Assembly: GCA_947167455.1 (NCBI GenBank)
Contig: CAMVIB010000007.1
Coordinates: 1 to 64,000, forward strand
DNA: 64,000 nt
Reading direction: 5' to 3'
Origin: an uncultured Prevotellaceae bacterium
GTDB taxonomy: Bacteria; Bacteroidota; Bacteroidia; Bacteroidales; Bacteroidaceae
Shown one piece after another: positions 1 through 64,000 of the stretch. The position numbers and the translations under genes are program-made. Within the stretch, counting starts at the first letter, position 1. Each line of letters opens with the position of its first letter. The notes under the pieces were generated by a model that was given only the letters and a program-made list of their open reading frames with translations, searched no databases and was not told the origin of the DNA.

Positions 1-977
1 GACGGGAAGTTCTTCCAGTAGTCGGGCTTGGGGTTCTGTGAGTTGTTGTACTGCAGACGCGTGCCGCTGTACATGGCATATTTGCCGTAGAGTGAGGTGG
101 TGAGCTTGAGGTTGTCGCGGATGGCGAAGTCCCACGTCATGAGCAGCGACGGCTCGAAGTTGTTGACTACGCGCGAGTTCCTCACCTTGCCGTCCTGATA
201 GCCCCAGTAGGGGTTGTACAGGTAGTCGTTGGCCAGCCAGTAGGCCTCGTCGGTGCTGGCACCCTGCTGTGCACGCTCCGTGGGGTTGCCCCATGTGGCG
301 ATGTTCAGGCTGTGGCGTGTGCCCCACTTCTTCTGCAGCGAGAGGAAGTAGGCCAGCGAGTTATAGAACGTGCCATCGACGGCCGCCGTCTTGTGGTTTG
401 CCCAGCGGTAGCCCACGGTGCCGAAGAATGCCCAGCCACGCTGGCTCAGGCCCGTGCCGAAGGTGTACATCGCGCGCAATGTGTAGTTGCGGTTCAGTCC
501 CGAGAGCGTCACCTTATGCCCGGCGGCATAGTTGCTGGCACGGAAGTCGTAGTTGTTGCTGCCTCCGAGGGCGGCGACGCCGAAGTTGTTAGTCTCGAAG
601 GGCGACGCGTAGTCGATGCCGCGGGTGGCATCGTTCATGCCGCCGATGGTCGAGTACGAGAAGCGCCCGTTCTCTATGGAATTCACCTGGACACCGTTCA
701 TATAGATGTCGTTGTACTTCTGGTCCAGGGCGCGGAACTTGAAGCGCAAGGGGCTGAAGAGGTAGCCCACATTGCTGGTATAGACGTTCGAGCTGGAGTT
801 GATCTGGATGACGTCCTGAGTGGCATCGGCATCCTCGTCGAGCTGCGACTCCGTGAAGATGAAGGAGGCGGCATCGTCCTTCACTGCTTTCTCGGCATCG
901 CTCACTACAGGCTCTTGGGCGTACACGTAGCTGCTAAGGCATAGCATCGCGGCAGCAGGTAGTAGGTTCTTTCTCAT
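1..977 (-). CDS. TonB-dependent receptor, N-terminal part (cut by window edge)
   Basis: Reading the minus strand from ATG at 977 gives a signal peptide (MRKNLLPAAAMLCLSSYVYA, then Q) and then an outer-membrane receptor plug-like region with Bacteroidetes-type wording such as FRALDQKYNDIYMNGVQVNS and NFGVAALGGSNNYDFRASNY, followed by aromatic-rich barrel strands. The frame stays open to base 1, so about 325 residues are visible and the C-terminus lies outside. No carboxypeptidase-like (CarboxypepD_reg) domain precedes the plug, so this is not a classic SusC. Such receptors import ligands across the outer membrane using TonB energy; the substrate cannot be told. It diverges from the nuclease-fold gene at 1153. 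A weak promoter candidate (TTTG, 19 bases, TTTCTTTG) lies at 1041-1011 on the minus strand. Confidence 0.85.
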   Translation of the reverse strand, partial: MRKNLLPAAAMLCLSSYVYAQEPVVSDAEKAVKDDAASFIFTESQLDEDADATQDVIQINSSSNVYTSNVGYLFSPLRFKFRALDQKYNDIYMNGVQVNSIENGRFSYSTIGGMNDATRGIDYASPFETNNFGVAALGGSNNYDFRASNYAAGHKVTLSGLNRNYTLRAMYTFGTGLSQRGWAFFGTVGYRWANHKTAAVDGTFYNSLAYFLSLQKKWGTRHSLNIATWGNPTERAQQGASTDEAYWLANDYLYNPYWGYQDGKVRNSRVVNNFEPSLLMTWDFAIRDNLKLTTSLYGKYAMYSGTRLQYNNSQNPKPDYWKNFP

Positions 978-1089
978 TGGTCAGTGGTCTTTTTTAGCAT
1001 GATTTGGCCACAAAGAAAGCGAAAAAAGTTTGAACTTCAAAGCGAATTACGCTTTTTTTGTTATAAACAGCAAATTTATCACGTTTGTT

Positions 1090-1120
1090 TTCGTGCGTAT
1101 GCATAATTTTGTTAACTTTG
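1090..1120 (+). promoter_or_regulatory. Bacteroidetes-type promoter for the 1153 gene
   Basis: TAACTTTG at 1113-1120 matches the -7 element TAnnTTTG. A weak -33 element (TTCG, 1090-1093) lies 19 bases upstream. The start codon at 1153 follows 32 bases later, which supports that start over any further upstream. Confidence 0.5.
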
Positions 1121-1152
1121 CCCCCACAACTGCATCTATCATCTTCCGTCTC

Positions 1153-2202
1153 ATGAAACATCTTAACGCTACCCTTACCTTCGTGCTCCTGCTGTCAGCT
1201 GCCCTCTCCCACACCCGCGCTCAGGAGCGTCGCCTCAGCCTTTATGGCGTAGGCTTCTACAACCTCGAGAACCTCTTCGACATCACTCATGACGAGGGCA
1301 AGAACGACGAGGAATACCTCCCCGACGGCGCCAACCACTGGACGCAGATGAAGTATGAGCACAAGCTCAATAACATGTCGCGCACCCTGGCCGACATGGG
1401 CTGCGAGCGGCTCCCCGGCATAGGATGTGCCATCATCGGCGTCAGCGAGGTGGAGAATGCGCACTGCCTCACCGACCTCTGCGCACAGCCCCCGCTGGCC
1501 GAGCGCAACTTCAACTTCATACATGTCGAGGGGCCTGACCGTCGTGGCGTAGATTGCGCACTGCTCTACAACCCGCGTTTCTTCAAACCTTCGAAGTTCT
1601 GGCTGCAGCCATACCTCAACAGCGACGGCACAGTGCGCTACACGCGAGGCTTCCTCACCGTGCAGGGCACCCTGGCAGGCGACAGCGTTACGGCCATAGT
1701 ATGTCACTGGCCCTCGCGCTTCTCAGGCCCCGAGGCGCGCATCCAGGCCGGTCAGCAGGTGAGACAGGAGAAGGACAGCATCCTACGTGCCAACCCGCAG
1801 ATGAAGGTCTTCGTCATGGGCGATATGAACGACGACCCCATGGATCCTTCCATGGCCAAGGCGCTCGGCGCACGTCGCAAGATAGCTGACGTCACCGACG
1901 ATCAGATGTTCAACCCCTGGTGGCAGGTGCTCCTCGACGGTCGCGGCACGCTGCGCTATCAGGGTGGATGGAACCTCTTCGACCAGATTGTCATGACACC
2001 TAATGCCATCGACCGCGACGGCTCCAAGAGCTACCAGACCCTCACCTTCTTCAAGGCCGAGGTGCAGCGCTTCGAGTATCTTCTCCAGGACGACGGCAAG
2101 TTCAAGGGCAACCCCAAGCGCACCCACGCCAGCGGTGTCTGGCTCGACGGCTACAGCGATCACCTCCCCGTCGTGGCCTATTTCGTCCGTGAGGTGAAGT
2201 GA
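1153..2202 (+). CDS. Secreted endonuclease/exonuclease/phosphatase-family protein
   Basis: A 349-residue protein of the EEP fold, which holds metal-dependent phosphodiesterases acting on nucleic acids, phospholipids or other phosphoesters. Motifs in order: NLENLFD (metal-site Asn), GVSEVEN (catalytic Glu), RGVDCALLYNP, IVCHWPSR (His), VMGDMNDDP (catalytic Asp/Asn) and YSDHLPVVAYF (terminal Asp-His). The start at 1153 gives a clean signal peptide (MKHLNATLTFVLLLSAALSHTRA, then Q). The frame is open further 5', but that stretch overlaps the promoter and encodes no recognisable domain. Export implies a periplasmic or surface phosphodiesterase; the substrate is unknown. It stands alone, divergent from the TonB receptor and followed by the separately promoted aldolase gene. 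Confidence 0.85.
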   Translation: MKHLNATLTFVLLLSAALSHTRAQERRLSLYGVGFYNLENLFDITHDEGKNDEEYLPDGANHWTQMKYEHKLNNMSRTLADMGCERLPGIGCAIIGVSEVENAHCLTDLCAQPPLAERNFNFIHVEGPDRRGVDCALLYNPRFFKPSKFWLQPYLNSDGTVRYTRGFLTVQGTLAGDSVTAIVCHWPSRFSGPEARIQAGQQVRQEKDSILRANPQMKVFVMGDMNDDPMDPSMAKALGARRKIADVTDDQMFNPWWQVLLDGRGTLRYQGGWNLFDQIVMTPNAIDRDGSKSYQTLTFFKAEVQRFEYLLQDDGKFKGNPKRTHASGVWLDGYSDHLPVVAYFVREVK

Positions 2203-2280
2203 TAGCAGCCCAGAAGTTTAAAAAACGCTAAAGCTGTGCATTCTTTCACTCCTAAACTTTAAACTCTCATTTTTTTCCTT

Positions 2281-2288
2281 TACCTTTG
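2281..2288 (+). promoter_or_regulatory. Promoter -7 element for the aldolase gene
   Basis: TACCTTTG matches TAnnTTTG exactly and lies 64 bases before the aldolase start. No convincing -33 TTTG is present; the upstream stretch is T-rich. Confidence 0.5.
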
Positions 2289-2351
2289 CGGCGCCGTAAA
2301 CGAAAGAACGTTATTATCACATACACTTTAACCGTTTCATATTAAAACATT

Positions 2352-3350
2352 ATGGTAAGTTACAAAGAACTGGGCCTTGTCAACACCCGCGAGATGTTCA
2401 AGAAGGCCGTAGCCGGCGGATATGCCATTCCCGCTTTCAACTTCAACACCATGGAGCAGATGCAGGCCATCGTGCAGGCTGCCGTAGAGACAAAGTCACC
2501 TGTCATCATGCAGGTCAGCAAGGGCGCCCGCGCATACGCCAACGGCACCATCCTCCGCTACATGGCTCAGGGTGCCGTGGAGTATGCCAAGGAGCTTGGC
2601 TGCCCCAACCCCCAGATAGCCCTTCACCTCGACCACGGCGACAGCTTCGAGATCTGCAAGGAGTGCATCGACAATGGCTTCTCAAGCGTCATGTTCGACG
2701 GCAGTGCCCTCCCCTACGAGGAGAACATCGCCATCACAAAGAAGGTCGTGGAGTATGCACATCAGTACGACGTCACCGTCGAGGCTGAGCTCGGTGTCCT
2801 CGCCGGCGTAGAAGACGAGGTCAGCGCTGCCGAGAGCCACTACACACGCCCCGAGGAGGTCGTGGATTTCAGCACACGCAGCGGATGCGACAGCCTCGCC
2901 ATATCCATCGGCACAAGCCACGGAGCATATAAGTTCACACCCGAGCAGTGCACACGCGACCCCAAGACCGGGAAGCTCGTGCCGCCACCACTCGCCTTCG
3001 ATATCCTTCATGAGATAGAGAAACGCATCCCGGGATTCCCCATCGTGCTCCACGGCTCAAGCTCCGTGCCTCAGGATGAGGTCGATACCATCAACAAGTA
3101 TGGCGGCAAGCTCCCCGATGCCGTAGGCATACCCGAGGAGCAGCTCCGCGAAGCCAGCAAGAGTGCTGTCTGCAAGATCAATATCGACAGCGACAGCCGT
3201 CTGGCCATGACAGCTGCCATCCGCAAGCACCTCGCCGAGAACCCCAGCCACTTCGACCCGCGCCAGTACCTCAAGCCCGCACGCGAGAACATGAAGAAGA
3301 TGTACATCCACAAGATTGTGAATGTCCTCGGCAGCAACGACAAGCTCTAA
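2352..3350 (+). CDS. fba: Class II fructose-bisphosphate aldolase
   Basis: A 332-residue cytoplasmic glycolytic enzyme that splits fructose-1,6-bisphosphate to dihydroxyacetone phosphate and glyceraldehyde-3-phosphate using zinc. Visible landmarks: YAIPAFNFNTMEQMQAIV near the N-terminus, LHLDHGDS (catalytic Asp and zinc His), VEAELGVLAGVEDEVS (zinc-site Glu), SIGTSHGAYKF (zinc His) and VLHGSSSVP (zinc His, phosphate binding). The length and the C-terminal KINIDSDSRLAMTAAIR block fit the longer class II type found in Bacteroidetes. The start at 2352 follows an AT-rich leader and its own promoter. A strong hairpin terminator follows directly, so it is probably monocistronic. Confidence 0.96.
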   Translation: MVSYKELGLVNTREMFKKAVAGGYAIPAFNFNTMEQMQAIVQAAVETKSPVIMQVSKGARAYANGTILRYMAQGAVEYAKELGCPNPQIALHLDHGDSFEICKECIDNGFSSVMFDGSALPYEENIAITKKVVEYAHQYDVTVEAELGVLAGVEDEVSAAESHYTRPEEVVDFSTRSGCDSLAISIGTSHGAYKFTPEQCTRDPKTGKLVPPPLAFDILHEIEKRIPGFPIVLHGSSSVPQDEVDTINKYGGKLPDAVGIPEEQLREASKSAVCKINIDSDSRLAMTAAIRKHLAENPSHFDPRQYLKPARENMKKMYIHKIVNVLGSNDKL

Positions 3351-3372
3351 ATACACACACATCACATCCAAC

Positions 3373-3404
3373 GAAAGGGAGCCGACGGCTCCCTTTCCTT
3401 TTTG
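3373..3404 (+). terminator. Rho-independent terminator after fba
   Basis: An 11-bp perfect stem (GAAAGGGAGCC and its complement) with a 3-base loop, followed by CTTTTTG. It lies 22 bases after the fba stop. Confidence 0.9.
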
Positions 3405-3428
3405 CATCCCTTCCCCAAAAATATAATA

Positions 3429-4244
3429 ATGTTCGCGCGCGATACCTCTCTCCCGCAATACCTCGCCGAACTGGCCAGCCGCTACGAGACCCCCGCCTTC
3501 CTGCCCGCCGACCCGTCATGGTTCATGCATCAGGTCAGCGGCGACGCCAATCGCGAGGCCATGGCATTCGTCGCCGCCGCCATAAGCTATGGCAGCCGCC
3601 GGCAGTTCATGCCCAAGATACAGGCCATCCTCGATGCTACCGGCGGCGACGTCTATGCATGGCTGCGCCAGCGTGCTTTCGCCGATGCCGCTTCGTCGCC
3701 CCTTTCCTTCCGGCCCGACGACACGCGATGCTTCTACCGCCTGCAGACGTGTGCCGACATCTATACCTTCCTCAGCGCCACAGCAGCTCTCTTGCAGCAA
3801 CACGGCTCCATCCGCCGTTTTGCGGAACATGCCATAGCGACATCCACCTTGCCGCCGCCACGACAAAGGCCGCAGGCGTTGCCCACACTCGCCGTCATAG
3901 ATGCCCTCGCTCGCCATTTCTCAGCCTGCGGGAGCCGGGGCGTAATACCAAAAGACACCACGTCGGCATGCAAGCGCGTCTGCATGTTCATGCGATGGAT
4001 GGTGCGCAGAGAGTCGCCAATCGACCTCGGACTCTGGGCCGACATCATCGCCCCTGATGCCCTCATCATGCCACTCGACACCCACGTCATGCAGCAGGCA
4101 GCACGTCTCCGTCTCATGGCATCTGCCACGACATCGATGTCCAACGCCCTGCGCCTCACCGACACCGTGGCGCATTTCTTCCCCGACGACCCTCTCCGTG
4201 CCGACTTCGCCCTCTTCGGATATGGCGTCGATGAAGCCACGTAA
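3429..4244 (+). CDS. TIGR02757 (DUF2400) family protein
   Basis: A 271-residue protein that I recognise as the TIGR02757/DUF2400 family, conserved in Bacteroidetes and without an established function. Typical segments are visible: RYETPAFLPADPSWFMH near the start, FVAAAISYGSRRQFMPKI, then KRVCMFMRWMVRRESPIDLGLW and IMPLDTHVMQQAARLRL toward the end. The helical pattern with MPLDTHV resembles HhH-type base-excision glycosylases; that link is inference. I chose the ATG at 3429 because the frame upstream runs back into the fba terminator. No signal peptide, so cytoplasmic. It probably has its own transcription start close to the fba terminator. Confidence 0.8.
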   Translation: MFARDTSLPQYLAELASRYETPAFLPADPSWFMHQVSGDANREAMAFVAAAISYGSRRQFMPKIQAILDATGGDVYAWLRQRAFADAASSPLSFRPDDTRCFYRLQTCADIYTFLSATAALLQQHGSIRRFAEHAIATSTLPPPRQRPQALPTLAVIDALARHFSACGSRGVIPKDTTSACKRVCMFMRWMVRRESPIDLGLWADIIAPDALIMPLDTHVMQQAARLRLMASATTSMSNALRLTDTVAHFFPDDPLRADFALFGYGVDEAT

Positions 4245-4318
4245 GGGCTTTTTGTCGCCGTCACTGACCGATATCAGTCAAAAAAAGTCGTGTTTGATGA
4301 ACTTTTCAAGCAAAATAC

Positions 4319-4349
4319 TTTGTGGTAACGCAAATTATAGCTATCTTCG
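4319..4349 (+). promoter_or_regulatory. Promoter for the first fimbrillin gene
   Basis: TTTG (4319-4322), 19 bases, then TATCTTCG (4342-4349), one base off TAnnTTTG. The fimbrillin start at 4437 would have a leader of about 80 bases. Confidence 0.5.
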
Positions 4350-4436
4350 CAAATCCATTTAAGCTGTTGCTATGGCATATTGTTCTTACATATAGAGACG
4401 CAAAGCATGAACAACAAACTATAATTCCATACCACT

Positions 4437-6650
4437 ATGAGAAAACTTCGTTATTCACTTTCCATCGGTCTCACTGTCGTGGCTGCTCTCTTCACTGCCC
4501 ACACCTTCCAGGCATGTACGTCCGACAATGACGTTACCGCCACACCGTTGACCTCCAGCGATTACCAGCGTGCAACGAATGCCGTGCGCTTCTCGACTTA
4601 CATGGCCACAAGCCCCACCACACGCGCCGGCTATGAGGGTGGCATCACCACACAGGAGCTGAAAGACCTCGACGCACTGGGCGCACACAGCGACGCCCTC
4701 ACCCACGGCTTCGGCGTCTTCGGCTACTACACCGGCACCGCCGACTATGCCCAGAACACCATCGCCAACTTCATGTACAACCAGCAGGTCTATTACGACA
4801 AGGCCAAGGAAGGCCAGGGCTACGTCACCGAGTGGACCTACTCACCCTTGAAGTACTGGCCCAACGAGGTGCAGGACGGCGCCGCCACACCGGCATGGAT
4901 GGTCGATGACCAGGACGAGGACCAGAACAACAACCAGGCCTACACCGACGGCACCCACGGCGGCAAGGTGAGCTTCTTCGCCTACGCTCCCTTCGTGGGA
5001 TGGAACGATGCCAAGGACGCCCTCAAGGACCACTACACCACCACCGACGCCACCTACGGCATCATCGCCATCAACGGCATCGCAGGCCGCGACGGCGCAC
5101 AGGGCACACCCGGCACCGGCTCGTGGAAGCAGGGCGACCCCGTCATCACTTATGTCGTAAACCCCGTAGGCTCCAAGGTCGTTGACCTGCTCTGGGGTAC
5201 CGCCGGCAACACCAGCGTCGGCGTGACAGCCACCAGCGAGGGCGTCACCGGCGCCGGCAACAACGGCGAGCACAACATCCCCGCCGGCACCCCCTACCAG
5301 CAGCAGATCCTGAGTCCCTACTACGTCAACGCCAACCTCACCAAGCAGAAGACGACAGGCACCGTGAGCATCGCCTTCAAGCACGCCCTGGCCAAGGTGG
5401 GCGGCTCAGAGGCCAACAGCACGGCAGGCTCCACCGTGCGCCATGGTCTGCTCATACAGCTCGACCTTGACGACCAGAAGGGTGCCGAGGAAGGCGGCCT
5501 CCTCGAGTCCATACTCCCCGCAGACCCCCTCTACCAGTCCGGTCAGAACGAGCACCAGACAAAGGTCACCGTCAGCAACGTAACCATCACCGCACGCTCG
5601 CTCACCAAGGACGCCACCGACAAGACTCCCGGCCAGACAGGCTACACAGCCACCTACCTCAAGCAGCTCAAGGGCGACCTGAACCTGGCCACAGGTCAGT
5701 GGACGCTGACAGGCGCTACGACCACCGACGTCGCACAGGCCGCCACGACGACACACGTCGTCACACAGAATGCATCCGATGCCAACTCGGCAGGCGTAAT
5801 CAGCTCCAAGATAAAGGAACCCACCAACTACACTGGCCAGTACACCACCGACTTCTTCAAGAGCAACATACCTCTTGGCGTGCTCACCACACCGCAGAAT
5901 GTGTATGAGAACGAGGCATACCCCCTCGTCTTCATCCCCGGCACATGGCCCGAGCTTGTCGCCACCGTGACCTACACCGTGCGCACCCTCGACGAGAACC
6001 TGGCCTACAACTACTCCGAGGTGACACAGAAGATTACCAAGAAGGTGACATTCAAGGACGCCGTCCTGCTCAACAAGCAGTACTCGCTGCTCATGCACCT
6101 GGGCCTGACCTCCGTGAAGTTCACCGCCACCGTCGATGACTGGGACAACACCATCAGCACCACCGAGTCCGGCAGCTCATACGCCAGCGTTGATGAGGAG
6201 GCCATAGAGCACATCTACATCCCGCGCAACGTGGGCGAGACCACCTCCCCCGGCACCGAGACCGCCATCACCCTCGGCGGCAAGTCGTATGTCATCGTCT
6301 TCAGCCAGACAGGCATACCCGAGGGCGCAACCTACTTCTCCACCGAGGCGCCGCTCACCATCTCGGCCTACGAGCTCGGCAACGGCGGCGCACGCACCAA
6401 GGTCACGCTCGACGGCACCACCAACAAGATTGCCGTGGAGTGCCGCGCCAGCCACACCCACTTCCACCGCGGCACGGCAGGCGAATACACCTATACCGGC
6501 GGCGACCTCATCCTCACCACTCAGGATGCCGACAAGACCATCATCCACGCACCCGTGGACATCACCCTGACCATCGGCGGTGTCACCACCACGGCCCAGT
6601 CCACCATCTACATCTGGCCGTCGGCCAACCTGCCCTACTATCTACAATAA
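4437..6650 (+). CDS. Fimbrillin-family (FimA/Mfa1-like) lipoprotein A
   Basis: A 737-residue lipoprotein with N-terminal MRKLRYSLSIGLTVVAALFT and a lipobox ending at Cys in TFQAC-TSDN. Fimbrillin hallmarks follow: VRFSTYMATSPTTRAG, GFGVFGYYTG, NFMYNQQVYYD, WTYSPLKYWPND-like and VSFFAYAPF near the N-terminus, then IAFKHALAKVGG, and a late LNKQYSLLMHLGLTSVKFTATVDDWD strand. In this family the lipoprotein precursor goes to the outer membrane and, after N-terminal processing, polymerises by strand exchange into type V pili, or acts as an accessory subunit. The C-terminal 130 residues after DDWD form an extra beta-rich domain. Its own promoter lies upstream and a long inverted repeat closes it. 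Whether it is shaft or accessory is not clear. Confidence 0.85.
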   Translation: MRKLRYSLSIGLTVVAALFTAHTFQACTSDNDVTATPLTSSDYQRATNAVRFSTYMATSPTTRAGYEGGITTQELKDLDALGAHSDALTHGFGVFGYYTGTADYAQNTIANFMYNQQVYYDKAKEGQGYVTEWTYSPLKYWPNEVQDGAATPAWMVDDQDEDQNNNQAYTDGTHGGKVSFFAYAPFVGWNDAKDALKDHYTTTDATYGIIAINGIAGRDGAQGTPGTGSWKQGDPVITYVVNPVGSKVVDLLWGTAGNTSVGVTATSEGVTGAGNNGEHNIPAGTPYQQQILSPYYVNANLTKQKTTGTVSIAFKHALAKVGGSEANSTAGSTVRHGLLIQLDLDDQKGAEEGGLLESILPADPLYQSGQNEHQTKVTVSNVTITARSLTKDATDKTPGQTGYTATYLKQLKGDLNLATGQWTLTGATTTDVAQAATTTHVVTQNASDANSAGVISSKIKEPTNYTGQYTTDFFKSNIPLGVLTTPQNVYENEAYPLVFIPGTWPELVATVTYTVRTLDENLAYNYSEVTQKITKKVTFKDAVLLNKQYSLLMHLGLTSVKFTATVDDWDNTISTTESGSSYASVDEEAIEHIYIPRNVGETTSPGTETAITLGGKSYVIVFSQTGIPEGATYFSTEAPLTISAYELGNGGARTKVTLDGTTNKIAVECRASHTHFHRGTAGEYTYTGGDLILTTQDADKTIIHAPVDITLTIGGVTTTAQSTIYIWPSANLPYYLQ

Positions 6651-6656
6651 TACTCC

Positions 6657-6726
6657 TTAGGGGCGTAACATAACTCGCTTAGGCAAGTCGCATGGCTTGC
6701 CTAAGCGAGTTGCGTTACGCCCCTAA
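6657..6726 (+). terminator. Long inverted repeat, probable terminator after fimbrillin A
   Basis: A 70-base near-perfect hairpin. Outer arms TTAGGGGCGTAAC / GTTACGCCCCTAA and inner arms AACTCGCTTAGGCAAG / CTTGCCTAAGCGAGTT are separated by a 2x2 internal loop. It begins 6 bases after the stop codon. There is no U-tract directly after it, so it may act by RNA stabilisation as much as by termination. Confidence 0.6.
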
Positions 6727-6781
6727 ACCCTTACATCTCATCACCCACCCACCCTTTTTTCGGTAAAAAAATGCGAAAACC

Positions 6782-6813
6782 TTTGGCCGTCTGACTAATA
6801 AATCTTACCTTTG
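6782..6813 (+). promoter_or_regulatory. Consensus promoter for the AICAR transformylase gene
   Basis: TTTG at 6782-6785, exactly 20 bases, then TACCTTTG at 6806-6813, which is a full match to the Bacteroidetes sigma-ABfr promoter. The expected start of transcription is near 6820, giving a leader of about 57 bases to the ATG at 6877. Confidence 0.8.
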
Positions 6814-6876
6814 TACCCCAAATGAGGGGCGAAGGACTGAAACCTCATTTGTTTTCTTAATTATAATTGTATAGAT

Positions 6877-8061
6877 ATGAACTCGCTTGAACTGAAATAC
6901 GGGTGCAACCCCAACCAGAAGCCCTCGCGAATCTTCATGGACGACGGTTCCGAACTGCCCATTACCGTCCTCAGCGGACGACCGGGCTACATCAACTTCC
7001 TCGACGCTTTCAACGCTTGGCAGCTCGTCAGCGAGCTGCGGCAGGCAACAGGGATGCCGGCGGCAGCAAGCTTCAAGCATGTCTCGCCGGCAGGAGCTGC
7101 CGTGGGACTCCCCATGAGCGACACCCTGCGGCACATCTACTGGGTAGATGACATCGACTTCCCTCTGACACCTATCGCAACAGCCTATGCACGCGCACGA
7201 GGTGCCGACCGCATGTCGTCCTACGGCGACTTCATCGCCCTCTCCGACACCTGCGACCGCGCCACCGCACTCCTCATCAAGCGCGAGGTGAGCGACGGAG
7301 TCATAGCACCGGCCTACGACGACGACGCCCTCGACATCCTCCGCGCCAAGCGCAACGGCACATACAATGTCATACAGATCGACCCCGCCTACCGACCCGC
7401 TCCCGTGGAGCGTAAGCAGGTCTTTGGAGTGACTTTCGAACAGGGACGCAATGAGGTGCGGCTCGACGACCCGGCACTTTTCGCCAACATTCCCACACAG
7501 GCCAAGAACTTCCCCGACGAGGCACGGCGCGACCTCATGATTGCCCTCATCACCCTCAAATACACCCAGAGCAACAGCGTATGCTATGCCAAGGACGGAC
7601 AGGCTATCGGCATCGGCGCAGGACAGCAGAGCCGCATCCACTGCACACGACTCGCCGGACAGAAGGCCGACATCTGGTGGCTGCGCCAGCACCCACAGGT
7701 CATGGCACTGCCCTTCCTGCCGGGCATACGGCGCGCCGACCGCGACAACACCATCGACATATACATCAGCGATGACTACGACGACGTGCTGCGCGACGGC
7801 GAGTGGCAGCGTTTCTTCACCGAGAGGCCCGAACCCCTCACACGTCAGCAGAAAGCCGAGTGGGTGGCACAGCTGCGTGGCGTGAGCCTCGGCTCAGACG
7901 CCTTCTTCCCCTTCGGCGACAACATCGAGCGTGCCCACAAGAGTGGGGTAGAGTGGGTGGCACAGGCCGGAGGCAGCGTGCGCGACGACCATGTCATCGC
8001 TACCTGCGACCGCTACGGCATCGCCATGGCATTCACAGGAGTGAGACTCTTCCACCATTAA
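6877..8061 (+). CDS. Stand-alone phosphoribosylaminoimidazolecarboxamide formyltransferase (AICAR transformylase)
   Basis: A 394-residue cytoplasmic purine enzyme that transfers the formyl group from 10-formyltetrahydrofolate to AICAR, giving FAICAR. It corresponds only to the transformylase half of PurH. The N-terminal IMP cyclohydrolase (MGS-like) domain is absent and the protein begins directly with ELKYGCNPNQKPSRIF. The catalytic Lys-His motif is in SFKHVSPAGAAVG near residue 67, and DFIALSDTCD, GQQSRIHCTRLA and SLGSDAFFPFGDNIERA are further family blocks. Such single-domain versions are known in Bacteroidetes and Clostridia. IMP cyclohydrolase must come from elsewhere. It sits between fimbrillin genes under its own promoter, an odd housekeeping insert in a surface locus. 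Confidence 0.92.
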   Translation: MNSLELKYGCNPNQKPSRIFMDDGSELPITVLSGRPGYINFLDAFNAWQLVSELRQATGMPAAASFKHVSPAGAAVGLPMSDTLRHIYWVDDIDFPLTPIATAYARARGADRMSSYGDFIALSDTCDRATALLIKREVSDGVIAPAYDDDALDILRAKRNGTYNVIQIDPAYRPAPVERKQVFGVTFEQGRNEVRLDDPALFANIPTQAKNFPDEARRDLMIALITLKYTQSNSVCYAKDGQAIGIGAGQQSRIHCTRLAGQKADIWWLRQHPQVMALPFLPGIRRADRDNTIDIYISDDYDDVLRDGEWQRFFTERPEPLTRQQKAEWVAQLRGVSLGSDAFFPFGDNIERAHKSGVEWVAQAGGSVRDDHVIATCDRYGIAMAFTGVRLFHH

Positions 8062-8073
8062 ACCAACACTACT

Positions 8074-8262
8074 ATGGACGCCCTCGACATCGCCATGCAG
8101 GCGGGTATCACCTTCCGAAAAGCCCCGGCGGCATCCACTACCGACGACGGCCGCGTACGCACCAAGGCACGCAAGAAGGGCTACGTCACCGGAGCACATG
8201 GTTCTGCTTCGGCACAGAAGAAAGCTGACATACGACGGCGACGTGCCAACCGCCACAAGTAA
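8074..8262 (+). CDS. Small basic hypothetical protein
   Basis: A 62-residue frame starting 12 bases after the transformylase stop. The N-terminal half (MDALDIAMQAGITFRKAP) is mildly amphipathic, and the C-terminal half is rich in Lys and Arg and ends RRRRANRHK. I recognise no family. The spacing suggests translation from the upstream gene's message. It could be a small nucleic-acid-binding protein, or a chance frame in GC-rich DNA. Confidence 0.45.
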   Translation: MDALDIAMQAGITFRKAPAASTTDDGRVRTKARKKGYVTGAHGSASAQKKADIRRRRANRHK

Positions 8263-8350
8263 CAAGACCAAAACATTCTGAACCACGAACCGACTTTCGG
8301 AACATAACCATGACTCACTGCGACGGCTTGCTGCCGTCGTCACAATAGCA

Positions 8351-9709
8351 ATGACACTCGTCGCCTGCACGGCCGACGATGATGCCGCACGTGACAGCAC
8401 ACCCGCTGACGCCACGCCACTGACCTTCGACACCTACCTCGCACAGACTCCCGAGTCACGTGCCATAATCGATGACATCGACGCCCTGCGCGCAGTGGGA
8501 TTCGGAGTCTATGCCTACTATACCCCCAACGGCGACTACGCCCACAACACCACCGAGCCCAACTTCATGTACAACCAGCACGTGGAGTACAAGGCTTCAT
8601 TCGGCGCGCCATACGTCACATCGTGGACATACTTCCCCATCAAGTTCTGGCCCAACGACTACAGCACTGGTGCCGTCGATGACCAGGATGACGACACCGG
8701 CAACAACCCCGCCACGGGTTCACGACCCGACCGCCTGTCGTTCTTCGCGTATGCACCATACGCCGAGGCCAACGCCGACGGCACGCTGACAGCATCTTCC
8801 TCGACAGGCATCACCGCCCTATCAGCAAATAGTGTCAACGGCGACCCCCTCGTCTCATACACCATCACATCATGTCGCCCTGACCTCGCCGATGCTCCCG
8901 ATATCCTCTGGGGCGTGGATGCCGCAACAGGTCTGCCGCACCGCAACCTCACAAAGCAACGCACCGACGAGACAGTGGCGTTCGCCTTCCGGCATGCCTT
9001 GGCCAAGCTGCGCGTATATGTGTGCGCCGTGGCCGACGAGGTGGCACCTGGCACTGGTACCATCGATGGCGAGACGCGCATACTCATCAACAGCATCAGC
9101 GTCAGCGGCAATGCCACGTCATCGGCAAAGCTCAACCTCAACAACACCGTTGCCAACACACCCATCTGGCAGGAGGCCGGCAGCTCTGCCGTGGAGTTCA
9201 AGGCTCCCACCGACGCCACCATCAACCCAGTCATCTACGCCCACACACCGCTTTACGACCGCAACGGGGCTGCCATCGACATGAGCGACATCAGCTCCTT
9301 CCTCGGCCACACCCCATCCTACTGGGACACGGGCGACAACTTCTCACACCTCCCCGCTGGCGTCAGCACCACGCCGCAAAGCATTTTTGCCACCGACGAC
9401 TACGCCTATCTCTTCATCCCGCTCAGCACCGTCAGTGCGCCTCTCACCGACCTGACGTTCAACGTCAGCTACACCGTCATTACGCGCGACCCGGCACTCG
9501 TCCGCAACGACCCTGCAGGATTCTCCATCGTCACCAACGACATCAACCGCACACTCTCCCTCGCAACACCTTTCCAGGGCGGGAAGGAATATGCCGTGCG
9601 CCTGCTGCTCGGCATGACATCAGTCAAGTTCGAGGCCACCGTCAACGACTGGGGCAGCGGCGACAATACTGAAGTCTATATGCCACAAAACCAAGAGAAA
9701 ACGCCATGA
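8351..9709 (+). CDS. Fimbrillin-family lipoprotein B, 5' end probably frameshifted
   Basis: About 452 residues with fimbrillin blocks: LTFDTYLAQTPESRA, GFGVYAYYTPNGDYAHNT, NFMYNQHVEY, WTYFPIKFWPND, LSFFAYAPYAEA, VAFAFRHALAKLRVYV, and near the end EYAVRLLLGMTSVKFEATVNDWG. The ATG at 8351 leaves only MTLVAC before the lipid-modified Cys, too short for a signal peptide. Reading the same frame upstream gives LRRLAAVVTIAMTLVAC, an excellent lipoprotein signal, but with no start codon. An ATG at 8310 is one base out of frame, and one added base there would give MNSLRRLAAVVTIAMTLVAC. The gene is therefore frameshifted at its very start, uses a CTG start at 8318, or carries a sequence error. Its stop overlaps the next start by 4 bases. 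Confidence 0.8.
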   Translation: MTLVACTADDDAARDSTPADATPLTFDTYLAQTPESRAIIDDIDALRAVGFGVYAYYTPNGDYAHNTTEPNFMYNQHVEYKASFGAPYVTSWTYFPIKFWPNDYSTGAVDDQDDDTGNNPATGSRPDRLSFFAYAPYAEANADGTLTASSSTGITALSANSVNGDPLVSYTITSCRPDLADAPDILWGVDAATGLPHRNLTKQRTDETVAFAFRHALAKLRVYVCAVADEVAPGTGTIDGETRILINSISVSGNATSSAKLNLNNTVANTPIWQEAGSSAVEFKAPTDATINPVIYAHTPLYDRNGAAIDMSDISSFLGHTPSYWDTGDNFSHLPAGVSTTPQSIFATDDYAYLFIPLSTVSAPLTDLTFNVSYTVITRDPALVRNDPAGFSIVTNDINRTLSLATPFQGGKEYAVRLLLGMTSVKFEATVNDWGSGDNTEVYMPQNQEKTP

Positions 9710-11076
9710 AACCCCTGCACACATATCTCCATCAGCTCTTGGCGCTGCCATTGCTGCCACTGCTGCCACTGCTGACAGCCGCCTGCACAGCCGACGACAC
9801 TGACCTTCTGCCGCCTGACGGACAGCCTGTTGCCGTGGACTTCGATGTGTATATGGGCGGACAGGCCGACACACGAGCAGGCCTGGGCGGTGAGCTCACC
9901 ACGGCAAACCTCGCCGACTTCGGCGTCTATGCCTACAACACCGGCACCACGCCATGGGCCTCCATGGCAGGCTCCTTCCCTCCCGACTACATGTACAACC
10001 AGCATGTGCTGAAGAACAGCGACGGCACATGGGGCTACTCCCCGCTCAAGTATTGGCCCAACGGTTCCGGCACTGCCAACGACGACACCGGCCAGGGCGC
10101 GACACAAAGCCGGGTCTCTTTCTTCGCCTACGCGCCATTCGTAAACCTCAACATCACCGACCTCAGCCAGACCAACGACCCCACCGACGACCCCACCTCC
10201 GGCATAACGCACATCGATGCCTGCGGACATGCTCCCCTCATCACCTACAAACTCGCCTCCGACTATGCCTCGCAGGTCGATTTCCTATATGCTAACACCA
10301 ACACAGACCTCACCAAGCAGGCCGTCAACGGCAAGGTGCAGTTCGACTTCCGGCACGCACTCGCTGCCATCGACATCAAGGTGCAGCTCGTCTATAACCT
10401 CAAAGAAGCACCGTCCGCTGCCAACCCCGTCAAAACCAAGGTCTATATCTCCTCCGTGACTCTCGGCGGCTCCGCCATTCACGCCACTGGAAAGTTCTCA
10501 CTCGCCAATGCCACATGGTCAGAAACCTCAGGCAGTGCCGCCATCACCATCCCCACCGACCAGATAGCACCGGTCCTGCGAGGAGCAGCACCCGATGCCA
10601 CCATCGATGCCATCCGCCTGGCAGAACTCAACAACTGGGCCACACACTCCGGTGTCACCGAGACAGAGACCCACCTCACCAACAATGCCGTGGCAACGAT
10701 GATCATCCCCGCCGGCTCAACCACACTCACCCCGACACTCAACTACAACTTCGTAACCCTCGACGACGACCTCGCCCTCAGCACTTACACCACCGTCGAT
10801 GCCGTCACCGGCGACGTCACACACCGCTTCGCACGCATCAGCAACAGCGTCAGCGCATCATCCCCTGCCATCACCATCGAGGGCGGCAAGCGCTACACCC
10901 TCCTCTGCCGCATCGGCGTGGAGACGATGGAGTTCGGTGTCATCGGCGTGACAAGCATGGAGGTGGCTGTGACAGGAGTCGATGACTGGGACTTCCCCAT
11001 ACGCTTCTACCCCGGCATCGATAACTACAACATAGATGACCCTAAACCCAGGACCCTCAGTGAGGGCGATAACTAA
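9706..11076 (+). CDS. Fimbrillin-family lipoprotein C
   Basis: 456 residues. Signal MKPLHTYLHQLLALPLLPLL with a lipobox ending LTAAC-TADD. Fimbrillin blocks: VAVDFDVYMGGQADTRAG, DFGVYAYNTGTTPWASM, YMYNQHVLKNSDG, WGYSPLKYWPNG, VSFFAYAPFVNL, VQFDFRHALAAIDIKVQLVY, then GGKRYTLLCRIGVETMEFGV and a final VDDWDFPIRFYP. It overlaps gene B by ATGA and is followed 13 bases later by gene D, so B-C-D form one translationally linked unit. Size and position fit an accessory or anchor subunit; the exact role is inference. Confidence 0.85.
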   Translation: MKPLHTYLHQLLALPLLPLLPLLTAACTADDTDLLPPDGQPVAVDFDVYMGGQADTRAGLGGELTTANLADFGVYAYNTGTTPWASMAGSFPPDYMYNQHVLKNSDGTWGYSPLKYWPNGSGTANDDTGQGATQSRVSFFAYAPFVNLNITDLSQTNDPTDDPTSGITHIDACGHAPLITYKLASDYASQVDFLYANTNTDLTKQAVNGKVQFDFRHALAAIDIKVQLVYNLKEAPSAANPVKTKVYISSVTLGGSAIHATGKFSLANATWSETSGSAAITIPTDQIAPVLRGAAPDATIDAIRLAELNNWATHSGVTETETHLTNNAVATMIIPAGSTTLTPTLNYNFVTLDDDLALSTYTTVDAVTGDVTHRFARISNSVSASSPAITIEGGKRYTLLCRIGVETMEFGVIGVTSMEVAVTGVDDWDFPIRFYPGIDNYNIDDPKPRTLSEGDN

Positions 11077-11089
11077 CCTTCCCGCCACA

Positions 11090-14000
11090 ATGAGCCACAC
11101 ATTCAGGTATAGCATATTTGTCGCAGTGGCAGCTCTTGCCACGCTCGCCTCGTGTAGCGATGGCGACGTCGCCTCGCTGTCACACGGGCAGACCGATGCC
11201 TACGACAGCGAAGCTCTCATCTTCGCACCATTCACCACCGAGCAGATTGACATTCAGCAGGCCCTCGGCAGCACACGCGCTGAGGCAGCGGCCGACTCTG
11301 CAATCCGGCGTGCCAACACCCCATCCTCACGCCCCTTTCAGGGCAGCAACACCAGCGGCCTCTACCTCCATCGCATGCCCCTCCCCTTCATGGAGATACA
11401 CCCCCGCACAGCCTCCGCACCAGTCCCCCAGTTGGAGGGGTTGCGTTATCATCGCAACCAGCAGCCCCTCCAGCCTCAGCAGCCCCCCCAACACCCTCAG
11501 CCCTCCTCACGCGCCCCCCTTTCCTCCCTCGCCTCCACCGACAACTTCCACTCGTCCATGACCATCTGGGGCTTTCTGAGCGCTCCAACCTCGGAGCACA
11601 ACGACGCCACGCTCTTCAACCATGTCCTCGTCAGCAAGGTTAACAACTGGCGAACGTCGCTCCACTGGCCATACGACGGCGACGGAGGCGGTACGCGCAC
11701 CATGCGCTTCTACGCCGTGGCGCCATCCATGGACGACCTGGAACTCACCATCACAAACTCACCTGACCACGACACGCAACCCACATTCACATACCGTGTG
11801 CCCGACGACATCGACGAGCAGAAGGACTTGCTCTACGGCGAGTCGGACGAGGTAGGAATTGCTGCTGGCCCAAAGGGAGCCACGAATCACACAGGCTATG
11901 AAGCCTTCTGGCAGGAGAAGAGCGAACCTGACGGTGAGTGGAGCCGAGAGGCCCACCTGGGGCAGGACGACAAGATTGTTGACCTGCGCTTCAGCCACAT
12001 ACTCACCGCCGTGCGCTTCGTGCAGGGCAACATACCCACGAATCTGCGCATAACCTCCATCACCCTCAACAGCATACGCAACCGTGGCACATACAACCCC
12101 GCCACAAGAGCATGGGCCATCGATGACGCCTCCACAGGCCACTACACCATCAATGTCGATTACACCCCCACCAACTACACCGAAGGTTCCAACGTATATA
12201 TCGATGGCGGCAACGTTCTCTTCCTCATGCCACACACATGCATCTCGGGAGCTGAACTCGAAGTGGCGCTGACCGATACCAACGGCACACCCGACAACAC
12301 CGCCGACGACCGCAACCACACCATCAAGGTGTCTCTCTCCGGCGACGATTGGAAGCCAGGCTACACCGTGACATACAAAGTGACCGTCGGCGAGCTGCGA
12401 GGCGACTACTATCTTGCCGTGCAGAAGGGCGGCGGAGTAGCTTCTTCTAACCTCGAGAACGATGTCAATGCTCACGGCAGCGACAGCGAGTCATTCAAAG
12501 TACACAGCTACCGCATGTTCCAGGACTACAGCAGCAGCGAGGGTGGCACCGCCACTGGACCCTCGCACCCCATCCACTGGAAGGTGAATGCCATATACAA
12601 AGCCAACAGCGACGGCACCCGCTCCACGACGGCATACACCAGTTCGCCCAGCTGGCTGAGTGTTCTCACAGGTTGGAACGTAGGTGACCATGTAGGTACT
12701 CCCATCGATGGTGGCTTAGACAAATCGGCAAGCTACACCTTCACAGCCGCCTCTGGCCAAACATATTCTCATACCACCATTCTCAATGCAAATTCGGAAC
12801 CTGCTCATAGTTGGGATTTGTCGATGTGTAAAGTCTCGGATGTCACAGATGGCTCCGTGTCATATAAGCTTTTTAAGAACGATGCAACAACACGCACCAC
12901 ATCCAACTGCTATATCATAAACCGCAAGCAAGGTTCTTATAGTTTTCCCATGGTATATGGCAACGGCATCACCGATGGCGTAGATATCGCTTCCGAAAAC
13001 ACTACCTGTTATGACCACCAGGGCGACATCATCAAAAAGCCGTGGATCCTCGACCAGCTGAACAAGACAAAAACCACTACCGTGACCGATGGCAACACTA
13101 CCACCGTGACCGAGACACAGACAAACTACGGTACTGATGCCTCTTCTTTTTCTGTATCTGGAAGCGACGTCAGAGCCGAGGTTCTTTGGCAGAGCGAGAC
13201 AGACTTAGTACACGATATATCGTATAATTTGAGTGGTGGTACAAATGCATCGATGATAGGCTTTTCTGCCGACAACGAGTGCATGGCTGAAGGCGCGCTC
13301 GTCAAGCCCGCCAACTGCATCATAGCCTTGAAAGGCAAGAAGAGAAGCAGGACACGGACTAAGACAACAGTGGTTTCCACAGTCTCAGAGAGCACCTCAG
13401 ACTCTGATGCTCCTACATCGACGTCGACGACGGGAGACCTTGATGATGGCACTTTCCCTCGCACACAAACCATAAAAGAAGTCACTATCTCCTCTGGTAC
13501 TAAAACCACCAAGACCACTACGGTCACGCAAAACGATTGGGGAAGTTGGTCTGTCGCTGCCGACTACGACTACCTATGGTTCTGGCACATCTGGATGACC
13601 GACGAGGTCTATCCCAATGCCTTCCGCAACCAGACAGGCAAGACTGTAGGCTCCACCGTGCTGTGCAACAGCGGCGGCACGGAACAGTACAAGATTATGC
13701 CAGTGAACCTCGGATGGGTGCCCACGAACGACAGCTACACCGTCTATGAGAACCGTGAGGCGTGGCTCGAGATTGTGCAGTGTGATGATGGCGGCACCAC
13801 CATCACAGGCAGCGCCGACCCCTGCTACGTGAAAATCTCGCAGCTCGCGCAGCAGACACCCGAGGAAGGCACGAGCCTTATGTTCAAATGGGGCTTCCCC
13901 TTCCCCTCCAACATTTCCCCCGCATGGACGCCCCTCGGCACATGGAGCACCACGAAAACCCTCTACGACCCCTGTCCCCCCGGCTACCAGCTGCCGCCTC

Positions 14001-14260
14001 CAGACCTATTCACCGGCGACGTCACCGCCTGCAATGGCGATGATAAAGGATGGTTCTTCTTCCCGCAGGCGGGAATCTCCACCGGGGCAGAGAAGCTGCG
14101 TCAGGGACTCTTCTACCTGCCCGTCGGCAACTACTGGACTGGCGACGCCACGCCGACGGCCATCACCCTCCTCGGCATCGATGGCACGCTGGGCACAAGC
14201 ACCTCGTATGGAGCTTCCACAGCCCTTCCCATTCGCCCGATAGGCGAATACCGGCAATAG
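11090..14260 (+). CDS. Large fimbrillin-like lipoprotein D with FISUMP-like C-terminus (candidate tip subunit)
   Basis: 1,056 residues. Start ATG 11090 gives MSHTFRYSIFVAVAALATLA and lipobox LASC. Residues about 110-135 are Pro/Gln-rich and partly encoded by a REP-like palindrome (11430-11459). A fimbrillin module follows (MTIWGFLSAPTSEHND, MRFYAVAPSMDD, LRFSHILTAVRFVQGN, ISGAELEVALTD, LSGDDWKPGYTVTYKVTVGE), then a Ser/Thr-rich middle. The C-terminal module has DYDYLWFWHIWMTDEV, LYDPCPPGYQLPPPDLFTG and final STALPIRPIGEYR, typical of FISUMP-like domains at the ends of Bacteroidetes adhesins. As the last and largest gene of the B-C-D unit it is the likely pilus tip or adhesin (inference). Confidence 0.8.
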   Translation: MSHTFRYSIFVAVAALATLASCSDGDVASLSHGQTDAYDSEALIFAPFTTEQIDIQQALGSTRAEAAADSAIRRANTPSSRPFQGSNTSGLYLHRMPLPFMEIHPRTASAPVPQLEGLRYHRNQQPLQPQQPPQHPQPSSRAPLSSLASTDNFHSSMTIWGFLSAPTSEHNDATLFNHVLVSKVNNWRTSLHWPYDGDGGGTRTMRFYAVAPSMDDLELTITNSPDHDTQPTFTYRVPDDIDEQKDLLYGESDEVGIAAGPKGATNHTGYEAFWQEKSEPDGEWSREAHLGQDDKIVDLRFSHILTAVRFVQGNIPTNLRITSITLNSIRNRGTYNPATRAWAIDDASTGHYTINVDYTPTNYTEGSNVYIDGGNVLFLMPHTCISGAELEVALTDTNGTPDNTADDRNHTIKVSLSGDDWKPGYTVTYKVTVGELRGDYYLAVQKGGGVASSNLENDVNAHGSDSESFKVHSYRMFQDYSSSEGGTATGPSHPIHWKVNAIYKANSDGTRSTTAYTSSPSWLSVLTGWNVGDHVGTPIDGGLDKSASYTFTAASGQTYSHTTILNANSEPAHSWDLSMCKVSDVTDGSVSYKLFKNDATTRTTSNCYIINRKQGSYSFPMVYGNGITDGVDIASENTTCYDHQGDIIKKPWILDQLNKTKTTTVTDGNTTTVTETQTNYGTDASSFSVSGSDVRAEVLWQSETDLVHDISYNLSGGTNASMIGFSADNECMAEGALVKPANCIIALKGKKRSRTRTKTTVVSTVSESTSDSDAPTSTSTTGDLDDGTFPRTQTIKEVTISSGTKTTKTTTVTQNDWGSWSVAADYDYLWFWHIWMTDEVYPNAFRNQTGKTVGSTVLCNSGGTEQYKIMPVNLGWVPTNDSYTVYENREAWLEIVQCDDGGTTITGSADPCYVKISQLAQQTPEEGTSLMFKWGFPFPSNISPAWTPLGTWSTTKTLYDPCPPGYQLPPPDLFTGDVTACNGDDKGWFFFPQAGISTGAEKLRQGLFYLPVGNYWTGDATPTAITLLGIDGTLGTSTSYGASTALPIRPIGEYRQ
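11430..11459 (-). repeat. REP-like palindrome inside fimbrillin D
   Basis: On the minus strand: GGTTGCGAT-GAT-AACGCAACC followed by CCTCCAACTG. It has the same layout as the REPs at 15053, 15815 and 17746 (TGCGATnnTATCGCA stem, then CTCTCCAAC tail) but a less perfect stem. It is read in frame as GLRYHRN in lipoprotein D. Confidence 0.55.
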
Positions 14261-14315
14261 CACCCTCAGGGCCTGATGCCACTGGACATGGGTGGCTTCC
14301 GTATGGCCGTATCCC

Positions 14316-14373
14316 AAAAACAGCTCTCCCTCCTATCGGCGAGGCATCAGCCCGCTAATAGGAGGGAGAGCTG
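14316..14373 (-). terminator. Terminator of the RAYT gene (between convergent genes)
   Basis: A 16-bp perfect inverted repeat (CAGCTCTCCCTCCTAT at 14321-14336 and its complement at 14358-14373). On the minus strand it is followed by TTTTT (14320-14316), so it ends the RAYT transcript. On the plus strand only CTTTG follows, so it would be a weak terminator for fimbrillin D. Confidence 0.75.
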
Positions 14374-14420
14374 CTTTGTCAAGAACCAGCCAGGGTGCAG
14401 AGTTGACATCGCCAAGGGGT

Positions 14421-15716
14421 TTATAACCGCATATTGGCAAGCTTGGCAGCCATGGCATTGAGGGCTTCAAACTCCGCCTTGCCGAGATGGCGGGCGCGTG
14501 ACTGCCACGGCCATGGTGCCAGGAGCAGCAGGACGCCGCAGGCCACCTGGTCGCAATCGCGGCCCGGTGGTTTGTAATAGGGGCCGAAGCCCTCGCCGTC
14601 AAGGCGTATGTGCGGCAGTGCCTCGGCAAGGAGGGCGTCTCGGACAGCCTTCTCGCCCTCGCTGATGAAGGGCGAGATGAGCACCACGCCGCTGCGGGCG
14701 TGTGCCATGTATCGCTGTAGGAGCACGGCAAGCTCCTGCGCCACTATGCGACGGGAGATGCGCACGGCCATGCGACGCGGTGCCTCCACGAGGGCTCTGT
14801 TGCCCACGGCGGTGAAGGGGATGTCGGCGGCGGTGAGGGGGTATGTGCGGAAGAGGGTGGCGTTTTGGCGCTTCAGCAGCAGACGGCGGGGGTTGTCCTG
14901 CACATACGCCACCATGTGCTTCAGCTGATCGCGCCCCGACAGCGGCGTCTCGTGGTAGCCGGTGGACCACAGCTGCCCGTGCTTGCGCTCCTCCGTGGTG
15001 GGGCGGCGAGGGGGCTGCTGTGTCTGCTGTTGTTGTGTCTGCTGTCTTTGTGTCTGCGATATTATCGCAGACTCTCCAACGGCAGGCTCTCCAACGGCAG
15101 GCTCTCCAACGGCAGGCTCTCCACCGGCGGACTTTCCGGCGGCAGCCTCTCCACCGGCGGGCTCTCCACCGGCGGGCTCTCCACCGGCGGGCTTTCCAAC
15201 GGCGGGTTCTCCGGCGGCGGGCTCTCCAACGGCGGGCTCTCCGGCGGCGGGCTCTCCGGCGGCGGGCTTTCCAACGGCTGCCTCTCCAACGGCGGGCTTT
15301 CCGGCGGCGGGCTCTCCAACGGCGGGCTTTCCGCCTGCAGGCTCTCCGGCGAGGCGGCGGTAGGCCTTGTTGCAGCCTTGCTTGAAGCCGAGGATGATGC
15401 GGCCGAGGTGGGTGGTGCTCTCTGCTGTGATGAAGAGGATGAAGTGGATGTGGTCGGGCATGAGCTGCCAAGTGATGAGGTGGGCCTGGCGGTGGTAGTG
15501 CTCGATGGCGATGAGGCATGCCAGCACCTCATTGCCTAATGGCGATGGCACCACGGCGGGGCCTCCGGGGCTTCCTGTGGGGAGGGCAGGGTCGCCGGTG
15601 AGGGTGCCAAACAGGGGTCGCCGCCCCTCGGTGGTCATTGTGATGTGGTAGATGCGCCGCCCATAGTAATCGATGTCGTCAAGGCGGTGGGGGATGGAGG
15701 GGGGGATGGTCGGCAT
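14421..15716 (-). CDS. REP-associated tyrosine transposase (RAYT, Y1/HUH) with internal pentapeptide array
   Basis: 431 residues from the ATG at 15716; the frame is open to 16073, but that part is repeat DNA. The N-terminal Y1 transposase wording is DYYGRRIYHITMTTEGRRPLFG, then IEHYHRQAHLITWQLMPDHIHFILFI with the HUH pair His-Ile-His near residue 87. The predicted catalytic tyrosine is in AYVQDNPRR near residue 270. Y1 enzymes nick and rejoin single-stranded DNA, and RAYTs mobilise REP palindromes. Residues about 121-215 are 19 copies of a five-residue repeat (GEPAV, GKPAA and similar), then a REP-encoded ESAIIS and a Gln/Thr stretch. The rest (SRRIVAQELAVLLQRYMAHA, GVVLISPFISEGEKAVRDAL) looks like the DprA/Rossmann-like C-terminal domain seen in Bacteroidetes RAYTs. 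Whether the array leaves it active is unknown. Confidence 0.82.
   Translation of the reverse strand: MPTIPPSIPHRLDDIDYYGRRIYHITMTTEGRRPLFGTLTGDPALPTGSPGGPAVVPSPLGNEVLACLIAIEHYHRQAHLITWQLMPDHIHFILFITAESTTHLGRIILGFKQGCNKAYRRLAGEPAGGKPAVGEPAAGKPAVGEAAVGKPAAGEPAAGEPAVGEPAAGEPAVGKPAGGEPAGGEPAGGEAAAGKSAGGEPAVGEPAVGEPAVGESAIISQTQRQQTQQQQTQQPPRRPTTEERKHGQLWSTGYHETPLSGRDQLKHMVAYVQDNPRRLLLKRQNATLFRTYPLTAADIPFTAVGNRALVEAPRRMAVRISRRIVAQELAVLLQRYMAHARSGVVLISPFISEGEKAVRDALLAEALPHIRLDGEGFGPYYKPPGRDCDQVACGVLLLLAPWPWQSRARHLGKAEFEALNAMAAKLANMRL
15053..15083 (+). repeat. REP palindrome inside the RAYT gene
   Basis: Stem TCTGCGATA-T-TATCGCAGA (15053-15071, perfect) followed by tail CTCTCCAACGGC (15072-15083). 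The tail is the first unit of the adjoining 15-bp tandem array. Confidence 0.8.
15072..15356 (+). repeat. 19 tandem copies of a 15-bp unit within the RAYT gene
   Basis: The consensus is CTCTCCAACGGCGGG, with copies in register every 15 bases from 15072 to 15356. Variation is mostly AAC, ACC or GGC at positions 7-9 and CTC or CTT at the start. Because 15 is divisible by 3 the RAYT frame is kept, encoding Gly-Glu/Lys-Pro/Ala-Ala-Val/Ala/Gly repeats on the minus strand. Confidence 0.95.
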
Positions 15717-15760
15717 GGCGGGGTGGGAGGGGATGGGGGTGAGGTTGAGGGGGCTGGCGG

Positions 15761-15832
15761 TGTGGTGGCTGCGATGGTTGGCTGTGTGGTGGCTGCGATG
15801 GCTGGCGGTGTGGTGGCTGCGATGGTATCGCA
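15761..15832 (+). repeat. Three tandem 24-bp repeats upstream of the RAYT gene
   Basis: Units at 15761, 15785 and 15809 share TGTGGTGGCTGCGATGG. The third unit runs directly into the REP palindrome at 15815, so part of the REP stem is shared with the repeat. Confidence 0.85.
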
Positions 15833-15876
15833 GCCTCTCCAACAGCGGTTGGTGGAGCGGCGATATTATCGCCGCT
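15815..15876. repeat. Pair of REPs in opposite orientation (BIME-like)
   Basis: The first REP is GGCTGCGAT-GGT-ATCGCAGCC (15815-15835) with tail TCTCCAACAGC. The second is AGCGGCGATATTATCGCCGC plus T (15856-15876), whose tail reads inward on the other strand (CTCCACCAACC). The two tails face each other, making a 62-bp palindromic unit as in bacterial interspersed mosaic elements. It lies 99 bases upstream of the RAYT start. Confidence 0.75.
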
Positions 15877-15880
15877 GTGT

Positions 15881-16060
15881 TGGGTGCTGAGTCGGCAGCC
15901 GGGGTGCTGAGTCGGCAGCCGGGGTGCTGAGTTGGCGGCCGGGGTGCTGAGTTGGCGGCCGGGGTGCTGAGTTGGCGGCCGGGGTGCTGAGTTGGCAGCC
16001 GGGGTGCTGAGTTGGCAGCCGGGGTGCTGAGTTGGCGGCCGGGGCAGTGCTTGGCAGCCG
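15881..16060 (+). repeat. 20-bp tandem repeat, 8 full copies and a partial ninth
   Basis: The unit is GGGGTGCTGAGTTGGCGGCC with C/T and A/G variants, in perfect 20-base register from 15881 to 16040, with a degenerate copy to 16060. Twenty is not a multiple of three, so any protein reading rotates through frames. This and its position between the fimbrillin stop (16067) and the RAYT start argue that it is non-coding. Confidence 0.92.
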
Positions 16061-16066
16061 GGGGGG

Positions 16067-17725
16067 TCACCACTGGTCTGTCCAGCGCAGGGGGTCGAAG
16101 AGGACGGTGATGCTCTCGGGGCCGCGGACGATGTCGTCGCCAGGGGCGAGCTCGTCAACGAAGGCATAGCAGTATATGAAGCCGCTCTCCCACTTTATGT
16201 TCATGCCCACGAGGTTCACCGTGACGCGCGCTGTCTGCTCTCCGCATGAGACGGTGATGGTGACGTTGGGCACGTTGTCATCTTTGAGATGTTGCGGCAC
16301 AGCCATGATGATGTTCGAGGGGGCGAAGTTGTAGTGGTAGGTGTCGCTTTTCTTCTCGGCTTCTGCGAGGAAGGCGGCGTATGTGGTGGCGCGCTTTGTC
16401 TTCTCGTCGCCAGCGGCGAGTTCGGAGCCGTCGAGGTCGTAGGTGGTGCCTTCTTGCGCCTCGATGCTCTCGTACATGAAGTCGGTGTTTATCTTCTTGC
16501 CGTTGTCTGCGTGGCCGGGGTGGTAGAACCAGTAGGGGTTCTCTATGTAGCCATCCACTTTTGCTGAACCAAGGGCGCCAGTGACGGAGGAGGTGATGGC
16601 GGTGCCGCCGGTGTTGCTCCATGAGGGGGTGAAGATGGCGTCGGTGTTGATGTTGTTGAAGGCCAGCTCCACGGTCTTGGCTCCATCACCCCATGTCGTC
16701 ACCTCCTTTATCATGGGTTGGCCAGCGACGTTCTGTATGGTCTGTGTGTTGCCGTCGGCATCGGTGTATGTGGCTGATGTCTGGCCGTTGGCACCATTGA
16801 AGGTGAAGGCTTCACCGCCCGTGGCGAGTACGAACTCGCCTGTTAGTGGTGTGCGCTCGTAGGTAATCTTGGGGGTGTAGCTGACGTGGGAGTAGAGACG
16901 CACCTGTGCCAGGGCGTGACGGAAGCGCAGTGGCACACGTGCCGGCTCTCGCTTGGCATCGTCGCCATTCTCGTCGGTGAGGGGGTAGCTGGCTTTTGTC
17001 TTGTCGGTGACGAGGTCGCTGATGAGAAAATCTACCTGGTTGCGGGCATACTCCTCCATGTTGAAGCGTATGCTGCCCATGCCTGCTCCGGCGGCAATGA
17101 CTGCGGGGTCGATGTAGATGCCTGCTGCTGCGGCGGTGGTGGCTGTGGCGGTCCAGGGGTAGTATGCCCAGAAGGACATCTTGCCGCCGTCGTTAGGCCA
17201 ATAGCGCTTGTCGTCGTATGACAGGGTGTTGGTCATCTGTCCCTTGGCGGCAGTGGTGTTGGGGGTGCCGATGGTGAGGGGGACGTTGTAGAACGTGTTG
17301 GCTGTGAAGTGGGCGGCGAGCCGAGTGTTCTTGGCCTGATTGTACTCGTCCTTGCTGGCGAGGAAAGCCAGCGAGGCGAACTCCGTCGTTGCCAGCGTGG
17401 CGCGATCGGCGAAGGATGTGTTGCACAGCGTCTGCAGGGCATTCCAGCTGTTGGTGCCGGTGTAGTAGCCGAAGAGTCCCACGCGGGGGGCGCCTGTGGT
17501 GCCGTTGGTTGCGGGCAGCCATGTCTCGCTCTTGTTGACGAGGGTGGCGTCGGCGCGTGTCTCGGCGTCGGCATCATCGGCCACGGCGCTGAACTCGATA
17601 GCTGTGGCCAGGTCGGTTGTGGGCTGTGTGCCAGGGGTGAGGGTGTGGTTGTCGGTGCAGGCGGTGGCTGCCATGGCGGTTATGGCGAGCGCTGCACAGA
17701 GGTGTGTGGGGGTGTTGCTGTTCAT
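16067..17725 (-). CDS. Fimbrillin-like lipoprotein E, next to the giant gene
   Basis: 552 residues. The ATG at 17725 gives MNSNTPTHLCAALAITAMAA and lipid-modified Cys in ATAC-TDNH. The frame is open 5' to 17803, but that part is a REP and spacer. Blocks: AIEFSAVADDADAETRAD, GLFGYYTGTNSWNAL, KRYWPNDGGKMSFWAYYPW, QVDFLISDLVTDKTKASYPL, VPLRFRHALAQVRLYSHVSY, KTVELAFNNINTDAIFTPSW, and a C-terminal IKWESGFIYCYAFVDE strand followed by VLFDPLRWTDQW. This fits the Mfa-like/fimbrillin superfamily. It lies 74 bases downstream of the giant gene on the same strand and upstream of RAYT, so it may share the giant gene's transcript. Confidence 0.8.
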   Translation of the reverse strand: MNSNTPTHLCAALAITAMAATACTDNHTLTPGTQPTTDLATAIEFSAVADDADAETRADATLVNKSETWLPATNGTTGAPRVGLFGYYTGTNSWNALQTLCNTSFADRATLATTEFASLAFLASKDEYNQAKNTRLAAHFTANTFYNVPLTIGTPNTTAAKGQMTNTLSYDDKRYWPNDGGKMSFWAYYPWTATATTAAAAGIYIDPAVIAAGAGMGSIRFNMEEYARNQVDFLISDLVTDKTKASYPLTDENGDDAKREPARVPLRFRHALAQVRLYSHVSYTPKITYERTPLTGEFVLATGGEAFTFNGANGQTSATYTDADGNTQTIQNVAGQPMIKEVTTWGDGAKTVELAFNNINTDAIFTPSWSNTGGTAITSSVTGALGSAKVDGYIENPYWFYHPGHADNGKKINTDFMYESIEAQEGTTYDLDGSELAAGDEKTKRATTYAAFLAEAEKKSDTYHYNFAPSNIIMAVPQHLKDDNVPNVTITVSCGEQTARVTVNLVGMNIKWESGFIYCYAFVDELAPGDDIVRGPESITVLFDPLRWTDQW

Positions 17726-17745
17726 TGGTGAGGGGGTGTTTTTGT

Positions 17746-17777
17746 GTCTGCGATGGTATCGCAGACTCTCCAACGGC
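17746..17777 (+). repeat. REP palindrome between the giant gene and fimbrillin E
   Basis: Stem GTCTGCGAT-GGT-ATCGCAGAC (17746-17766), tail TCTCCAACGGC. It occupies most of the 74-base gap, so the shared transcript would carry a hairpin between the two genes. Confidence 0.8.
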
Positions 17778-17799
17778 GTGGCGGCGGGGCGGTGTCTTG

Positions 17800-20700
17800 T
17801 CACCTCCCCACTGTCACCTGTCGGCCATTGACGATGTACATGCCGGGTGGCAGGTTGCGTCGCCAGGTGCCGTTGAGCACGGACTCGCGGGAGCGGACGA
17901 GGCGTCCGGCGAGGTCATAGACGCCGGTGATGTGGGAGGTGTCGGTGGTGTCGGCGGCATCGCCGTCGGGGTCTGAGGGCGGCAGGTCGTCGTCGTCGAA
18001 GCGCATGGGGATGTAGTGGCGTGCGGGTGCCGGCGAGGGTGATGTAGTGTCGTAGTCGAAGTATGCTTTGTTGGCAAGGACGTAGCTCTCCTTGCGCTGT
18101 TCGGCGGTGGCGACGCCGGTGCCGTGGGCGTTCGCGTTGGGGTACTGCTCGCGCGCCCAGTTGTAGTTGCGATAGACGCCTACACGCTTGGTGTAGTCGT
18201 GGGCGAAGGATGAAACGGGCGTGAAGCTGTCGCCGGAGCCGGTGCCTTGCATGGGCAGTCCGAAGACCATGATGCGGTGACCGGAGGCAATGGCGCCGAG
18301 GTCCTGTTCGAGGTACTTGCCGGAGAGCTTGCCGCCGACGGCGTCGTAGCCGGAGATGGCATCGTTGGGCCGGCTGTCGGGGATGAAGAGTTCGACGTAG
18401 TACTTGTTCGAGCCGCTGCCGTGGGAGACGTCCTTTGCGTGGTCAGTGGCATCGTTGCCGACGATGGTGGGTCTTGTGCTGCGCACGATGACGGGCCACT
18501 CGGCGGGAATGTACTGTCCGTTGCCCATGTCGGTGAGGGTGCTCAATGACTTCATGTTCATAGTCTCGCCGGGTGTGGCGGGGCCGGTGTAGGTGAAGGC
18601 GTTGGCTGTGGTCTGCGTCAGTCGGCTGTCGAAGGGCACGTAGAGCGATGCGTAGTAGTTGTCGTCGTAGTTGCCCTCCACCTGTTCGAGGTCCTCGTCC
18701 TTCACGCCGCCCTTGAAGAGCTCCAGGCGCAGCGGCATGTCGTGGCGGAAGGGGTCGGCGGTGGCTCGGTCCTGCACGGGTTTGAGCATCCACTTGGTGT
18801 CCTGGATGCCGTGGTAGCCGTGCGAGGCGTGGTCGCCGATTTCCTTCATCTCGTTGTCGGTGTGCATGGTGATGCGGTAGCGGTGGTGTGCGTCGATACA
18901 GAGGTAGTTGGTCTGTATGTTCTTGCCCACGTCGGTGCGCCATGTCGAAGACTTGTCGCTGTCATACTCCGCGTCGAGGCTGCGTATGGTGACTGCCGTG
19001 CCGCCGATGTCGTCGATGCGGAACTTGGTGTTGTCGGTGGCAGCGGGCGTCTCGGTCGGGGATATCATGCGTGTGTAGCCATTGCCGCTCTCGGCTGCCG
19101 AGGGTCCTTCGACGTCGGGGTAGCCTGCAACGGTGAGGCCCTGTGTGGCGAAAGTCCATCGCTGGTAGGGGTCGCCCTCGACGGGGTTGAAGTGGAAGAT
19201 GGTGGCGGCGTCGTACTCGGCGGCGGGGATGTCGATGTTGCCTGCCATGGCTGGGTGGTCCAGCAGGCTGCGGTCGGCGTCGTTGGAGGCGCTAATCTTG
19301 TCCTGCAGCTCGGCGAAGGTGCTGATGGTGCGGTTGGCTTCGTCGGTCTCGTAGAAGTGGAGCCAGCGGCCAGTGCCGGCGTGGGTGGCATTCTCTGTGC
19401 AGGTCTGCTCGGTGAGGTGGCGGTAGCCGCTGATGAAGCGCGGGCCGGTGATGCCCTTCAAGCCGGAGCCGTCGCCCTTGAGGTCGTTGCCGTCGGCGTC
19501 GAGTGCCTCGCGCGAGAATGCCTCGATGCGGTAGTAGCCCTGCTCGAGCGGCTGCAGGTTGTTGCTGCAGAAGCTGCCCTTGAGCACGTCGGAGGCTTCG
19601 TCGATGTCGGTTGCGACATAGCCGCTGACGCCCAGACCGGTGTTGATGGTGCCGTCGGCGTTGGCGTAGTAGAGGTTGTCGCGTTCGGGGTCATAGATGA
19701 TCCATTGGCCGTTGTTGTCGAGGAACTTGCCGCTATAGACGAGCTTTCGGGCATTGTCGAGCAGGGCGAAGGGCGGTGTCTGTCCGTAGAGGCTGCCGCC
19801 TGTGACATACTGCTCGAGCTGTGTCTGGTAGGCCTGTGCCGTGCTTGTTGCGGCAATCTCGGGCTTGAGGCCACCCACGTAGCCCGAGCGCTGGAAGTAT
19901 GGCAGTAACTGTTCGGGCGTCGTCTCCAGCTTCCAGTTGGCCTCGTCGTTGTTGCGTGCCGTGGCGGCATCCATGAGCGTGAGCACCAGCTCGTGGTTTT
20001 TGTGCTCGTCGATGGTGTGTGTGACGTAGAAGCCGTTGAAGTTGGCATCCTTGGGGTTGATGTAGTCGGCCGTGGGGTGCATGAGGAAAGTGCCGTCGGT
20101 GTTGCTGTTGGTGGTCATCATCTCATAGACGGCGTTGTTGGCGCCGTCGGTGTCGCGCCCGGTGGTGCGGTGCTGGTGCACCACGCGTCCCTCATAAAAG
20201 CTTATGCCATGGTCAGTGGCGTTGGTGTAGGTGAGCTTCTGTCCGTTGGCTTTGAGGTTCTGTTTTGTGAGGTCGCCGAGTTGGAATGGCGAGTATCCCT
20301 CGTCGCTGAACCAGTTCTGTGTGCCGTTGGTGACCCACTCGCGCGTTGGCAGCCAGTCGGGTGTCGTGACGACGATGTTTCTCCACCCCGTGCCGTTGAC
20401 GGTGGCGTAGCGGTTGTGGAGCACGAAGCCGTAGGGGTCGCCCACGGGAGCCCAGAGGTAGTTGTTGGTGTAGTGTACCGAGCGGTCCAGGCGTGCGCCG
20501 ATACCGTCCTTGTAGGAGAAGTTCATCAGTCCTGCCATGGGGTGGTCGAGTGTCATGGTGTGGCCTTCGTCGTCGGTGACATCCACTGTCTCGGTGTGTT
20601 TGTTGAGCATGGTGTACCACGCCGTGGTGCGTCGTCCGATGTCAGAGAATCGGAACTGCTGCTCGTCCACGTCATATACGACTGCGATGGTGACCTTGCG

Positions 20701-23700
20701 GTCCTGGAACCATGGTTCCACCTTCGTCACCTTGGTGTCGTCGTGAGCCTCGCGGTCATTGGTGCCGTCGCTGTTGTCGTCGGTGTCCTTCACCTGCTTC
20801 CAGACGTAGTAGTAGCGCTTGCCGGCAGCGTCGAGCAGGTAGGCATTTGTATTGCTGTCGTGTAGTGCCTTCGAGTCGGTGTAGTCCTCCACGCCGTTGT
20901 CGGCGGCCGTCTCGCCCTGGGTTATCTTCACCCTCTCCTCAACCTTCATCTGGTAGAACTGGTATTTGCAGAACTGCCGGCGCATATACCATGGCACGGT
21001 GAGTGCGTTGCCCACGCCCACGCGTGTCACGGAATAGTCCTCGATGGGGTATGAGACGATGTCGCGCAGCGAGGTTGCCTTGACGGACGCTCCTCCGGCG
21101 TTCGTGCGCAGGGTGTTGTAGTGGGCTATCTCGTCGATGTGCTTCTGGAGTGTGGCGAGCTGTTCGGTGGTGAGGCCGTTGGGGTTGTCGGCGCCGTCTA
21201 TGCCCGTGACAGAACTCAGGCCGGAGACGTTGTACTGTTGGTGCTGGTGTCCTATGATGAGGTGATAGACGAGCACCGAGGCATAGCTGTTGAGCGCCAC
21301 GAGGTAGAAGGGGTGTGCTCCGTTGGCGTTCATGGCCTGTCCTGTGGGGTCCACTGTCTCTCCTCCTGTGAGGTATAGGAACTGTCGTGTCCACACGAGG
21401 TCCTGTCCGTTGCGTGCGCGGTCGAAGGTGGCGTAGCTGACGATGGTTCCCACCTCGCGGTTGGTGTCGTCGCTGAGCAGTGCCAGGTATGGCGTGCCGT
21501 CGCTACCCACCTTCAGGGTCCAGTGTGTGGCGGTGGTGGCGGTGGTTGACGTGGTGAGTGGCGACGAGCCTGTGAGTGTCGTTGCTGCGCCGTCGGTCTG
21601 GTAGAGGGCGTAGTTCTTGAGCTCGAAGTTGTAGGGGTCGCCCACGAAGGCCCACTTCTGGTCACTGGCGCGGTTGGGGTCGTTGTTGGTGCCGTCGTCG
21701 TAGCGCTGGCGCTCGTCGCCGAAGGCGCGTCCGGCTCCTGTGGCGCGGTCGTCGCCGGTGGTCTTGACGTTGAGGTAGCCTCGCACATCGACGTTGTTGG
21801 CCGTGCCGCCCTGCTCGATGGTCTGGTATGTGGTCTTTGTCTTGTAGCCCACGATGAGTCCGTCCTCGTTGAGGATGGGGCTGTCGTAGTCGGGCACCTC
21901 CACGGGGATTGTCACTGTGCTGCCTGAGACGCGGTATGTCTCCTTCCAGCCGTAGTAGCTGTTCACCCAGGCGTACTCGTCGCGTGCGGCGGCCATCTGG
22001 TCGGTGAAGAAGGCTGCGAAGTTCACCCCCGCTGTGCCGTCCACGGTGACGTTGTCCGAGACGGTGTATGTGAGGTAGATGTCCACGTGGCGTCGCTGGT
22101 TGGCCTCGCCGGTGGTCTTGGCGGCCGTCCAGTGGCCGTCGAGGAAGTTCTGTGTTACCTCTGTGGAGGCTGTGATCTCGTCGGCGAAGGCCGATGCCTT
22201 AGTGCCGCTGACGTTGCATGTGAGGTATGCTCGGTATGTGCATCCGAAGCGTTTCACCTCGGCGGGGATCACCTTGTCGAAGGTGATGCCTCGGGCGAGG
22301 TCGGTGTAGCGCACCTCGATCTGCGACGTCTCGTGCATGAGCTGTCCGTCGGTGTTATAGACGCGTATGTGTGCGTCGAAGCAGTCGTTTTCGATCTCGT
22401 CGTGGTCGTCATCTACGGTGCGCACGTATGCCGACTTTATGTCGCTGGCAGAAGTGTATCGGTCGTAGTTCTGGTTGGTGTTGGGTTCGACGTAGAGCGT
22501 GTGCTGCCTCTGTATGAACCACGCGTAGTCGCCCAATCGGGTGAAGTCGTAGCGGTAGGCTCCGTCGCCGTTCTGCCCCATGTTGGTGCGCTCGTCGAGC
22601 ATGTAGATGAAACTGTAGTCGTTGGTGGCGTTCCAGTGATTGGCATCGTAGGTAGTGGCATCGAGGTCGGTGGTCTCGTCGCTCTTGGTGGTGCCGTCGT
22701 CGGTGCTGTAGCCCGTGCTCTTCTTGTCGTCGATGCGCAGGAAGATGTCATAGACGGGGTTGCCGTCGGCATCGGTGACGGGTCGCACGGTCTCGACGCC
22801 GTTGCTCTGCTGGCGGTAGTAGGTGCGGCTCTGCTGGAAGGCGAAGTCCTCGGCCTCGGCGTAGGCCCCCATCTTGAGGTATTGCGTGCCGGAGGCGTAC
22901 TTGCCTATTGCCGAGGTGGAGGCTGCCATGGTGAGCCAGCCCTCGTTCTCGGTGTTGTCGGTGAGCAGAGCATCCTCGTAGATACGGCGGTTCACGACCT
23001 TGAGCGAGTATGGGTCGCCCACCAATGCCCAGTGGTAGCCCTTGGAGCGTATGGGCGTGTTGCCGTTGTACTTGCTGACGACCTGCTTCTGCGTCGATTC
23101 AGAGGATGCAACTTTGCTCAACGCGCCGTTGACGTCGTAGTAGAGCCAGCGGTTGGCCACGCGAATGTCGAACCACTTGGGGGCGGTGAGCTCGCCGCTG
23201 GACTGGTCGTAGGTGGAGAAGATGCCGTCCTGCGGCGAGTAGTTGACGTCGAGCTTGAAGACGTAGTTGTCGGTGTAGCCTGAGAGGCACGTATGCTCTT
23301 TCACAGCTGTGTTGCCGTGACTTACGGCGCTTGAGGGGTCGAGGGTCAGCGTGAGGGTGTTGGAACTCAGGTTGTCAGCACCGTTGCGGAAGTGCAGGTT
23401 GTTGTATGTGGCAAATTCGCGCTTGAGGTGTGCGGGCATGTCGGTGAGCGTCTCGCCCACGCCGAAGTACTCCGTCAGCTCGTCGTGTACCACGGGGTCG
23501 CTGAGGGTGTTGCCTTGCGAGTCGGTGGCGTTGTTGGCGTGTACATCTATATATACGCGTGCGGGCTGCACGAGGCGTATGGCGCAGCCGGCCTCGTTGG
23601 CGGTGTGGTAGCCTATGTACTTGCTCTTCTCCATGACGGTGGCGTTGCCGGCGTCGTACTTCAGGTCCACCTGGTACTTCCATGTGAGGTCTTGGCCCTC

Positions 23701-26700
23701 CACCTCCTCGGTGTAGCTCTTGTCGTAGCCGTGGTGTAGGTAGTAATATACGCCTCTGTAGGAGAGCTGCGTCTCCTCATCGACGTAGCGTAGTGCAAAC
23801 TCCTTCGTGTCGCGCTCGTCGTCGCCCGTGGCGGGACACATCACCTCCCAGTGGAACTTGGTGTAGAGTCGGTGGGTCCTGTTGGGGTTGGGGTAGTATT
23901 CCAGCTCTCCCGTCTGCTTGTTGCGGCGTGCCAGGTACATGCGGTCGTCGAGGGTTTCGTCGTTCTGTGGGTGCAGCTGCACGCAGTCGTGTACGAACTG
24001 CCACTGTGTGCATCCCGGGTGTATGCCGCTGTTGTCGGGGGTGTTGGCGCCGCCGTCATCTACTGCCGTCACGTTGCCGGGCTTGATGGTGTGCTGTATG
24101 ATGCGGCTGAGGTTCTGCCCCAGCAGGTCGGGCCTTGCGCAGAACACCTGCAGGTTGTAGGGGTCGCCCACGAAGTACCACTTCAGGTTCTCGGGCTGCG
24201 AGTACATACGGTCTGGGTCGGTGTGGTAGTGGTGGGTGAGGTTGTCGCCGGTGGCGTGGCCTGTGTAGTCCTTGAAGACATCCTTGGCGGCATCGGCGCG
24301 GTAGTAGGCGTGGGCCGTGTAGTCGTGCCTTACGTTGCCGTAGGTCCATGAGGCTCCGGGGAAGTCCATGAAATAGACGTGGTCGTTCTCGCGGATCATG
24401 CGCTCCAGCTCGGCCTCCTGTTCTTCCTCGGTGGCGAAGAGCGTGGTGTTGGTAGGTTCATTGCCGGGGGTGATGAACATGTCGGTCGTCACCTCGTAGC
24501 CCACATATACGCTTTGCATCCAACGCTCGGAGCCGCCGATGCGCTTGGCTTTCTCAAGGTAGCGGCCCTGAGCCTCGAGCTCCGAGGTGTTGGGGTTGGT
24601 GCTGATGTCATTGACGTTGAGGCGGGAGGCGTCCCACACTGTGTATTCCGTGCCTGGTGTCACAAACTGGTCGGTGTAGAACTTGTAGTTGCAGAACTGT
24701 CGGCGTGCCTGTGTGGGGAACTTGTCGCCGCCGTTGTCTATGACGTCGCCCTCGCAGAACATGCGGTCCTCCTGGGCGTAATAGACGGCTTTCGTGCCAG
24801 TGCCCTTGGTGCCATCGGCGTCCTGGACGCAGTCGTCCATGCGGCGTATGGTGAGCACCACGTCCTGGTAGGCCATTGGCTCGTAGGGTAGGGTGCGTAT
24901 GGCGTTGGTGCGGTCGGTGGTGCGCAGTGCGAGCTGCACATGGCCGGTGCCGGAAGCGGGCGTCGTCATCTGCCAGTAGAGCTGGTCGGGGTCGTCGGTG
25001 TCGGCGAGGCGGTAGGCGCTGTTGCTGACGAGGGCGAAGGTGGCCTCACCCGGATACTTGGTGCTGCCCACGGCGAGGCCCCACGAGCCGCGCTTGGCTA
25101 TGGCGGCCTCGGTGGTGCTGGCTTCCGTTGAGGTGGGCGTGGCGGCGATGGCGGCCAGCTCGGTGCGTGTCATGACGGGGTATGTGTGGCTCTCGTCGCT
25201 GATGCTGTCGCGGTAGGCGGTGACGGTGGCAGCGTCGGGGGCCAGGTGATAGGCTCCTTCCGACGTCGCCACGATGCCGGCGCGTGCCTCGAAATTGACG
25301 ACGTTGAGGTTGTAGGGGTCGCCCGTGAAGGCCCATAGCCAGCGGCCCTCGCGGAACTCCTCGTTCTCGCCGTCCTTGAAGTACTCGGCCACGCGGTTGT
25401 AGCTCCACTGCTTGTAGTTGCGCGAGGGGGCCGTGGTGTCGTCGTCGAGCGTGCGCCCGTTGTCGCCCTTCTGGTCGGCATAGAGCTGGTAGCCGTTGTT
25501 CATCCAAGCCACGGTGCCATCGTCCTCGTGGCGCAGGAAGTACTGCTTGCCCACGGTGGTGTCGTCGCTCGAGTTGGTGAACGCCGCGTCGGTGTCCAAG
25601 ACCATGAACTGCCACGATGCCTTCATCAGCGGCGTGGTGCCGTCGTCCTCGGTGCCGTAGAGGCTGTGGTTGGCCTGGTGCGTGGCTACGTCGGCGGTGA
25701 TCTGCTCCTCCGTGCTCCAGCGGAAGTTGGTCTCTTCCGTGCCGGTGAGGGCAGCAATCTCCGAGTTCGTCATGGGTTGGTACTTGAAGTAGATGTCGCA
25801 GACATCGTCCTCGCCTATCTCCGGGTAGATGTCGTAGGTCGCGCTGTTCGAGTCATAGACGCGCTCCGTCATGGCCTCATTGCTGTAGAACTGGGCGTTG
25901 TTCAGGGCTTCCAGTTCCGTGCGGGTCTTGAAGATACCAGCCGTAGTGGCTCCACTGGTGAGGTACTCCTGCTCGTACTTGCTATAGAGGCGCGCTATCT
26001 GGTCTTCCAACACCAGGGGTGCCAAGAAGTCGTGTTCCAAGATGACATCCCATGTCCACTCGCGCTTCTCCGTGTTGTAGGCATGATAGTGATACTTGCG
26101 GGAAACAGGTGCTTTGGTGAACTCTAAGCAGTAAATGGCTGTGCTGCCTATACCGTTGAACATGAGGGCGGGGAAATTTTGCTTTGATTCATCGCCGTCG
26201 TCACCAGTCATCCTGATGTTTGTGGCTCTAAGACCGTTGGGATAATTGGTTGATGTGGTGGCAGAAGGAGTGGTATAGGCTAAGGGAATCATGCCAAATA
26301 TCTGAAGATTGCCACCTGAATAGGTACTGCTCGCGTACTCTGTGCCGGTGCCAAACAGTGCCGACCATCTGCGCAGGGGGTATCCGTCCTTGAAATCGCC
26401 TTCTTCATTATCGGTTCCCACAGCGTTCAGAAGCATGAAGGTCTGGAAACGGAGTCCCGAGGTGCCGTATGTAGCCATCTCGATATTGTTGCCTGAGTTG
26501 ATGGAGAGGCATTTGTCAATCTCAGAAGCGTTGACGAGACGTATGGCGTAGGGGTCGTTGCCCTCCATGCGCCATAGGAATTTCTTGTTGGACACACCAT
26601 GCTTGGCGGTGCTGACATCTTGTTGCTGCATCTTGTTGCCGCTGTCGAAGCCTAAGACTTTACCATGTTTTGTACCCCAGTCAGACTGCATGGCACTCAT

Positions 26701-29700
26701 GTTGTACCAAGTGTTACCGCTGAGGTCAAGACCTTTAGCATTGGTGAAATTGACACGCATCTCATTGCTGTCATCTATGTCGGAGGCAATCATATAGGGA
26801 CTGGTCTCCGGGTCGTAGGTGTAGCGCACCCACACCTCGCCGATGCGCTCTGCGGCGGCCTGTGCGGCAGTCGTGATGGTGCTGGGTACGAGCGACGACT
26901 CATCGACGGTCCATTTGCTGCCGTCCCACGTGGCCTTGGTGTAGTAGCGGTAGTCGGTAGCGGTGAGCAGAGGCGACTGAACGTATTCCGGCAGTCTGAA
27001 CTCTGTCTTATTGTATTCTGAGGCACGCACGGAGTTAGCCCATACGGCTTCCTGTCCGTCGTTGGTGATGACATGGAACACGATGTTGGGGCGGTAGCCG
27101 AAGCGGATGTACTGACCATTGCCACGGCTGGTGGGTTCGCTTTTCTTGTCTGTACGCGCTTTGTAGTTAAGTCTGTCTTTCCAGGCATACAGCGATCCTG
27201 ATTCAGATATGAACATGTCGTCGTGCCCCGTGACAAAGAGTTTCAGCGGGTCGTTATTATTGGCACCCTTCAGTATCATGAATGTCTGGTAGGGGTAGTC
27301 GGTATCATCTGGCTCCACCATCTTCGTCGCTATCTTGTGGGTCATGTCATCATTGGTGATGGTGTTGGCCGTTGAGGCTTCTTGCGATGCGAACACCTTG
27401 GTGCTGCTATACTCGGGATTGACGAACTGCACCTCGTAGGGGTCGTTGCCTTTCAGCAGCCACAGCGAACGCTTACGCCAACGGTCACTCTCTCTATACA
27501 TATCATCACCATTGGAACGCAGGGTTACCTGGTCGGAAGATGTATTGACTTGTTGCCATATATGTCCGCCACCCAGCGACAATACATAACTCACCTGTCC
27601 CGAGAGGTCGAGCGGCGCGTCGGTGATGTAATTGTTGACCAGTCCGCCAAAATATGTCACTGCCTTACGCGACTTGTCGTAGTCGTAACGCACATAGACA
27701 ACACTTTTGCCGTCCTCCACATCGAGATTGTTCAACGTAGTGGTGGGGTTGACGGCGGTGTATTTGCCGCCGCTCTCACTGACACCTGCATAGTAGGAGT
27801 AGGTATCATCGGCCTGCGACATCATGGGCGAGCGCATATAGTACGGCATGCTGGGCTTGCCTGATGCAAGTGCCAGCGAGTCGCCGGTGAGTGCTATCTG
27901 TCCGCTGAGGGTGACAATTTTGTAGCGTATGTTCGTCGGCGTGATGTCGGCGGTGAACGTCAGTTTGGTAGCGTCACTGCTCAGTGCTGAACTGAGGTTT
28001 ATGGCAGAGGCATAACCTGACTCCAGCGTCGTCGTTGCCGGCCACGAAGTGCCGTTGAGGAAGTAGTAGTTGGCGGCATCCTGCGCGCCAGCCACTGCCA
28101 GGGCATAGGCATTGGGCGTCCCTTTGTGTGAGAGCAGCACGAATCGCGGGTATGTGGCCGAGGCACTAGCCGTAACGGAGCCTCCGGCCAGCGTCGATGT
28201 TCCCATCGGATTTGTCAGCCCGTCGGCGTTAGTGTAGAGTTTAACGGCATAGGGGTCGGGCGTGTCGCCAGACGAGTGTAGCAGTCGCCACTGCCAGGCG
28301 GCGTTGGCGGCGTTTTTCGTGCCGGTGGTGATGCCGCCATTGTATTGTACGTCTGTGCCGTTGAGTTGCGTCGTCAGCCATGTACCTTGCAGCAGACCCT
28401 GCGTGTCGGCCTCGCGGTTGTAGTCGTAGTGTACATAGACGGTCTTGTCGGTGATGCCCGTCGCTTCGCTGTACGATGTCGTGATTTCATTCTCCAGCGT
28501 CACTTCCTTGTAGTATTTGAAGTTGGTGGCTAACGGACTACAGAACTGTGTGGGGATAGATGGAGCACCGGTGCTGATGGTCTGGTAGCGCAGGGCTTCA
28601 CGACCTTCGTTGTCCACAATGACATAGGTGTAGATGTCTGGACGCAGCAGCCAGGTGGTCTGGCTGTGTTCTTTGTCGTCAGCAGGTCTTGCATCGGCTG
28701 GTGTAACTAATGTACCAAAGTCGCTGACCACATGGCTGTGGTCGAAGCGTGGCATGAGGCGCATGTTGCCGTTCACGTCCTGCACAGCCATGAAGGTGGC
28801 ATTGGTGATGTGGAGGGTTCTTGAGTCGTAGTCGGGAATTAAAGTGGTGAACTTCTCTGAAGGTGTGCCGCCGAGCGAAAGCCTGCCATTGCCGGCTGGC
28901 GTAGTGGTCACCATGTATTGGTGGTTCTCTGTGCCAGCAGCCGAGGCATCGGTGGTGAAGTAGGCAGAAGTGTATTGTTTATTGTAAATCTGTATGTTGT
29001 AAGGGTCGAAGCCGCTCTTGCCGTCGGTGTGGTAGGCGGCGTTGGTGGCCTCCTTGCTGATAACTTGATGGTTCTCGTCTTCCACGTCATACTCATAGCC
29101 CATCTCGGTGTCGATGTCGAAGTTGGGCTTCAGATACCAGTAAAGTTCGGGATGGTCATTCTCACCGAGAGAAGACACATCGTTAGCATCGATGGTGGCA
29201 GTGGCATCCTCAAATGCGATGTCCTTACCGTTGTCTGTCTTGGCCAAATGGCCATCCTGACGGATAAGGAAAGGATAGTTCACGCTTGTTGCTGCTTCGG
29301 TGGCCGCACCCGTGTAAGCATCGGCATACTCGGGCTTCACGTCGTAGCTGACGTAGAGGTCCACGAGTGCTCCTCCGTTGTACTTCTCGGGGTAGGCGGC
29401 CAGCGAGGAGGCCGTGCCGGCGAGGTCGCCCTCAGCCAGCGTGTACTTGTGGTAGCCGGGCATCTTGGGGGCTGTGCGGTAGCCGTAGAACCGGTACTGC
29501 GACACCATGGGGCTGTCGTACTTGCGCAGGAACTGCTTTACGCTTTCATACTTCGTGGTCTCGCTGTACTTGGCAATGGGGTGGCGCATGACTTCCCAGC
29601 CGTGGTTGTCGGTGAGCACCAGCACGGCATCAATCTCAGTGGGGTTGAGCTTAAACGTGCCATCACCCATGGAGATGGTCTGATACCAGTGGTTGCGGTA

Positions 29701-32700
29701 CTCGAAACTGCGACTGCCGCCTCCAATGTCAGGACGGGCATTGACCCAGGCACCATAACTGTGCAATGTACCGGCATCCTGGGCGTGGCTTAGGTTGGGA
29801 TTCATCGCGGGCAGGGTGTAGGTATTCTTCGAGGTCACGGTCTCGTAAGTCTTCCAATACTGCTCAAAGCTGTTGACGGTCTGATGGCTGCCGTTCACCT
29901 CTTCCGTAGTCATCAGTTTGTAGGCATCCTTCTGTCCTAAAAGCATATATTCGGTAGGCACTGCCGAAGGATCGCCGTGTGTGGCATCAGTCGTTTCCTT
30001 CGGGTCATCGCTCACGGTGGTGGTGATGACTTGGTTGATGGTCGTGTTGTAGTAGGTGCGCAAGAATCCGTAGTAGTTGGTGGTAGTGCCGTTCTCAGCC
30101 CTGGCATGGGTGTTCTGCCAAGAGGTGACCATCACGTGGTAGGGGTCGTTGTTCACAGCCAGCAGATACCACGGCCAACGAGTGCGGGTCGAGGCACCAG
30201 CGGTACTCTGCGTGTTCCAGCGGTCGGATCCGTAGATGTACATCTGTCCGTCGCCGTTGTTATAGGGATAGACAGGCTTAGTGGTGAAGGTCTCCACTTC
30301 GTCGCCGCCGTTCTCCAGATAGTCAGGCACACCATTGAGGAACTCCAGCATGTACATGGTGCCAAAGTTGGCCGCATTGCGCACCATAGGTGTTGAAGTG
30401 TCGTTCGCCACACGTCTGACACGCTCCTTGTAATCGGTCACGTCGGGATTCAAATCCACGTAGTTGGCATCGTCTGCATCGGTGATAACATCGTAGGTGA
30501 CGTAGATGTATCCGTCTGTCGAGGCACTGGTACTGCTGATTTCCGTTTGTGCCTCTCGTAGGGTGTATGTGTTGCCAGTCTTGGTGAAATTGCTTTCCGC
30601 CCAATAGTGGTAGCCATCGGCTGCCACCAACGGGCTCTTCCACTCTGCAGGCAGCCCCAGTTCTGGGTTGTCGGCGGGCACTTCGAGCACTATCTTGTTC
30701 TGTTTGTCTATAACACGATAGGTAATGTCAAGCACTACGGGTGTGAGCAACACGGTAAGTTGGTCGTAGCCGTGTTCGTATTTGGTGTTGGCAAAGACAG
30801 AAACATCATTATCGCCCGTGGTGCGCCCTACACTGTAATAGTTGGCTACAGCGAGGTCGGCACCTGTGGCAGCCATCAACTCAGTCTCTGCCGGGTTGGT
30901 GGCACTGGTGTGACGCATGAGTATGAAACGTGTGTCGTCACCATCGGCAGCCAAGGTGAGAGCCGGTGTAGTGGTGTTGTAAGTGAAGAACTTGGTGTTG
31001 TCACCAACATTGCGCACCTTCACAGCATAGGGGTCATTGCCCAAGACATTCCACAGGAAACTCGAAGTCTGGTCGCCTGGGTCGGTGTTCTGGTGGGTGA
31101 AACTGCCACCGTGGTTATTGATGTAGTCGCCATTGACCTGCATCTTGAAACTGCGGCTGCCTGTCAGGTGTAGCGGCTTGGCAGATAGACGGTCGGTGGT
31201 GTAGCGCACGTAGATGTTGGCATCAGGTACGCTGGGTGTGATGGTCAGTAGGCCTGCCAGTGTGCTGAGGTCGTTCTCAGTGAAGGTGTCGTAGAAGGTC
31301 AGCGTCTCGTCCTCGATGTAGGGGCTGCGGATGGCCTCGGGGATGGAATTGTAGCCGAGGGTCTGGCCTACCTCCTGCCGTTCGGTGTATTTGATGGCGA
31401 TACGTCCTTCGTTGTCAACTATATTGTAGGTGTAGTTGAGTTTAAAGGTCTCGATGGTGAGGTCTTGATACGCACGGTCGCTCTCGTAGATGTTGTTGGC
31501 ATTAGTGTCGTTGGCCTGAAGTTGCAGGTTGTTGCTGTCATTATCTTTGTCGTTGGTACCTAACCAGCGGATGTAATTCCACTCGCCTGTATTGTAGTTT
31601 GGACTCACCTGTCCGATGTTCCAATTGCCGGAGGCATCTTTGTGCAGGAAGAAACGGTCGTTGCCATCGTCGGGGTACGAACTGTTGATATACCAGGATG
31701 TTGCAGTTTTGTTGAATCTTAGTGTGCTGTTTGACGATTTGTTCGTCATCTGGAAGCCGTAAGGGTCGTCGCCTGTCAGTTTCCATAAGAAACAGTCAAT
31801 CTTGTCGAGTTTCGTCTGAGGTGAGGCATTGCTTCGCCAGTGGTAATAGTTATGCAGATTGCCGGTGGAGTTGTCGAACGAGCGTATGGCATAACATTGT
31901 GTTGACTCGCTCTTGTTGTAATAGACCAGATACCAGGTGTCGCCCGAGAGGTCAAGCGAACCGTCAGGCGCGTTGTCAGGGTTGTAGCGGTAGCCCACAT
32001 AGATGTCGGTGCCCGTCACGTCGCCCCACGTGGTGATGGCACCGGTAGCAGTACCGTCGGTGGTATAGGCGTAGGCCTCGGCTTGAGTGTTGAAGAACTT
32101 GTAGTTGCTCTCTGAGTCGGCAATCATCGGCGACTTCAGTACGCCGGGGAAGGTGCTCCACAACGTGGTGGCGGCATCGCTTTTGGCTGTCAACTTTGAG
32201 AGTAGCGAATTCTGCTTGTTGACGATGTGCCACTGGTAGTCAAGGTTGCGTATGGGCACCACCCATGCGTTGTTGTCGCTTCTGTTTTCCACTGTCCACA
32301 TCACAATGGGAGTTCCTCCGCCTGAGGGGTTCCAGAAGGCGCGGGTCGACACGTTGGAATGGCCGTTGAGCATCACCTGGAAGGTGGTGCTAGATTTGTA
32401 GCCGGGGATGATGGCCCAAGTAGATAGTTCATCGGACGGTGCATCGGCAAAGCGCACTGTTCCGCTCACGGTAGTCTCGTTGGCCGTGCCGTCCAGATAG
32501 GCATACTTACTGCTGCTGCGCGAATAGACCTTAAAGGCATAGGGGTCGCCGATGAAGGCAAACTGAGCAGCCGGGTTTACGTAGTCGTAGTCTGACACCT
32601 TGTTCAAATTGCTACCGTTATCCGTCCGCAACTGGTTGTGACTGCTGTCGTAAGTCTCGAAGCGGTTGTTCACTATCAGGTTCAGCCACACAGGGTCGCT

Positions 32701-35505
32701 CTCGGTGCTGAACACCATGCCGGTGTTGGCCAGGGCTGTCCGTTCAGCATCTGTGCTGTTGAAGGTGTATGGGATATAGACCGTCGTGGCATCAGCACTC
32801 ATGGAGGTAATCTCCTGTGTGCAGGCCCGGTCGCGGTAGTACTTCGTTGACAGGGTGCAGCCCACGCGCTGGAACTTCGTGCGGTTGGGCAGGCTGAGCG
32901 TCTGGTCTGCCACATAAGACACAACCACTGTCTCCACCGGTGCATCGGTCGTTCCCTGCCGCACGATGGCATAGGTGACGAAGGGCAGGAACTCCATCTT
33001 GCGGGCAGCATCGGTGAAGTTGCTGAGGCGGACGAGGTTATTGTTGTTTGCACCCAGATAGTAATTCGTGCCATTGCCGTAAGGTGTGCCGTCGGGCTTC
33101 AGGGCCAGCATCTCGTAGCCGCCGGTGCTGTTGGCGAAGATGGCAAACGACGTGATGTCGAGCGTCTGACTGGTCTGTCCTTCACGGAACAGCCTGGCAT
33201 ACGGCTCACTGTTGTACATCGACAGGTGATACTTCGGGTCCTTGACGCTGTAGATCTTGATGTTGTAGGGGTCGTTGCCTGCCAGCAGCCAGCGGCCGTT
33301 CTGCTCGGCCAGCGTGTAGCCATTTGAGGTAAGTGTTGACTCGTCCCATGCATAGGTGGACCAGTCGGTGTCCATGTCGCCCGTGAGCGCCGCATTGCTG
33401 TTGTTCTTGCGGTCAACGCAGTAGAGGGCGCTGTTGATGCGGATGTTGTATTGCGACACCTTGTCGAGCTTCACTGCCGCCGTGGCAGCATTGTACTCGT
33501 AGGTGACGTAGATGTCGGTGACGCCAGCGGGCACGTCCGTGTTCTCCGTCAGTTCGTAGGTGCTGCTGGGGTTGAGGAAGGCGCTGGTGCCACTTGTCGA
33601 GGCAAAGGCTTCGGCGCGGTAGTATCGGAAGTTTGTGGCCAGCGGACTGCGTAGCGTGGCGGGCAGGGATACTGTTCCCGTAGTGGAGATAACGCTGATG
33701 ACTTCCTTGCGGTTGGAGGTGCCCTGGCCATTGTCACCAAGGTTCACCAGGTGGTAGGTGACAGGTGGAGCCAACTGTTGCAGGTCGGTCTGAACGACTT
33801 CGGCCGATGCTTTCGTGTCGTGCCTTGGGTAGTCGCTGCTGAAACGTAGATACCGATAGTTACCATCAATGTAGGCTGCACCGTCGGGTTGGATGGCCAT
33901 CAGTTCGTAGTCTCCGTTGTCGTTGGTGTCGGCAGTGGTGGGCATCAGTGCATAGTGATCCACCTCTGTCGTGAAAGAGTTCCCGTCCTTGACAATAAAA
34001 GTGTAAACGTCTCCCTTGCGGCAGAGGTAGTAGCCATAGGTGTCGGTTTCATAATAGTAGGAGTACAGCCTGACGTTGTATGGGTCGTTGCCCTTGAGCA
34101 GCCACTGGTAGTGAAGGTCGCTCTTCAGAGTGGCATCATCAATGCCAGCGTTGTAGTCGGTGCGGTCGCCTCCTCCACCGCCGTTGCCGCTGATGTTGTC
34201 GCGGGCACAGAGGTGGCGGCTTTGGTTTTTGATGAGTGTGGCACGCGAGCCGTCGAGTTTCAGTGCTGCCGTGGACGCGTCGTAAGTGTAGGTGACGTAA
34301 ACATCATCCACATCGCTGCCTAAGGTGGCACCTTCAGTCCACTTGTCGCTGCTGCCAGTGTTTATAGTGTAATTGCCGGAAGCATCAGTGCTGACAGCAC
34401 TTGCGCCGTAGTACTGAAACTCGCTGACCAGCGGACTTCTAAAGTCTGCTCGAAGGCTGGCTGTAAGCGTGCCGTCGTTGAGGGCTTGATAACTGATAAC
34501 CTCCCTGCGTCCACTGGTGCCAACGCCATCGGTTCCAAGGTTTATCAGATGGAAGGTGGTGGTCGAAGCGGTGGCCACGGTGATGGTCAACTGGGAATCG
34601 TTGTCATTATGCTGACAATTCCATACACGCGAGGCCGACACCGGATTGTCGTCGTGGATATAGTGGTGCTGTTGTGTGTGAGCATCACCGCCATTGTAGT
34701 ATTGCGGACTGCCGTCTTTTTCCGGGTACTCGTATGCGGCAATCAGTTGCCATGTGGTTTTTCCTGACGCTTGGGTCAAGATGAATCGTTGGAACGACAT
34801 GCCGGCATTGGCGGTTGTTCCGTCAACTTGGCATGACAGTGGAGCGGCTTTGTTGTTTGCCTTTTGGAGTTCCGTTTGTCCTGCAGGCTTGACGCCCGTC
34901 AGCACGTAGTCGGTCTGGGTCTTATCTACCTCTCGGTTAGAGATCTTGATGTTGTAGGGGTCGGGGTGGCCTTGTTTGTCAGGCACAGCATAGAGTTTCC
35001 ACTTGTAACTATTCAGGCCGATGCCGCCGCCGTCGATAGTTGAGGCTATGGGCAGTGATGCGTCGCCGGTATTGACATACATATACTTGGTGCCAGCCTT
35101 GATGTTATACCACGTGCCGCCCGTAAGGTCAAGGGCTGTGGCTGACCCGCTGTATGCCTGGTAGTCATAGCGCACGTAGTAGGTCTTGTCAGTGGTGACA
35201 AGCGTGTTCACGTCGGTGATGGCGTTTGTCGTGATGTTATTGCTCGCGTCTGCCTGAGCATCTGTCAGCGATTCGTAGTACCTGTAGTTGGTGGCATAAG
35301 GGCTTTTCAGTTTGTCGGGTATTCCTTTGCCGTTGTACTGCCAGTTGGTGACTCTTTCTCCCTGTCCGTTGATGATGATATAGACGGAGTTTGCCGCCCA
35401 CGCTTCATTCACCACGCTCCCCACCGCCATCAGCAGCAGGAAAAACACACGAAGGGCTGCTGACCGAATCAGCTTCGAGTCATCTCCGAACCATCTCCGA
35501 ACCAT
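17800..35505 (-). CDS. Giant modular secreted protein, about 5,900 residues
   Basis: One uninterrupted frame. The ATG at 35505 is followed by a basic stretch and a hydrophobic core (AALRVFFLLLMAVGSVV) ending NEAWA-A, a signal peptide; the frame also continues 5' into a RhuM fragment. The body is about 16 repeats of a two-part module. Part one is a beta-rich unit with wording like YHLVNLGDNGQG, LRSPLATNFRYYR and DIYVTYEYN. Part two has WLLAGNDPYNIKIYS and ends with a strand-rich YEMLALKPDG-type segment, suggestive of a beta-trefoil (inference). DPY motifs recur near 34.96, 34.08, 33.27, 32.55, 31.77, 31.03, 30.14, 29.01, 28.25, 27.44, 26.55, 25.31, 24.16, 23.01, 21.63 and 20.43 kb. The C-terminus, VYDLAGRLV to NLPPGMYIVNGRQVTV, resembles a type IX-like sorting or anchoring tail. 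Possible surface adhesin; I know no family. Confidence 0.85.
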   Translation of the reverse strand: MVRRWFGDDSKLIRSAALRVFFLLLMAVGSVVNEAWAANSVYIIINGQGERVTNWQYNGKGIPDKLKSPYATNYRYYESLTDAQADASNNITTNAITDVNTLVTTDKTYYVRYDYQAYSGSATALDLTGGTWYNIKAGTKYMYVNTGDASLPIASTIDGGGIGLNSYKWKLYAVPDKQGHPDPYNIKISNREVDKTQTDYVLTGVKPAGQTELQKANNKAAPLSCQVDGTTANAGMSFQRFILTQASGKTTWQLIAAYEYPEKDGSPQYYNGGDAHTQQHHYIHDDNPVSASRVWNCQHNDNDSQLTITVATASTTTFHLINLGTDGVGTSGRREVISYQALNDGTLTASLRADFRSPLVSEFQYYGASAVSTDASGNYTINTGSSDKWTEGATLGSDVDDVYVTYTYDASTAALKLDGSRATLIKNQSRHLCARDNISGNGGGGGDRTDYNAGIDDATLKSDLHYQWLLKGNDPYNVRLYSYYYETDTYGYYLCRKGDVYTFIVKDGNSFTTEVDHYALMPTTADTNDNGDYELMAIQPDGAAYIDGNYRYLRFSSDYPRHDTKASAEVVQTDLQQLAPPVTYHLVNLGDNGQGTSNRKEVISVISTTGTVSLPATLRSPLATNFRYYRAEAFASTSGTSAFLNPSSTYELTENTDVPAGVTDIYVTYEYNAATAAVKLDKVSQYNIRINSALYCVDRKNNSNAALTGDMDTDWSTYAWDESTLTSNGYTLAEQNGRWLLAGNDPYNIKIYSVKDPKYHLSMYNSEPYARLFREGQTSQTLDITSFAIFANSTGGYEMLALKPDGTPYGNGTNYYLGANNNNLVRLSNFTDAARKMEFLPFVTYAIVRQGTTDAPVETVVVSYVADQTLSLPNRTKFQRVGCTLSTKYYRDRACTQEITSMSADATTVYIPYTFNSTDAERTALANTGMVFSTESDPVWLNLIVNNRFETYDSSHNQLRTDNGSNLNKVSDYDYVNPAAQFAFIGDPYAFKVYSRSSSKYAYLDGTANETTVSGTVRFADAPSDELSTWAIIPGYKSSTTFQVMLNGHSNVSTRAFWNPSGGGTPIVMWTVENRSDNNAWVVPIRNLDYQWHIVNKQNSLLSKLTAKSDAATTLWSTFPGVLKSPMIADSESNYKFFNTQAEAYAYTTDGTATGAITTWGDVTGTDIYVGYRYNPDNAPDGSLDLSGDTWYLVYYNKSESTQCYAIRSFDNSTGNLHNYYHWRSNASPQTKLDKIDCFLWKLTGDDPYGFQMTNKSSNSTLRFNKTATSWYINSSYPDDGNDRFFLHKDASGNWNIGQVSPNYNTGEWNYIRWLGTNDKDNDSNNLQLQANDTNANNIYESDRAYQDLTIETFKLNYTYNIVDNEGRIAIKYTERQEVGQTLGYNSIPEAIRSPYIEDETLTFYDTFTENDLSTLAGLLTITPSVPDANIYVRYTTDRLSAKPLHLTGSRSFKMQVNGDYINNHGGSFTHQNTDPGDQTSSFLWNVLGNDPYAVKVRNVGDNTKFFTYNTTTPALTLAADGDDTRFILMRHTSATNPAETELMAATGADLAVANYYSVGRTTGDNDVSVFANTKYEHGYDQLTVLLTPVVLDITYRVIDKQNKIVLEVPADNPELGLPAEWKSPLVAADGYHYWAESNFTKTGNTYTLREAQTEISSTSASTDGYIYVTYDVITDADDANYVDLNPDVTDYKERVRRVANDTSTPMVRNAANFGTMYMLEFLNGVPDYLENGGDEVETFTTKPVYPYNNGDGQMYIYGSDRWNTQSTAGASTRTRWPWYLLAVNNDPYHVMVTSWQNTHARAENGTTTNYYGFLRTYYNTTINQVITTTVSDDPKETTDATHGDPSAVPTEYMLLGQKDAYKLMTTEEVNGSHQTVNSFEQYWKTYETVTSKNTYTLPAMNPNLSHAQDAGTLHSYGAWVNARPDIGGGSRSFEYRNHWYQTISMGDGTFKLNPTEIDAVLVLTDNHGWEVMRHPIAKYSETTKYESVKQFLRKYDSPMVSQYRFYGYRTAPKMPGYHKYTLAEGDLAGTASSLAAYPEKYNGGALVDLYVSYDVKPEYADAYTGAATEAATSVNYPFLIRQDGHLAKTDNGKDIAFEDATATIDANDVSSLGENDHPELYWYLKPNFDIDTEMGYEYDVEDENHQVISKEATNAAYHTDGKSGFDPYNIQIYNKQYTSAYFTTDASAAGTENHQYMVTTTPAGNGRLSLGGTPSEKFTTLIPDYDSRTLHITNATFMAVQDVNGNMRLMPRFDHSHVVSDFGTLVTPADARPADDKEHSQTTWLLRPDIYTYVIVDNEGREALRYQTISTGAPSIPTQFCSPLATNFKYYKEVTLENEITTSYSEATGITDKTVYVHYDYNREADTQGLLQGTWLTTQLNGTDVQYNGGITTGTKNAANAAWQWRLLHSSGDTPDPYAVKLYTNADGLTNPMGTSTLAGGSVTASASATYPRFVLLSHKGTPNAYALAVAGAQDAANYYFLNGTSWPATTTLESGYASAINLSSALSSDATKLTFTADITPTNIRYKIVTLSGQIALTGDSLALASGKPSMPYYMRSPMMSQADDTYSYYAGVSESGGKYTAVNPTTTLNNLDVEDGKSVVYVRYDYDKSRKAVTYFGGLVNNYITDAPLDLSGQVSYVLSLGGGHIWQQVNTSSDQVTLRSNGDDMYRESDRWRKRSLWLLKGNDPYEVQFVNPEYSSTKVFASQEASTANTITNDDMTHKIATKMVEPDDTDYPYQTFMILKGANNNDPLKLFVTGHDDMFISESGSLYAWKDRLNYKARTDKKSEPTSRGNGQYIRFGYRPNIVFHVITNDGQEAVWANSVRASEYNKTEFRLPEYVQSPLLTATDYRYYTKATWDGSKWTVDESSLVPSTITTAAQAAAERIGEVWVRYTYDPETSPYMIASDIDDSNEMRVNFTNAKGLDLSGNTWYNMSAMQSDWGTKHGKVLGFDSGNKMQQQDVSTAKHGVSNKKFLWRMEGNDPYAIRLVNASEIDKCLSINSGNNIEMATYGTSGLRFQTFMLLNAVGTDNEEGDFKDGYPLRRWSALFGTGTEYASSTYSGGNLQIFGMIPLAYTTPSATTSTNYPNGLRATNIRMTGDDGDESKQNFPALMFNGIGSTAIYCLEFTKAPVSRKYHYHAYNTEKREWTWDVILEHDFLAPLVLEDQIARLYSKYEQEYLTSGATTAGIFKTRTELEALNNAQFYSNEAMTERVYDSNSATYDIYPEIGEDDVCDIYFKYQPMTNSEIAALTGTEETNFRWSTEEQITADVATHQANHSLYGTEDDGTTPLMKASWQFMVLDTDAAFTNSSDDTTVGKQYFLRHEDDGTVAWMNNGYQLYADQKGDNGRTLDDDTTAPSRNYKQWSYNRVAEYFKDGENEEFREGRWLWAFTGDPYNLNVVNFEARAGIVATSEGAYHLAPDAATVTAYRDSISDESHTYPVMTRTELAAIAATPTSTEASTTEAAIAKRGSWGLAVGSTKYPGEATFALVSNSAYRLADTDDPDQLYWQMTTPASGTGHVQLALRTTDRTNAIRTLPYEPMAYQDVVLTIRRMDDCVQDADGTKGTGTKAVYYAQEDRMFCEGDVIDNGGDKFPTQARRQFCNYKFYTDQFVTPGTEYTVWDASRLNVNDISTNPNTSELEAQGRYLEKAKRIGGSERWMQSVYVGYEVTTDMFITPGNEPTNTTLFATEEEQEAELERMIRENDHVYFMDFPGASWTYGNVRHDYTAHAYYRADAAKDVFKDYTGHATGDNLTHHYHTDPDRMYSQPENLKWYFVGDPYNLQVFCARPDLLGQNLSRIIQHTIKPGNVTAVDDGGANTPDNSGIHPGCTQWQFVHDCVQLHPQNDETLDDRMYLARRNKQTGELEYYPNPNRTHRLYTKFHWEVMCPATGDDERDTKEFALRYVDEETQLSYRGVYYYLHHGYDKSYTEEVEGQDLTWKYQVDLKYDAGNATVMEKSKYIGYHTANEAGCAIRLVQPARVYIDVHANNATDSQGNTLSDPVVHDELTEYFGVGETLTDMPAHLKREFATYNNLHFRNGADNLSSNTLTLTLDPSSAVSHGNTAVKEHTCLSGYTDNYVFKLDVNYSPQDGIFSTYDQSSGELTAPKWFDIRVANRWLYYDVNGALSKVASSESTQKQVVSKYNGNTPIRSKGYHWALVGDPYSLKVVNRRIYEDALLTDNTENEGWLTMAASTSAIGKYASGTQYLKMGAYAEAEDFAFQQSRTYYRQQSNGVETVRPVTDADGNPVYDIFLRIDDKKSTGYSTDDGTTKSDETTDLDATTYDANHWNATNDYSFIYMLDERTNMGQNGDGAYRYDFTRLGDYAWFIQRQHTLYVEPNTNQNYDRYTSASDIKSAYVRTVDDDHDEIENDCFDAHIRVYNTDGQLMHETSQIEVRYTDLARGITFDKVIPAEVKRFGCTYRAYLTCNVSGTKASAFADEITASTEVTQNFLDGHWTAAKTTGEANQRRHVDIYLTYTVSDNVTVDGTAGVNFAAFFTDQMAAARDEYAWVNSYYGWKETYRVSGSTVTIPVEVPDYDSPILNEDGLIVGYKTKTTYQTIEQGGTANNVDVRGYLNVKTTGDDRATGAGRAFGDERQRYDDGTNNDPNRASDQKWAFVGDPYNFELKNYALYQTDGAATTLTGSSPLTTSTTATTATHWTLKVGSDGTPYLALLSDDTNREVGTIVSYATFDRARNGQDLVWTRQFLYLTGGETVDPTGQAMNANGAHPFYLVALNSYASVLVYHLIIGHQHQQYNVSGLSSVTGIDGADNPNGLTTEQLATLQKHIDEIAHYNTLRTNAGGASVKATSLRDIVSYPIEDYSVTRVGVGNALTVPWYMRRQFCKYQFYQMKVEERVKITQGETAADNGVEDYTDSKALHDSNTNAYLLDAAGKRYYYVWKQVKDTDDNSDGTNDREAHDDTKVTKVEPWFQDRKVTIAVVYDVDEQQFRFSDIGRRTTAWYTMLNKHTETVDVTDDEGHTMTLDHPMAGLMNFSYKDGIGARLDRSVHYTNNYLWAPVGDPYGFVLHNRYATVNGTGWRNIVVTTPDWLPTREWVTNGTQNWFSDEGYSPFQLGDLTKQNLKANGQKLTYTNATDHGISFYEGRVVHQHRTTGRDTDGANNAVYEMMTTNSNTDGTFLMHPTADYINPKDANFNGFYVTHTIDEHKNHELVLTLMDAATARNNDEANWKLETTPEQLLPYFQRSGYVGGLKPEIAATSTAQAYQTQLEQYVTGGSLYGQTPPFALLDNARKLVYSGKFLDNNGQWIIYDPERDNLYYANADGTINTGLGVSGYVATDIDEASDVLKGSFCSNNLQPLEQGYYRIEAFSREALDADGNDLKGDGSGLKGITGPRFISGYRHLTEQTCTENATHAGTGRWLHFYETDEANRTISTFAELQDKISASNDADRSLLDHPAMAGNIDIPAAEYDAATIFHFNPVEGDPYQRWTFATQGLTVAGYPDVEGPSAAESGNGYTRMISPTETPAATDNTKFRIDDIGGTAVTIRSLDAEYDSDKSSTWRTDVGKNIQTNYLCIDAHHRYRITMHTDNEMKEIGDHASHGYHGIQDTKWMLKPVQDRATADPFRHDMPLRLELFKGGVKDEDLEQVEGNYDDNYYASLYVPFDSRLTQTTANAFTYTGPATPGETMNMKSLSTLTDMGNGQYIPAEWPVIVRSTRPTIVGNDATDHAKDVSHGSGSNKYYVELFIPDSRPNDAISGYDAVGGKLSGKYLEQDLGAIASGHRIMVFGLPMQGTGSGDSFTPVSSFAHDYTKRVGVYRNYNWAREQYPNANAHGTGVATAEQRKESYVLANKAYFDYDTTSPSPAPARHYIPMRFDDDDLPPSDPDGDAADTTDTSHITGVYDLAGRLVRSRESVLNGTWRRNLPPGMYIVNGRQVTVGR

Positions 35506-35589
35506 CTTCGAGCCTTCCCGGTGTTTATGCGCCGTTTCCTTGGCTATAATATCTTGTCCGTTCACGTTCATTGCCATATCTGTTGTCAC

Positions 35590-35910
35590 GAGGTTGTAAG
35601 CATGCACACGTCGCTGAACGGTTCGGTTACCTTCTTTTCGAACCGTCAAGTAATCCTTGACAGTTGATTCTTCTGCCAGTTCGCCTTCAGCGAAGATATT
35701 TTTGATGTGCAGGCTGATATTTTGTTTAGTTGCATTAAACAGTTCCGTCATCTGCTGCTGCGTGAGCCATACGGTATCGTCCTCCAAGCGCACTTCGAGG
35801 CGCACGGTCTCGTCGGGCTGGTAGAGGACAATCTCGCCCTGCGGCTGCGTCGCGTCATGTGTGTCGCTATGCCGGATGGCTTTCATGCCGCTGTCTGTCA
35901 TAATGTTCAT
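35590..35910 (-). pseudogene. RhuM-family N-terminal fragment fused in frame upstream of the giant gene
   Basis: The minus-strand ATG at 35910 begins MNIMTDSGMKAIRHSD, followed by a recognisable RhuM/virulence-protein N-terminus: GEIVLYQPDETVRLEVRLED, TVWLTQQQMTELFNATKQNI, SLHIKNIFAEGELAEESTVK, VRKEGNRTVQRRVHAYNL. In full RhuM proteins YNL is followed by DAIISVGYRV and about 200 more residues. Here similarity stops at YNL (35590) and unrelated sequence leads in frame, with no stop, to the giant gene's signal peptide. The canonical promoter is upstream of this fragment. It is either a broken gene used as a leader or part of a fusion protein. Confidence 0.75.
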
Positions 35911-35932
35911 TTCATTGTGGGGTTGGTATCTG

Positions 35933-35958
35933 CGCGCACGTATGCTTACGCGTGCGCG
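35933..35958 (-). other. Hairpin in the predicted 5' leader of the RhuM/giant transcript
   Basis: A perfect 8-bp stem CGCGCACG / CGTGCGCG with a 10-base loop, between the expected transcription start (about 35964) and the ATG at 35910. It is very GC-rich in an otherwise mixed leader and could affect translation. Confidence 0.5.
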
Positions 35959-35970
35959 TACACTTGAGTG

Positions 35971-36002
35971 CAAAACTATAAAGTTTTGGCCACATGACCA
36001 AA
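35971..36002 (-). promoter_or_regulatory. Consensus promoter for the RhuM fragment/giant gene
   Basis: On the minus strand TTTG (36002-35999), exactly 20 bases, TAGTTTTG (35978-35971), a full match to TTTG-N20-TAnnTTTG. No other good promoter is visible between here and the giant gene's own signal-peptide start. Confidence 0.8.
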
Positions 36003-36033
36003 CTTTTACGGCTTTCTGTACTTTTTTTAACAC

Positions 36034-36370
36034 AAAATAATGACAAAGCTGTGCTTTTTGATGCCTATGGGTCCGAAAAGCATGGTCTGTGTGTGCCTAA
36101 CGTGGGTGGTTACGCAGGCGTCGGCGCTGCTCTTGGCTTTATGCTTCATGCCTGATGATGCACGTAACATCCCCTAGGGGAGTTAGGTAACTCGCCTAGG
36201 GGAGTTAGGTAACTCGCCTAGGGGAGTTAGGTAACTCCCCTAGGGGCTTGTCGCGCCACCTTCATGGGATGTCGCCATCGCGCCAAGGCGGCACCACCTT
36301 GCAATGATGTCGGCAGACGACGTGCATGTGAGTGGGTGGGGGGTATCGGTCTGATGCGATAAAAAAATTT
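36034..36370. other. Intergenic region upstream of the giant gene
   Basis: No gene is supported. It contains the giant gene's upstream promoter flank and the 22-bp tandem palindromic repeat at 36171-36246. The remaining sequence shows nothing I can name. Confidence 0.5.
36171..36246. repeat. Three tandem 22-bp palindromic repeats ending in CCTAGGGG
   Basis: The unit starts CCTAGGGGAGTTAGGT and ends AACTCG (AACTCC in the third copy), at 36173, 36195 and 36217, followed by CCTAGGGG. Each unit is itself nearly palindromic (GAGTTA and TAACTC around GG). The array lies about 170 bases upstream of the giant gene's promoter. Confidence 0.9.
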
Positions 36371-36371
36371 T

Positions 36372-36626
36372 GATTATCCGCAATCATACCACCAAAGAGA
36401 CCGCAACGCGGTCTTCGCTATGGTAACCGAGGGTACGAGCGTAGCGAGCACCCCCGGATAACAAGCTCTATAGAGGCAAGCACTCTGAAAGAGTGCCCGA
36501 ACAGCGTAATGGGCGACCCCTTCAGGGTCGATGTTCCCCTTTTTGTCCCTATCCGGGGGTACTGCGCACCCCCGGTTATTGAGAGGAGACGCTTCCAGCG
36601 TCTTGGTGGTACGATTGCGGATAATC
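36372..36626. mobile_element. MITE-like 255-bp element with 22-bp terminal inverted repeats
   Basis: The left end begins GATTATCCGCAATCATAC. The right end (36605-36626) is its reverse complement with one mismatch over 22 bases. The inside has no credible gene but a chain of hairpins: GACCGC-AAC-GCGGTC, CGACCC-CTTCA-GGGTCG, CCGGGGGT-actgcgc-ACCCCCGG and GACGCT-TCC-AGCGTC. A related end, differing at two positions, occurs at 53097-53118 beside the IS1595-family transposase fragment. No clear target duplication was found; both ends abut A/T tracts. Confidence 0.65.
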
Positions 36627-36628
36627 AT

Positions 36629-36677
36629 TAAAAAATTCGGGGCGAAGCCGCACATGGTGTGCGGGCTTCGCCCCGAA
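36629..36677 (-). terminator. Terminator of the fimbrial operon
   Basis: A long stem TTCGGGGCGAAGCC / GGCTTCGCCCCGAA with an inner GCACA-TGG-TGTGC, followed on the minus strand by TTTTTTAAT. It lies 48 bases past the fimbrillin stop at 36725. The MITE end starts within three bases of its U-tract. Confidence 0.9.
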
Positions 36678-36724
36678 GAGAGAAACCAAGGCGGGGATGC
36701 CTCCTTGGCTAAAAGGGGAGAGGG

Positions 36725-38770
36725 TTAGGGTGTAACTGCCAGCTGAGTAATCTTCACAATAGTCGTGGAAACTACATTGCCGCCGTTTTTCTCTACAATG
36801 GTGACAGTGTTGTCAACGGTTGCCGCCGTTGAGTTGGCAGTCAGGGTGACGGTTGCCGTGGCATTGCCGCTGGCATCAATCGTTCCAGGGGTAAGGGTAA
36901 CTGCTGATGTGTTAGCGATTCCACCACCTGAGACATCAGTGCATTGGATGGTGTTGCCATTTGTAAGACCATAGAGGTTAATGGCAAACGAGGTGTTGGA
37001 GGCTGCGGTGTAGGTGGTAGCGGTCGTTCCGGCCTTTACGGTTGTGGAGGTGGCAGCACCCACGTTGATGGGCAGGTCGGTGTCGGTGACCACGAGGGTC
37101 TCGGTGGCATCGATAGTGCCATTGCCATTTGTATCGCCATTGACCTCCCAGTCGCTTACTGTGGCGGTGAACTTCACGCCCGTCAGGCCGAGGTGCAGGA
37201 GCAAGTTGTACTGCTTGTTCAGCTCAACAGCTTCCGAGAAGGAAACGACCTTGCTGATGGTCTGTGAGACCTGAGAATATGCTCCAGCCAGCTTGTTGTC
37301 GACCGTGCGGACGAGGTAGGTGATGGTGATGGTCAGTTCGGGATACGTGCCGGGGATGAACACCAGGGGGGCAGCCTCGCTATCATAGACATTCTTTGCC
37401 GTTGTGAGGACACCCTCGGGCAGGCCGTTCCAGCCTGCTGCTGTAGCAGCTGGAGGCGTCGTTGGTTCGGCAATCGTAGTGTTCAGCTTGCCATTGCTTC
37501 CTGCGGTATTGATGGTGTGGGTGGTTTCGGCTGCATCGCCTACGGTGGCTGTCGTGTTGGAGGATTCAGTATTCAGCTTCCAGACACCGGTTGCCAGGTT
37601 CAGTGTACCTTCCTGACTCTTGAGATAGGTCTTGGTGTAACCCGTATCACCGGGTTTTTTGCCGCCATTTTCCACGAGCGCCTTGGCCTGAATCGTGATA
37701 TTGGACACCGTAACCTTTGTCTCGCTGTTGTTGAACGTGCCGCCTTTCTCAGCGCCCTTCATGTCGTCGATGTCGAGGACGACCATGAGACCGTGGGTGG
37801 TGTTACCCGTGAGCGTGGAATAGACTTCAGAGCCGCCCACCTTAGCCAGTGCGTGCTTGAAGGCAAATTCCACAGTGCCGTCGGTCTTCTGCTTGGTGAG
37901 GTCGGCATTGAGCTTGTAGCCATCAGCGGTCGTTTGGCCTGCATCTGTCCAATGGGGACGGATTGCTTTTTTATAGGTGTCAGCTGCGGCAGAGTTATCA
38001 AAGGCAACACCAGCATTGCCAGAGCCTAAGACATTTTTACCTGTTGAGCCATAGGTGCCCCAGAGGAGGTCAACGATGTCATTGCCACTGGTTGCAACGA
38101 TGTACTTGACTGTGGGGTCGCCTGTTTCGGCATTTGCCGAGACGTCTGTCTTACCATTGATAGCCACGATACCAGATGTGGTAGCGGTAATGGGAAGTGA
38201 TACGTAAGGAGCGTAAGCGAAGAAGCTCACATTACCCTTGCCAGTGCCACCCTTGGCGGGGTTGTTGCCTTGGTCGTTGTCTGCATCGTCCACGGCAGTC
38301 CCGTTTGCAAAGTCATTGGGCCAGTACTTCACGGGAGCATAGGTCCAGCCTGTGACGTAGTTGGCATCTTTGTTTGTCTGGCTCCACCAGATCTGCTCGT
38401 TGAACATGAAGTTGGCTGCCGAGTTGCTGGCGGCAGCTCCTGTCTCGCCTGTGTAAGTTCCGCCTTGGAACTGACCATAGGTCTTGTCTCCCGTGTAGAA
38501 GGCAAAGACACCGAAGCCATAGTTTTTTGCATTCGTTTCATTCCAAGTTGTGTTACCGTCAAGCCCAAGACCTTGGAGAGCGGTGGTGTTAAGTGTGCCT
38601 GCCTGTCCTGCTCGTGTGACCGGTGTATTTCCCATGTACGTGCCGAACTGGATGGCATTGCTTTGTTGTGCCTCGATGACATCTTGTGCTGTGTTGAAGC
38701 CGATGTCGTCGGATGTGCAGCTTGCGAGCGCGAATGCTGCAAGCGCAGTTGCGAAATAGAACTTTTTCAT
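36725..38770 (-). CDS. Fimbrillin-family lipoprotein F, probable major shaft subunit
   Basis: 681 residues. Signal MKKFYFATALAAFALAS with Cys in ALASC-TSDD. Strong fimbrillin blocks: IQFGTYMGNTPVTRAGQAG (an Arg in the usual processing zone), YGFGVFAFYTGDKTY, NFMFNEQIWWSQ, WTYAPVKYWPND, VSFFAYAPYVSL, VEFAFKHALAKVGGSEVYST, LNKQYNLLLHLGLTGVKFTATVSDWE. The last 120 residues are an extra Ser/Thr/Val-rich Ig-like domain ending VVSTTIVKITQLAV. It resembles lipoprotein A at 4437 closely enough to be a paralogue. It is the last gene of the DUF3868/DUF3575-DUF5119 operon, 103 bases after DUF5119, and is followed by a strong terminator, the usual place for the main subunit. Confidence 0.87.
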   Translation of the reverse strand: MKKFYFATALAAFALASCTSDDIGFNTAQDVIEAQQSNAIQFGTYMGNTPVTRAGQAGTLNTTALQGLGLDGNTTWNETNAKNYGFGVFAFYTGDKTYGQFQGGTYTGETGAAASNSAANFMFNEQIWWSQTNKDANYVTGWTYAPVKYWPNDFANGTAVDDADNDQGNNPAKGGTGKGNVSFFAYAPYVSLPITATTSGIVAINGKTDVSANAETGDPTVKYIVATSGNDIVDLLWGTYGSTGKNVLGSGNAGVAFDNSAAADTYKKAIRPHWTDAGQTTADGYKLNADLTKQKTDGTVEFAFKHALAKVGGSEVYSTLTGNTTHGLMVVLDIDDMKGAEKGGTFNNSETKVTVSNITIQAKALVENGGKKPGDTGYTKTYLKSQEGTLNLATGVWKLNTESSNTTATVGDAAETTHTINTAGSNGKLNTTIAEPTTPPAATAAGWNGLPEGVLTTAKNVYDSEAAPLVFIPGTYPELTITITYLVRTVDNKLAGAYSQVSQTISKVVSFSEAVELNKQYNLLLHLGLTGVKFTATVSDWEVNGDTNGNGTIDATETLVVTDTDLPINVGAATSTTVKAGTTATTYTAASNTSFAINLYGLTNGNTIQCTDVSGGGIANTSAVTLTPGTIDASGNATATVTLTANSTAATVDNTVTIVEKNGGNVVSTTIVKITQLAVTP

Positions 38771-38873
38771 TTTGATTTTTAATTTAAGTGAAACATGAAG
38801 TGATTTGATTGTTGCTTGTGGCGTGGGTGGAAGAGAAACCCGTAGGGGTTACGTGTGTGGCGGGTCGGTGGCG

Positions 38874-40010
38874 TCAGAATCCTCCGAGGTCTATTGTCCC
38901 TCCGTCTTCCCACGGATCGACCCATGCGTCGAATCCGGAGTGGTTGCCGTCGGGCTTCACGTCGGGCAGGTCGGGACATGTGAATGGGTCTGTGATGGTG
39001 ATGATGACCTGTATGTGCTGCAGCTGTCGCCAGCGTTCCTGGAACTCGTGTGTCGGCACGAGGTATTCGAGTGTCTTGCCGACGTTGAAGGTGTATGTGG
39101 TGTCGGAGCCGTCGATGAGTGTGAAGCAGAGCTTGAGGACGTTGTCGGTGGAGTCGCGGTTGGCCTTGTCCTCCTTGCCGTTGGGGAGTCCCCACACGCG
39201 CATGTCGGTCTGTATGATGTCGTACTCCTCGCCGTCGTCGGCACGTGTGCGTGTGGCGGTCCATGTGGGGAGGTACATCGTTCCTGTCTCCACGGTGCGA
39301 TCGACGCGGCTGAGGTAGAAGCCGTCTGCCATGCCAGAGATGGAGCCTTGCACGGCGTGCATGTTCTCTATGCCCTTGACGCGGATTATGCAGTGCAGTA
39401 CTGTCGTCATGGGGTATGGCGTCTCGGGGAGTTCCATGACGAACTCGCGTTCGGTGTGCATGGCCTGTGTGGGGTCGCGCTTGAAGTCGTCGTACCACAT
39501 GAAATATGTGGAGTCGGAGGCTATCATGTCCTCGGTGACCTCGAAGCTGTCGAGGGCGACGGCGAAGGGGTCGGGGTCGAGGATGTAGCGCACGCCTCGG
39601 TCCCACTCCTGGTTCTGGCGTGTCTGCATGATGTTGGCTCGTGCTGCGATGTCGCGGTAGGAGTGTATGTCCTCGAAGTGGAACGTGCCGAACTCGTCGA
39701 AGCTCTGGTTGAAGATTATCATCTTGTAGCGGTCGGGCTTGAGCTGCAGGCGCACCTGGTTGACGTTGTTGGTGACGTGTATGGATGGTACGCTGTCGTG
39801 CTCGCCCCACAGCATGAGTGTCATTCCCGACGGCGGGTCTATCTCGTAGTATCTGCAGAACTCCACTGTCCACTTTACTATTACGGTGACTCTGACGAGC
39901 AGGTCGAGAATGACCTCGAGTGGCCGTCGTTCGCAAGCCACGGTGAGCATGAGCATTGCTGCCGCGAGCGTCGCTGCTGCTTTTCTCAAAGAGCGTGGTG
40001 TGCTGTTCAT
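38874..40010 (-). CDS. DUF5119 domain lipoprotein, fimbrial accessory
   Basis: 378 residues from the ATG at 40010, which overlaps the upstream gene's stop as ATGA. The signal (LRKAAATLAAAMLMLTVAC) has its lipobox Cys at residue 27. The body, with RPLEVILDLLVRVTVIVKWT, NNVNQVRLQLKPDRYKMIIF and FEDIHSYRDIAARANIM, matches what I know as DUF5119, found in Bacteroidetes fimbrial loci between DUF3868/DUF3575 proteins and fimbrillins. The role is inferred to be minor subunit or assembly. The frame is open upstream to 40433, but that part is inside the preceding gene. Confidence 0.8.
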   Translation of the reverse strand: MNSTPRSLRKAAATLAAAMLMLTVACERRPLEVILDLLVRVTVIVKWTVEFCRYYEIDPPSGMTLMLWGEHDSVPSIHVTNNVNQVRLQLKPDRYKMIIFNQSFDEFGTFHFEDIHSYRDIAARANIMQTRQNQEWDRGVRYILDPDPFAVALDSFEVTEDMIASDSTYFMWYDDFKRDPTQAMHTEREFVMELPETPYPMTTVLHCIIRVKGIENMHAVQGSISGMADGFYLSRVDRTVETGTMYLPTWTATRTRADDGEEYDIIQTDMRVWGLPNGKEDKANRDSTDNVLKLCFTLIDGSDTTYTFNVGKTLEYLVPTHEFQERWRQLQHIQVIITITDPFTCPDLPDVKPDGNHSGFDAWVDPWEDGGTIDLGGF

Positions 40011-41677
40011 CGCCGGCCTCCTTTCTTCTCGCGCCAGGTGTTGAAGATGAGCCATACGAGCGAGAGCTTGAGTTTCGTCGGCCCGACGTAGAACAGGTTG
40101 TGGTTGTATTTCCAGATGAGGTGGGTGTCGTTGAACTCTCCGTGGTAGTGGCGCTGTGGTCCCCAGAGCACTCCTGCGCTGACGCTGAATTCGAGGTTTA
40201 GCCGCCGGCGTATGGGCCATGAGTATCCGTAGGTGAGTCCCACGCTGGCGTACTCGCCCTGCTCGCCTTCGCTGTGCCACTCGAAGTCGTAGTAGCCTCC
40301 GGCCCCGTAGATGCCTATGAAGTTGCCTGTGAGGGGTGCCCGTGTGGCGTTGCACCGTGCCCACCAGTAGCGGAACTCGGCTCCCCAGTTGAGGAGCTCG
40401 TAGGCGTTGGAGTTGTGACGCCACACGTACCACGGGAACCAGTACTCGGCCATGACGCTGAACTGGCGGCTTCGTCCGAACGGTATCTCTATCTCCACGT
40501 TAGGGCATAGCGCGGCGTCGAAGAGCATGTTTGTCTTCAGAGCCATGAAGGGTATGTAGGGCCATATGCCTGCATGAGTGTCGGGCCTCCGCTGTGTGGC
40601 GGGGAGTGTCACTGTGGTGTCCATGAGCATGAGGTGCTCCTCCTCCCATGTGCGTCGTCGTGTGTAGGCGATGGTGTAGTCTGTGCGTCGCAGCGCGGGG
40701 AAGCAGTTGGCGAGCACGTAGGCGTAGTCCTTGGGGTACGCCGTCTGTATGCGCTTGAGCTTGGCGTCGGGGTCCATGGTCTGGGCCATGATGTCGAGCA
40801 TCTCCTGCCGGTGAGGCAGTGTGGCTGTCGTGGCCTCCTCGACATAGCGGCGGAATCCCTGCCAGTCCTCGGGCACGGCATCGGTCTGTATCTTGGCGGT
40901 GTCGAGCTGCATGAGCCGTGCTATGTACTGCTTGAGGGCCTCGGTACGTCCTGTGGCGAGCCGCACGTTGTTCTGATAGGACCCTTCTGGCGAGGCGTAG
41001 CCGCAGAGTGTGATGTGGTGCAGCTCGAGGGTGGTGTCTCTGACGATGCTCTCTATGGCCTCCCTGATGGCTTTCAGCTCCCTGGCGTTGCGTCTGTGTT
41101 CGGGGCGTATCTCCGTGCGGTTGACGATGAACTCTATGCGTGCCGAGCCGTTGAGGTTGCTGATCTCCTGCTTGCGTTCCACCTCCTTGACGGGTGTCAG
41201 GGTGGTGTCGGCGCGGAATGCCGCCGTGGCATCCAGCGTGGTGTCGTCGATGTCGCCGCAGGCTGTGATGTCAGTCCTTACGAGCTTCAGCGTCGCCCCG
41301 TTCATCCACTGCCGGTATGGCATGGCGCGCACGTAGGCCGTGTCGAGCGGGCAGTACTTGGCCCAGAACATCATGTCGTTGCGTGTCTGGAAGGGCGAGA
41401 AGGCTGTGCGCAGGTAGTAGTAGTACTGGTCGTGGCCGTAGATGCCTATGGAGGGGAAGTCGATGCTGTCGGTGTCGCTGACGAGTCTTGGTGTGATGAC
41501 GTACGCCTGCTTTGGTGTGAGTCGTTCTCCGCTGAAATGTAGTCGGAAAGCGAGCTGAATGGTGTCTGAGTCTGTGCAGGCTATGCTGATGTCGTCGGCG
41601 TATGCAATGCGCTGTGCCTTGGCTACGAGTGTCGCCAAGCATAAAAGAAAAGTGTGGAAAATCAGACGTTTCAGCAT
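40007..41677 (-). CDS. DUF3868/OmpA-like/DUF3575 outer-membrane protein, first gene of fimbrial operon
   Basis: 556 residues with signal peptide MLKRLIFHTFLLCLATLVAKA. The N-terminal part (IQLAFRLHFSGERLTPKQAY, ITPRLV) fits DUF3868. The middle (RIEFIVNRTEIRPEHRRNAR, LHHITLCGYASPEGSYQNNVRLATGRTEAL) is an OmpA-like peptidoglycan-binding fold. The C-terminal barrel-like part (FMALKTNMLFDAALCPNVEI, FIGIYGAGGYYDFEWH, GLTYGYSWPIRRRLNLEFSV) fits DUF3575. Such proteins anchor pili to the outer membrane and cell wall, in a role comparable to Mfa2/FimB regions (inference). The promoter is directly upstream. Confidence 0.82.
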   Translation of the reverse strand: MLKRLIFHTFLLCLATLVAKAQRIAYADDISIACTDSDTIQLAFRLHFSGERLTPKQAYVITPRLVSDTDSIDFPSIGIYGHDQYYYYLRTAFSPFQTRNDMMFWAKYCPLDTAYVRAMPYRQWMNGATLKLVRTDITACGDIDDTTLDATAAFRADTTLTPVKEVERKQEISNLNGSARIEFIVNRTEIRPEHRRNARELKAIREAIESIVRDTTLELHHITLCGYASPEGSYQNNVRLATGRTEALKQYIARLMQLDTAKIQTDAVPEDWQGFRRYVEEATTATLPHRQEMLDIMAQTMDPDAKLKRIQTAYPKDYAYVLANCFPALRRTDYTIAYTRRRTWEEEHLMLMDTTVTLPATQRRPDTHAGIWPYIPFMALKTNMLFDAALCPNVEIEIPFGRSRQFSVMAEYWFPWYVWRHNSNAYELLNWGAEFRYWWARCNATRAPLTGNFIGIYGAGGYYDFEWHSEGEQGEYASVGLTYGYSWPIRRRLNLEFSVSAGVLWGPQRHYHGEFNDTHLIWKYNHNLFYVGPTKLKLSLVWLIFNTWREKKGGRR

Positions 41678-41699
41678 TGTCTCTTGCGCATTTGTGTCG

Positions 41700-41730
41700 C
41701 AAAGGTACTTTAAATTGTTGAAACGTCCAA
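41700..41730 (-). promoter_or_regulatory. Promoter of the fimbrial operon
   Basis: On the minus strand TACCTTTG at 41707-41700 with TTG (41730-41728) about 20 bases upstream, 23 bases before the ATG at 41677. Confidence 0.65.
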
Positions 41731-41790
41731 GACTTTGTGAGGTTTTTTTGCAAAAAAATGTGAAATGATTGTCGGGTTTCGGGTGAGGGG

Positions 41791-41850
41791 GGCCTAGGTA
41801 GGCCTAGGCAGTCCTAGGTAGTCCTAGGTAGGCCTAGGTAGTCCTAGGTC
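41791..41850. repeat. Six tandem 10-bp CCTAGG repeats across the obg stop codon
   Basis: Units GGCCTAGGTA, GGCCTAGGCA, GTCCTAGGTA, GTCCTAGGTA, GGCCTAGGTA and GTCCTAGGTC lie in perfect 10-base register, each with an AvrII site. On the minus strand the array supplies the last residues of Obg (LGLPRPT) and its TAG stop at 41824. Confidence 0.95.
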
Positions 41851-42978
41851 TTCGAGGTCTTCTAGGTCCTCTGCTTCCTCAATCTCGTCATCGTCGAGGT
41901 ATATGATGTCGAGGTCTTCGCCTTCGGCCTCGAGCTCATCGTGGAGGGTGGTGATGGGCTTGTCGCGATGCACGAGGGTGTCGTCGCTGTCGGCATCGAG
42001 GGCTTGCCACAGCATGTCCTTCAGCTCTGTGATGTTGAAGCCGGTGACGGCGGAGATGAATATCGTTGGGAGGTCGTCGGGCAGCGTGGGGGCTATCATC
42101 TGCATCAGCTCGTCGTCGATGATGTCAGTTTTCGTGACAGCGAGCAGGCGTCGCTTGGCGAGCATCTCGGGGTTGTAGGTGGCGAGTTCGTGGAGCAGCA
42201 CCTCGTAGTCATGGCGTATGTCGTCGGTGTCGGCGGGTATCATGAAGAGCAGTACGGAGTTACGCTCTATGTGGCGCAGGAATCTCAGCCCGAGTCCCTT
42301 GCCCTCGCTGGCACCCTCTATGATGCCCGGGATGTCGGCCATGACGAAGGAGCGGTTGTCGCGATAGCTGACAACGCCCACCGATGGCTCGAGGGTGGTG
42401 AAGGGGTAGCCTGCAATCTTGGGGTGCGCGCTGCTGATGGCGTTGACGAGTGTGCTCTTCCCGGCATTGGGGAATCCCACGAGTCCTACGTCGGCGAGCA
42501 TCTTCAGCTCCATTATCACGGTGAGCTCCTGCATGGGTTCTCCGGGCTGAGCGTAGCGCGGAGCCTGGTTGGTGGCGGTGGCGAAGTGCCTGTTGCCGAG
42601 GCCCCCGCGTCCGCCCTTGAGGAGCATGACGAGCTGTCCGTCGGTGGTGACGTCGCAGATGTAGCGCCCCGTGTCGGCGTTATAGACCACGGTGCCGCAC
42701 GGCACGTCGATGTAGCGGTCCTCGCCGTCGGAGCCGTGGCTGCCGTTCTTGCTGCCGTTGCCGCCGTGACCGGCGAAGATGTGGCGGTCGTAGCGCAGGT
42801 GCAGCAGGGTCCAGTAGTTGCGGTTGCCGCGGAGGTAGATGTTGCCTCCGCGCCCTCCGTCGCCGCCGTCGGGGCCTCCGTTGGGGTTGTACTTGGCGCG
42901 GTGCATGTGTGCCGAGCCGCGTCCGCCCTTGCCCGAGCGGCATACTATCTTTACGTAGTCTATGAAGTTCGTTTCCAT
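41824..42978 (-). CDS. obg: Obg-family GTPase (ribosome assembly)
   Basis: 384 residues. The N-terminal glycine-rich Obg fold (residues 1-157) has [20 protein letters not shown] and [19 protein letters not shown]. The G domain has G1 GFPNAGKST near residue 167, G2 region [13 protein letters not shown]3 [16 protein letters not shown] and G4 VTKTDI. Obg binds the large ribosomal subunit and couples GTP/ppGpp state to ribosome maturation. The C-terminus is acidic ([20 protein letters not shown]) and ends in residues encoded by the 10-bp repeat. The start is ATG 42978; upstream frame belongs to nnr. It lies 20 bases downstream of nnr, so they are probably co-transcribed. Confidence 0.96.
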
Positions 42979-42998
42979 GTCGTTGTGGGGTGATGACG

Positions 42999-44519
42999 TT
43001 ATGCCGTGGCGGCTCTCAGCCGTCGGAAGGCGTGTGGCAGGTGCGCTATGATGTCCGATGCCGTCATGGCCTCCTCGGTGAGTTCTTCTGCTGCCATGTC
43101 GCCGGCGAGTCCGTGTAGGTATGTGCCGAGCATGGCGGCTTCCGCCGGCAGGTAGCCCTGTGCGAGCAGCGCGGTGATGATGCCCGTGAGGACGTCGCCG
43201 CTGCCCGCCGTTGCCATGCCCGGGTTGCCGGTGGGGTTGAAGAACACCTCTCCCGTTGGCGTGCACACCATGGAGTAGTGTCCTTTGAGGATGACGAAGA
43301 CGTGAAGGTTCACGGCGAGGTTGCGTGCGCGTATCATGCGTTCGTAGGTGGAAAGGCATCGCCCCACGATGCCGTCGAGCTCGCCGGGGTGCGGTGTGAG
43401 TATGCTGTCGGAGGGTATGTCGCGCATCCATTCGGTGTTCTTGGCGAGGATGTTGAGGGCGTCGGCATCGACGACCATCGGCCCGGGGCGTTGCGTGAGG
43501 TAAGAGTGTAGCGCTGCCGCCGTGTGGCGCCGCTGTCCCAGTCCCGGCCCTATGCCTACGGCCTGGAATGTCGTGGCGTCGATTGACGACGTGACGCTCT
43601 CGGGGTCGATGTCGATCTGCACCACGGCCTCGGGCACCGCGGTCTGCATGATGGCGAGGTTCTCGTAGGGCGTGTGCACGGTGAGCTTGCCGACGCCGCT
43701 GCGCAGGGCCGCCCTGGCGGCGAGGATGGCGGCACCCGCCATGCCCTTGGTCCCCGCCACGAGGAGAGCATGTCCCATCTGGCCTTTGTGGGCGAAGCGC
43801 GGCCGTGGGCGCACGACGGCCCGTATGTCGTCGGCCTCCGTTATCCAGAGGTGGCTCTTCATCTCTGCCATGCCCTCCTGGCTGAGGCCTATGTCGGCTG
43901 TCACGAGCTCGCCGACGAACTTCTGGTTCTCGGGGAAGAGGAATGCGAGCTTCGGCGTCTGTATGGTCACGGTGATGTCAGCACGGACGATGCTGCTCGT
44001 GTCGTTGTAGGTGTTGTCCTCGCACATGAGGCCCGACGGCATGTCGATGGCCACGACGGTGGCACCGCTCTTGTTGATGCCGCGTGCCACGAGTGCGAAG
44101 CCTCCGTCGAGCGACTTGCTGATGCCGGTGCCGAAGAGTGCGTCGATGACGACATCCGTCGTCCGCAGCTCGGGGAATACGAACTCTGCCGTCACCTCGA
44201 CGAGAGTGGCGTTGTCGGTCTCGACGAGGCGGTCGCGGTTTGTGGCGCAGTCGTCGCTGAGGCGTGCGCTCACGTTGAAGAGATATGCTGTGACGTCGCG
44301 CCCGTCGCCGGCCAGCATACGTGCCACGGCCAGTCCGTCGCCGCCGTTGCCTCCCGGCCCGGCGAAGACGATGATGCGCCGGTCTGTGCCGAAGCGCTGC
44401 CTGATGACATCTGCCACGGCGTGGCTGGCGCGCTCCATGAGGTCGATGGATGCTATAGGCTCAGTATCAATGGTTATGCGGTCGAGCTCCCGAAATTGTC
44501 CTCCTGTCAGAATCTTCAT
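42999..44519 (-). CDS. nnr: Bifunctional NAD(P)H-hydrate epimerase / ADP-dependent dehydratase
   Basis: 506 residues. It repairs damaged NAD(P)HX: the N-terminal YjeF_N domain (about 1-225) epimerises and the C-terminal ribokinase-like domain dehydrates the S form using ADP. Visible signatures: [37 protein letters not shown] and [13 protein letters not shown] in the first domain. In the second: [59 protein letters not shown] and [20 protein letters not shown]. Fusion of the two domains is the usual bacterial form. The start at 44519 faces hpt divergently. Confidence 0.95.
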
Positions 44520-44623
44520 AGCTAAAAGTGATAAGTATGTGCGTAAAAGTGTGCCTCCCGACGTCGTTTGCGAGTCCCGCTGTTAAGTTTTTGCGGAAAT
44601 TTGGTGCAAAAATACGTCAAAGC

Positions 44624-44655
44624 TTGCGAAATTCAAAATATTATCATTAAATTTG
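44624..44655 (+). promoter_or_regulatory. Promoter for hpt
   Basis: TAAATTTG at 44648-44655 with TTG (44624-44626) about 20 bases upstream. The hpt ATG follows 19 bases later, so the leader is very short. Confidence 0.65.
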
Positions 44656-44674
44656 CACGCAAAACTCTAAATTC

Positions 44675-45208
44675 ATGACAAAGATTCAAGTCAAAGACAA
44701 GTGCTTCGCCGTGAGCATCCCCGAAGCAGAGATACTCCGTCAGGTGCGCCGTGTGGCCTCGGACATCAGCCGCGACCTTGAGGGCAAGGAGCCTCTGTTC
44801 CTGCCCGTGCTCAACGGCGCTTTCATGTTTGCCGCCGACCTCGTGCGCAACGTCACCATACCCTGTGAGGTGAGCTTCATAAAACTCGCCAGCTATGCCG
44901 GGATGCACACCACGGGCACCATCCGCGAGGTGATAGGTCTTGCCAAGGACATCACCGGGCGCCATGTGGTGATTGTGGAGGACGTCATAGACTCGGGCAT
45001 CACCATTGCCCACATGATAGAGACGCTGCGGCAGCACAACCCCGCTAGCATCAGCGTGTGCGCGCTGCTCGTCAAGCCCGATGCCCTGAAGGTTCAGGTG
45101 CCGGTGGATTACTGCTGCATGGAGATCCCCAACGACTTCATCGTGGGCTACGGCCTGGACTATGACGGCTACGGGCGCAACCTGAAGGACATCTACACCC
45201 TGGCGTGA
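44675..45208 (+). CDS. hpt: Hypoxanthine phosphoribosyltransferase
   Basis: 177 residues. It salvages hypoxanthine (and guanine) to nucleotides with PRPP. The PRPP-binding loop is VIVEDVIDSGITIAHMI near residues 99-115. The flexible-loop region is SYAGMHTTGTI, and DYCCMEIPNDFIVGYGLDYD is the conserved C-terminal base-binding block. Short promoter-proximal leader. It lies 44 bases upstream of adk on the same strand, joining two nucleotide-metabolism genes. Length and motifs are normal. Confidence 0.95.
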   Translation: MTKIQVKDKCFAVSIPEAEILRQVRRVASDISRDLEGKEPLFLPVLNGAFMFAADLVRNVTIPCEVSFIKLASYAGMHTTGTIREVIGLAKDITGRHVVIVEDVIDSGITIAHMIETLRQHNPASISVCALLVKPDALKVQVPVDYCCMEIPNDFIVGYGLDYDGYGRNLKDIYTLA

Positions 45209-45252
45209 CAAGGAGGAATCATTACCACACAAACATATTTCATAATTCAAGA

Positions 45253-45837
45253 ATGAAGAACATTATTATCTTTGGTGCTCCCGGTTCGGGCAAAGGCACC
45301 TACAGCGCCGAGATTCAGGAGCGCTACGGCATGGGGCATATCTCTACGGGCGACGTGCTGCGCAACGAGATCAAGCAGGGCACAGAGCTCGGCAAGATTG
45401 CAAAGGACTATATCGACAACGGACAGCTCATACCCGACCAGCTGATGATCGACATCCTGGCGCTGGCCTACGACAGCCACCCTCAGGACAAGGGCGTCAT
45501 CTTCGACGGTTTCCCGCGTACCATACCCCAGGCCGAGGCCCTCAAGCAGATGCTTGCCGCACGTGGCCATGACATGGGCATGATGATAGAACTCATCGTG
45601 GACGAGGACACACTGATGAAGCGCCTGCTGCGCCGCGCCGTGGAGGAAGGCCGTGCCGACGACAACGAGGAGACCATCCGCAAGCGCTTCGCCGTCTATC
45701 ACGCACAGACAGAACCGCTGTCGCTGTGGTTCGCCTCGCAGGGCATACGCCACACCTTCGACTGGAGCATCTGCAAGACCAAGGAGGGCATGCTCGCCGC
45801 CATCTTCAACGAGATAGAGCGCGAGAACGGCCTGTAA
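45253..45837 (+). CDS. adk: Adenylate kinase
   Basis: 194 residues. It interconverts AMP plus ATP with two ADP. Walker A GAPGSGKGT at residues 8-16, AMP-binding HISTGDVLRNEI, PDQLMIDILA, and the family signature GVIFDGFPRTIPQAEAL. The LID is short (RRAVEEGRADDNEETIRKRF), so this is a short-type kinase without the zinc-binding LID insert. The ATG at 45253 is chosen because MKNIIIFGAPGSGKG is the standard N-terminus; the longer open frame overlaps hpt. Confidence 0.96.
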   Translation: MKNIIIFGAPGSGKGTYSAEIQERYGMGHISTGDVLRNEIKQGTELGKIAKDYIDNGQLIPDQLMIDILALAYDSHPQDKGVIFDGFPRTIPQAEALKQMLAARGHDMGMMIELIVDEDTLMKRLLRRAVEEGRADDNEETIRKRFAVYHAQTEPLSLWFASQGIRHTFDWSICKTKEGMLAAIFNEIERENGL

Positions 45838-46270
45838 GCGACACGGGACGTGAGCACACAGAGACGATGCTCCGAAGTGCATATAAGTTCGGAAATATGT
45901 GAAATCTGTGGTTCATCATGAGGAAGCGCCCGACCTTTGGTCGCTTCGACACTTACTTGCTGAGCAAAGAGACCAAAGGTCGGGCGCGAAGAACCGTTCT
46001 CCAGGCGTGGAGCGAGCAGAACTCGAGCGCTTGAAGTGCCAAGCGTCGCAAGCGCCGAGCTGCCAGCTACGCTTCGGCGGACTTGAGGTCAAAGCTGCTC
46101 GATAATAGCCTAAGAGCAAATCAAAGCTAATTTATAGAGCCACCTTGAATCTGTGGAATTCAGAATTAAATTACATGGATTAGGGGCAGAAAAGAATCTG
46201 TGGCATCTGTGAAGTCTGTGGTTCCTCATGATGGACAATTATAAGTAGTTACTCAAGACATAACAGAAAA
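45838..46270. repeat. Repeat-rich intergenic region (direct and inverted repeats)
   Basis: No gene is supported in these 430 bases. A 24-base direct repeat containing TCTGTGGTTC and TCATGA occurs at 45898-45921 and 46208-46231 with two mismatches. Between them lies a perfect 17-bp inverted repeat, GCGCCCGACCTTTGGTC at 45926-45942 and its complement at 45971-45987. The layout (direct repeats outside, inverted repeat inside) suggests an inserted or duplicated element. Confidence 0.7.
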
Positions 46271-47377
46271 GTGAAAACGATAATTAACAATATGGGTCGC
46301 TGCCTTGCGGCAGGGCTTATGCTTGGGCTGGCTGTCAGCACGGCAGCACAGACCGAGGTCAGTGAGTTCCGCCCCGGCGTGACACTCGAGGGCGTGAACT
46401 ACTTCCTGCCGAAGACACGCCTGCGCATGGTGATCGTGGCCGACAAGGCCGTAACCATTCCCGGCGAGTTCGCACAATATGCCAACCGCTACCTGCGGCT
46501 CACCGACGTGCCTGCCGTGGAGACCACGGAATGGAACATCCGCAGCGTTGCCATACAGGCACTTGGGACTCCCGACTCTACGAAGGCTTTCAGCATCAAG
46601 GTCAAGTCCAAGACGTCGGCACCACTGGTGAGCCTGACGCACGACGGCCTGCTGCTGGGTGTGAACACGAGCGTGCAGCCTGACGACGACATGGCACTTC
46701 CCGAACGCGTGCCGGCACCCAAGCCCCTCAACGGTCGCGACTTCATGACGCAGGGCATACTCTCTGCCGGCAGCACGGCGAAGATGGCCCAGCTCACTGC
46801 CGAGGAGATCTATGACATACGCGAGAGCCGCAACGCCCTCATCCGCGGCGAGGCCGACAATACTCCCAAGGACGGTGCTCAGCTGAAGCTGATGCTCGAC
46901 AACATAGACCGGCAGCTCGCTGCCCTGGAGTCGCTCTTCAAAGGGCAGACACTGACGAGCCAGGAGGTGCTGACGCTCGACTACGAACCCGTCGTCGGCG
47001 ACCTGCGGGGACATCACCTGCTCGTGGGGCGCTTCTCGAAACGTCTGGGCCTCGTGGATGCCGACGACCTCAGCGGAGAGCCGTTGCTGCTCGACATAGA
47101 GGCTGTGGGCAACCTGCCGGCCTCCATCCCCGACGAAGACACGGAGCGCAAGAAGGCCAAGATGGAGCAGGGGTTGCGCGTCAACCAGCCTGCCCTCGCC
47201 AAGGTGACGCTCTCGCTGGCAAAGCGCCAGCTCGTGACGACAGAGCTGCCCGTGTGCCAGTTCGGCACCGTGGAGGTGCTCTCGGACATACTCTTCAACA
47301 AGAAGATGGAGACGCGCGTCGTGATGTACCAGCACACCGGCAGCGTGAAGCAGATACAAGGCGAGGCTGACGAGTGA
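46271..47377 (+). CDS. DUF4831 family exported protein
   Basis: 368 residues from a GTG at 46271 (MKTIINNMGRCLAAGLMLGLAVSTAAQ); an ATG at 46292 would also keep the signal peptide, so the start is uncertain. Family blocks: VNYFLPKTRLRMVIVADKAV, PGEFAQYANRYLRLTDV, AYTP-type internal strands replaced by FSIKVKSKTSAPLVSLTHDG, and MLDNIDRQLAALESLFKGQT. I recognise it as DUF4831, a Bacteroidetes family of unknown function, probably periplasmic. It lies 60 bases upstream of the GH105-type hydrolase, same strand; a functional link is unproven. Confidence 0.8.
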   Translation: MKTIINNMGRCLAAGLMLGLAVSTAAQTEVSEFRPGVTLEGVNYFLPKTRLRMVIVADKAVTIPGEFAQYANRYLRLTDVPAVETTEWNIRSVAIQALGTPDSTKAFSIKVKSKTSAPLVSLTHDGLLLGVNTSVQPDDDMALPERVPAPKPLNGRDFMTQGILSAGSTAKMAQLTAEEIYDIRESRNALIRGEADNTPKDGAQLKLMLDNIDRQLAALESLFKGQTLTSQEVLTLDYEPVVGDLRGHHLLVGRFSKRLGLVDADDLSGEPLLLDIEAVGNLPASIPDEDTERKKAKMEQGLRVNQPALAKVTLSLAKRQLVTTELPVCQFGTVEVLSDILFNKKMETRVVMYQHTGSVKQIQGEADE

Positions 47378-47437
47378 GACGGATGCCGGACTTTTGTCGT
47401 GATATACTTACATAACAACTTAGACCATTGACATCCT

Positions 47438-50400
47438 ATGAAAAAGACAATACTTGCCCTGAACATACTCTTGGGGCTCGTTAATACCGCTCATGCCGAC
47501 GACTTCTCGTTCCGCCTGCGCAACGCTCTGGCCTTCGGGCGCAATGGCGAGACTGTCACCGTTGCCGTGCCCGGTGGCACAAACCTCGCGGCATCGTCGC
47601 TCACCGACGAGCACGGCACGGTAGTGCCTTTCGAGGCTGTCGGCGACGAGGCAATACGCTTCCGTGCCACAGTCCCCGCCGGAGCCACTGCCGGCTACAC
47701 CCTGCGCAGCGGCACACCCCAGAAGCCCGCCACGGCAACGTATGTCGCCGTGAAGGTGCCGGCATCGCGAGCCGACATAGCATGGGAGAACGACCTGTGT
47801 GCATATCGTATGTACTCGTCAACGCTGTTGCGCAGCGAGCCCAACACGGCACAGGGTGTCGATGTGTGGTTCAAGAAGATGGGCACACCCGTCATCGACG
47901 AGATGTACCAGCTCTCCAACTACCACAACGAGAGCCAGTGGGGCGTAGATGCATATTCTGTCAACGGCAAGAGGCTGGGATGCGGAGGCACGGCAGTGGT
48001 GGAGAACGGGCACCTGACGATGCACGACCCCTACAGCACATGCAACATCACCGAGCAGTCGGCACTGCACTCGGCATTCACCCTTACTTATAATAATGTT
48101 CGCGCGGGAGGGCAGAACTATGTCAAGACCCTGAAGGTGGAGACGACGGCGGGAGCCGTACTCAACCGCGCCACGCTGCGTATGGAGGGTAGCGACGGCA
48201 CATTGCGCCTGGCCATAGGCATATACCAGCATACTGACATGTCACACCAGCCGCAGGGCGTGGCATACACCGATGAGGCCGGAGTCGTGGGATGGGCAGA
48301 GACGAAGAGCGAAGGCAGCGTCACCAGCGCGGGAGCACGTTTCTATCAGGGTGCCTACGTCCCCGCCGAATATCACCCCACGACACAGGTCATCGACAAC
48401 CACCTGTGCCTCGTGGTGGACTACACCGTGGGCACAGACCTCACCTTCTACTTCGGCGGCGGATGGAGCATCTTCCCCGCAGGCTTATGGGGCAGCGACG
48501 ATGCATGGTTCGACGCACTGGCACAGTTCAAGCAGTGCGAGCAGGCACCACTCGTGGCCACCTCGGCAACGACACTCCCCTCGCAGGGCGATGTCATAGA
48601 CATCATACACCTCGTCAACCAGACATGGCAGACTCTGCACCCGACGCATGGCGACTACTTCTGGAACCGGGCTGTGTATCATATCGGCAATATGGCCGCA
48701 TACGATGTCACGGCAGATGCCACCTTCAAGGACTTCTCTACAGCATGGGCAGAGAAGAGCAACTGGTGGGGCGCCACGGGCAAGGACAAGAGCCGATGGA
48801 AATACACACCCTACGGCGAGGGTGCCGACTTCGTGCTCTTCGGCGACAACCAGGTGTGCTTCCAGGTGTATATAGACCTCTTCAACCTCGACCCCGCACA
48901 CGACCAGAAGAAGATAGAGCGTGCGCTGGAGGTGATGGGCCATGAGATCTCGACGTCCAACAACGACTACCTGTGGTGGGTGGACGGACTGTTCATGGTG
49001 ATGCCCATCATGACGAAGCTCTACAAAGTCACTGGCAATCAGGCATATCTCGACAAGATGTACAAGTACTGGCAGTATGCCAACTCCATCATGTATGACA
49101 CGGAGACGGGGCTCTACTTCCGAGATGCCAAGTACGTATATCCTGCCCACAAGACCAACTCTGGCAAGAAGGACTTCTGGGCACGTGGCGACGGGTGGAT
49201 CTTCGCTGCCTTCGCCAAGGTGCTTGCCGACCTGCCCGCCACCGACGCACATCGCCAGGAGTACGTCACCTACTACCAACGTATGGCGGTAGCCCTGAAG
49301 CAATGCCAGCAGGCAGAGGGCTACTGGACACGCTCGCTGCTCGACCCGGCACAGGCTCCGGGACGCGAGACGAGCGGCACGGCACTCTTCGCCTACGGAT
49401 ATGCATGGGGCATCAACAACGGCATACTCTCTGAGATGGAGTACGGCGCCACACTCGAACGCGCGTGGAAGTATCTCTCCACCACAGCCCTGCAGGCCGA
49501 CGGCACGGTGGGCTACATACAGCCCATCGGCGAGAATGCCAGCCCCAACACCACCGTCAAGGCTACCGACTATCATGACTTCGGCGTCGGAGCATATCTG
49601 CTGGCAGCATCGGAGGTGAGCAGATATGCCGTGCGCGGCGGAGACCTTCCCAAGCTGCGCCTCTCGGGCGTGACCCTCGACAACAAGTCGCAGATCACGG
49701 TACGCTTCAACCTTCAGCCCAATGCCTCGGAGGCAAGGCAGGAATACTGCTACCTCATCGACGGCACGCCGGTGGAGGCTGAGGAGATCTCCGTGCAGCA
49801 GGACAACAGCGTCATCATCACCCTGGCCGACTCGCTCGACTACGGGCGCTACACGTTCAGCGTCACATCCTTGCACAGCGCCGAAGGGGGCGTGCTGGCG
49901 CAGAACCAGGAGCGCGTCATCATGCGCACGGTGCCTCTCGACGCTCCGCATACGGGAATCACCATCACCGCCATAGGCTCGCAGACGGGAAATCCGCATG
50001 GCAACGTCAACGACGGCAAGCTGAGCACACGATGGAGCCAGGAGGGCAACAACCAGTGGATACGCTTCGACCTTAAGACTCCGAAGCTCGTCTATGCTGT
50101 TGACGTGGCCTTCTACAACGGCGACTCGCGCGTGTTCTACTTCAAGGTGCAGACTTCCGACAACGGCATAACATGGACGGATGCCACGGGCGACCTCGTC
50201 TCCTCGGGCACCACCAACGAGCTCGAACGCTACCGCCTGCCTGAGGCCGTGACATGTCGCTATGTGCGCCTGCAGTGCAGCGGCAACTCCACCAACAAGT
50301 GGAACAGCCCGACAGAGATACGCATCCGCTACACCTCACCCGTGGGCATCGACAGCGCAGACGAGGTGACAGACAGACCGACATCCGACGACGCCATCTA

Positions 50401-50500
50401 TGACCTCAACGGACGTTTCCTCGGCAGAGGAGCCGATGCTCTGAACTCATTGCCGCGCGGCATATATGTCGTGGGCGGACGTAAGGTGACACGCAGGTAG
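47438..50500 (+). CDS. Secreted multidomain hydrolase: DUF4861 + GH105/GH88-type + F5/8 C domain + C-terminal sorting tail
   Basis: 1,020 residues. Signal MKKTILALNILLGLVNTAHA. About 25-370: DUF4861-like beta domain (AWENDLCAYRMYSS, VDVWFKKMGTPVID, LYFRD follows later). About 380-730: alpha/alpha barrel of unsaturated rhamnogalacturonyl hydrolases, with WWVDGLFMVMP near 513, ARGDGWIFAAFAKVL near 582 and GTALFAYGYAWGI near 647. About 850-960: discoidin/F5-8 type C fold (WIRFDLKTPKLVYAVDVAFY, CRYVRLQC). The end, IYDLNGRFLG to LPRGIYVVGGRKVTR, resembles the giant protein's C-terminus. It would remove unsaturated uronic residues from pectin-type fragments outside the cell (family knowledge). No SusCD partner is in view. 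Confidence 0.87.
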   Translation: MKKTILALNILLGLVNTAHADDFSFRLRNALAFGRNGETVTVAVPGGTNLAASSLTDEHGTVVPFEAVGDEAIRFRATVPAGATAGYTLRSGTPQKPATATYVAVKVPASRADIAWENDLCAYRMYSSTLLRSEPNTAQGVDVWFKKMGTPVIDEMYQLSNYHNESQWGVDAYSVNGKRLGCGGTAVVENGHLTMHDPYSTCNITEQSALHSAFTLTYNNVRAGGQNYVKTLKVETTAGAVLNRATLRMEGSDGTLRLAIGIYQHTDMSHQPQGVAYTDEAGVVGWAETKSEGSVTSAGARFYQGAYVPAEYHPTTQVIDNHLCLVVDYTVGTDLTFYFGGGWSIFPAGLWGSDDAWFDALAQFKQCEQAPLVATSATTLPSQGDVIDIIHLVNQTWQTLHPTHGDYFWNRAVYHIGNMAAYDVTADATFKDFSTAWAEKSNWWGATGKDKSRWKYTPYGEGADFVLFGDNQVCFQVYIDLFNLDPAHDQKKIERALEVMGHEISTSNNDYLWWVDGLFMVMPIMTKLYKVTGNQAYLDKMYKYWQYANSIMYDTETGLYFRDAKYVYPAHKTNSGKKDFWARGDGWIFAAFAKVLADLPATDAHRQEYVTYYQRMAVALKQCQQAEGYWTRSLLDPAQAPGRETSGTALFAYGYAWGINNGILSEMEYGATLERAWKYLSTTALQADGTVGYIQPIGENASPNTTVKATDYHDFGVGAYLLAASEVSRYAVRGGDLPKLRLSGVTLDNKSQITVRFNLQPNASEARQEYCYLIDGTPVEAEEISVQQDNSVIITLADSLDYGRYTFSVTSLHSAEGGVLAQNQERVIMRTVPLDAPHTGITITAIGSQTGNPHGNVNDGKLSTRWSQEGNNQWIRFDLKTPKLVYAVDVAFYNGDSRVFYFKVQTSDNGITWTDATGDLVSSGTTNELERYRLPEAVTCRYVRLQCSGNSTNKWNSPTEIRIRYTSPVGIDSADEVTDRPTSDDAIYDLNGRFLGRGADALNSLPRGIYVVGGRKVTRR

Positions 50501-50532
50501 GCGCACAGCGCTCGACTTAATCTGAATTAGTA

Positions 50533-51156
50533 ATGCTCTCACATTTTTCGCATACACACCAAGCCCCAAGGGCGCAGGGACGTAGCACGCTACGCCCCTG
50601 CGCCCTGCTCTTTGCTCTCCTCCTTGCCCTTTGTGCCAATGCCCAGACAGGACTGAAGAAGGTGTATGACGAGGAGATTAATCCCCTCGAACAGATAGAC
50701 CAGACTGTAGCAAGGGCAAAGTCTGAAGGTAAGTTCGTAATCTGTCAGGTAGGCGGGAACTGGTGCCCGTGGTGCCTGCGCTTTGCCGACTTCATAACGA
50801 ATGACACTGCCGTCAGCAAGGTCATCAGCGACAACTTCGAGTATATCCACGTAAACTACAACCCGCGACGCTCTGCCTCCGTCACCCCACGTGCGGAAGC
50901 TGCTGTGACGTCCGGCAATGATGGTCAGCACCAGCCAGACTCTGCCGCTGCACCTCGCCAAGACCAGGCCGCGGCTTTGATGGCGCGGCTGAATAACTGC
51001 GGACGCTTTGGCTTCCCCGTGTTCGTGGTCCTTGACGAAGAGGGTAGGGTGGTGCATATCCAAGACTCAAGCTTCCTGGAGGAAGGCAAAGGCTACAACC
51101 ATGAAAAAGTGCTGCGATTCTTCAAGAGCTGGACTCCGGGAGCCGTGAGACAGTAA
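50533..51156 (+). CDS. Exported thioredoxin-fold protein
   Basis: 207 residues. The hydrophobic signal (CALLFALLLALCANAQ) is preceded by an unusual 20-residue arm encoded by a palindrome. The redox motif is NWCPWCLRF (Cys-Pro-Trp-Cys) near residue 77, and the cis-Pro region is GFPVFVVLDEEGRV. DUF255/thioredoxin_7-like features: KVYDEEINPLEQIDQTVARA before the motif. Residues about 115-145 are an Ala/Gln/Ser-rich insertion between fold elements. It probably works in the periplasm as a disulfide reductase or isomerase. Same strand as the hydrolase, 32 bases after its stop. Confidence 0.85.
   Translation: MLSHFSHTHQAPRAQGRSTLRPCALLFALLLALCANAQTGLKKVYDEEINPLEQIDQTVARAKSEGKFVICQVGGNWCPWCLRFADFITNDTAVSKVISDNFEYIHVNYNPRRSASVTPRAEAAVTSGNDGQHQPDSAAAPRQDQAAALMARLNNCGRFGFPVFVVLDEEGRVVHIQDSSFLEEGKGYNHEKVLRFFKSWTPGAVRQ
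50570..50605. repeat. 36-bp palindrome inside the thioredoxin-like gene
   Basis: Arms of 17 bases, GGGCGCAGGGACGTAGC and its complement with one mismatch, separated by two bases. It is read in frame just before the signal-peptide core. Confidence 0.85.
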
Positions 51157-51259
51157 TACCATCGGCGTAGTTCATTACGTAAATCAATCATTCCGTGACC
51201 ACCGAATAATCCACAGACCCTGTCTGGCACCCATGAAGACCCACGTTGTAGATACGCCG

Positions 51260-51296
51260 GCCCCCCAGCCCCCTGAAGGGGGAGTTCCTGGGTATA
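51260..51296 (+). repeat. Dispersed CAGCCCCCTGAAGGGG repeat, solitary copy
   Basis: A 22-base core with CAGCCCCCTGAAGGGG followed by GAGTTCCTGGGTATA. The same core and the same extension occur at 61174-61210, 10 kb away. Confidence 0.9.
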
Positions 51297-51375
51297 GCCT
51301 TTTCCACCTCATTTTATCGTAACCATCCGACTGACAAAATGGCGAACCAAAACACGCTGACTATCAGGGTATAGC

Positions 51376-51457
51376 AATAGTAGGTCTTTTAGGCGGTAAA
51401 AGACCTGCTATTACCGTGTAAAAGACCTACTATCAGGCGGTAAAAGACCTACTATCA
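51376..51457. repeat. 22-bp tandem repeat (x3) with inverted copy
   Basis: Units at 51392, 51414 and 51436 share GTAAAAGACCT and CTAT. Immediately upstream AATAGTAGGTCTTTTA (51376-51391) is the inverse of the first unit, so the first copy forms a hairpin with it. No spacers of CRISPR type. Confidence 0.85.
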
Positions 51458-51528
51458 GGACGCAATAGTTATGCTGTCATTTAGGCAGACCGTAACCGGC
51501 TCTTTCTGACAGCATTTTTAGGCTGTCG

Positions 51529-52887
51529 TCACTTGGCGTTTTTCTCTTTTTCATCATGTGCGCTCATGTTCTTGATGAACAGATCGACAAGATGTTTCGT
51601 TATGAAGGTATGACGTACGGCATGGCGCGCCTTGTCTGCCAATGAATCTCCGTCGTCGTCAGACGGGGTGACCGTCTCTGCTGCTATCACTTCCTGCTCG
51701 CGCTTGTCCATCTTAGCACGGAAGCTGTCTGAAACGTGGCTGTAGAGGAAGTTATAGCTTGGTATTGCCGCCTTCATGATGTAAGGAGTGAGGAAGGTGG
51801 TCACTACACTGGATGCCACGATGATAGGATAGATCATAGGATTCAAGACTCCGAGGCTGGCACCCAGCCCGGCGATGATGAATGAGAACTCGCCGATCTG
51901 CACGAATGAGAAGCTGGTAAGCATAGAGTCGCGCATGGTCTGTCCGCCCCACCAGCAGCCCAGAGTGGCAAAGACAATCATACCGACGATGATTATGACG
52001 CTGACATAGATGATGCTCATCCAGTATTGCGCCACTGAAGCCGGGTCTATCAGCATGCCCACAGAGATGAAGAAGATGGCTGCGAAGACGTTCTTCAGCG
52101 GCGACATCAGCTTCTCAATACGGTGCGCCTCCACCGTCTCGGCAAGTATAGAACCCATGACGAAGGCTCCGAGAGCACTGCTGAAGCCTGCTTCCTCTGC
52201 CGTCAGCACCATGCCCAGGCAGAGACCCAGGGAGAGGATGATGAGTGTCTCGTCATTCAGATGGTCTTTCACTTTGCGTATCAGCGTGGGGATAATCAGT
52301 ATTCCGCATACGAACCATGCCACAAGGGTAATGACAAGATTGACAACCTTGCTTGCCAGTTCGGCACCCTCGAACTGATGTCGTATGGCTATGCTGGAGA
52401 GCAACACCATCAGCACCACAGCCACCACATCCTCAACGATGAGGATGCTGGTAGCGCCCTTGACAAAGCGCTCCTTGCTCATGCCAGCCTCGTCAATGGC
52501 TTTCATCACGATAGTGGTGCTCGACATACAGAGCATCCCTGCCAGGAAGAGGGAGTTGACCATGTCAAATCCGGCATCTATGCCCACCAGATAGCCACAG
52601 CACATCATGCCTCCGATGATTGTCAAGGCGCCTATTGCCGCCACCTTGCCGCTGCTGATGAGGTTCTTCAGTCGGAACTCCAGGCCGATGCAGAACAACA
52701 CGAAGAGCACGCCGATGTCGCCCCATTGCTTCACGTTGTCGGCATTGACAAACTTCTCGCCGGAAAGATGCGGACCTATCAGGACACCCGCGACGATATA
52801 ACCCAGCACCACGGGCTGCTTTAAGAACTTGAACACGATGCTGACTACCGCCGCCGTGATCATCAATACGTATAAATCTTGTACCAT
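51529..52887 (-). CDS. CPA2-type cation/proton antiporter (KefB/NapA-like)
   Basis: 452 residues with about 11-12 membrane helices. Family blocks: KFLKQPVVLGYIVAGVLIGP, GVLFVLFCIGLEFRLKNL, LAGMLCMSSTTIVMKAIDEA, SILIVEDVVAVVLMVLLSS (the Glu-Asp of the ion path), EEAGFSSALGAFVMGSILAE, NVFAAIFFISVGMLIDP and SFVQIGEFSFIIAGLGASLG. It exchanges sodium or potassium for protons at the inner membrane. The cytoplasmic tail is short and charged (DKREQEVIAAETVTPSDDDG) and lacks the TrkA/RCK regulatory domain that many Bacteroidetes homologues have. It is the last conserved-looking gene before the accessory strip. Confidence 0.9.
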   Translation of the reverse strand: MVQDLYVLMITAAVVSIVFKFLKQPVVLGYIVAGVLIGPHLSGEKFVNADNVKQWGDIGVLFVLFCIGLEFRLKNLISSGKVAAIGALTIIGGMMCCGYLVGIDAGFDMVNSLFLAGMLCMSSTTIVMKAIDEAGMSKERFVKGATSILIVEDVVAVVLMVLLSSIAIRHQFEGAELASKVVNLVITLVAWFVCGILIIPTLIRKVKDHLNDETLIILSLGLCLGMVLTAEEAGFSSALGAFVMGSILAETVEAHRIEKLMSPLKNVFAAIFFISVGMLIDPASVAQYWMSIIYVSVIIIVGMIVFATLGCWWGGQTMRDSMLTSFSFVQIGEFSFIIAGLGASLGVLNPMIYPIIVASSVVTTFLTPYIMKAAIPSYNFLYSHVSDSFRAKMDKREQEVIAAETVTPSDDDGDSLADKARHAVRHTFITKHLVDLFIKNMSAHDEKEKNAK

Positions 52888-52965
52888 ACTTTAATTATAT
52901 ATTTAGAAATTTTGCATGTATTTAAGGACAACAGACTTCAGGAGTGTGTGGGATTCGTATGGGTG

Positions 52966-52973
52966 CAAATTTA
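52966..52973 (-). promoter_or_regulatory. Promoter -7 element for the antiporter
   Basis: TAAATTTG on the minus strand, 79 bases before the ATG at 52887. The -33 element is poor. Confidence 0.4.
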
Positions 52974-53096
52974 CATCTTTTTTCCGAGACAATAATCTTT
53001 TATGGTCAGCAATTAACATTCTTTCGCATCACGACGTACCAATTATTATCATTTTGGGGGACAAACACATCACGAAACCTCACAAAAAATCTTTAT

Positions 53097-53720
53097 GATT
53101 ATCCGCCATCGTACCGCCAAATTTTCGTGCAGTGCTATGGGTCTGCCCAACTTCTAGCACACATATATTAATATAATAGGTAAAACATTTGGAGAATGGA
53201 ATCAAAATGATTGCCTTTGCGGCGCATTTGTAACAATAGTACACCATGAAGTTATTTGATTTTAACAAGTATTTCCCCGACGAAACGGCTTGCCGCAAGG
53301 TATTTAAGGAAATGAGGGACCGCGAGGGTGTGACGTGTCAGCACTGCGGTTCTCACGATGTGGTATGGCTGGAGAGCAAGCAGCAGTATCAGTGCAAGCA
53401 TTGTCGCCACCGCACGACGCTCCGAAGCGGCACGGTGATGCACGGCTCCAAGTTACCATTCATGTATTGGTTCATCGCTATGCACCTGCTGACGGCTACG
53501 AAGAAGAGTATATCGGCAGCGGAGCTTCAGCGGCAATTAGGGCACAAGCGGTATCAGCCAATCTGGGAAATGATGCACAAGTTGCGCTCGGTGATGGGCA
53601 AGCGCGATGACAAATATACACTTAAAGGCAACATTGAACTGGACGAAGGTTTCTTTTCCACTGAAACGCCGGACGCTCAGAAACAAGAGAAGCTGAAGGC
53701 CGGAGCAGGCAGCCAGAAGA
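53097..53720 (+). mobile_element. IS1595-family insertion sequence, truncated at 3' end
   Basis: The left boundary is set by a 22-base end starting GATTATCCGCCATCGTAC, which matches the MITE ends at 36372 and 36605 at all but two or three positions. The transposase frame (53246) follows after 150 bases and breaks off near 53720, where the sequence becomes the antisense of a neighbouring gene. No right end was found, so the element cannot move by itself. Confidence 0.65.
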
Positions 53721-53758
53721 ATATCTTTCGTTTGATCCAACCTTTCAACCGATTGTAG
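53246..53758 (+). pseudogene. IS1595-family (ISXO2-like) transposase fragment
   Basis: 170 residues where about 300 are expected. The N-terminal zinc ribbon is complete: CQHCGSHDVVWLESKQQYQC and CKHCRHRTTLRSGT. Then KLPFMYWFIAMHLLTATKKS and the first catalytic acidic residue in GNIELDEGFFSTETPDAQK. Family-like sequence ends at KAGAGSQKN (about 53720). The remaining IFRLIQPFNRL is read from the opposite strand of the adjacent membrane-protein gene. The rest of the DDE domain is missing, so it is inactive. Confidence 0.88.
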
Positions 53759-53997
53759 CCCTCAACCCCAAGGATAGTGATACCTCCATACTGACAAGTC
53801 TTAGCCAGCCCGAAGAGGACAGTCCATAACACACCCTTTGCGGCAGCACTGATTGGGAGTAGCATTTGGGCAAAAGAAAAAATGTAGAAAGGTATGCAGC
53901 ACAGAAGCACTATGACACCTGTCCTGAATGATAGAGATTGCAGCCACATCTTGACCTTATCCCAAGTTCCCTTTATTGCTTGCCCTACCTTACTCAC
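53677..53997 (-). CDS. Small membrane protein, 3' end altered by the IS junction
   Basis: 106 residues from a GTG at 53997 (MSKVGQAIKGTWDKVKMWLQ), with two hydrophobic segments (GVIVLLCCIPFYIFSFAQML and AKGVLWTVLFGLAKTCQYGG). The last about 15 residues (IFFWLPAPAFSFSCF) come from antisense IS1595 sequence, so the native protein was probably about 90 residues. I do not recognise a named family, though similar short Bacteroidetes membrane proteins exist. It overlaps the 3' end of the wbuC-like gene. Confidence 0.6.
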   Translation of the reverse strand: MSKVGQAIKGTWDKVKMWLQSLSFRTGVIVLLCCIPFYIFSFAQMLLPISAAAKGVLWTVLFGLAKTCQYGGITILGVEGYNRLKGWIKRKIFFWLPAPAFSFSCF

Positions 53998-54397
53998 AGT
54001 TTTTAAACTCTAATATACCATCAACCTCATGCTCAACGAAAGGCCCCTCTTTGCACTCCAGAAGTAAAGAAGGTTCGATGCACTCCAAGCCATGCCACAC
54101 GTTCTATGGTATATTCACACCGTAAGTTCCACTGTCCTGACTGATAACACATGACTCCAGAACCTCGCCGTCATCGTTATAGGTTGTCACCCTGACCTTA
54201 CCCTTCAGAATCACAAAGGTCTCTGCCTTGGTGGGATGATGGTGTACTGGTATCTTAGTGCCAGGTTCCAGTGCGTTGAGGAAACGATGGCACTTGTCCT
54301 GAAGGCTCTGATGAAAGATGTAGTTCATCCTCAGCCTTGGGGACTTCTTTGCTTCATCCGCTACTTGTGTAAGTAATGTATCGTCTATTATCGTCAT
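53990..54397 (-). pseudogene. WbuC-family cupin with an in-frame TAG codon
   Basis: The ATG at 54397 (overlapping the previous stop as ATGA) begins a WbuC-like cupin: DKCHRFLNALEPGTKIPVHH, then HPTKAETFVILKGKVRVTTY with the metal-site histidines. At 54106-54104 a TAG follows YGVNIP. The same frame then continues with perfectly family-like NVWHGLECIEPSLLLECKEG and PFVEHEVDGILEF to a TAA at 53992-53990, 135 codons in all. This is a single nonsense change in an otherwise intact gene. The first 97 residues alone would lack the last cupin strands. Confidence 0.8.
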
Positions 54398-54792
54398 GCC
54401 TTTTCTCCTATTTCAAGTTGTTCTTCCAAAAACTCTGCTGCATCGGAAACACACAGAGGACACTCGCGCAACACTACCTTTGTACCGACACCTTTAAGTA
54501 GCTTGCATTGTGTGGCTCCGTTTCTTTCCTGGAACTTGGTCATTATCTGCCGCATCTGTTTCATGGACTTTACCTTATCCTTATTAACCAATCCCAAAAC
54601 GAGACCTACTCCAACGAGTGCGCCACAGGTTCCTTCCATGTTGCCCATACCACCACCAAAAGCCCCGGCAATGCTCATGGCTTCATCTTCACTTATCCCT
54701 GCAATATCGGCATAAGTATGGAGGATGGCTTGGGCGCAGTTGTGACTATTGCACCGTTTCTTTTCTGCTGCTATGTGTTTTCTTGTTTCCAT
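54394..54792 (-). CDS. C_GCAxxG_C_C family (putative redox) protein
   Basis: 132 residues with the family cysteines: NSHNCAQAILHTYADIAGIS, AFGGGMGNMEGTCGALVGVG, TQCKLLKGV and LRECPLCVSDAAEFLEE. These conserved cysteines suggest redox or metal chemistry; the function is not established. Cytoplasmic, single domain, normal length. It lies 5 bases after the nuclease gene and overlaps the wbuC-like start. Confidence 0.85.
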   Translation of the reverse strand: METRKHIAAEKKRCNSHNCAQAILHTYADIAGISEDEAMSIAGAFGGGMGNMEGTCGALVGVGLVLGLVNKDKVKSMKQMRQIMTKFQERNGATQCKLLKGVGTKVVLRECPLCVSDAAEFLEEQLEIGEKA

Positions 54793-54797
54793 GCAAT

Positions 54798-56624
54798 TTA
54801 ATATGTTGTGTTGATATACCTCTCTTCAAGATAATCCATCCACGATACACTCCTATCGCTCTTGTAATGTTTTTTTAATACATCGAAAAATGCTTCATAG
54901 GTGATAGCGTGAAATGTCTCTCTGCCCTTATCCGTCAGTAGTTCTTCGTATGCTTCAATAGAGCCTGTATGACCATCATAAGAATGAAAGTGAGTGTTTT
55001 CTGAAGGATATAGCGTAAGGGAATCAAAATAGTCGGTCATTCCTTTCTGTATCATTGCCAGTCCAAGAATGTGATTTCTCCAAAGCTGAATGAAATCAGG
55101 ATTGTTGAACTGTAAAGGGTCGTTGTTGACGAAACATCTACTGGCGCGAGTTGTTACCGAATAGGCAGATGTAGGTTCCTGCATCATTGCAAACTCTTTA
55201 TTGCCCACACTATACCCCTCTTCCGTGTATTTTACTTCGATGCCAATAACTCCAGTTCTTGTTTCAGACGTTTCATACTCCACATAAACGTCAAAAGCAG
55301 TCCTGTCTTGAATCGTATTGGGGGCATATTCTATTTTCCAGTTGCGAATGGTCTTAATGTCTCTATGAGGGAGTATTTCAGAGAAGCTATTAGCAGCAGC
55401 AACAAGGTCGGTCATCATTGGAACAAATATATTCCAAGGAATATGCTCACTTCGCAACATATTTGCCATCAATCCAAGATCTGTAGGAATCTTACCTCTA
55501 TCTGCACACAAAGCTTTTCCAATCTCTTCACGGTATTCAGGAACGAAGTTCATTAATCGTGCGGCATCAGCAAGTGTAAGGGTCGCAATGTCAGTCTCTG
55601 TTATGCGTCGATGTTCAAACTCTTCTGTTGTTTCATTTGTGCCTTGACGTGTAGAGTGGTTGCGCCCCATCTCCAATTTCAGGATATTCTCTCTGAACCA
55701 CGCCTGATGATGGCGACAAGCCTTCCTGTAATCGCTATCTCCTCCATAATGCGCTCTTGCTGGCTGTATTTCCATGGAGGATGTTAGATACTCAATCTTT
55801 ATATTGTGGCACGCCTCTCCCAGATTATTTATAATCCTGTCAAAACTCAGTTTGTCGTATTCGGAAGAGTTTGCAAGAATGAACATGATTTTTGGGCGTT
55901 CTGAAAAATTGTATCTGATAGGCGTACCTTCAAACAATTGTAACTGCGTTTTCTGTTTGATGATGCTCATAACATCTTGGAGAAGGGCTTGTCTGACATA
56001 TACGTTGTTTATAATTCGTTGTGACATTCTCACATGTTCTTCAATGCCTGACTTACCATCAACAGCTCCAAGTCCGCATTTCACCTCTGCAAGATAAATG
56101 TCATGTTTTCCAACTTTATCAGGTTCGTTGCTGACAATGAGCAAATCTACTTTCGTTTTCTCCACTCGACATTCTACAGGAATCTTGGCCTGTTCCGGTG
56201 CCCATTCCATATCAATAGCAAGATACTTCCCCGAAAAGGAGTTGTGTTCAGACTCGTACTGTTGCTGAACGATAAACTCCTCATGCGACTTGTATTTCTT
56301 GCAAAGAGCCTTGGCATCTTCAAAATATCGTCTGACCTTGTCTGCGTCCTGCAAATCAGCAGGTTCTCTGAGTTGCACACTTAATGTCAATCCGTCTTTC
56401 CTGTTTGTGTAATAGCGAGGGTTGAGCATAGTGATATTGTCAGAAGTGTTCTTCCTGTGGGATATTTTTAGAATCAGGTTCTTCTGACAATATATCATTA
56501 CTTCATCCTTCACTCTGATTTCAAAGGCCAACTCTTTGTCGGTCTTAACATAATGGAGGAAGTCATAATATACGCCACCCTCCAGGTACTTTGCCAAATG
56601 GTCAGATGATAGAATTCTTGCCAT
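54798..56624 (-). CDS. PGN_0703-type PD-(D/E)XK nuclease family protein
   Basis: 608 residues. The C-terminal half resembles the PGN_0703 putative restriction endonuclease family: TAFDVYVEYETSETRTGVIG, IEVKYTEEGYSVGNKEFAMM with the Glu-x-Lys core near residue 458, and NPDFIQLWRNHILGLAMIQK. The N-terminal half has a second nuclease-like core: KVDLLIVSNEPDKVGKHDIY then LAEVKCGLGAVDGKSGIEEH near 176, so two PD-(D/E)XK-like sites may be present. It probably cleaves or binds DNA, perhaps in defence or repair (inference). It directly follows a broken phospholipase-D-like nuclease gene by 7 bases. The DNA is clearly more AT-rich than the housekeeping regions. Confidence 0.7.
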   Translation of the reverse strand: MARILSSDHLAKYLEGGVYYDFLHYVKTDKELAFEIRVKDEVMIYCQKNLILKISHRKNTSDNITMLNPRYYTNRKDGLTLSVQLREPADLQDADKVRRYFEDAKALCKKYKSHEEFIVQQQYESEHNSFSGKYLAIDMEWAPEQAKIPVECRVEKTKVDLLIVSNEPDKVGKHDIYLAEVKCGLGAVDGKSGIEEHVRMSQRIINNVYVRQALLQDVMSIIKQKTQLQLFEGTPIRYNFSERPKIMFILANSSEYDKLSFDRIINNLGEACHNIKIEYLTSSMEIQPARAHYGGDSDYRKACRHHQAWFRENILKLEMGRNHSTRQGTNETTEEFEHRRITETDIATLTLADAARLMNFVPEYREEIGKALCADRGKIPTDLGLMANMLRSEHIPWNIFVPMMTDLVAAANSFSEILPHRDIKTIRNWKIEYAPNTIQDRTAFDVYVEYETSETRTGVIGIEVKYTEEGYSVGNKEFAMMQEPTSAYSVTTRASRCFVNNDPLQFNNPDFIQLWRNHILGLAMIQKGMTDYFDSLTLYPSENTHFHSYDGHTGSIEAYEELLTDKGRETFHAITYEAFFDVLKKHYKSDRSVSWMDYLEERYINTTY

Positions 56625-56631
56625 ACTTACA

Positions 56632-57138
56632 CTATTTTATCGGGTCTGAACAATATTCTCTTCTGCCATATTCCTTACAGAATTTGCCTATCCATACATT
56701 ATCAAACTGCTCAATGGCAGCTTCAACCATTTCTGGGTCATCGGTCAAGATTCCTGCCTCGAAGTTCCTTTTTCGTGGCGATTTCATACCCATCCCTGCT
56801 CCAGTCAAGTTAGCCGAACCGACGTAGGCAATGGTGGAGTCGATGATGATGAGCATGAAATGGACTCAGGGACATAGCACACGCTCCATACCGTCATAGA
56901 GGATTGGATGCTTCTCGTGATCCTCTCTCCATGCAGTTCCTTGTTCCTTTGCATGAATCAGCCTGACCTCCACACCCTTTTTGAGCAAAGAAGCAATCAG
57001 GGCTAAGAATGGCTTATTATCGACATACAGGTCTTTGATGTCTGCCGTTCCAATCCACACCGTCTGTTTGGCTTTGCTTACCAGAGACAGGACTTCCTTG
57101 TAGTGGCTCTCGTCTGCTATGTACTTGATGAAGCTCAT
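56632..57138 (-). pseudogene. Phospholipase D-like (HKD) protein, interrupted by in-frame TGA
   Basis: Two adjoining pieces in one frame: MSFIKYIADESHYKEVLSLV to YDGMERVLCP, then TGA (56868-56866), then VHFMLIIIDSTIAYVGSANLTGAGMGMKS to the stop at 56632, 168 codons in all. The second piece holds the HKD region, but the expected Lys of HxKxxxxD is Met (HFMLIIID). In relatives CPRVHFK is usual, so TGA probably replaces an Arg codon. The gene is doubly damaged at the active site. It sits between the YdeI-like gene (ATGA overlap) and the PGN_0703-type nuclease gene. Confidence 0.8.
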
Positions 57139-57473
57139 ATCGCTGTTAATGCTTTTCTCCCAGAATCAGTCATCTGCCCCTTCGCTTCGAGATGCCTGCA
57201 CCGTTCTTTGTTGAGTTCCGTCCAATGGCTACCTTTCCTTCTTGGTGAAAGTCTTTGTGCCAATCGACCATCAGGCAGTTTCTTCAACGTAGAATCAATC
57301 CATCCGAAACATAAGGCCTCCTCTACTATTTCAATGTAGGGCAGTGTATCTGCCTTGGGAGTCTTTGACCTGTTGCAAGCCACCCAACAGAATTTCTCTG
57401 AAAGATGGTTTTGCTCAAACCATTCCCTCAGCTGCTTTCGTTCCGTGAATGTCAACAGGTTTGTTACTTCCAT
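57135..57473 (-). CDS. YdeI/OmpD-associated family protein, short form
   Basis: 112 residues: TNLLTFTERKQLREWFEQNH, FCWVACNRSKTPKADTLPYI, EIVEEALCFGWIDSTLKKLP, QRLSPRRKGSHWTELNKERC. This matches the N-terminal part of YdeI/OmpD-associated proteins, usually about 190 residues; the C-terminal OmdA-like segment is absent. It ends in an ATGA overlap with the broken PLD-like gene. Either a short natural variant or a truncation. The molecular function is not established. Confidence 0.75.
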   Translation of the reverse strand: MEVTNLLTFTERKQLREWFEQNHLSEKFCWVACNRSKTPKADTLPYIEIVEEALCFGWIDSTLKKLPDGRLAQRLSPRRKGSHWTELNKERCRHLEAKGQMTDSGRKALTAI

Positions 57474-57482
57474 GTGGTGCGC

Positions 57483-58046
57483 TTACTTTAGCCGCTTACC
57501 ATCGGAGAAAGCATTACCAACTGTCTTTCCCAACTGAATGTAAGTATTGTGTACCGGGTCGAATGTGATAAGCTCCATCTTCTCTACATCGGGCTTGCCA
57601 TCTTCTGCCAGGTACTTTTCGTCGCAGAGGATATTCACGATTTCTGCGACGAGATAATAGCCTGTCTCGCTCTCGTCTATCTTCTGTTTAACACGGCATT
57701 CAAGTGTCATCGGGAATTCCTTGAAAACAGGAGCATTGACATTGGGAGCATTCTCTACAGTCCAACCTGCTTTCGTCATCTTGTCAGGTGTGTTCCTGCC
57801 GCTAACGATGCCTACATAGTCAGAGGCTATCATGGTATCAGCAGTAGCGAAAGTAACCGTAAATTCAGGGTTTTCTGCAAGGTTGTCTGTTGTAGCATGA
57901 GAACCAAGCGAGATAATGATTTCGTGCATATCCCACTGGCCACCCCAAGCAGCGTTCATTGCATTGGGCTTACCGTTCTTATCATAAGTGCCGATAATCA
58001 GCACTGGTTGTGGAAGAATCCACGCTGTTGACTTAAAACTTTTCAT
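57483..58046 (-). CDS. Flavin reductase family protein (FMN-binding split barrel)
   Basis: 187 residues: MKSFKSTAWILPQPVLIIGT, GKPNAMNAAWGGQWDMHEII, SHATTDNLAENPEFTVTFAT and ASDYVGIVSGRNTPDKMTKA. These are typical of flavin-reductase-like FMN-binding split barrels in Bacteroidetes. It probably reduces or carries flavin for a partner oxidoreductase; the partner is unknown. Its start overlaps the DUF1294 gene's stop by four bases (ATGA). Confidence 0.88.
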   Translation of the reverse strand: MKSFKSTAWILPQPVLIIGTYDKNGKPNAMNAAWGGQWDMHEIIISLGSHATTDNLAENPEFTVTFATADTMIASDYVGIVSGRNTPDKMTKAGWTVENAPNVNAPVFKEFPMTLECRVKQKIDESETGYYLVAEIVNILCDEKYLAEDGKPDVEKMELITFDPVHNTYIQLGKTVGNAFSDGKRLK

Positions 58047-58333
58047 ATTGTTTTTGATATTATAATATAGACGATTAATGCAAGTTGAATAATGATGATG
58101 ACTGGTACGCCATACTTGAACTTCTTATGCTGAGTCTTGTGATGCCAAACCTTCATTCCAAGCCAAGCTCCGATACTTCCACCAAGTACAGCCAAACCTA
58201 ACAATGCCGTCTCTCTTATGCGCCACTTGGACTTCTTCGCTTTCCACTTATCGATACCGTACACGAAGAAAGTGACCACGTTGATGACGGCGAGGTAGAT
58301 GAGGGCGATATGTAGGAGTTTCAGAGGTTCCAT
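58043..58333 (-). CDS. DUF1294 membrane protein
   Basis: 96 residues with three hydrophobic segments: LLHIALIYLAVINVVTFFVY, LLGLAVLGGSIGAWLGMKVW and VPVIIIIQLALIVYIIISKT. The DUF1294 signature YGIDKWKAKKSKWRIRE-TALL and KTQHKKFKYGVP is clear. Function unknown. It is 19 bases after the acetyltransferase gene. Confidence 0.88.
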   Translation of the reverse strand: MEPLKLLHIALIYLAVINVVTFFVYGIDKWKAKKSKWRIRETALLGLAVLGGSIGAWLGMKVWHHKTQHKKFKYGVPVIIIIQLALIVYIIISKTI

Positions 58334-58352
58334 CTGTTCGATAAGTTGGAAT

Positions 58353-58976
58353 TTATTTGTATAGTCGATTTATCTCTTCTTGCAAATTGGAAAGGAACAT
58401 TCCTGCGTGAGCACCATCCATCTGTGTATGGTGGAACTGGAAAGATATAGGAAGTTCGTACCGGAACCATCTCTTTCTGTATCGTCCCCATATCATAAAC
58501 GGGTTATTGAAAATCCCGCTATTCATGCCAACGGCCCCGTCTATCTTAGTATCTATAATGGCCGATGTGCCAATAACCATACACTCATCCGACAAATCCC
58601 TGTCAGTGCGACTTTCAGCAACCTTCAGTGTGTATTCCATATACTGCTGACTGAACACTTCTATGTCTTCGTTGAAGAGGATGTCACAAGAAGAAACCTC
58701 GCCCTCTTTGTTCTTGACGATGGTGTTGACTGCAAGACAGTCGTACTGCATTAGCTTGTCGCCGACAGGCAGTAGATAGAACTCTTTGACGGAAGAAGCG
58801 GCTTTGCCGATACACCAGTCCAGCAGCATGTTGAACTTGTATCCCTTCTTCCGGCTTATTCTTACCAATCGCGTAACATCAATCGTCTTGAAGAACGTGA
58901 CCATCGGATTTGGAGCCTTCATCCATAACTCGAAGGCTTGGGCGCGACTGGTGTCTTTTGGATTTACTTCACGCAT
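58353..58976 (-). CDS. CatA-like (chloramphenicol acetyltransferase family) acyltransferase
   Basis: 207 residues. The catalytic block is FQFHHTQMDGAHAGMFLSNL near residue 183 (HHxxxDG). Other family parts are MVTFFKTIDVTRLVRISRKK, YKFNMLLDWCIGKAASSVKE and NPFMIWGRYRKRWFRYELPI. The CAT fold transfers acetyl from acetyl-CoA to a hydroxyl. Chromosomal Bacteroidetes homologues are not necessarily resistance enzymes, so the acceptor is left open. It is about 20 bases after the upstream hypothetical gene. Confidence 0.87.
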   Translation of the reverse strand: MREVNPKDTSRAQAFELWMKAPNPMVTFFKTIDVTRLVRISRKKGYKFNMLLDWCIGKAASSVKEFYLLPVGDKLMQYDCLAVNTIVKNKEGEVSSCDILFNEDIEVFSQQYMEYTLKVAESRTDRDLSDECMVIGTSAIIDTKIDGAVGMNSGIFNNPFMIWGRYRKRWFRYELPISFQFHHTQMDGAHAGMFLSNLQEEINRLYK

Positions 58977-58996
58977 AAATTCCGATTTATCTGTGA

Positions 58997-59593
58997 TTAC
59001 ATTTTGGCCATGTGATAGCCCATTCTGTTCAATTGCATAGCGGCTCCGAACAAGTAGAGTTGATGCAGGCAGGAAACGTAGGCATTGAAAGCCTCTTTTG
59101 TTCCTGGTTCTATGTTCTGATGACGGAGGGAATTATAGACACGAGAGGCACATTCACCAACCAGTTTCTCCAACACGGTATAGTCAACGCCTCTAAGCAA
59201 CAATACATCTTCACGGATATATTCATCCATTGCATCGTAGCCCCTCTTGTCTCTCATGTAGGCGTAGAGATCTTCAATCTTTGAGTAGATTTGACCTTCG
59301 GTCGAGTTCCGTCGCGACTCGGCAGAGTCGGAGCAAGCTCCACTCTGCTCTCGCTGCTCCGTCACTTCCCATTCAGCATCCCAAAACTTAGCAACGGCCA
59401 TGCCAATATACATCATCCAACCGAGGGAAGCGGATGGGAAGTCGTTGAACTCCTTGATGCCATCGGGGATGTAGGCTTTTGCTGTCTGCTCCCATTTCTC
59501 TTCGACATCGGGACATTCTGGCAAACGAGCATCAATCTCTTTCATTGACTGAAGGAACTGGTGCAAGTCCTGGTGTAGTTCTTGTTCAAACAA
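58997..59593 (-). CDS. Conserved hypothetical protein, 5' end lost at the IS66 remnant, with repeat insertion
   Basis: 198 residues from a TTG at 59593; an ATG at 59545 is the first good start, but residues before it (FEQELHQDLHQFLQSMKEID) look native, so the true start was probably upstream and is replaced by IS66 DNA. Body: YIPDGIKEFNDFPSASLGWM, MYIGMAVAKFWDAEWE, YAYMRDKRGYDAMDEYIRED, KEAFNAYVSCLHQLYLFGAA. It resembles a Bacteroidetes hypothetical family; function unknown. About 25 residues after DAEWE (Ser/Glu/Arg-rich) are encoded by a palindromic stretch at 59300-59350 and look inserted. Confidence 0.65.
   Translation of the reverse strand: MFEQELHQDLHQFLQSMKEIDARLPECPDVEEKWEQTAKAYIPDGIKEFNDFPSASLGWMMYIGMAVAKFWDAEWEVTEQREQSGACSDSAESRRNSTEGQIYSKIEDLYAYMRDKRGYDAMDEYIREDVLLLRGVDYTVLEKLVGECASRVYNSLRHQNIEPGTKEAFNAYVSCLHQLYLFGAAMQLNRMGYHMAKM
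59322..59348. repeat. Palindrome within the conserved hypothetical gene
   Basis: GCAGAGTCGGAG, four bases, CTCCACTCTGC: a stem of 11 pairs with one bulge. It is part of a roughly 75-base segment that keeps the reading frame and looks foreign to the protein. Confidence 0.65.
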
Positions 59594-59599
59594 GCGCCC

Positions 59600-59878
59600 C
59601 GTTGGGCCGAGCGGCTCTTCAAATTGCTGGACAACAATCTCGTAGAAAGGCTCAACAGATATGTATCACTCTCAAGAAGAAACTCGCTCTTCTTCGGATC
59701 CCACAAAGGAGCCGTGCGGGCTGTCATGTTTTACTCGCTGTCATGCTCCTGCAGACTCCGGGGCATCAATTTCTTCGAATACATCTCGGATGTCATCAAC
59801 AGGACAGCACTCATGCAGCCTAATACGGACATCAGGGAATACAGGGCTCTACTGCCTGACCAATGGAAGACCTTATAG
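59600..59878 (+). pseudogene. IS66-family transposase C-terminal remnant
   Basis: Reads LDNNLVERLNRYVSLSRRNS, LFFGSHKGAVRAVMFYSLSC and CRLRGINFFEYISDVINRTA, ending YRALLPDQWKTL. It covers the last DDE catalytic region and the IS66 C-terminal helix bundle. The 5' 80% of the transposase is missing; the break is at the 5' end of the 58997 gene. About 100 bases of probable IS66 3' non-coding DNA separate it from ssrA. Confidence 0.85.
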
Positions 59879-59982
59879 GCCGGAAGGCGTCAAAGCGGAT
59901 ACGCTTACCCCATTATCGATTATCTGGGGGAGTGGGGTTTGGGGCGGCTTTCTTGTAAAATGTTGATTTTTCAGTATATGTA

Positions 59983-60384
59983 AGTGGAGCTGGAGGGAAT
60001 TGAACCCTCGTCCAAACAGGGGAATCATGAGCTTTCTACACGCTTATCTCAGCTTGTGTTTTCGTGCTGCGGCAAGACCTGAGCTACCGACCTCAGCCTT
60101 ATCCTCTGTGAGCTTCATCTTCGGCGCGAGGCCGCCTCGGACTATCCCCCTTTTTGCTGCACCACTTTGCCAGAGCGCCAGGGGGCGGATAGGTCTCTGA
60201 GTGATGTCCCGTCGCCGCACCTTGTGCAGCGATGATGCTAATCTACTGTGCTTCGATTAAGCAGCGAGAGCGTACTGTGTTTCGCCAGATAATTCTTTGC
60301 AGACCATGTATTAAAGAGAGCGGCCAGCGACTCTCTGCGTGCTTACACACCATCCCGTCCTGCTGTCAAATCCATGTCAGCCCC
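59983..60384 (-). ncRNA. ssrA: Transfer-messenger RNA (tmRNA)
   Basis: 402 bases on the minus strand. The 5' end GGGGCTGACATGGATTTGAC (60384) and the 3' end with the T-arm GGTTCAATTCCCTCCAGCTC then CA (59983) pair as the tRNA-like domain, with the CCA encoded. The tag frame at 60286-60257 reads GETQYALAA then TAA, preceded by the alanine carried by tmRNA. tmRNA rescues stalled ribosomes and tags the product for proteolysis. The 3' end faces the accessory strip, a common integration site for islands. Confidence 0.97.
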
Positions 60385-60397
60385 GAGAAAAGCGTTG

Positions 60398-60428
60398 CAA
60401 AGTTATGTCAAAAAACTGATATGCCAAA
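60398..60428 (-). promoter_or_regulatory. Promoter of ssrA
   Basis: On the minus strand TTTG (60428-60425), 19 bases, TAACTTTG (60405-60398). Transcription would start a few bases before the mature 5' end at 60384, consistent with RNase P trimming a short leader. Confidence 0.75.
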
Positions 60429-60483
60429 AATTTTTTACGCTTTCTTCACAATAAACATACATTTTTTGTGTTTTATTATTGTA

Positions 60484-61119
60484 ATGGTTCATCAAGCAAC
60501 ATTAGAGATGGTAATTACGGACGGCATGAGCGTAGGCGAGCGTGTCGTCAAGCGTGTGTTCGACATCGTGGGTGCTGTGTTTGGCCTTGTGCTGCTCAGT
60601 CCCGTGTTTGTCGTTATCTTCGTTGTATTGAAGTATCAGGGTTTCGGCTCTGTGATATTCAGGCAGGAACGCATCGGCTATCATGGCCGTCCGTTCTATA
60701 TTCTTAAGTTCCGCACGATGGTTCTTGACTCAGAAGAGGACGGTGTGCCTATGCTGGCGCAGAAGAGCGATGAGCGTCTGACACCCGTGGGTCGTTTCCT
60801 GCGTGAGCACCATCTGGACGAGCTTCCGCAGCTGTGGAACGTGTTGCGTGGGGACATGAGTTTCGTTGGTCCGCGTCCGGAACGTAAGTACTTTATCGAT
60901 AAGATAATGCAATGTAACCCCGACTATGAGTATATCTATCTGATGCGTCCTGGCACGACGTCGTTAGCCACAATATATAATGGCTATACTGACACGATGG
61001 AGAAGATGCTTATCCGTCTGCAGATGGACTTGGACTATCTGCAGAAGCGCTCGTTGCTGCTGGACCTGAAGATTATGCTGACGACGGCAGAGTACATCAT
61101 CTTTGGCAAGAAGTTCTAG
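60484..61119 (+). CDS. Bacterial sugar transferase (polyisoprenyl-phosphate glycosyl-1-phosphate transferase)
   Basis: 211 residues. The start at 60484 is chosen because the longer open frame overlaps ssrA. One membrane segment (FDIVGAVFGLVLLSPVFVVI) is followed by the conserved core IFRQERIGYHGRPFYILKFR, HHLDELPQLWNVLRGDMSFV and GPRPERKYF. This family (Wbap/WcaJ-type catalytic domain) loads the first sugar-1-phosphate onto undecaprenyl phosphate at the inner membrane to begin an exopolysaccharide or O-antigen unit. It is short, without the N-terminal CoA-binding-like domain. It precedes the export genes by 219 bases of repeats; its stop codon is the first base-overlap of that repeat block. 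Confidence 0.92.
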   Translation: MVHQATLEMVITDGMSVGERVVKRVFDIVGAVFGLVLLSPVFVVIFVVLKYQGFGSVIFRQERIGYHGRPFYILKFRTMVLDSEEDGVPMLAQKSDERLTPVGRFLREHHLDELPQLWNVLRGDMSFVGPRPERKYFIDKIMQCNPDYEYIYLMRPGTTSLATIYNGYTDTMEKMLIRLQMDLDYLQKRSLLLDLKIMLTTAEYIIFGKKF

Positions 61120-61237
61120 CCCCCCAGCCCCCTGAAGGGGGGATAGGCCCCCCAGCCCCCTGAAGGGGATAAGGCCCCCCAGCCCCCTGAAGGGGGAGTT
61201 CCTGGGTATAAGCCGGCCCCCCGGCCCCCTGAAGGGG
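61119..61237 (+). repeat. Four copies of the CAGCCCCCTGAAGGGG repeat
   Basis: Copies at 61119, 61147, 61174 and 61216 (the last with CGGCCCCC). The first begins with the G of the sugar transferase stop codon. The third carries the GAGTTCCTGGGTATA extension also found at 51282. Each core is a small hairpin (CCCC-TGAA-GGGG). Confidence 0.93.
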
Positions 61238-61294
61238 GAGTTCCTGAGAAGTGGGAAGTGAGAGGTGAGAAGTGGGAAGTGTAAGGTATAATAA

Positions 61295-61345
61295 AAGGTA
61301 TAAGATAATATAAGGTATAAGATAATATAAGGTATAAGATGAATA
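61295..61345 (+). repeat. Three tandem 17-bp AT-rich repeats running into the next start codon
   Basis: AAGGTATAAGATAATAT occurs at 61295 and 61312, and a variant at 61329 contains the ATG at 61339. Before it lies a purine-rich run of GAAGTGGGAAGTGAGAGG type (about 61248-61281). No consensus promoter is visible here. Confidence 0.88.
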
Positions 61346-63906
61346 TAAGACATATCATTCGGATTTCGAGCTTAGTATGCTGTCTCTTCCTGGGCTCGTC
61401 GTCGTTGCGTGCTCAGGTGATGACCGATGAGCAGCTCGTTCGCTACGTCCTTCAGGAGAAGGAGAAGGGCACCGAACAGTCTGTCATCATGCGCAACCTC
61501 TTGCAGCATGGTGTGACTCAGGAGCAGTTGCGCCGTGTGCGCAAGAAGGTGGAGGCCGAGCAGAAACAGCTTGGTGCCGTCGATCTCACTGGTCGCAGCT
61601 CGGGGCAGCGTACCACTCGTACTCGTACGCGCACTCAGGCCGAGATAGGGCGCGACCAGCGTCAGCGTGCTGAAAGTCACATGGTGCGTTCTAACCGCGA
61701 GGAGGAGGAAGAGCGCTACAAGTCGCGCGACCAGCGCCTGACGGAGCTTGAGGAGGAGAGCGACTTCTTCGACCTCGACTCTCTTGACTATTATGCCTCT
61801 CTCATTCCCAAGGAACAGCAGGTGTGGGGGCGCAATATCTTCAACCAGAAAGAACTGTCGTTTGAGCCCAACATGAATATGGCCACTCCCACGAACTACC
61901 GCATCGGTGCCGGCGACGTGGTGATTATCGACGTGTGGGGTTCTTCTCAGGAGACTTTTGAGGAGACCGTGTCGCCCGACGGCACCGTCACGCTCTCTGG
62001 TATAGGCCCCGTGAAGCTCGGCGGCATGTCAGTCGGCGAAGCCACGTCCCACCTGCGTAAGCGCCTCGGCGAATACTATAGCGACTGTCAGGTGTCGCTC
62101 AGCATAGGCCAGACGCGCAGTATCATCGTGCAGGTGTTGGGCGAGGTGTCACATCCCGGCACCTACACCCTCAGCAGTCTGGCCTCAGCCTTCAATGCCC
62201 TTTACGCTGCAGGCGGCATCAGCGAGGTCGGTACTCTGCGTGACATCAAGGTGTATCGCGGCGGTCGTCTCCTTGCGACTATTGATGTCTATGAGTATCT
62301 GTTGCACGGTGACATAGCCGGCAATGTGCGTCTTCAGGACAACGATGTCATCATCGTCGGTCCATACGATTGTCTGGTGGAGGTACGTGGCAAGGTGAAG
62401 CGTCCTATGTTCTACGAGATGAAGCCCACGGAGAGTGTGTCGCGCCTGCTGCAGCTTGCCGGCGGCTTCACGGGCGATGCCTACACCGAGCAGGTTCGCC
62501 TCTCGCGCAAGTCGGGCCGTGAGTACTCGTTCCACACCATCAAGGAGATGGACATGAACGGCTTCCATGTTGCCGACGGCGACTCGCTCTATGTCGATAG
62601 CGTCATCCCCCGCTATCGCAACATGGTTGAGGTGAAGGGCGCTGTGATGCATCCGGGTCAGTTTCAAATGGACGGTGCCATCCAGAGCGTCCGCGACCTC
62701 ATCCGTGCCGCCGACGGTCTCCGCGAGGATGCCTATCGCGAGCGTGCCGTCATGCATCGCCAGAAGGCCGACCTCTCTCTCGAGATGTTGTCTGTTGATG
62801 TCGATGGCATCCTTGACGGCCGTATCGCCGACATCCCCCTGAAGAGGGGCGATGTTCTCTTCGTGCCGAGCACGCTTGAGATGCGTGGCGAACAGACCTT
62901 GCGCATCAATGGCGAAGTCAATTTCCCCGGCTCGTATCAATATGCCGACAACACCACCGTCCGCGACCTCATCCTCATGGCCGGTGGTCTCACGCGTGAT
63001 GCCGCCATGGCCAAGGTGGATGTGTTCCGCCGAGTCTATGACCCCAATGCCGATGAGGCTTCCACGGAACTTGCCAAGCACTTCTCGTTCGACTTGCGCC
63101 GCGGTGTCATAGAGTCCGATACCTCTTTCACGCTGATGCCGTTCGACGAGGTGCAGGTTCGCAAGAGCCCCACGCACAACGTCCAGCAGAACGTACGCAT
63201 CAGCGGTTCCGTGAACTTCGAGGGCGAATACGCCATGACGAGCAAGGAGTTCCGCCTTTCCGACCTCATCAAGATGGCCGGCGGCCTCTCCGAGCTTGCC
63301 TATTCGAAGGGCGCACGCCTCATCCGTGAGATGACCCCCGAGGAACGTGAGCAGCGTGAGTCTGCCATGAAGAGCCAGCAGATAGCCCTCTTCGAGCAGA
63401 GTCTGGAGCTCGACAAGAGCTACAACCTGGCCCGTGCCGACACCATCCTGGACATGAAGATGAACCTTGGCAACTTCTACAACGTTGCCATCAACCTCGA
63501 TGAGGCCCTTGCCAATCCCGGTAGCCTGCATGACGTCATCCTTCGCGCCAACGACCACATTATCGTGCCCCAGTACTCCAACACCATCAAGGTGTCTGGG
63601 GAGGTGATGTACCCCATCTCCATGAACTACAAGAAGGGCGAGCCCCTGTCCTACTACATAAAGCGTGCCGGCGGCTACAGCAACAAAGCTGGCAAGAAGC
63701 TCACCTACGCCATCTACATGAACGGAGCCGTGGAACAGCTCGGTCGTCGTGCCAGCGGCAAGCGTATCGAGCCCGGCTGCGAGATTGTGGTGCCTACGAA
63801 GCCTCGTCGCGAGGGTCTCTCCACTGCCGAGATTATGATTCTCGGCACGAGCACCATCAGTATCTCATCAATGATTATCTCGCTCATCAACAACCTCAAG
63901 AAGTAG
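61339..63906 (+). CDS. Polysaccharide export outer-membrane protein (Wza-like, SLBB repeats)
   Basis: 855 residues. Signal MNIRHIIRISSLVCCLFLGS to LRAQ, then a charged helical stretch (about 30-140, many Arg/Glu/Gln). The polysaccharide export domain starts at YRIGAGDVVIIDVWGSSQET (about residue 187). It is followed by at least five SLBB-type units, seen by recurring patterns such as VLGEVSHPGTYTLSS, VRGKVKRPMFYEM, VKGAVMHPGQFQM, INGEVNFPGSYQYA, ISGSVNFEGEYAM and VSGEVMYPISMNY. It ends with a hydrophobic segment (STAEIMILGTSTISISSMII). It forms the outer-membrane channel for exopolysaccharide export with the chain-length protein that follows 4 bases later. Confidence 0.93.
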   Translation: MNIRHIIRISSLVCCLFLGSSSLRAQVMTDEQLVRYVLQEKEKGTEQSVIMRNLLQHGVTQEQLRRVRKKVEAEQKQLGAVDLTGRSSGQRTTRTRTRTQAEIGRDQRQRAESHMVRSNREEEEERYKSRDQRLTELEEESDFFDLDSLDYYASLIPKEQQVWGRNIFNQKELSFEPNMNMATPTNYRIGAGDVVIIDVWGSSQETFEETVSPDGTVTLSGIGPVKLGGMSVGEATSHLRKRLGEYYSDCQVSLSIGQTRSIIVQVLGEVSHPGTYTLSSLASAFNALYAAGGISEVGTLRDIKVYRGGRLLATIDVYEYLLHGDIAGNVRLQDNDVIIVGPYDCLVEVRGKVKRPMFYEMKPTESVSRLLQLAGGFTGDAYTEQVRLSRKSGREYSFHTIKEMDMNGFHVADGDSLYVDSVIPRYRNMVEVKGAVMHPGQFQMDGAIQSVRDLIRAADGLREDAYRERAVMHRQKADLSLEMLSVDVDGILDGRIADIPLKRGDVLFVPSTLEMRGEQTLRINGEVNFPGSYQYADNTTVRDLILMAGGLTRDAAMAKVDVFRRVYDPNADEASTELAKHFSFDLRRGVIESDTSFTLMPFDEVQVRKSPTHNVQQNVRISGSVNFEGEYAMTSKEFRLSDLIKMAGGLSELAYSKGARLIREMTPEEREQRESAMKSQQIALFEQSLELDKSYNLARADTILDMKMNLGNFYNVAINLDEALANPGSLHDVILRANDHIIVPQYSNTIKVSGEVMYPISMNYKKGEPLSYYIKRAGGYSNKAGKKLTYAIYMNGAVEQLGRRASGKRIEPGCEIVVPTKPRREGLSTAEIMILGTSTISISSMIISLINNLKK

Positions 63907-63910
63907 TGCC

Positions 63911-64000
63911 ATGGCATCAGAAACAAGCAAAGATTACATAGACCTTCGCGATGTGTGGCATCGCATCGTCGGCCACAAGAAGCTGTTCCTGAAAGTGTGG
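63911..64000 (+). CDS. Chain-length determinant (Wzz-like) protein, N-terminal fragment at window edge
   Basis: The first 30 residues (MASETSKDYIDLRDVWHRIV, GHKKLFLKVW) are visible. The pattern fits the N-terminus of Wzz/Etk-type polysaccharide co-polymerases, just before their first membrane helix. Its position directly after the export channel gene supports this. The rest lies beyond the window. Confidence 0.7.
   Translation, partial: MASETSKDYIDLRDVWHRIVGHKKLFLKVW

Follow-up and report, generated by a model that had tools for sequence, protein, structure and literature searches.

A MITE with IS1595-type ends and a probable REP-like core in a rumen Prevotellaceae bacterium

We describe a repeated 260-bp element in the genome of an uncultured Prevotellaceae bacterium of the rumen, which we interpret as a chimeric MITE: ends of the IS1595 type would enclose a REP-like core of two inverted hairpin units (U-U'), and the whole would be moved in trans by the IS1595 transposase. 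Judging from the comparison of sequences, we give this reading a probability of roughly 0.8. The element appears to combine two mobile systems that are unrelated to each other, because its IS1595 ends enclose a hairpin unit that is linked in other genomes to genes of the single-strand-cutting transposase TnpA_Y1. As we picture its history, the ends would be those of a Bacteroidales IS1595-family transposon with a 316-aa zinc-ribbon DDE transposase, and the U-U' doublets would be products or substrates, present or past, of the HUH enzyme TnpA_Y1. IS ends may have come to enclose such doublets several times, and in this genome the IS1595 transposase would have amplified one chimera into A/T-rich sites with an 8-9 bp duplication.

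Structure of the element

The window is the whole stretch of DNA that was analysed, 64,000 nucleotides at the start of contig CAMVIB010000007.1; its genome is a MAG of 2.5 Mb in 68 contigs, 77% complete. With its outer AT, the element spans 36370-36629. Its parts, and the related features elsewhere in the window, are:

36362-36369, no strand: target-site duplication, left copy (AAAAAATT); same 8-mer at the other end
36370-36395, plus strand: left terminal inverted repeat TTGATTATCCGCAATCATACCACCAA (family consensus ATGATTATCCGCAATCRTACCACCAA), matching the intact IS1595 ends of L099, L100 and L149
36397-36521, plus strand: unit U; match to covariance model R1, 88 bits, E 1.1e-18
36399-36413, 36427-36457 and 36480-36496, plus strand: hairpins 1, 2 and 3 of U in order, with a linker between 1 and 2
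36489-36604, minus strand: unit U', inverted; R1 match of 111.8 bits (L001 1622-1737 minus, converted to window coordinates)
36514-36530, 36553-36575 and 36588-36602: hairpins 3', 2' and 1' of U'
36603-36629, minus strand: right terminal inverted repeat, terminating in TTGGTGGTACGATTGCGGATAATCAT, from the inverted-end and end-motif searches
36630-36637, no strand: target-site duplication, right copy (AAAAAATT), doubling as the T-tract of the minus-strand terminator 36636-36677
53095-53120, plus strand: left end of a decayed element of the IS1595 family, differing from the right end of the MITE at two positions
53246-53758, plus strand: 3'-truncated IS1595 transposase gene (PF12760), with 97-99% identity to the N-terminal half of the intact transposases of L099, L100 and L101

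A preliminary description of this DNA had reported 22-bp terminal inverted repeats with one mismatch; these are real and extend to 25 nt (36371-36395 and 36603-36627), still with a single mismatch (96% complementary). The window has three matches to the end motif (36372, 36608 and 53097), where shuffles predict 0.04, and the copy at 53097 differs from the right end of the MITE at two positions, as had been claimed. The identical 8-mers AAAAAATT border the element on both sides, and the terminator that one end was said to abut is indeed present at this copy, as a minus-strand hairpin at 36636-36677. Just left of the element, at 36168-36250, lies a tandem palindromic repeat, CTAGGGGAGTTAGGTAACTCGC; another genome (G127, L287) has an array of similar type, CCTAGGGG/TTAGGGGAG, next to a U unit.

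There is no gene inside the element. Where the preliminary description had seen a chain of at least four hairpins we found six stem-loops, whose fold far beats shuffled sequence on both strands (z = -9.7 and -11.9, one per strand), and an Rfam search of the element gave no family at a meaningful score. The interior consists of two inverted copies of a three-hairpin unit of about 115 nt, the R1 matches for U and U' overlapping at the element centre. Within U the order is hairpin 1 (GACGCTGAAAGCGTC type), linker TCNCTCARTAACCG, hairpin 2, spacer and hairpin 3 (GCACYCTGAAAGRGTGC type).

An IS1595 transposon as the mobiliser

The fragment at 53246 is a piece of an IS1595 zinc-ribbon transposase (PF12760, E 6.5e-8), which covers about 160 of 316 residues before unrelated sequence begins and is truncated ahead of a complete catalytic domain. 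It is the sole copy in the window's own MAG, where (at 77% completeness) we found no intact IS1595 element; high-copy elements are frequently missing from MAGs. An intact 316-aa transposase, 97-99% identical to the remnant over the part that the latter covers, is present in other rumen Prevotella genomes, with a zinc ribbon (PF12760, E 1.6e-7), the DDE_Tnp_IS1595 domain (PF12762, E 1e-17) and a match to the NCBIfam IS1595 model (NF033547, E 2e-57). We looked for a complete IS1595 relative with ends unlike those of the MITE and found the opposite: full copies with both ends (L099, L100 and L149), exactly those of the MITE, identical or near-identical ends being carried by L099, L100, L149 and G060. 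The two 2.3-kb elements L099 and L100 are moreover flanked by 8-bp duplications. Shorter and more distantly related ISs (about 1.05-1.09 kb), which come from Proteiniphilum, Phocaeicola and other Bacteroidales, have the same outer ATGATTATCCGC and A/T-rich duplications.

The mobiliser inference is well supported because the ends of the intact IS1595 elements are identical and the transposase that they encode shares 97-99% identity with the 53246 remnant. The preliminary suggestion of a non-autonomous element mobilised by this family is upheld by these two points together with the target duplications, and the comparisons strongly support the view that the MITE copies in this MAG were spread by the IS1595 transposase in trans. 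Known members of the family have 8-bp duplications, a zinc finger and a DDE domain (PMC8101967). Inverted ends and 8-9 bp duplications are common to the MITE and the family (ISPna2, IS1016 and other groups), some elements of which carry passenger genes, but the MITE itself has no gene and its interior is not from the IS. The autonomous transposons (L099 2352-4658, L100 2348-4665, L102, L104, L109, L112 and L149) have a fixed layout of transposase, exchangeable passenger and a conserved right-end ORF of 72-74 aa whose family is unassigned; the passengers are a KilA-N protein, a DinD/Bro-N protein, a Fic protein or small unknown proteins.

Copies across the genome and target choice

A BLAST search found about 40 copies of the element in the MAG, mostly at 95-100% identity. 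The 22-bp end, for which the genome was also searched, occurs 105 times, with no occurrence of the reversed-pattern control, and the copies therefore represent roughly 50 insertions. The expected 8-bp target duplications were found, as direct duplications of 8-9 bp (8-10 bp with some edge freedom), at 20 of the 27 full copies with both flanks, while mismatched (shuffled) flank pairs matched at about 1%; the other 7 had no clear duplication. Own-genome full copies lacking a clear duplication include L008, L011, L012, L018, L020 and L028, which may have arisen when one copy recombined with another, giving an inversion or a deletion, or else through mis-assembly. Target duplications of 8-9 bp are present also in G018, G020, G087, G127 and G129.

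Insertion flanks have W at the outermost target positions and an A/T-rich middle, which bears out the earlier hint at a preference for A/T tracts. Adjacency to terminators did not hold up as a general preference. Hairpins of -10 kcal/mol or below were found at 16% of flanks versus 9% of A/T-matched intergenic control sites (rank test p = 0.18), and a stricter terminator detector was positive at 3 of 20 insertions. At least 20 contig ends of the MAG stop a few bases inside the element, which makes it a major reason why assemblies of these rumen genomes break. These contig-end copies were also considered as hiding places of an autonomous IS; all those read continue into the MITE interior.

The core unit lies beside TnpA_Y1 genes

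The preliminary description was right about hairpins without a gene, but it missed the foreign (non-IS) origin of the interior and its sharing with TnpA_Y1 loci. G018 and G020 each have a Y1_Tnp gene with U on one side and U' on the other. TnpA_Y1 genes of this kind encode RAYT-like HUH proteins. A TnpA_Y1 gene was detected in 26 of the 139 genomes of the genus search, and 20 of the 29 U hits at TnpA_Y1 loci are no more than 160 nt away from an end of the gene, a zone that makes up 9.5% of the sequence (p = 1.5e-14). All but one of these 20 gene-proximal units point hairpin 3 toward the gene, on either side of it. Inverted U on both sides of the gene is seen in G018, G020, G027, G111, G113 and G121 and, in other genera, in G260 and G156, with the arrangement present in part in G275 and G372. 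The locus in G111 (L328/L187; contig C18 around 50150-50530) is decayed, the last 62 residues of TnpA_Y1 still standing between U and U'. Within the window's own MAG (77% complete) we found neither a TnpA_Y1 gene nor a U/TnpA_Y1 arrangement.

The layout of the MITE core is that of the TnpA_Y1 locus minus the gene. Since copies of U border TnpA_Y1 genes in other, related genomes, the core looks like the REP doublet of such a locus without its gene; a REP-like origin of the core is thus probable, and TnpA_Y1 presumably acts, or acted, on U. The YxxxQxxHH motif, the signature of subclass 1.2, is present in 28 of 28 TnpA_Y1 ORFs read, placing the U-flanked genes there and not in TnpA_REP class 2. 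Subclass 1.2 was described as close to IS200 transposases and generally without terminal structures, and is tabulated without REPs (Quentin et al. 2018, PMC6006769).

These observations have to be weighed against the idea that U is a structured sequence of the host or of the MITE itself, into which TnpA_Y1 genes merely inserted, so that U would be target and not substrate. At the G020 locus (L292/L317) an IS1595-type end directly abuts the outer U on one side (the other side has a degenerate TTGGT only), and a gene that landed inside a MITE-like array is imaginable. However, TnpA_Y1 genes down to 28% identity keep U with the same inward orientation, most TnpA_Y1-flanking units have no MITE ends, the U subtype in G027 fits the locus, and inverted U on both sides of a gene is not what insertion into a single U should leave. 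We therefore regard this alternative as unlikely, though it fares better than those considered below.

The stems of U covary

Searches with the covariance model found U, often as tens of copies, in 28 of the 139 genus genomes and in 9 of the 30 genera of a family sample. In a plain MAFFT alignment of 20 divergent sequences, 92% of cells pair and 58 are compensatory, whereas sliding the partner lowers pairing to about 40% and leaves at most 10 compensatory cells. Among 149 matches, in an alignment fitted to the covariance model, 95% of cells are paired and 574 are compensatory, compared to at most 49 in slid controls. Since the stems covary, selection acts on the structure of U, either in RNA or in DNA that is single-stranded or forms a cruciform.

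An element maintained for its role as a regulatory RNA or terminator cassette, with mobility a side issue, could also show covarying stems and stable folding of both strands, and 18 of the 23 classifiable copies do lie between predicted genes (on crude gene calls). Yet DNA hairpins read by an HUH protein would covary just as well, the near-identity of the copies and their target duplications mark a recent burst, and no Rfam family matches. A cassette of this kind is in our judgement improbable.

Ends and cores occur in several combinations

U-U' cores are found within several types of ends: CTGTRCGGTTGAA ends in G022, G023 and probably G369, TAATATAGNAGTTGGCACAAA ends in G107, and AACTNAASTTTCCCACC ends in G217 (with one such end in G035). 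Others, in G160, G185 and G047, have no recognisable inverted repeat. In G369, nearly identical U units bear IS1595-type and CTGTRCGGTTGAA-type ends within one genome, and in G023 units with these two kinds of ends are nearest neighbours on the U tree. On that tree (115 columns, few firm branches), the IS1595 label changes at least 8 times on firm branches. In G027 the IS1595 ends surround a local U subtype that is closest to the array of U units at this genome's own TnpA_Y1 locus. It would seem from these patterns that IS ends enclosed U-U' cores several times independently.

No transposase for the CTGTRCGGTTGAA ends was found beside the single copies where it was sought, and an inverted repeat in G089 (L275), first taken as a further family of ends, proved to be a self-palindrome and was left out of the count. 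The end-less U-U' pairs of G160 and G185 (L365-L368, L373 and L374) have asymmetric but recurring borders, ...ATTCGGA on one side and ...TTA or ACCA on the other, which might be traces left where TnpA_Y1 itself inserted them. Hairpin cores of other kinds too are bounded by IS1595 ends: L205 (G131) and L209 (G112) hold a different hairpin chain (AGCCCAAAGGGCT, CAGGGGTAAAACCCCTG), which suggests that another palindrome family was captured by these ends. Elements of 67-69 bp consist of two IS1595-type ends around one hairpin 1 (L072, G000 contig C12 61753-61815; L193, G034).

Most known MITEs are usually explained as internal-deletion derivatives of a transposon, and the ends and duplications shared with the IS1595 transposon would fit an ordinary MITE of this origin, with an incidental interior and no link to another mobile system. 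Against this, the MITE and L099 have only their ends in common, the interior showing no similarity to that of the IS; the core occurs also without IS1595 ends and beside TnpA_Y1 genes; and it covaries strongly. This origin is accordingly more improbable still. That TnpA_Y1 and not the IS1595 transposase spread the copies in this genome, as the TnpA_Y1-linked core might suggest, can be dismissed almost entirely, as the borders of full copies coincide with the IS1595 ends and are flanked by 8-9 bp duplications, a mark that the single-strand HUH transposition typical of IS200/IS605 does not leave, and the MAG yielded no TnpA_Y1 gene.

Beyond the chimeric MITE itself, we lean slightly towards a broader view, in which subclass 1.2 TnpA_Y1 genes have large three-hairpin REP-like units of their own (U), and U-U' has, throughout the family, repeatedly become enclosed by the ends of unrelated DDE elements (the IS1595 type and at least two or three others). 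Ends and cores would then be exchangeable, and two unrelated chemistries of transposition could mobilise such elements.

Relation to known repeats and significance

Like U, the REP, BIME and REPIN repeats that accompany RAYT genes (REPtrons) form inverted palindromic pairs in high copy and stand on both sides of a TnpA_Y1 gene. A REP, however, is a 20-40 nt palindrome with a GTAG foot, whereas U has three hairpins in about 115 nt, and no conserved GTAG precedes its hairpin 1. The systems differ further in that the U-linked gene belongs to subclass 1.2, for which the published list gives no REPs (PMC6006769), and in that many U copies lie inside MITE ends. The GTAG/CGTC palindromic repeats and TIRtrons (PMC3733652) resemble U as short palindromes in dimers, some with TnpA_Y1 genes. 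CGTC repeats were reported in Bacteroidetes without a dedicated transposase (PMC3733652); U is a longer, modular unit that does have a linked transposase gene. The closest parallel on the MITE side is BrickBuilt of Porphyromonas gingivalis, likewise a Bacteroidales MITE with IS-type ends and a trapped unrelated repeat, intergenic and with long stem-loops (PMC4596501). In BrickBuilt the ends are similar to those of ISPg1/ISPg9 (IS5 family) and the trapped repeat forms a 23-nt tandem array (PMC4596501), in contrast to the IS1595 ends and TnpA_Y1-linked inverted pair of the present element.

MITEs with IS ends, a MITE that trapped a repeat (BrickBuilt) and REPs with TnpA_REP genes (PMC3733652, PMC3116915) were thus already known. 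In the open-access literature, outside which most subscription papers lie, we came across neither a REP-like unit described for subclass 1.2 nor any such units enclosed by MITE ends. The comparisons presented here would assign a repeat unit to TnpA_Y1 subclass 1.2, formerly listed without one. MITEs and REPs are usually held to be separate classes with unrelated enzymes; the U-U' core turns up in either setting, across several genera and even within a single genome. This shared core offers a direct way to ask how REP-like repeats outspread their own transposase, and it also bears on where the interiors of MITEs come from.
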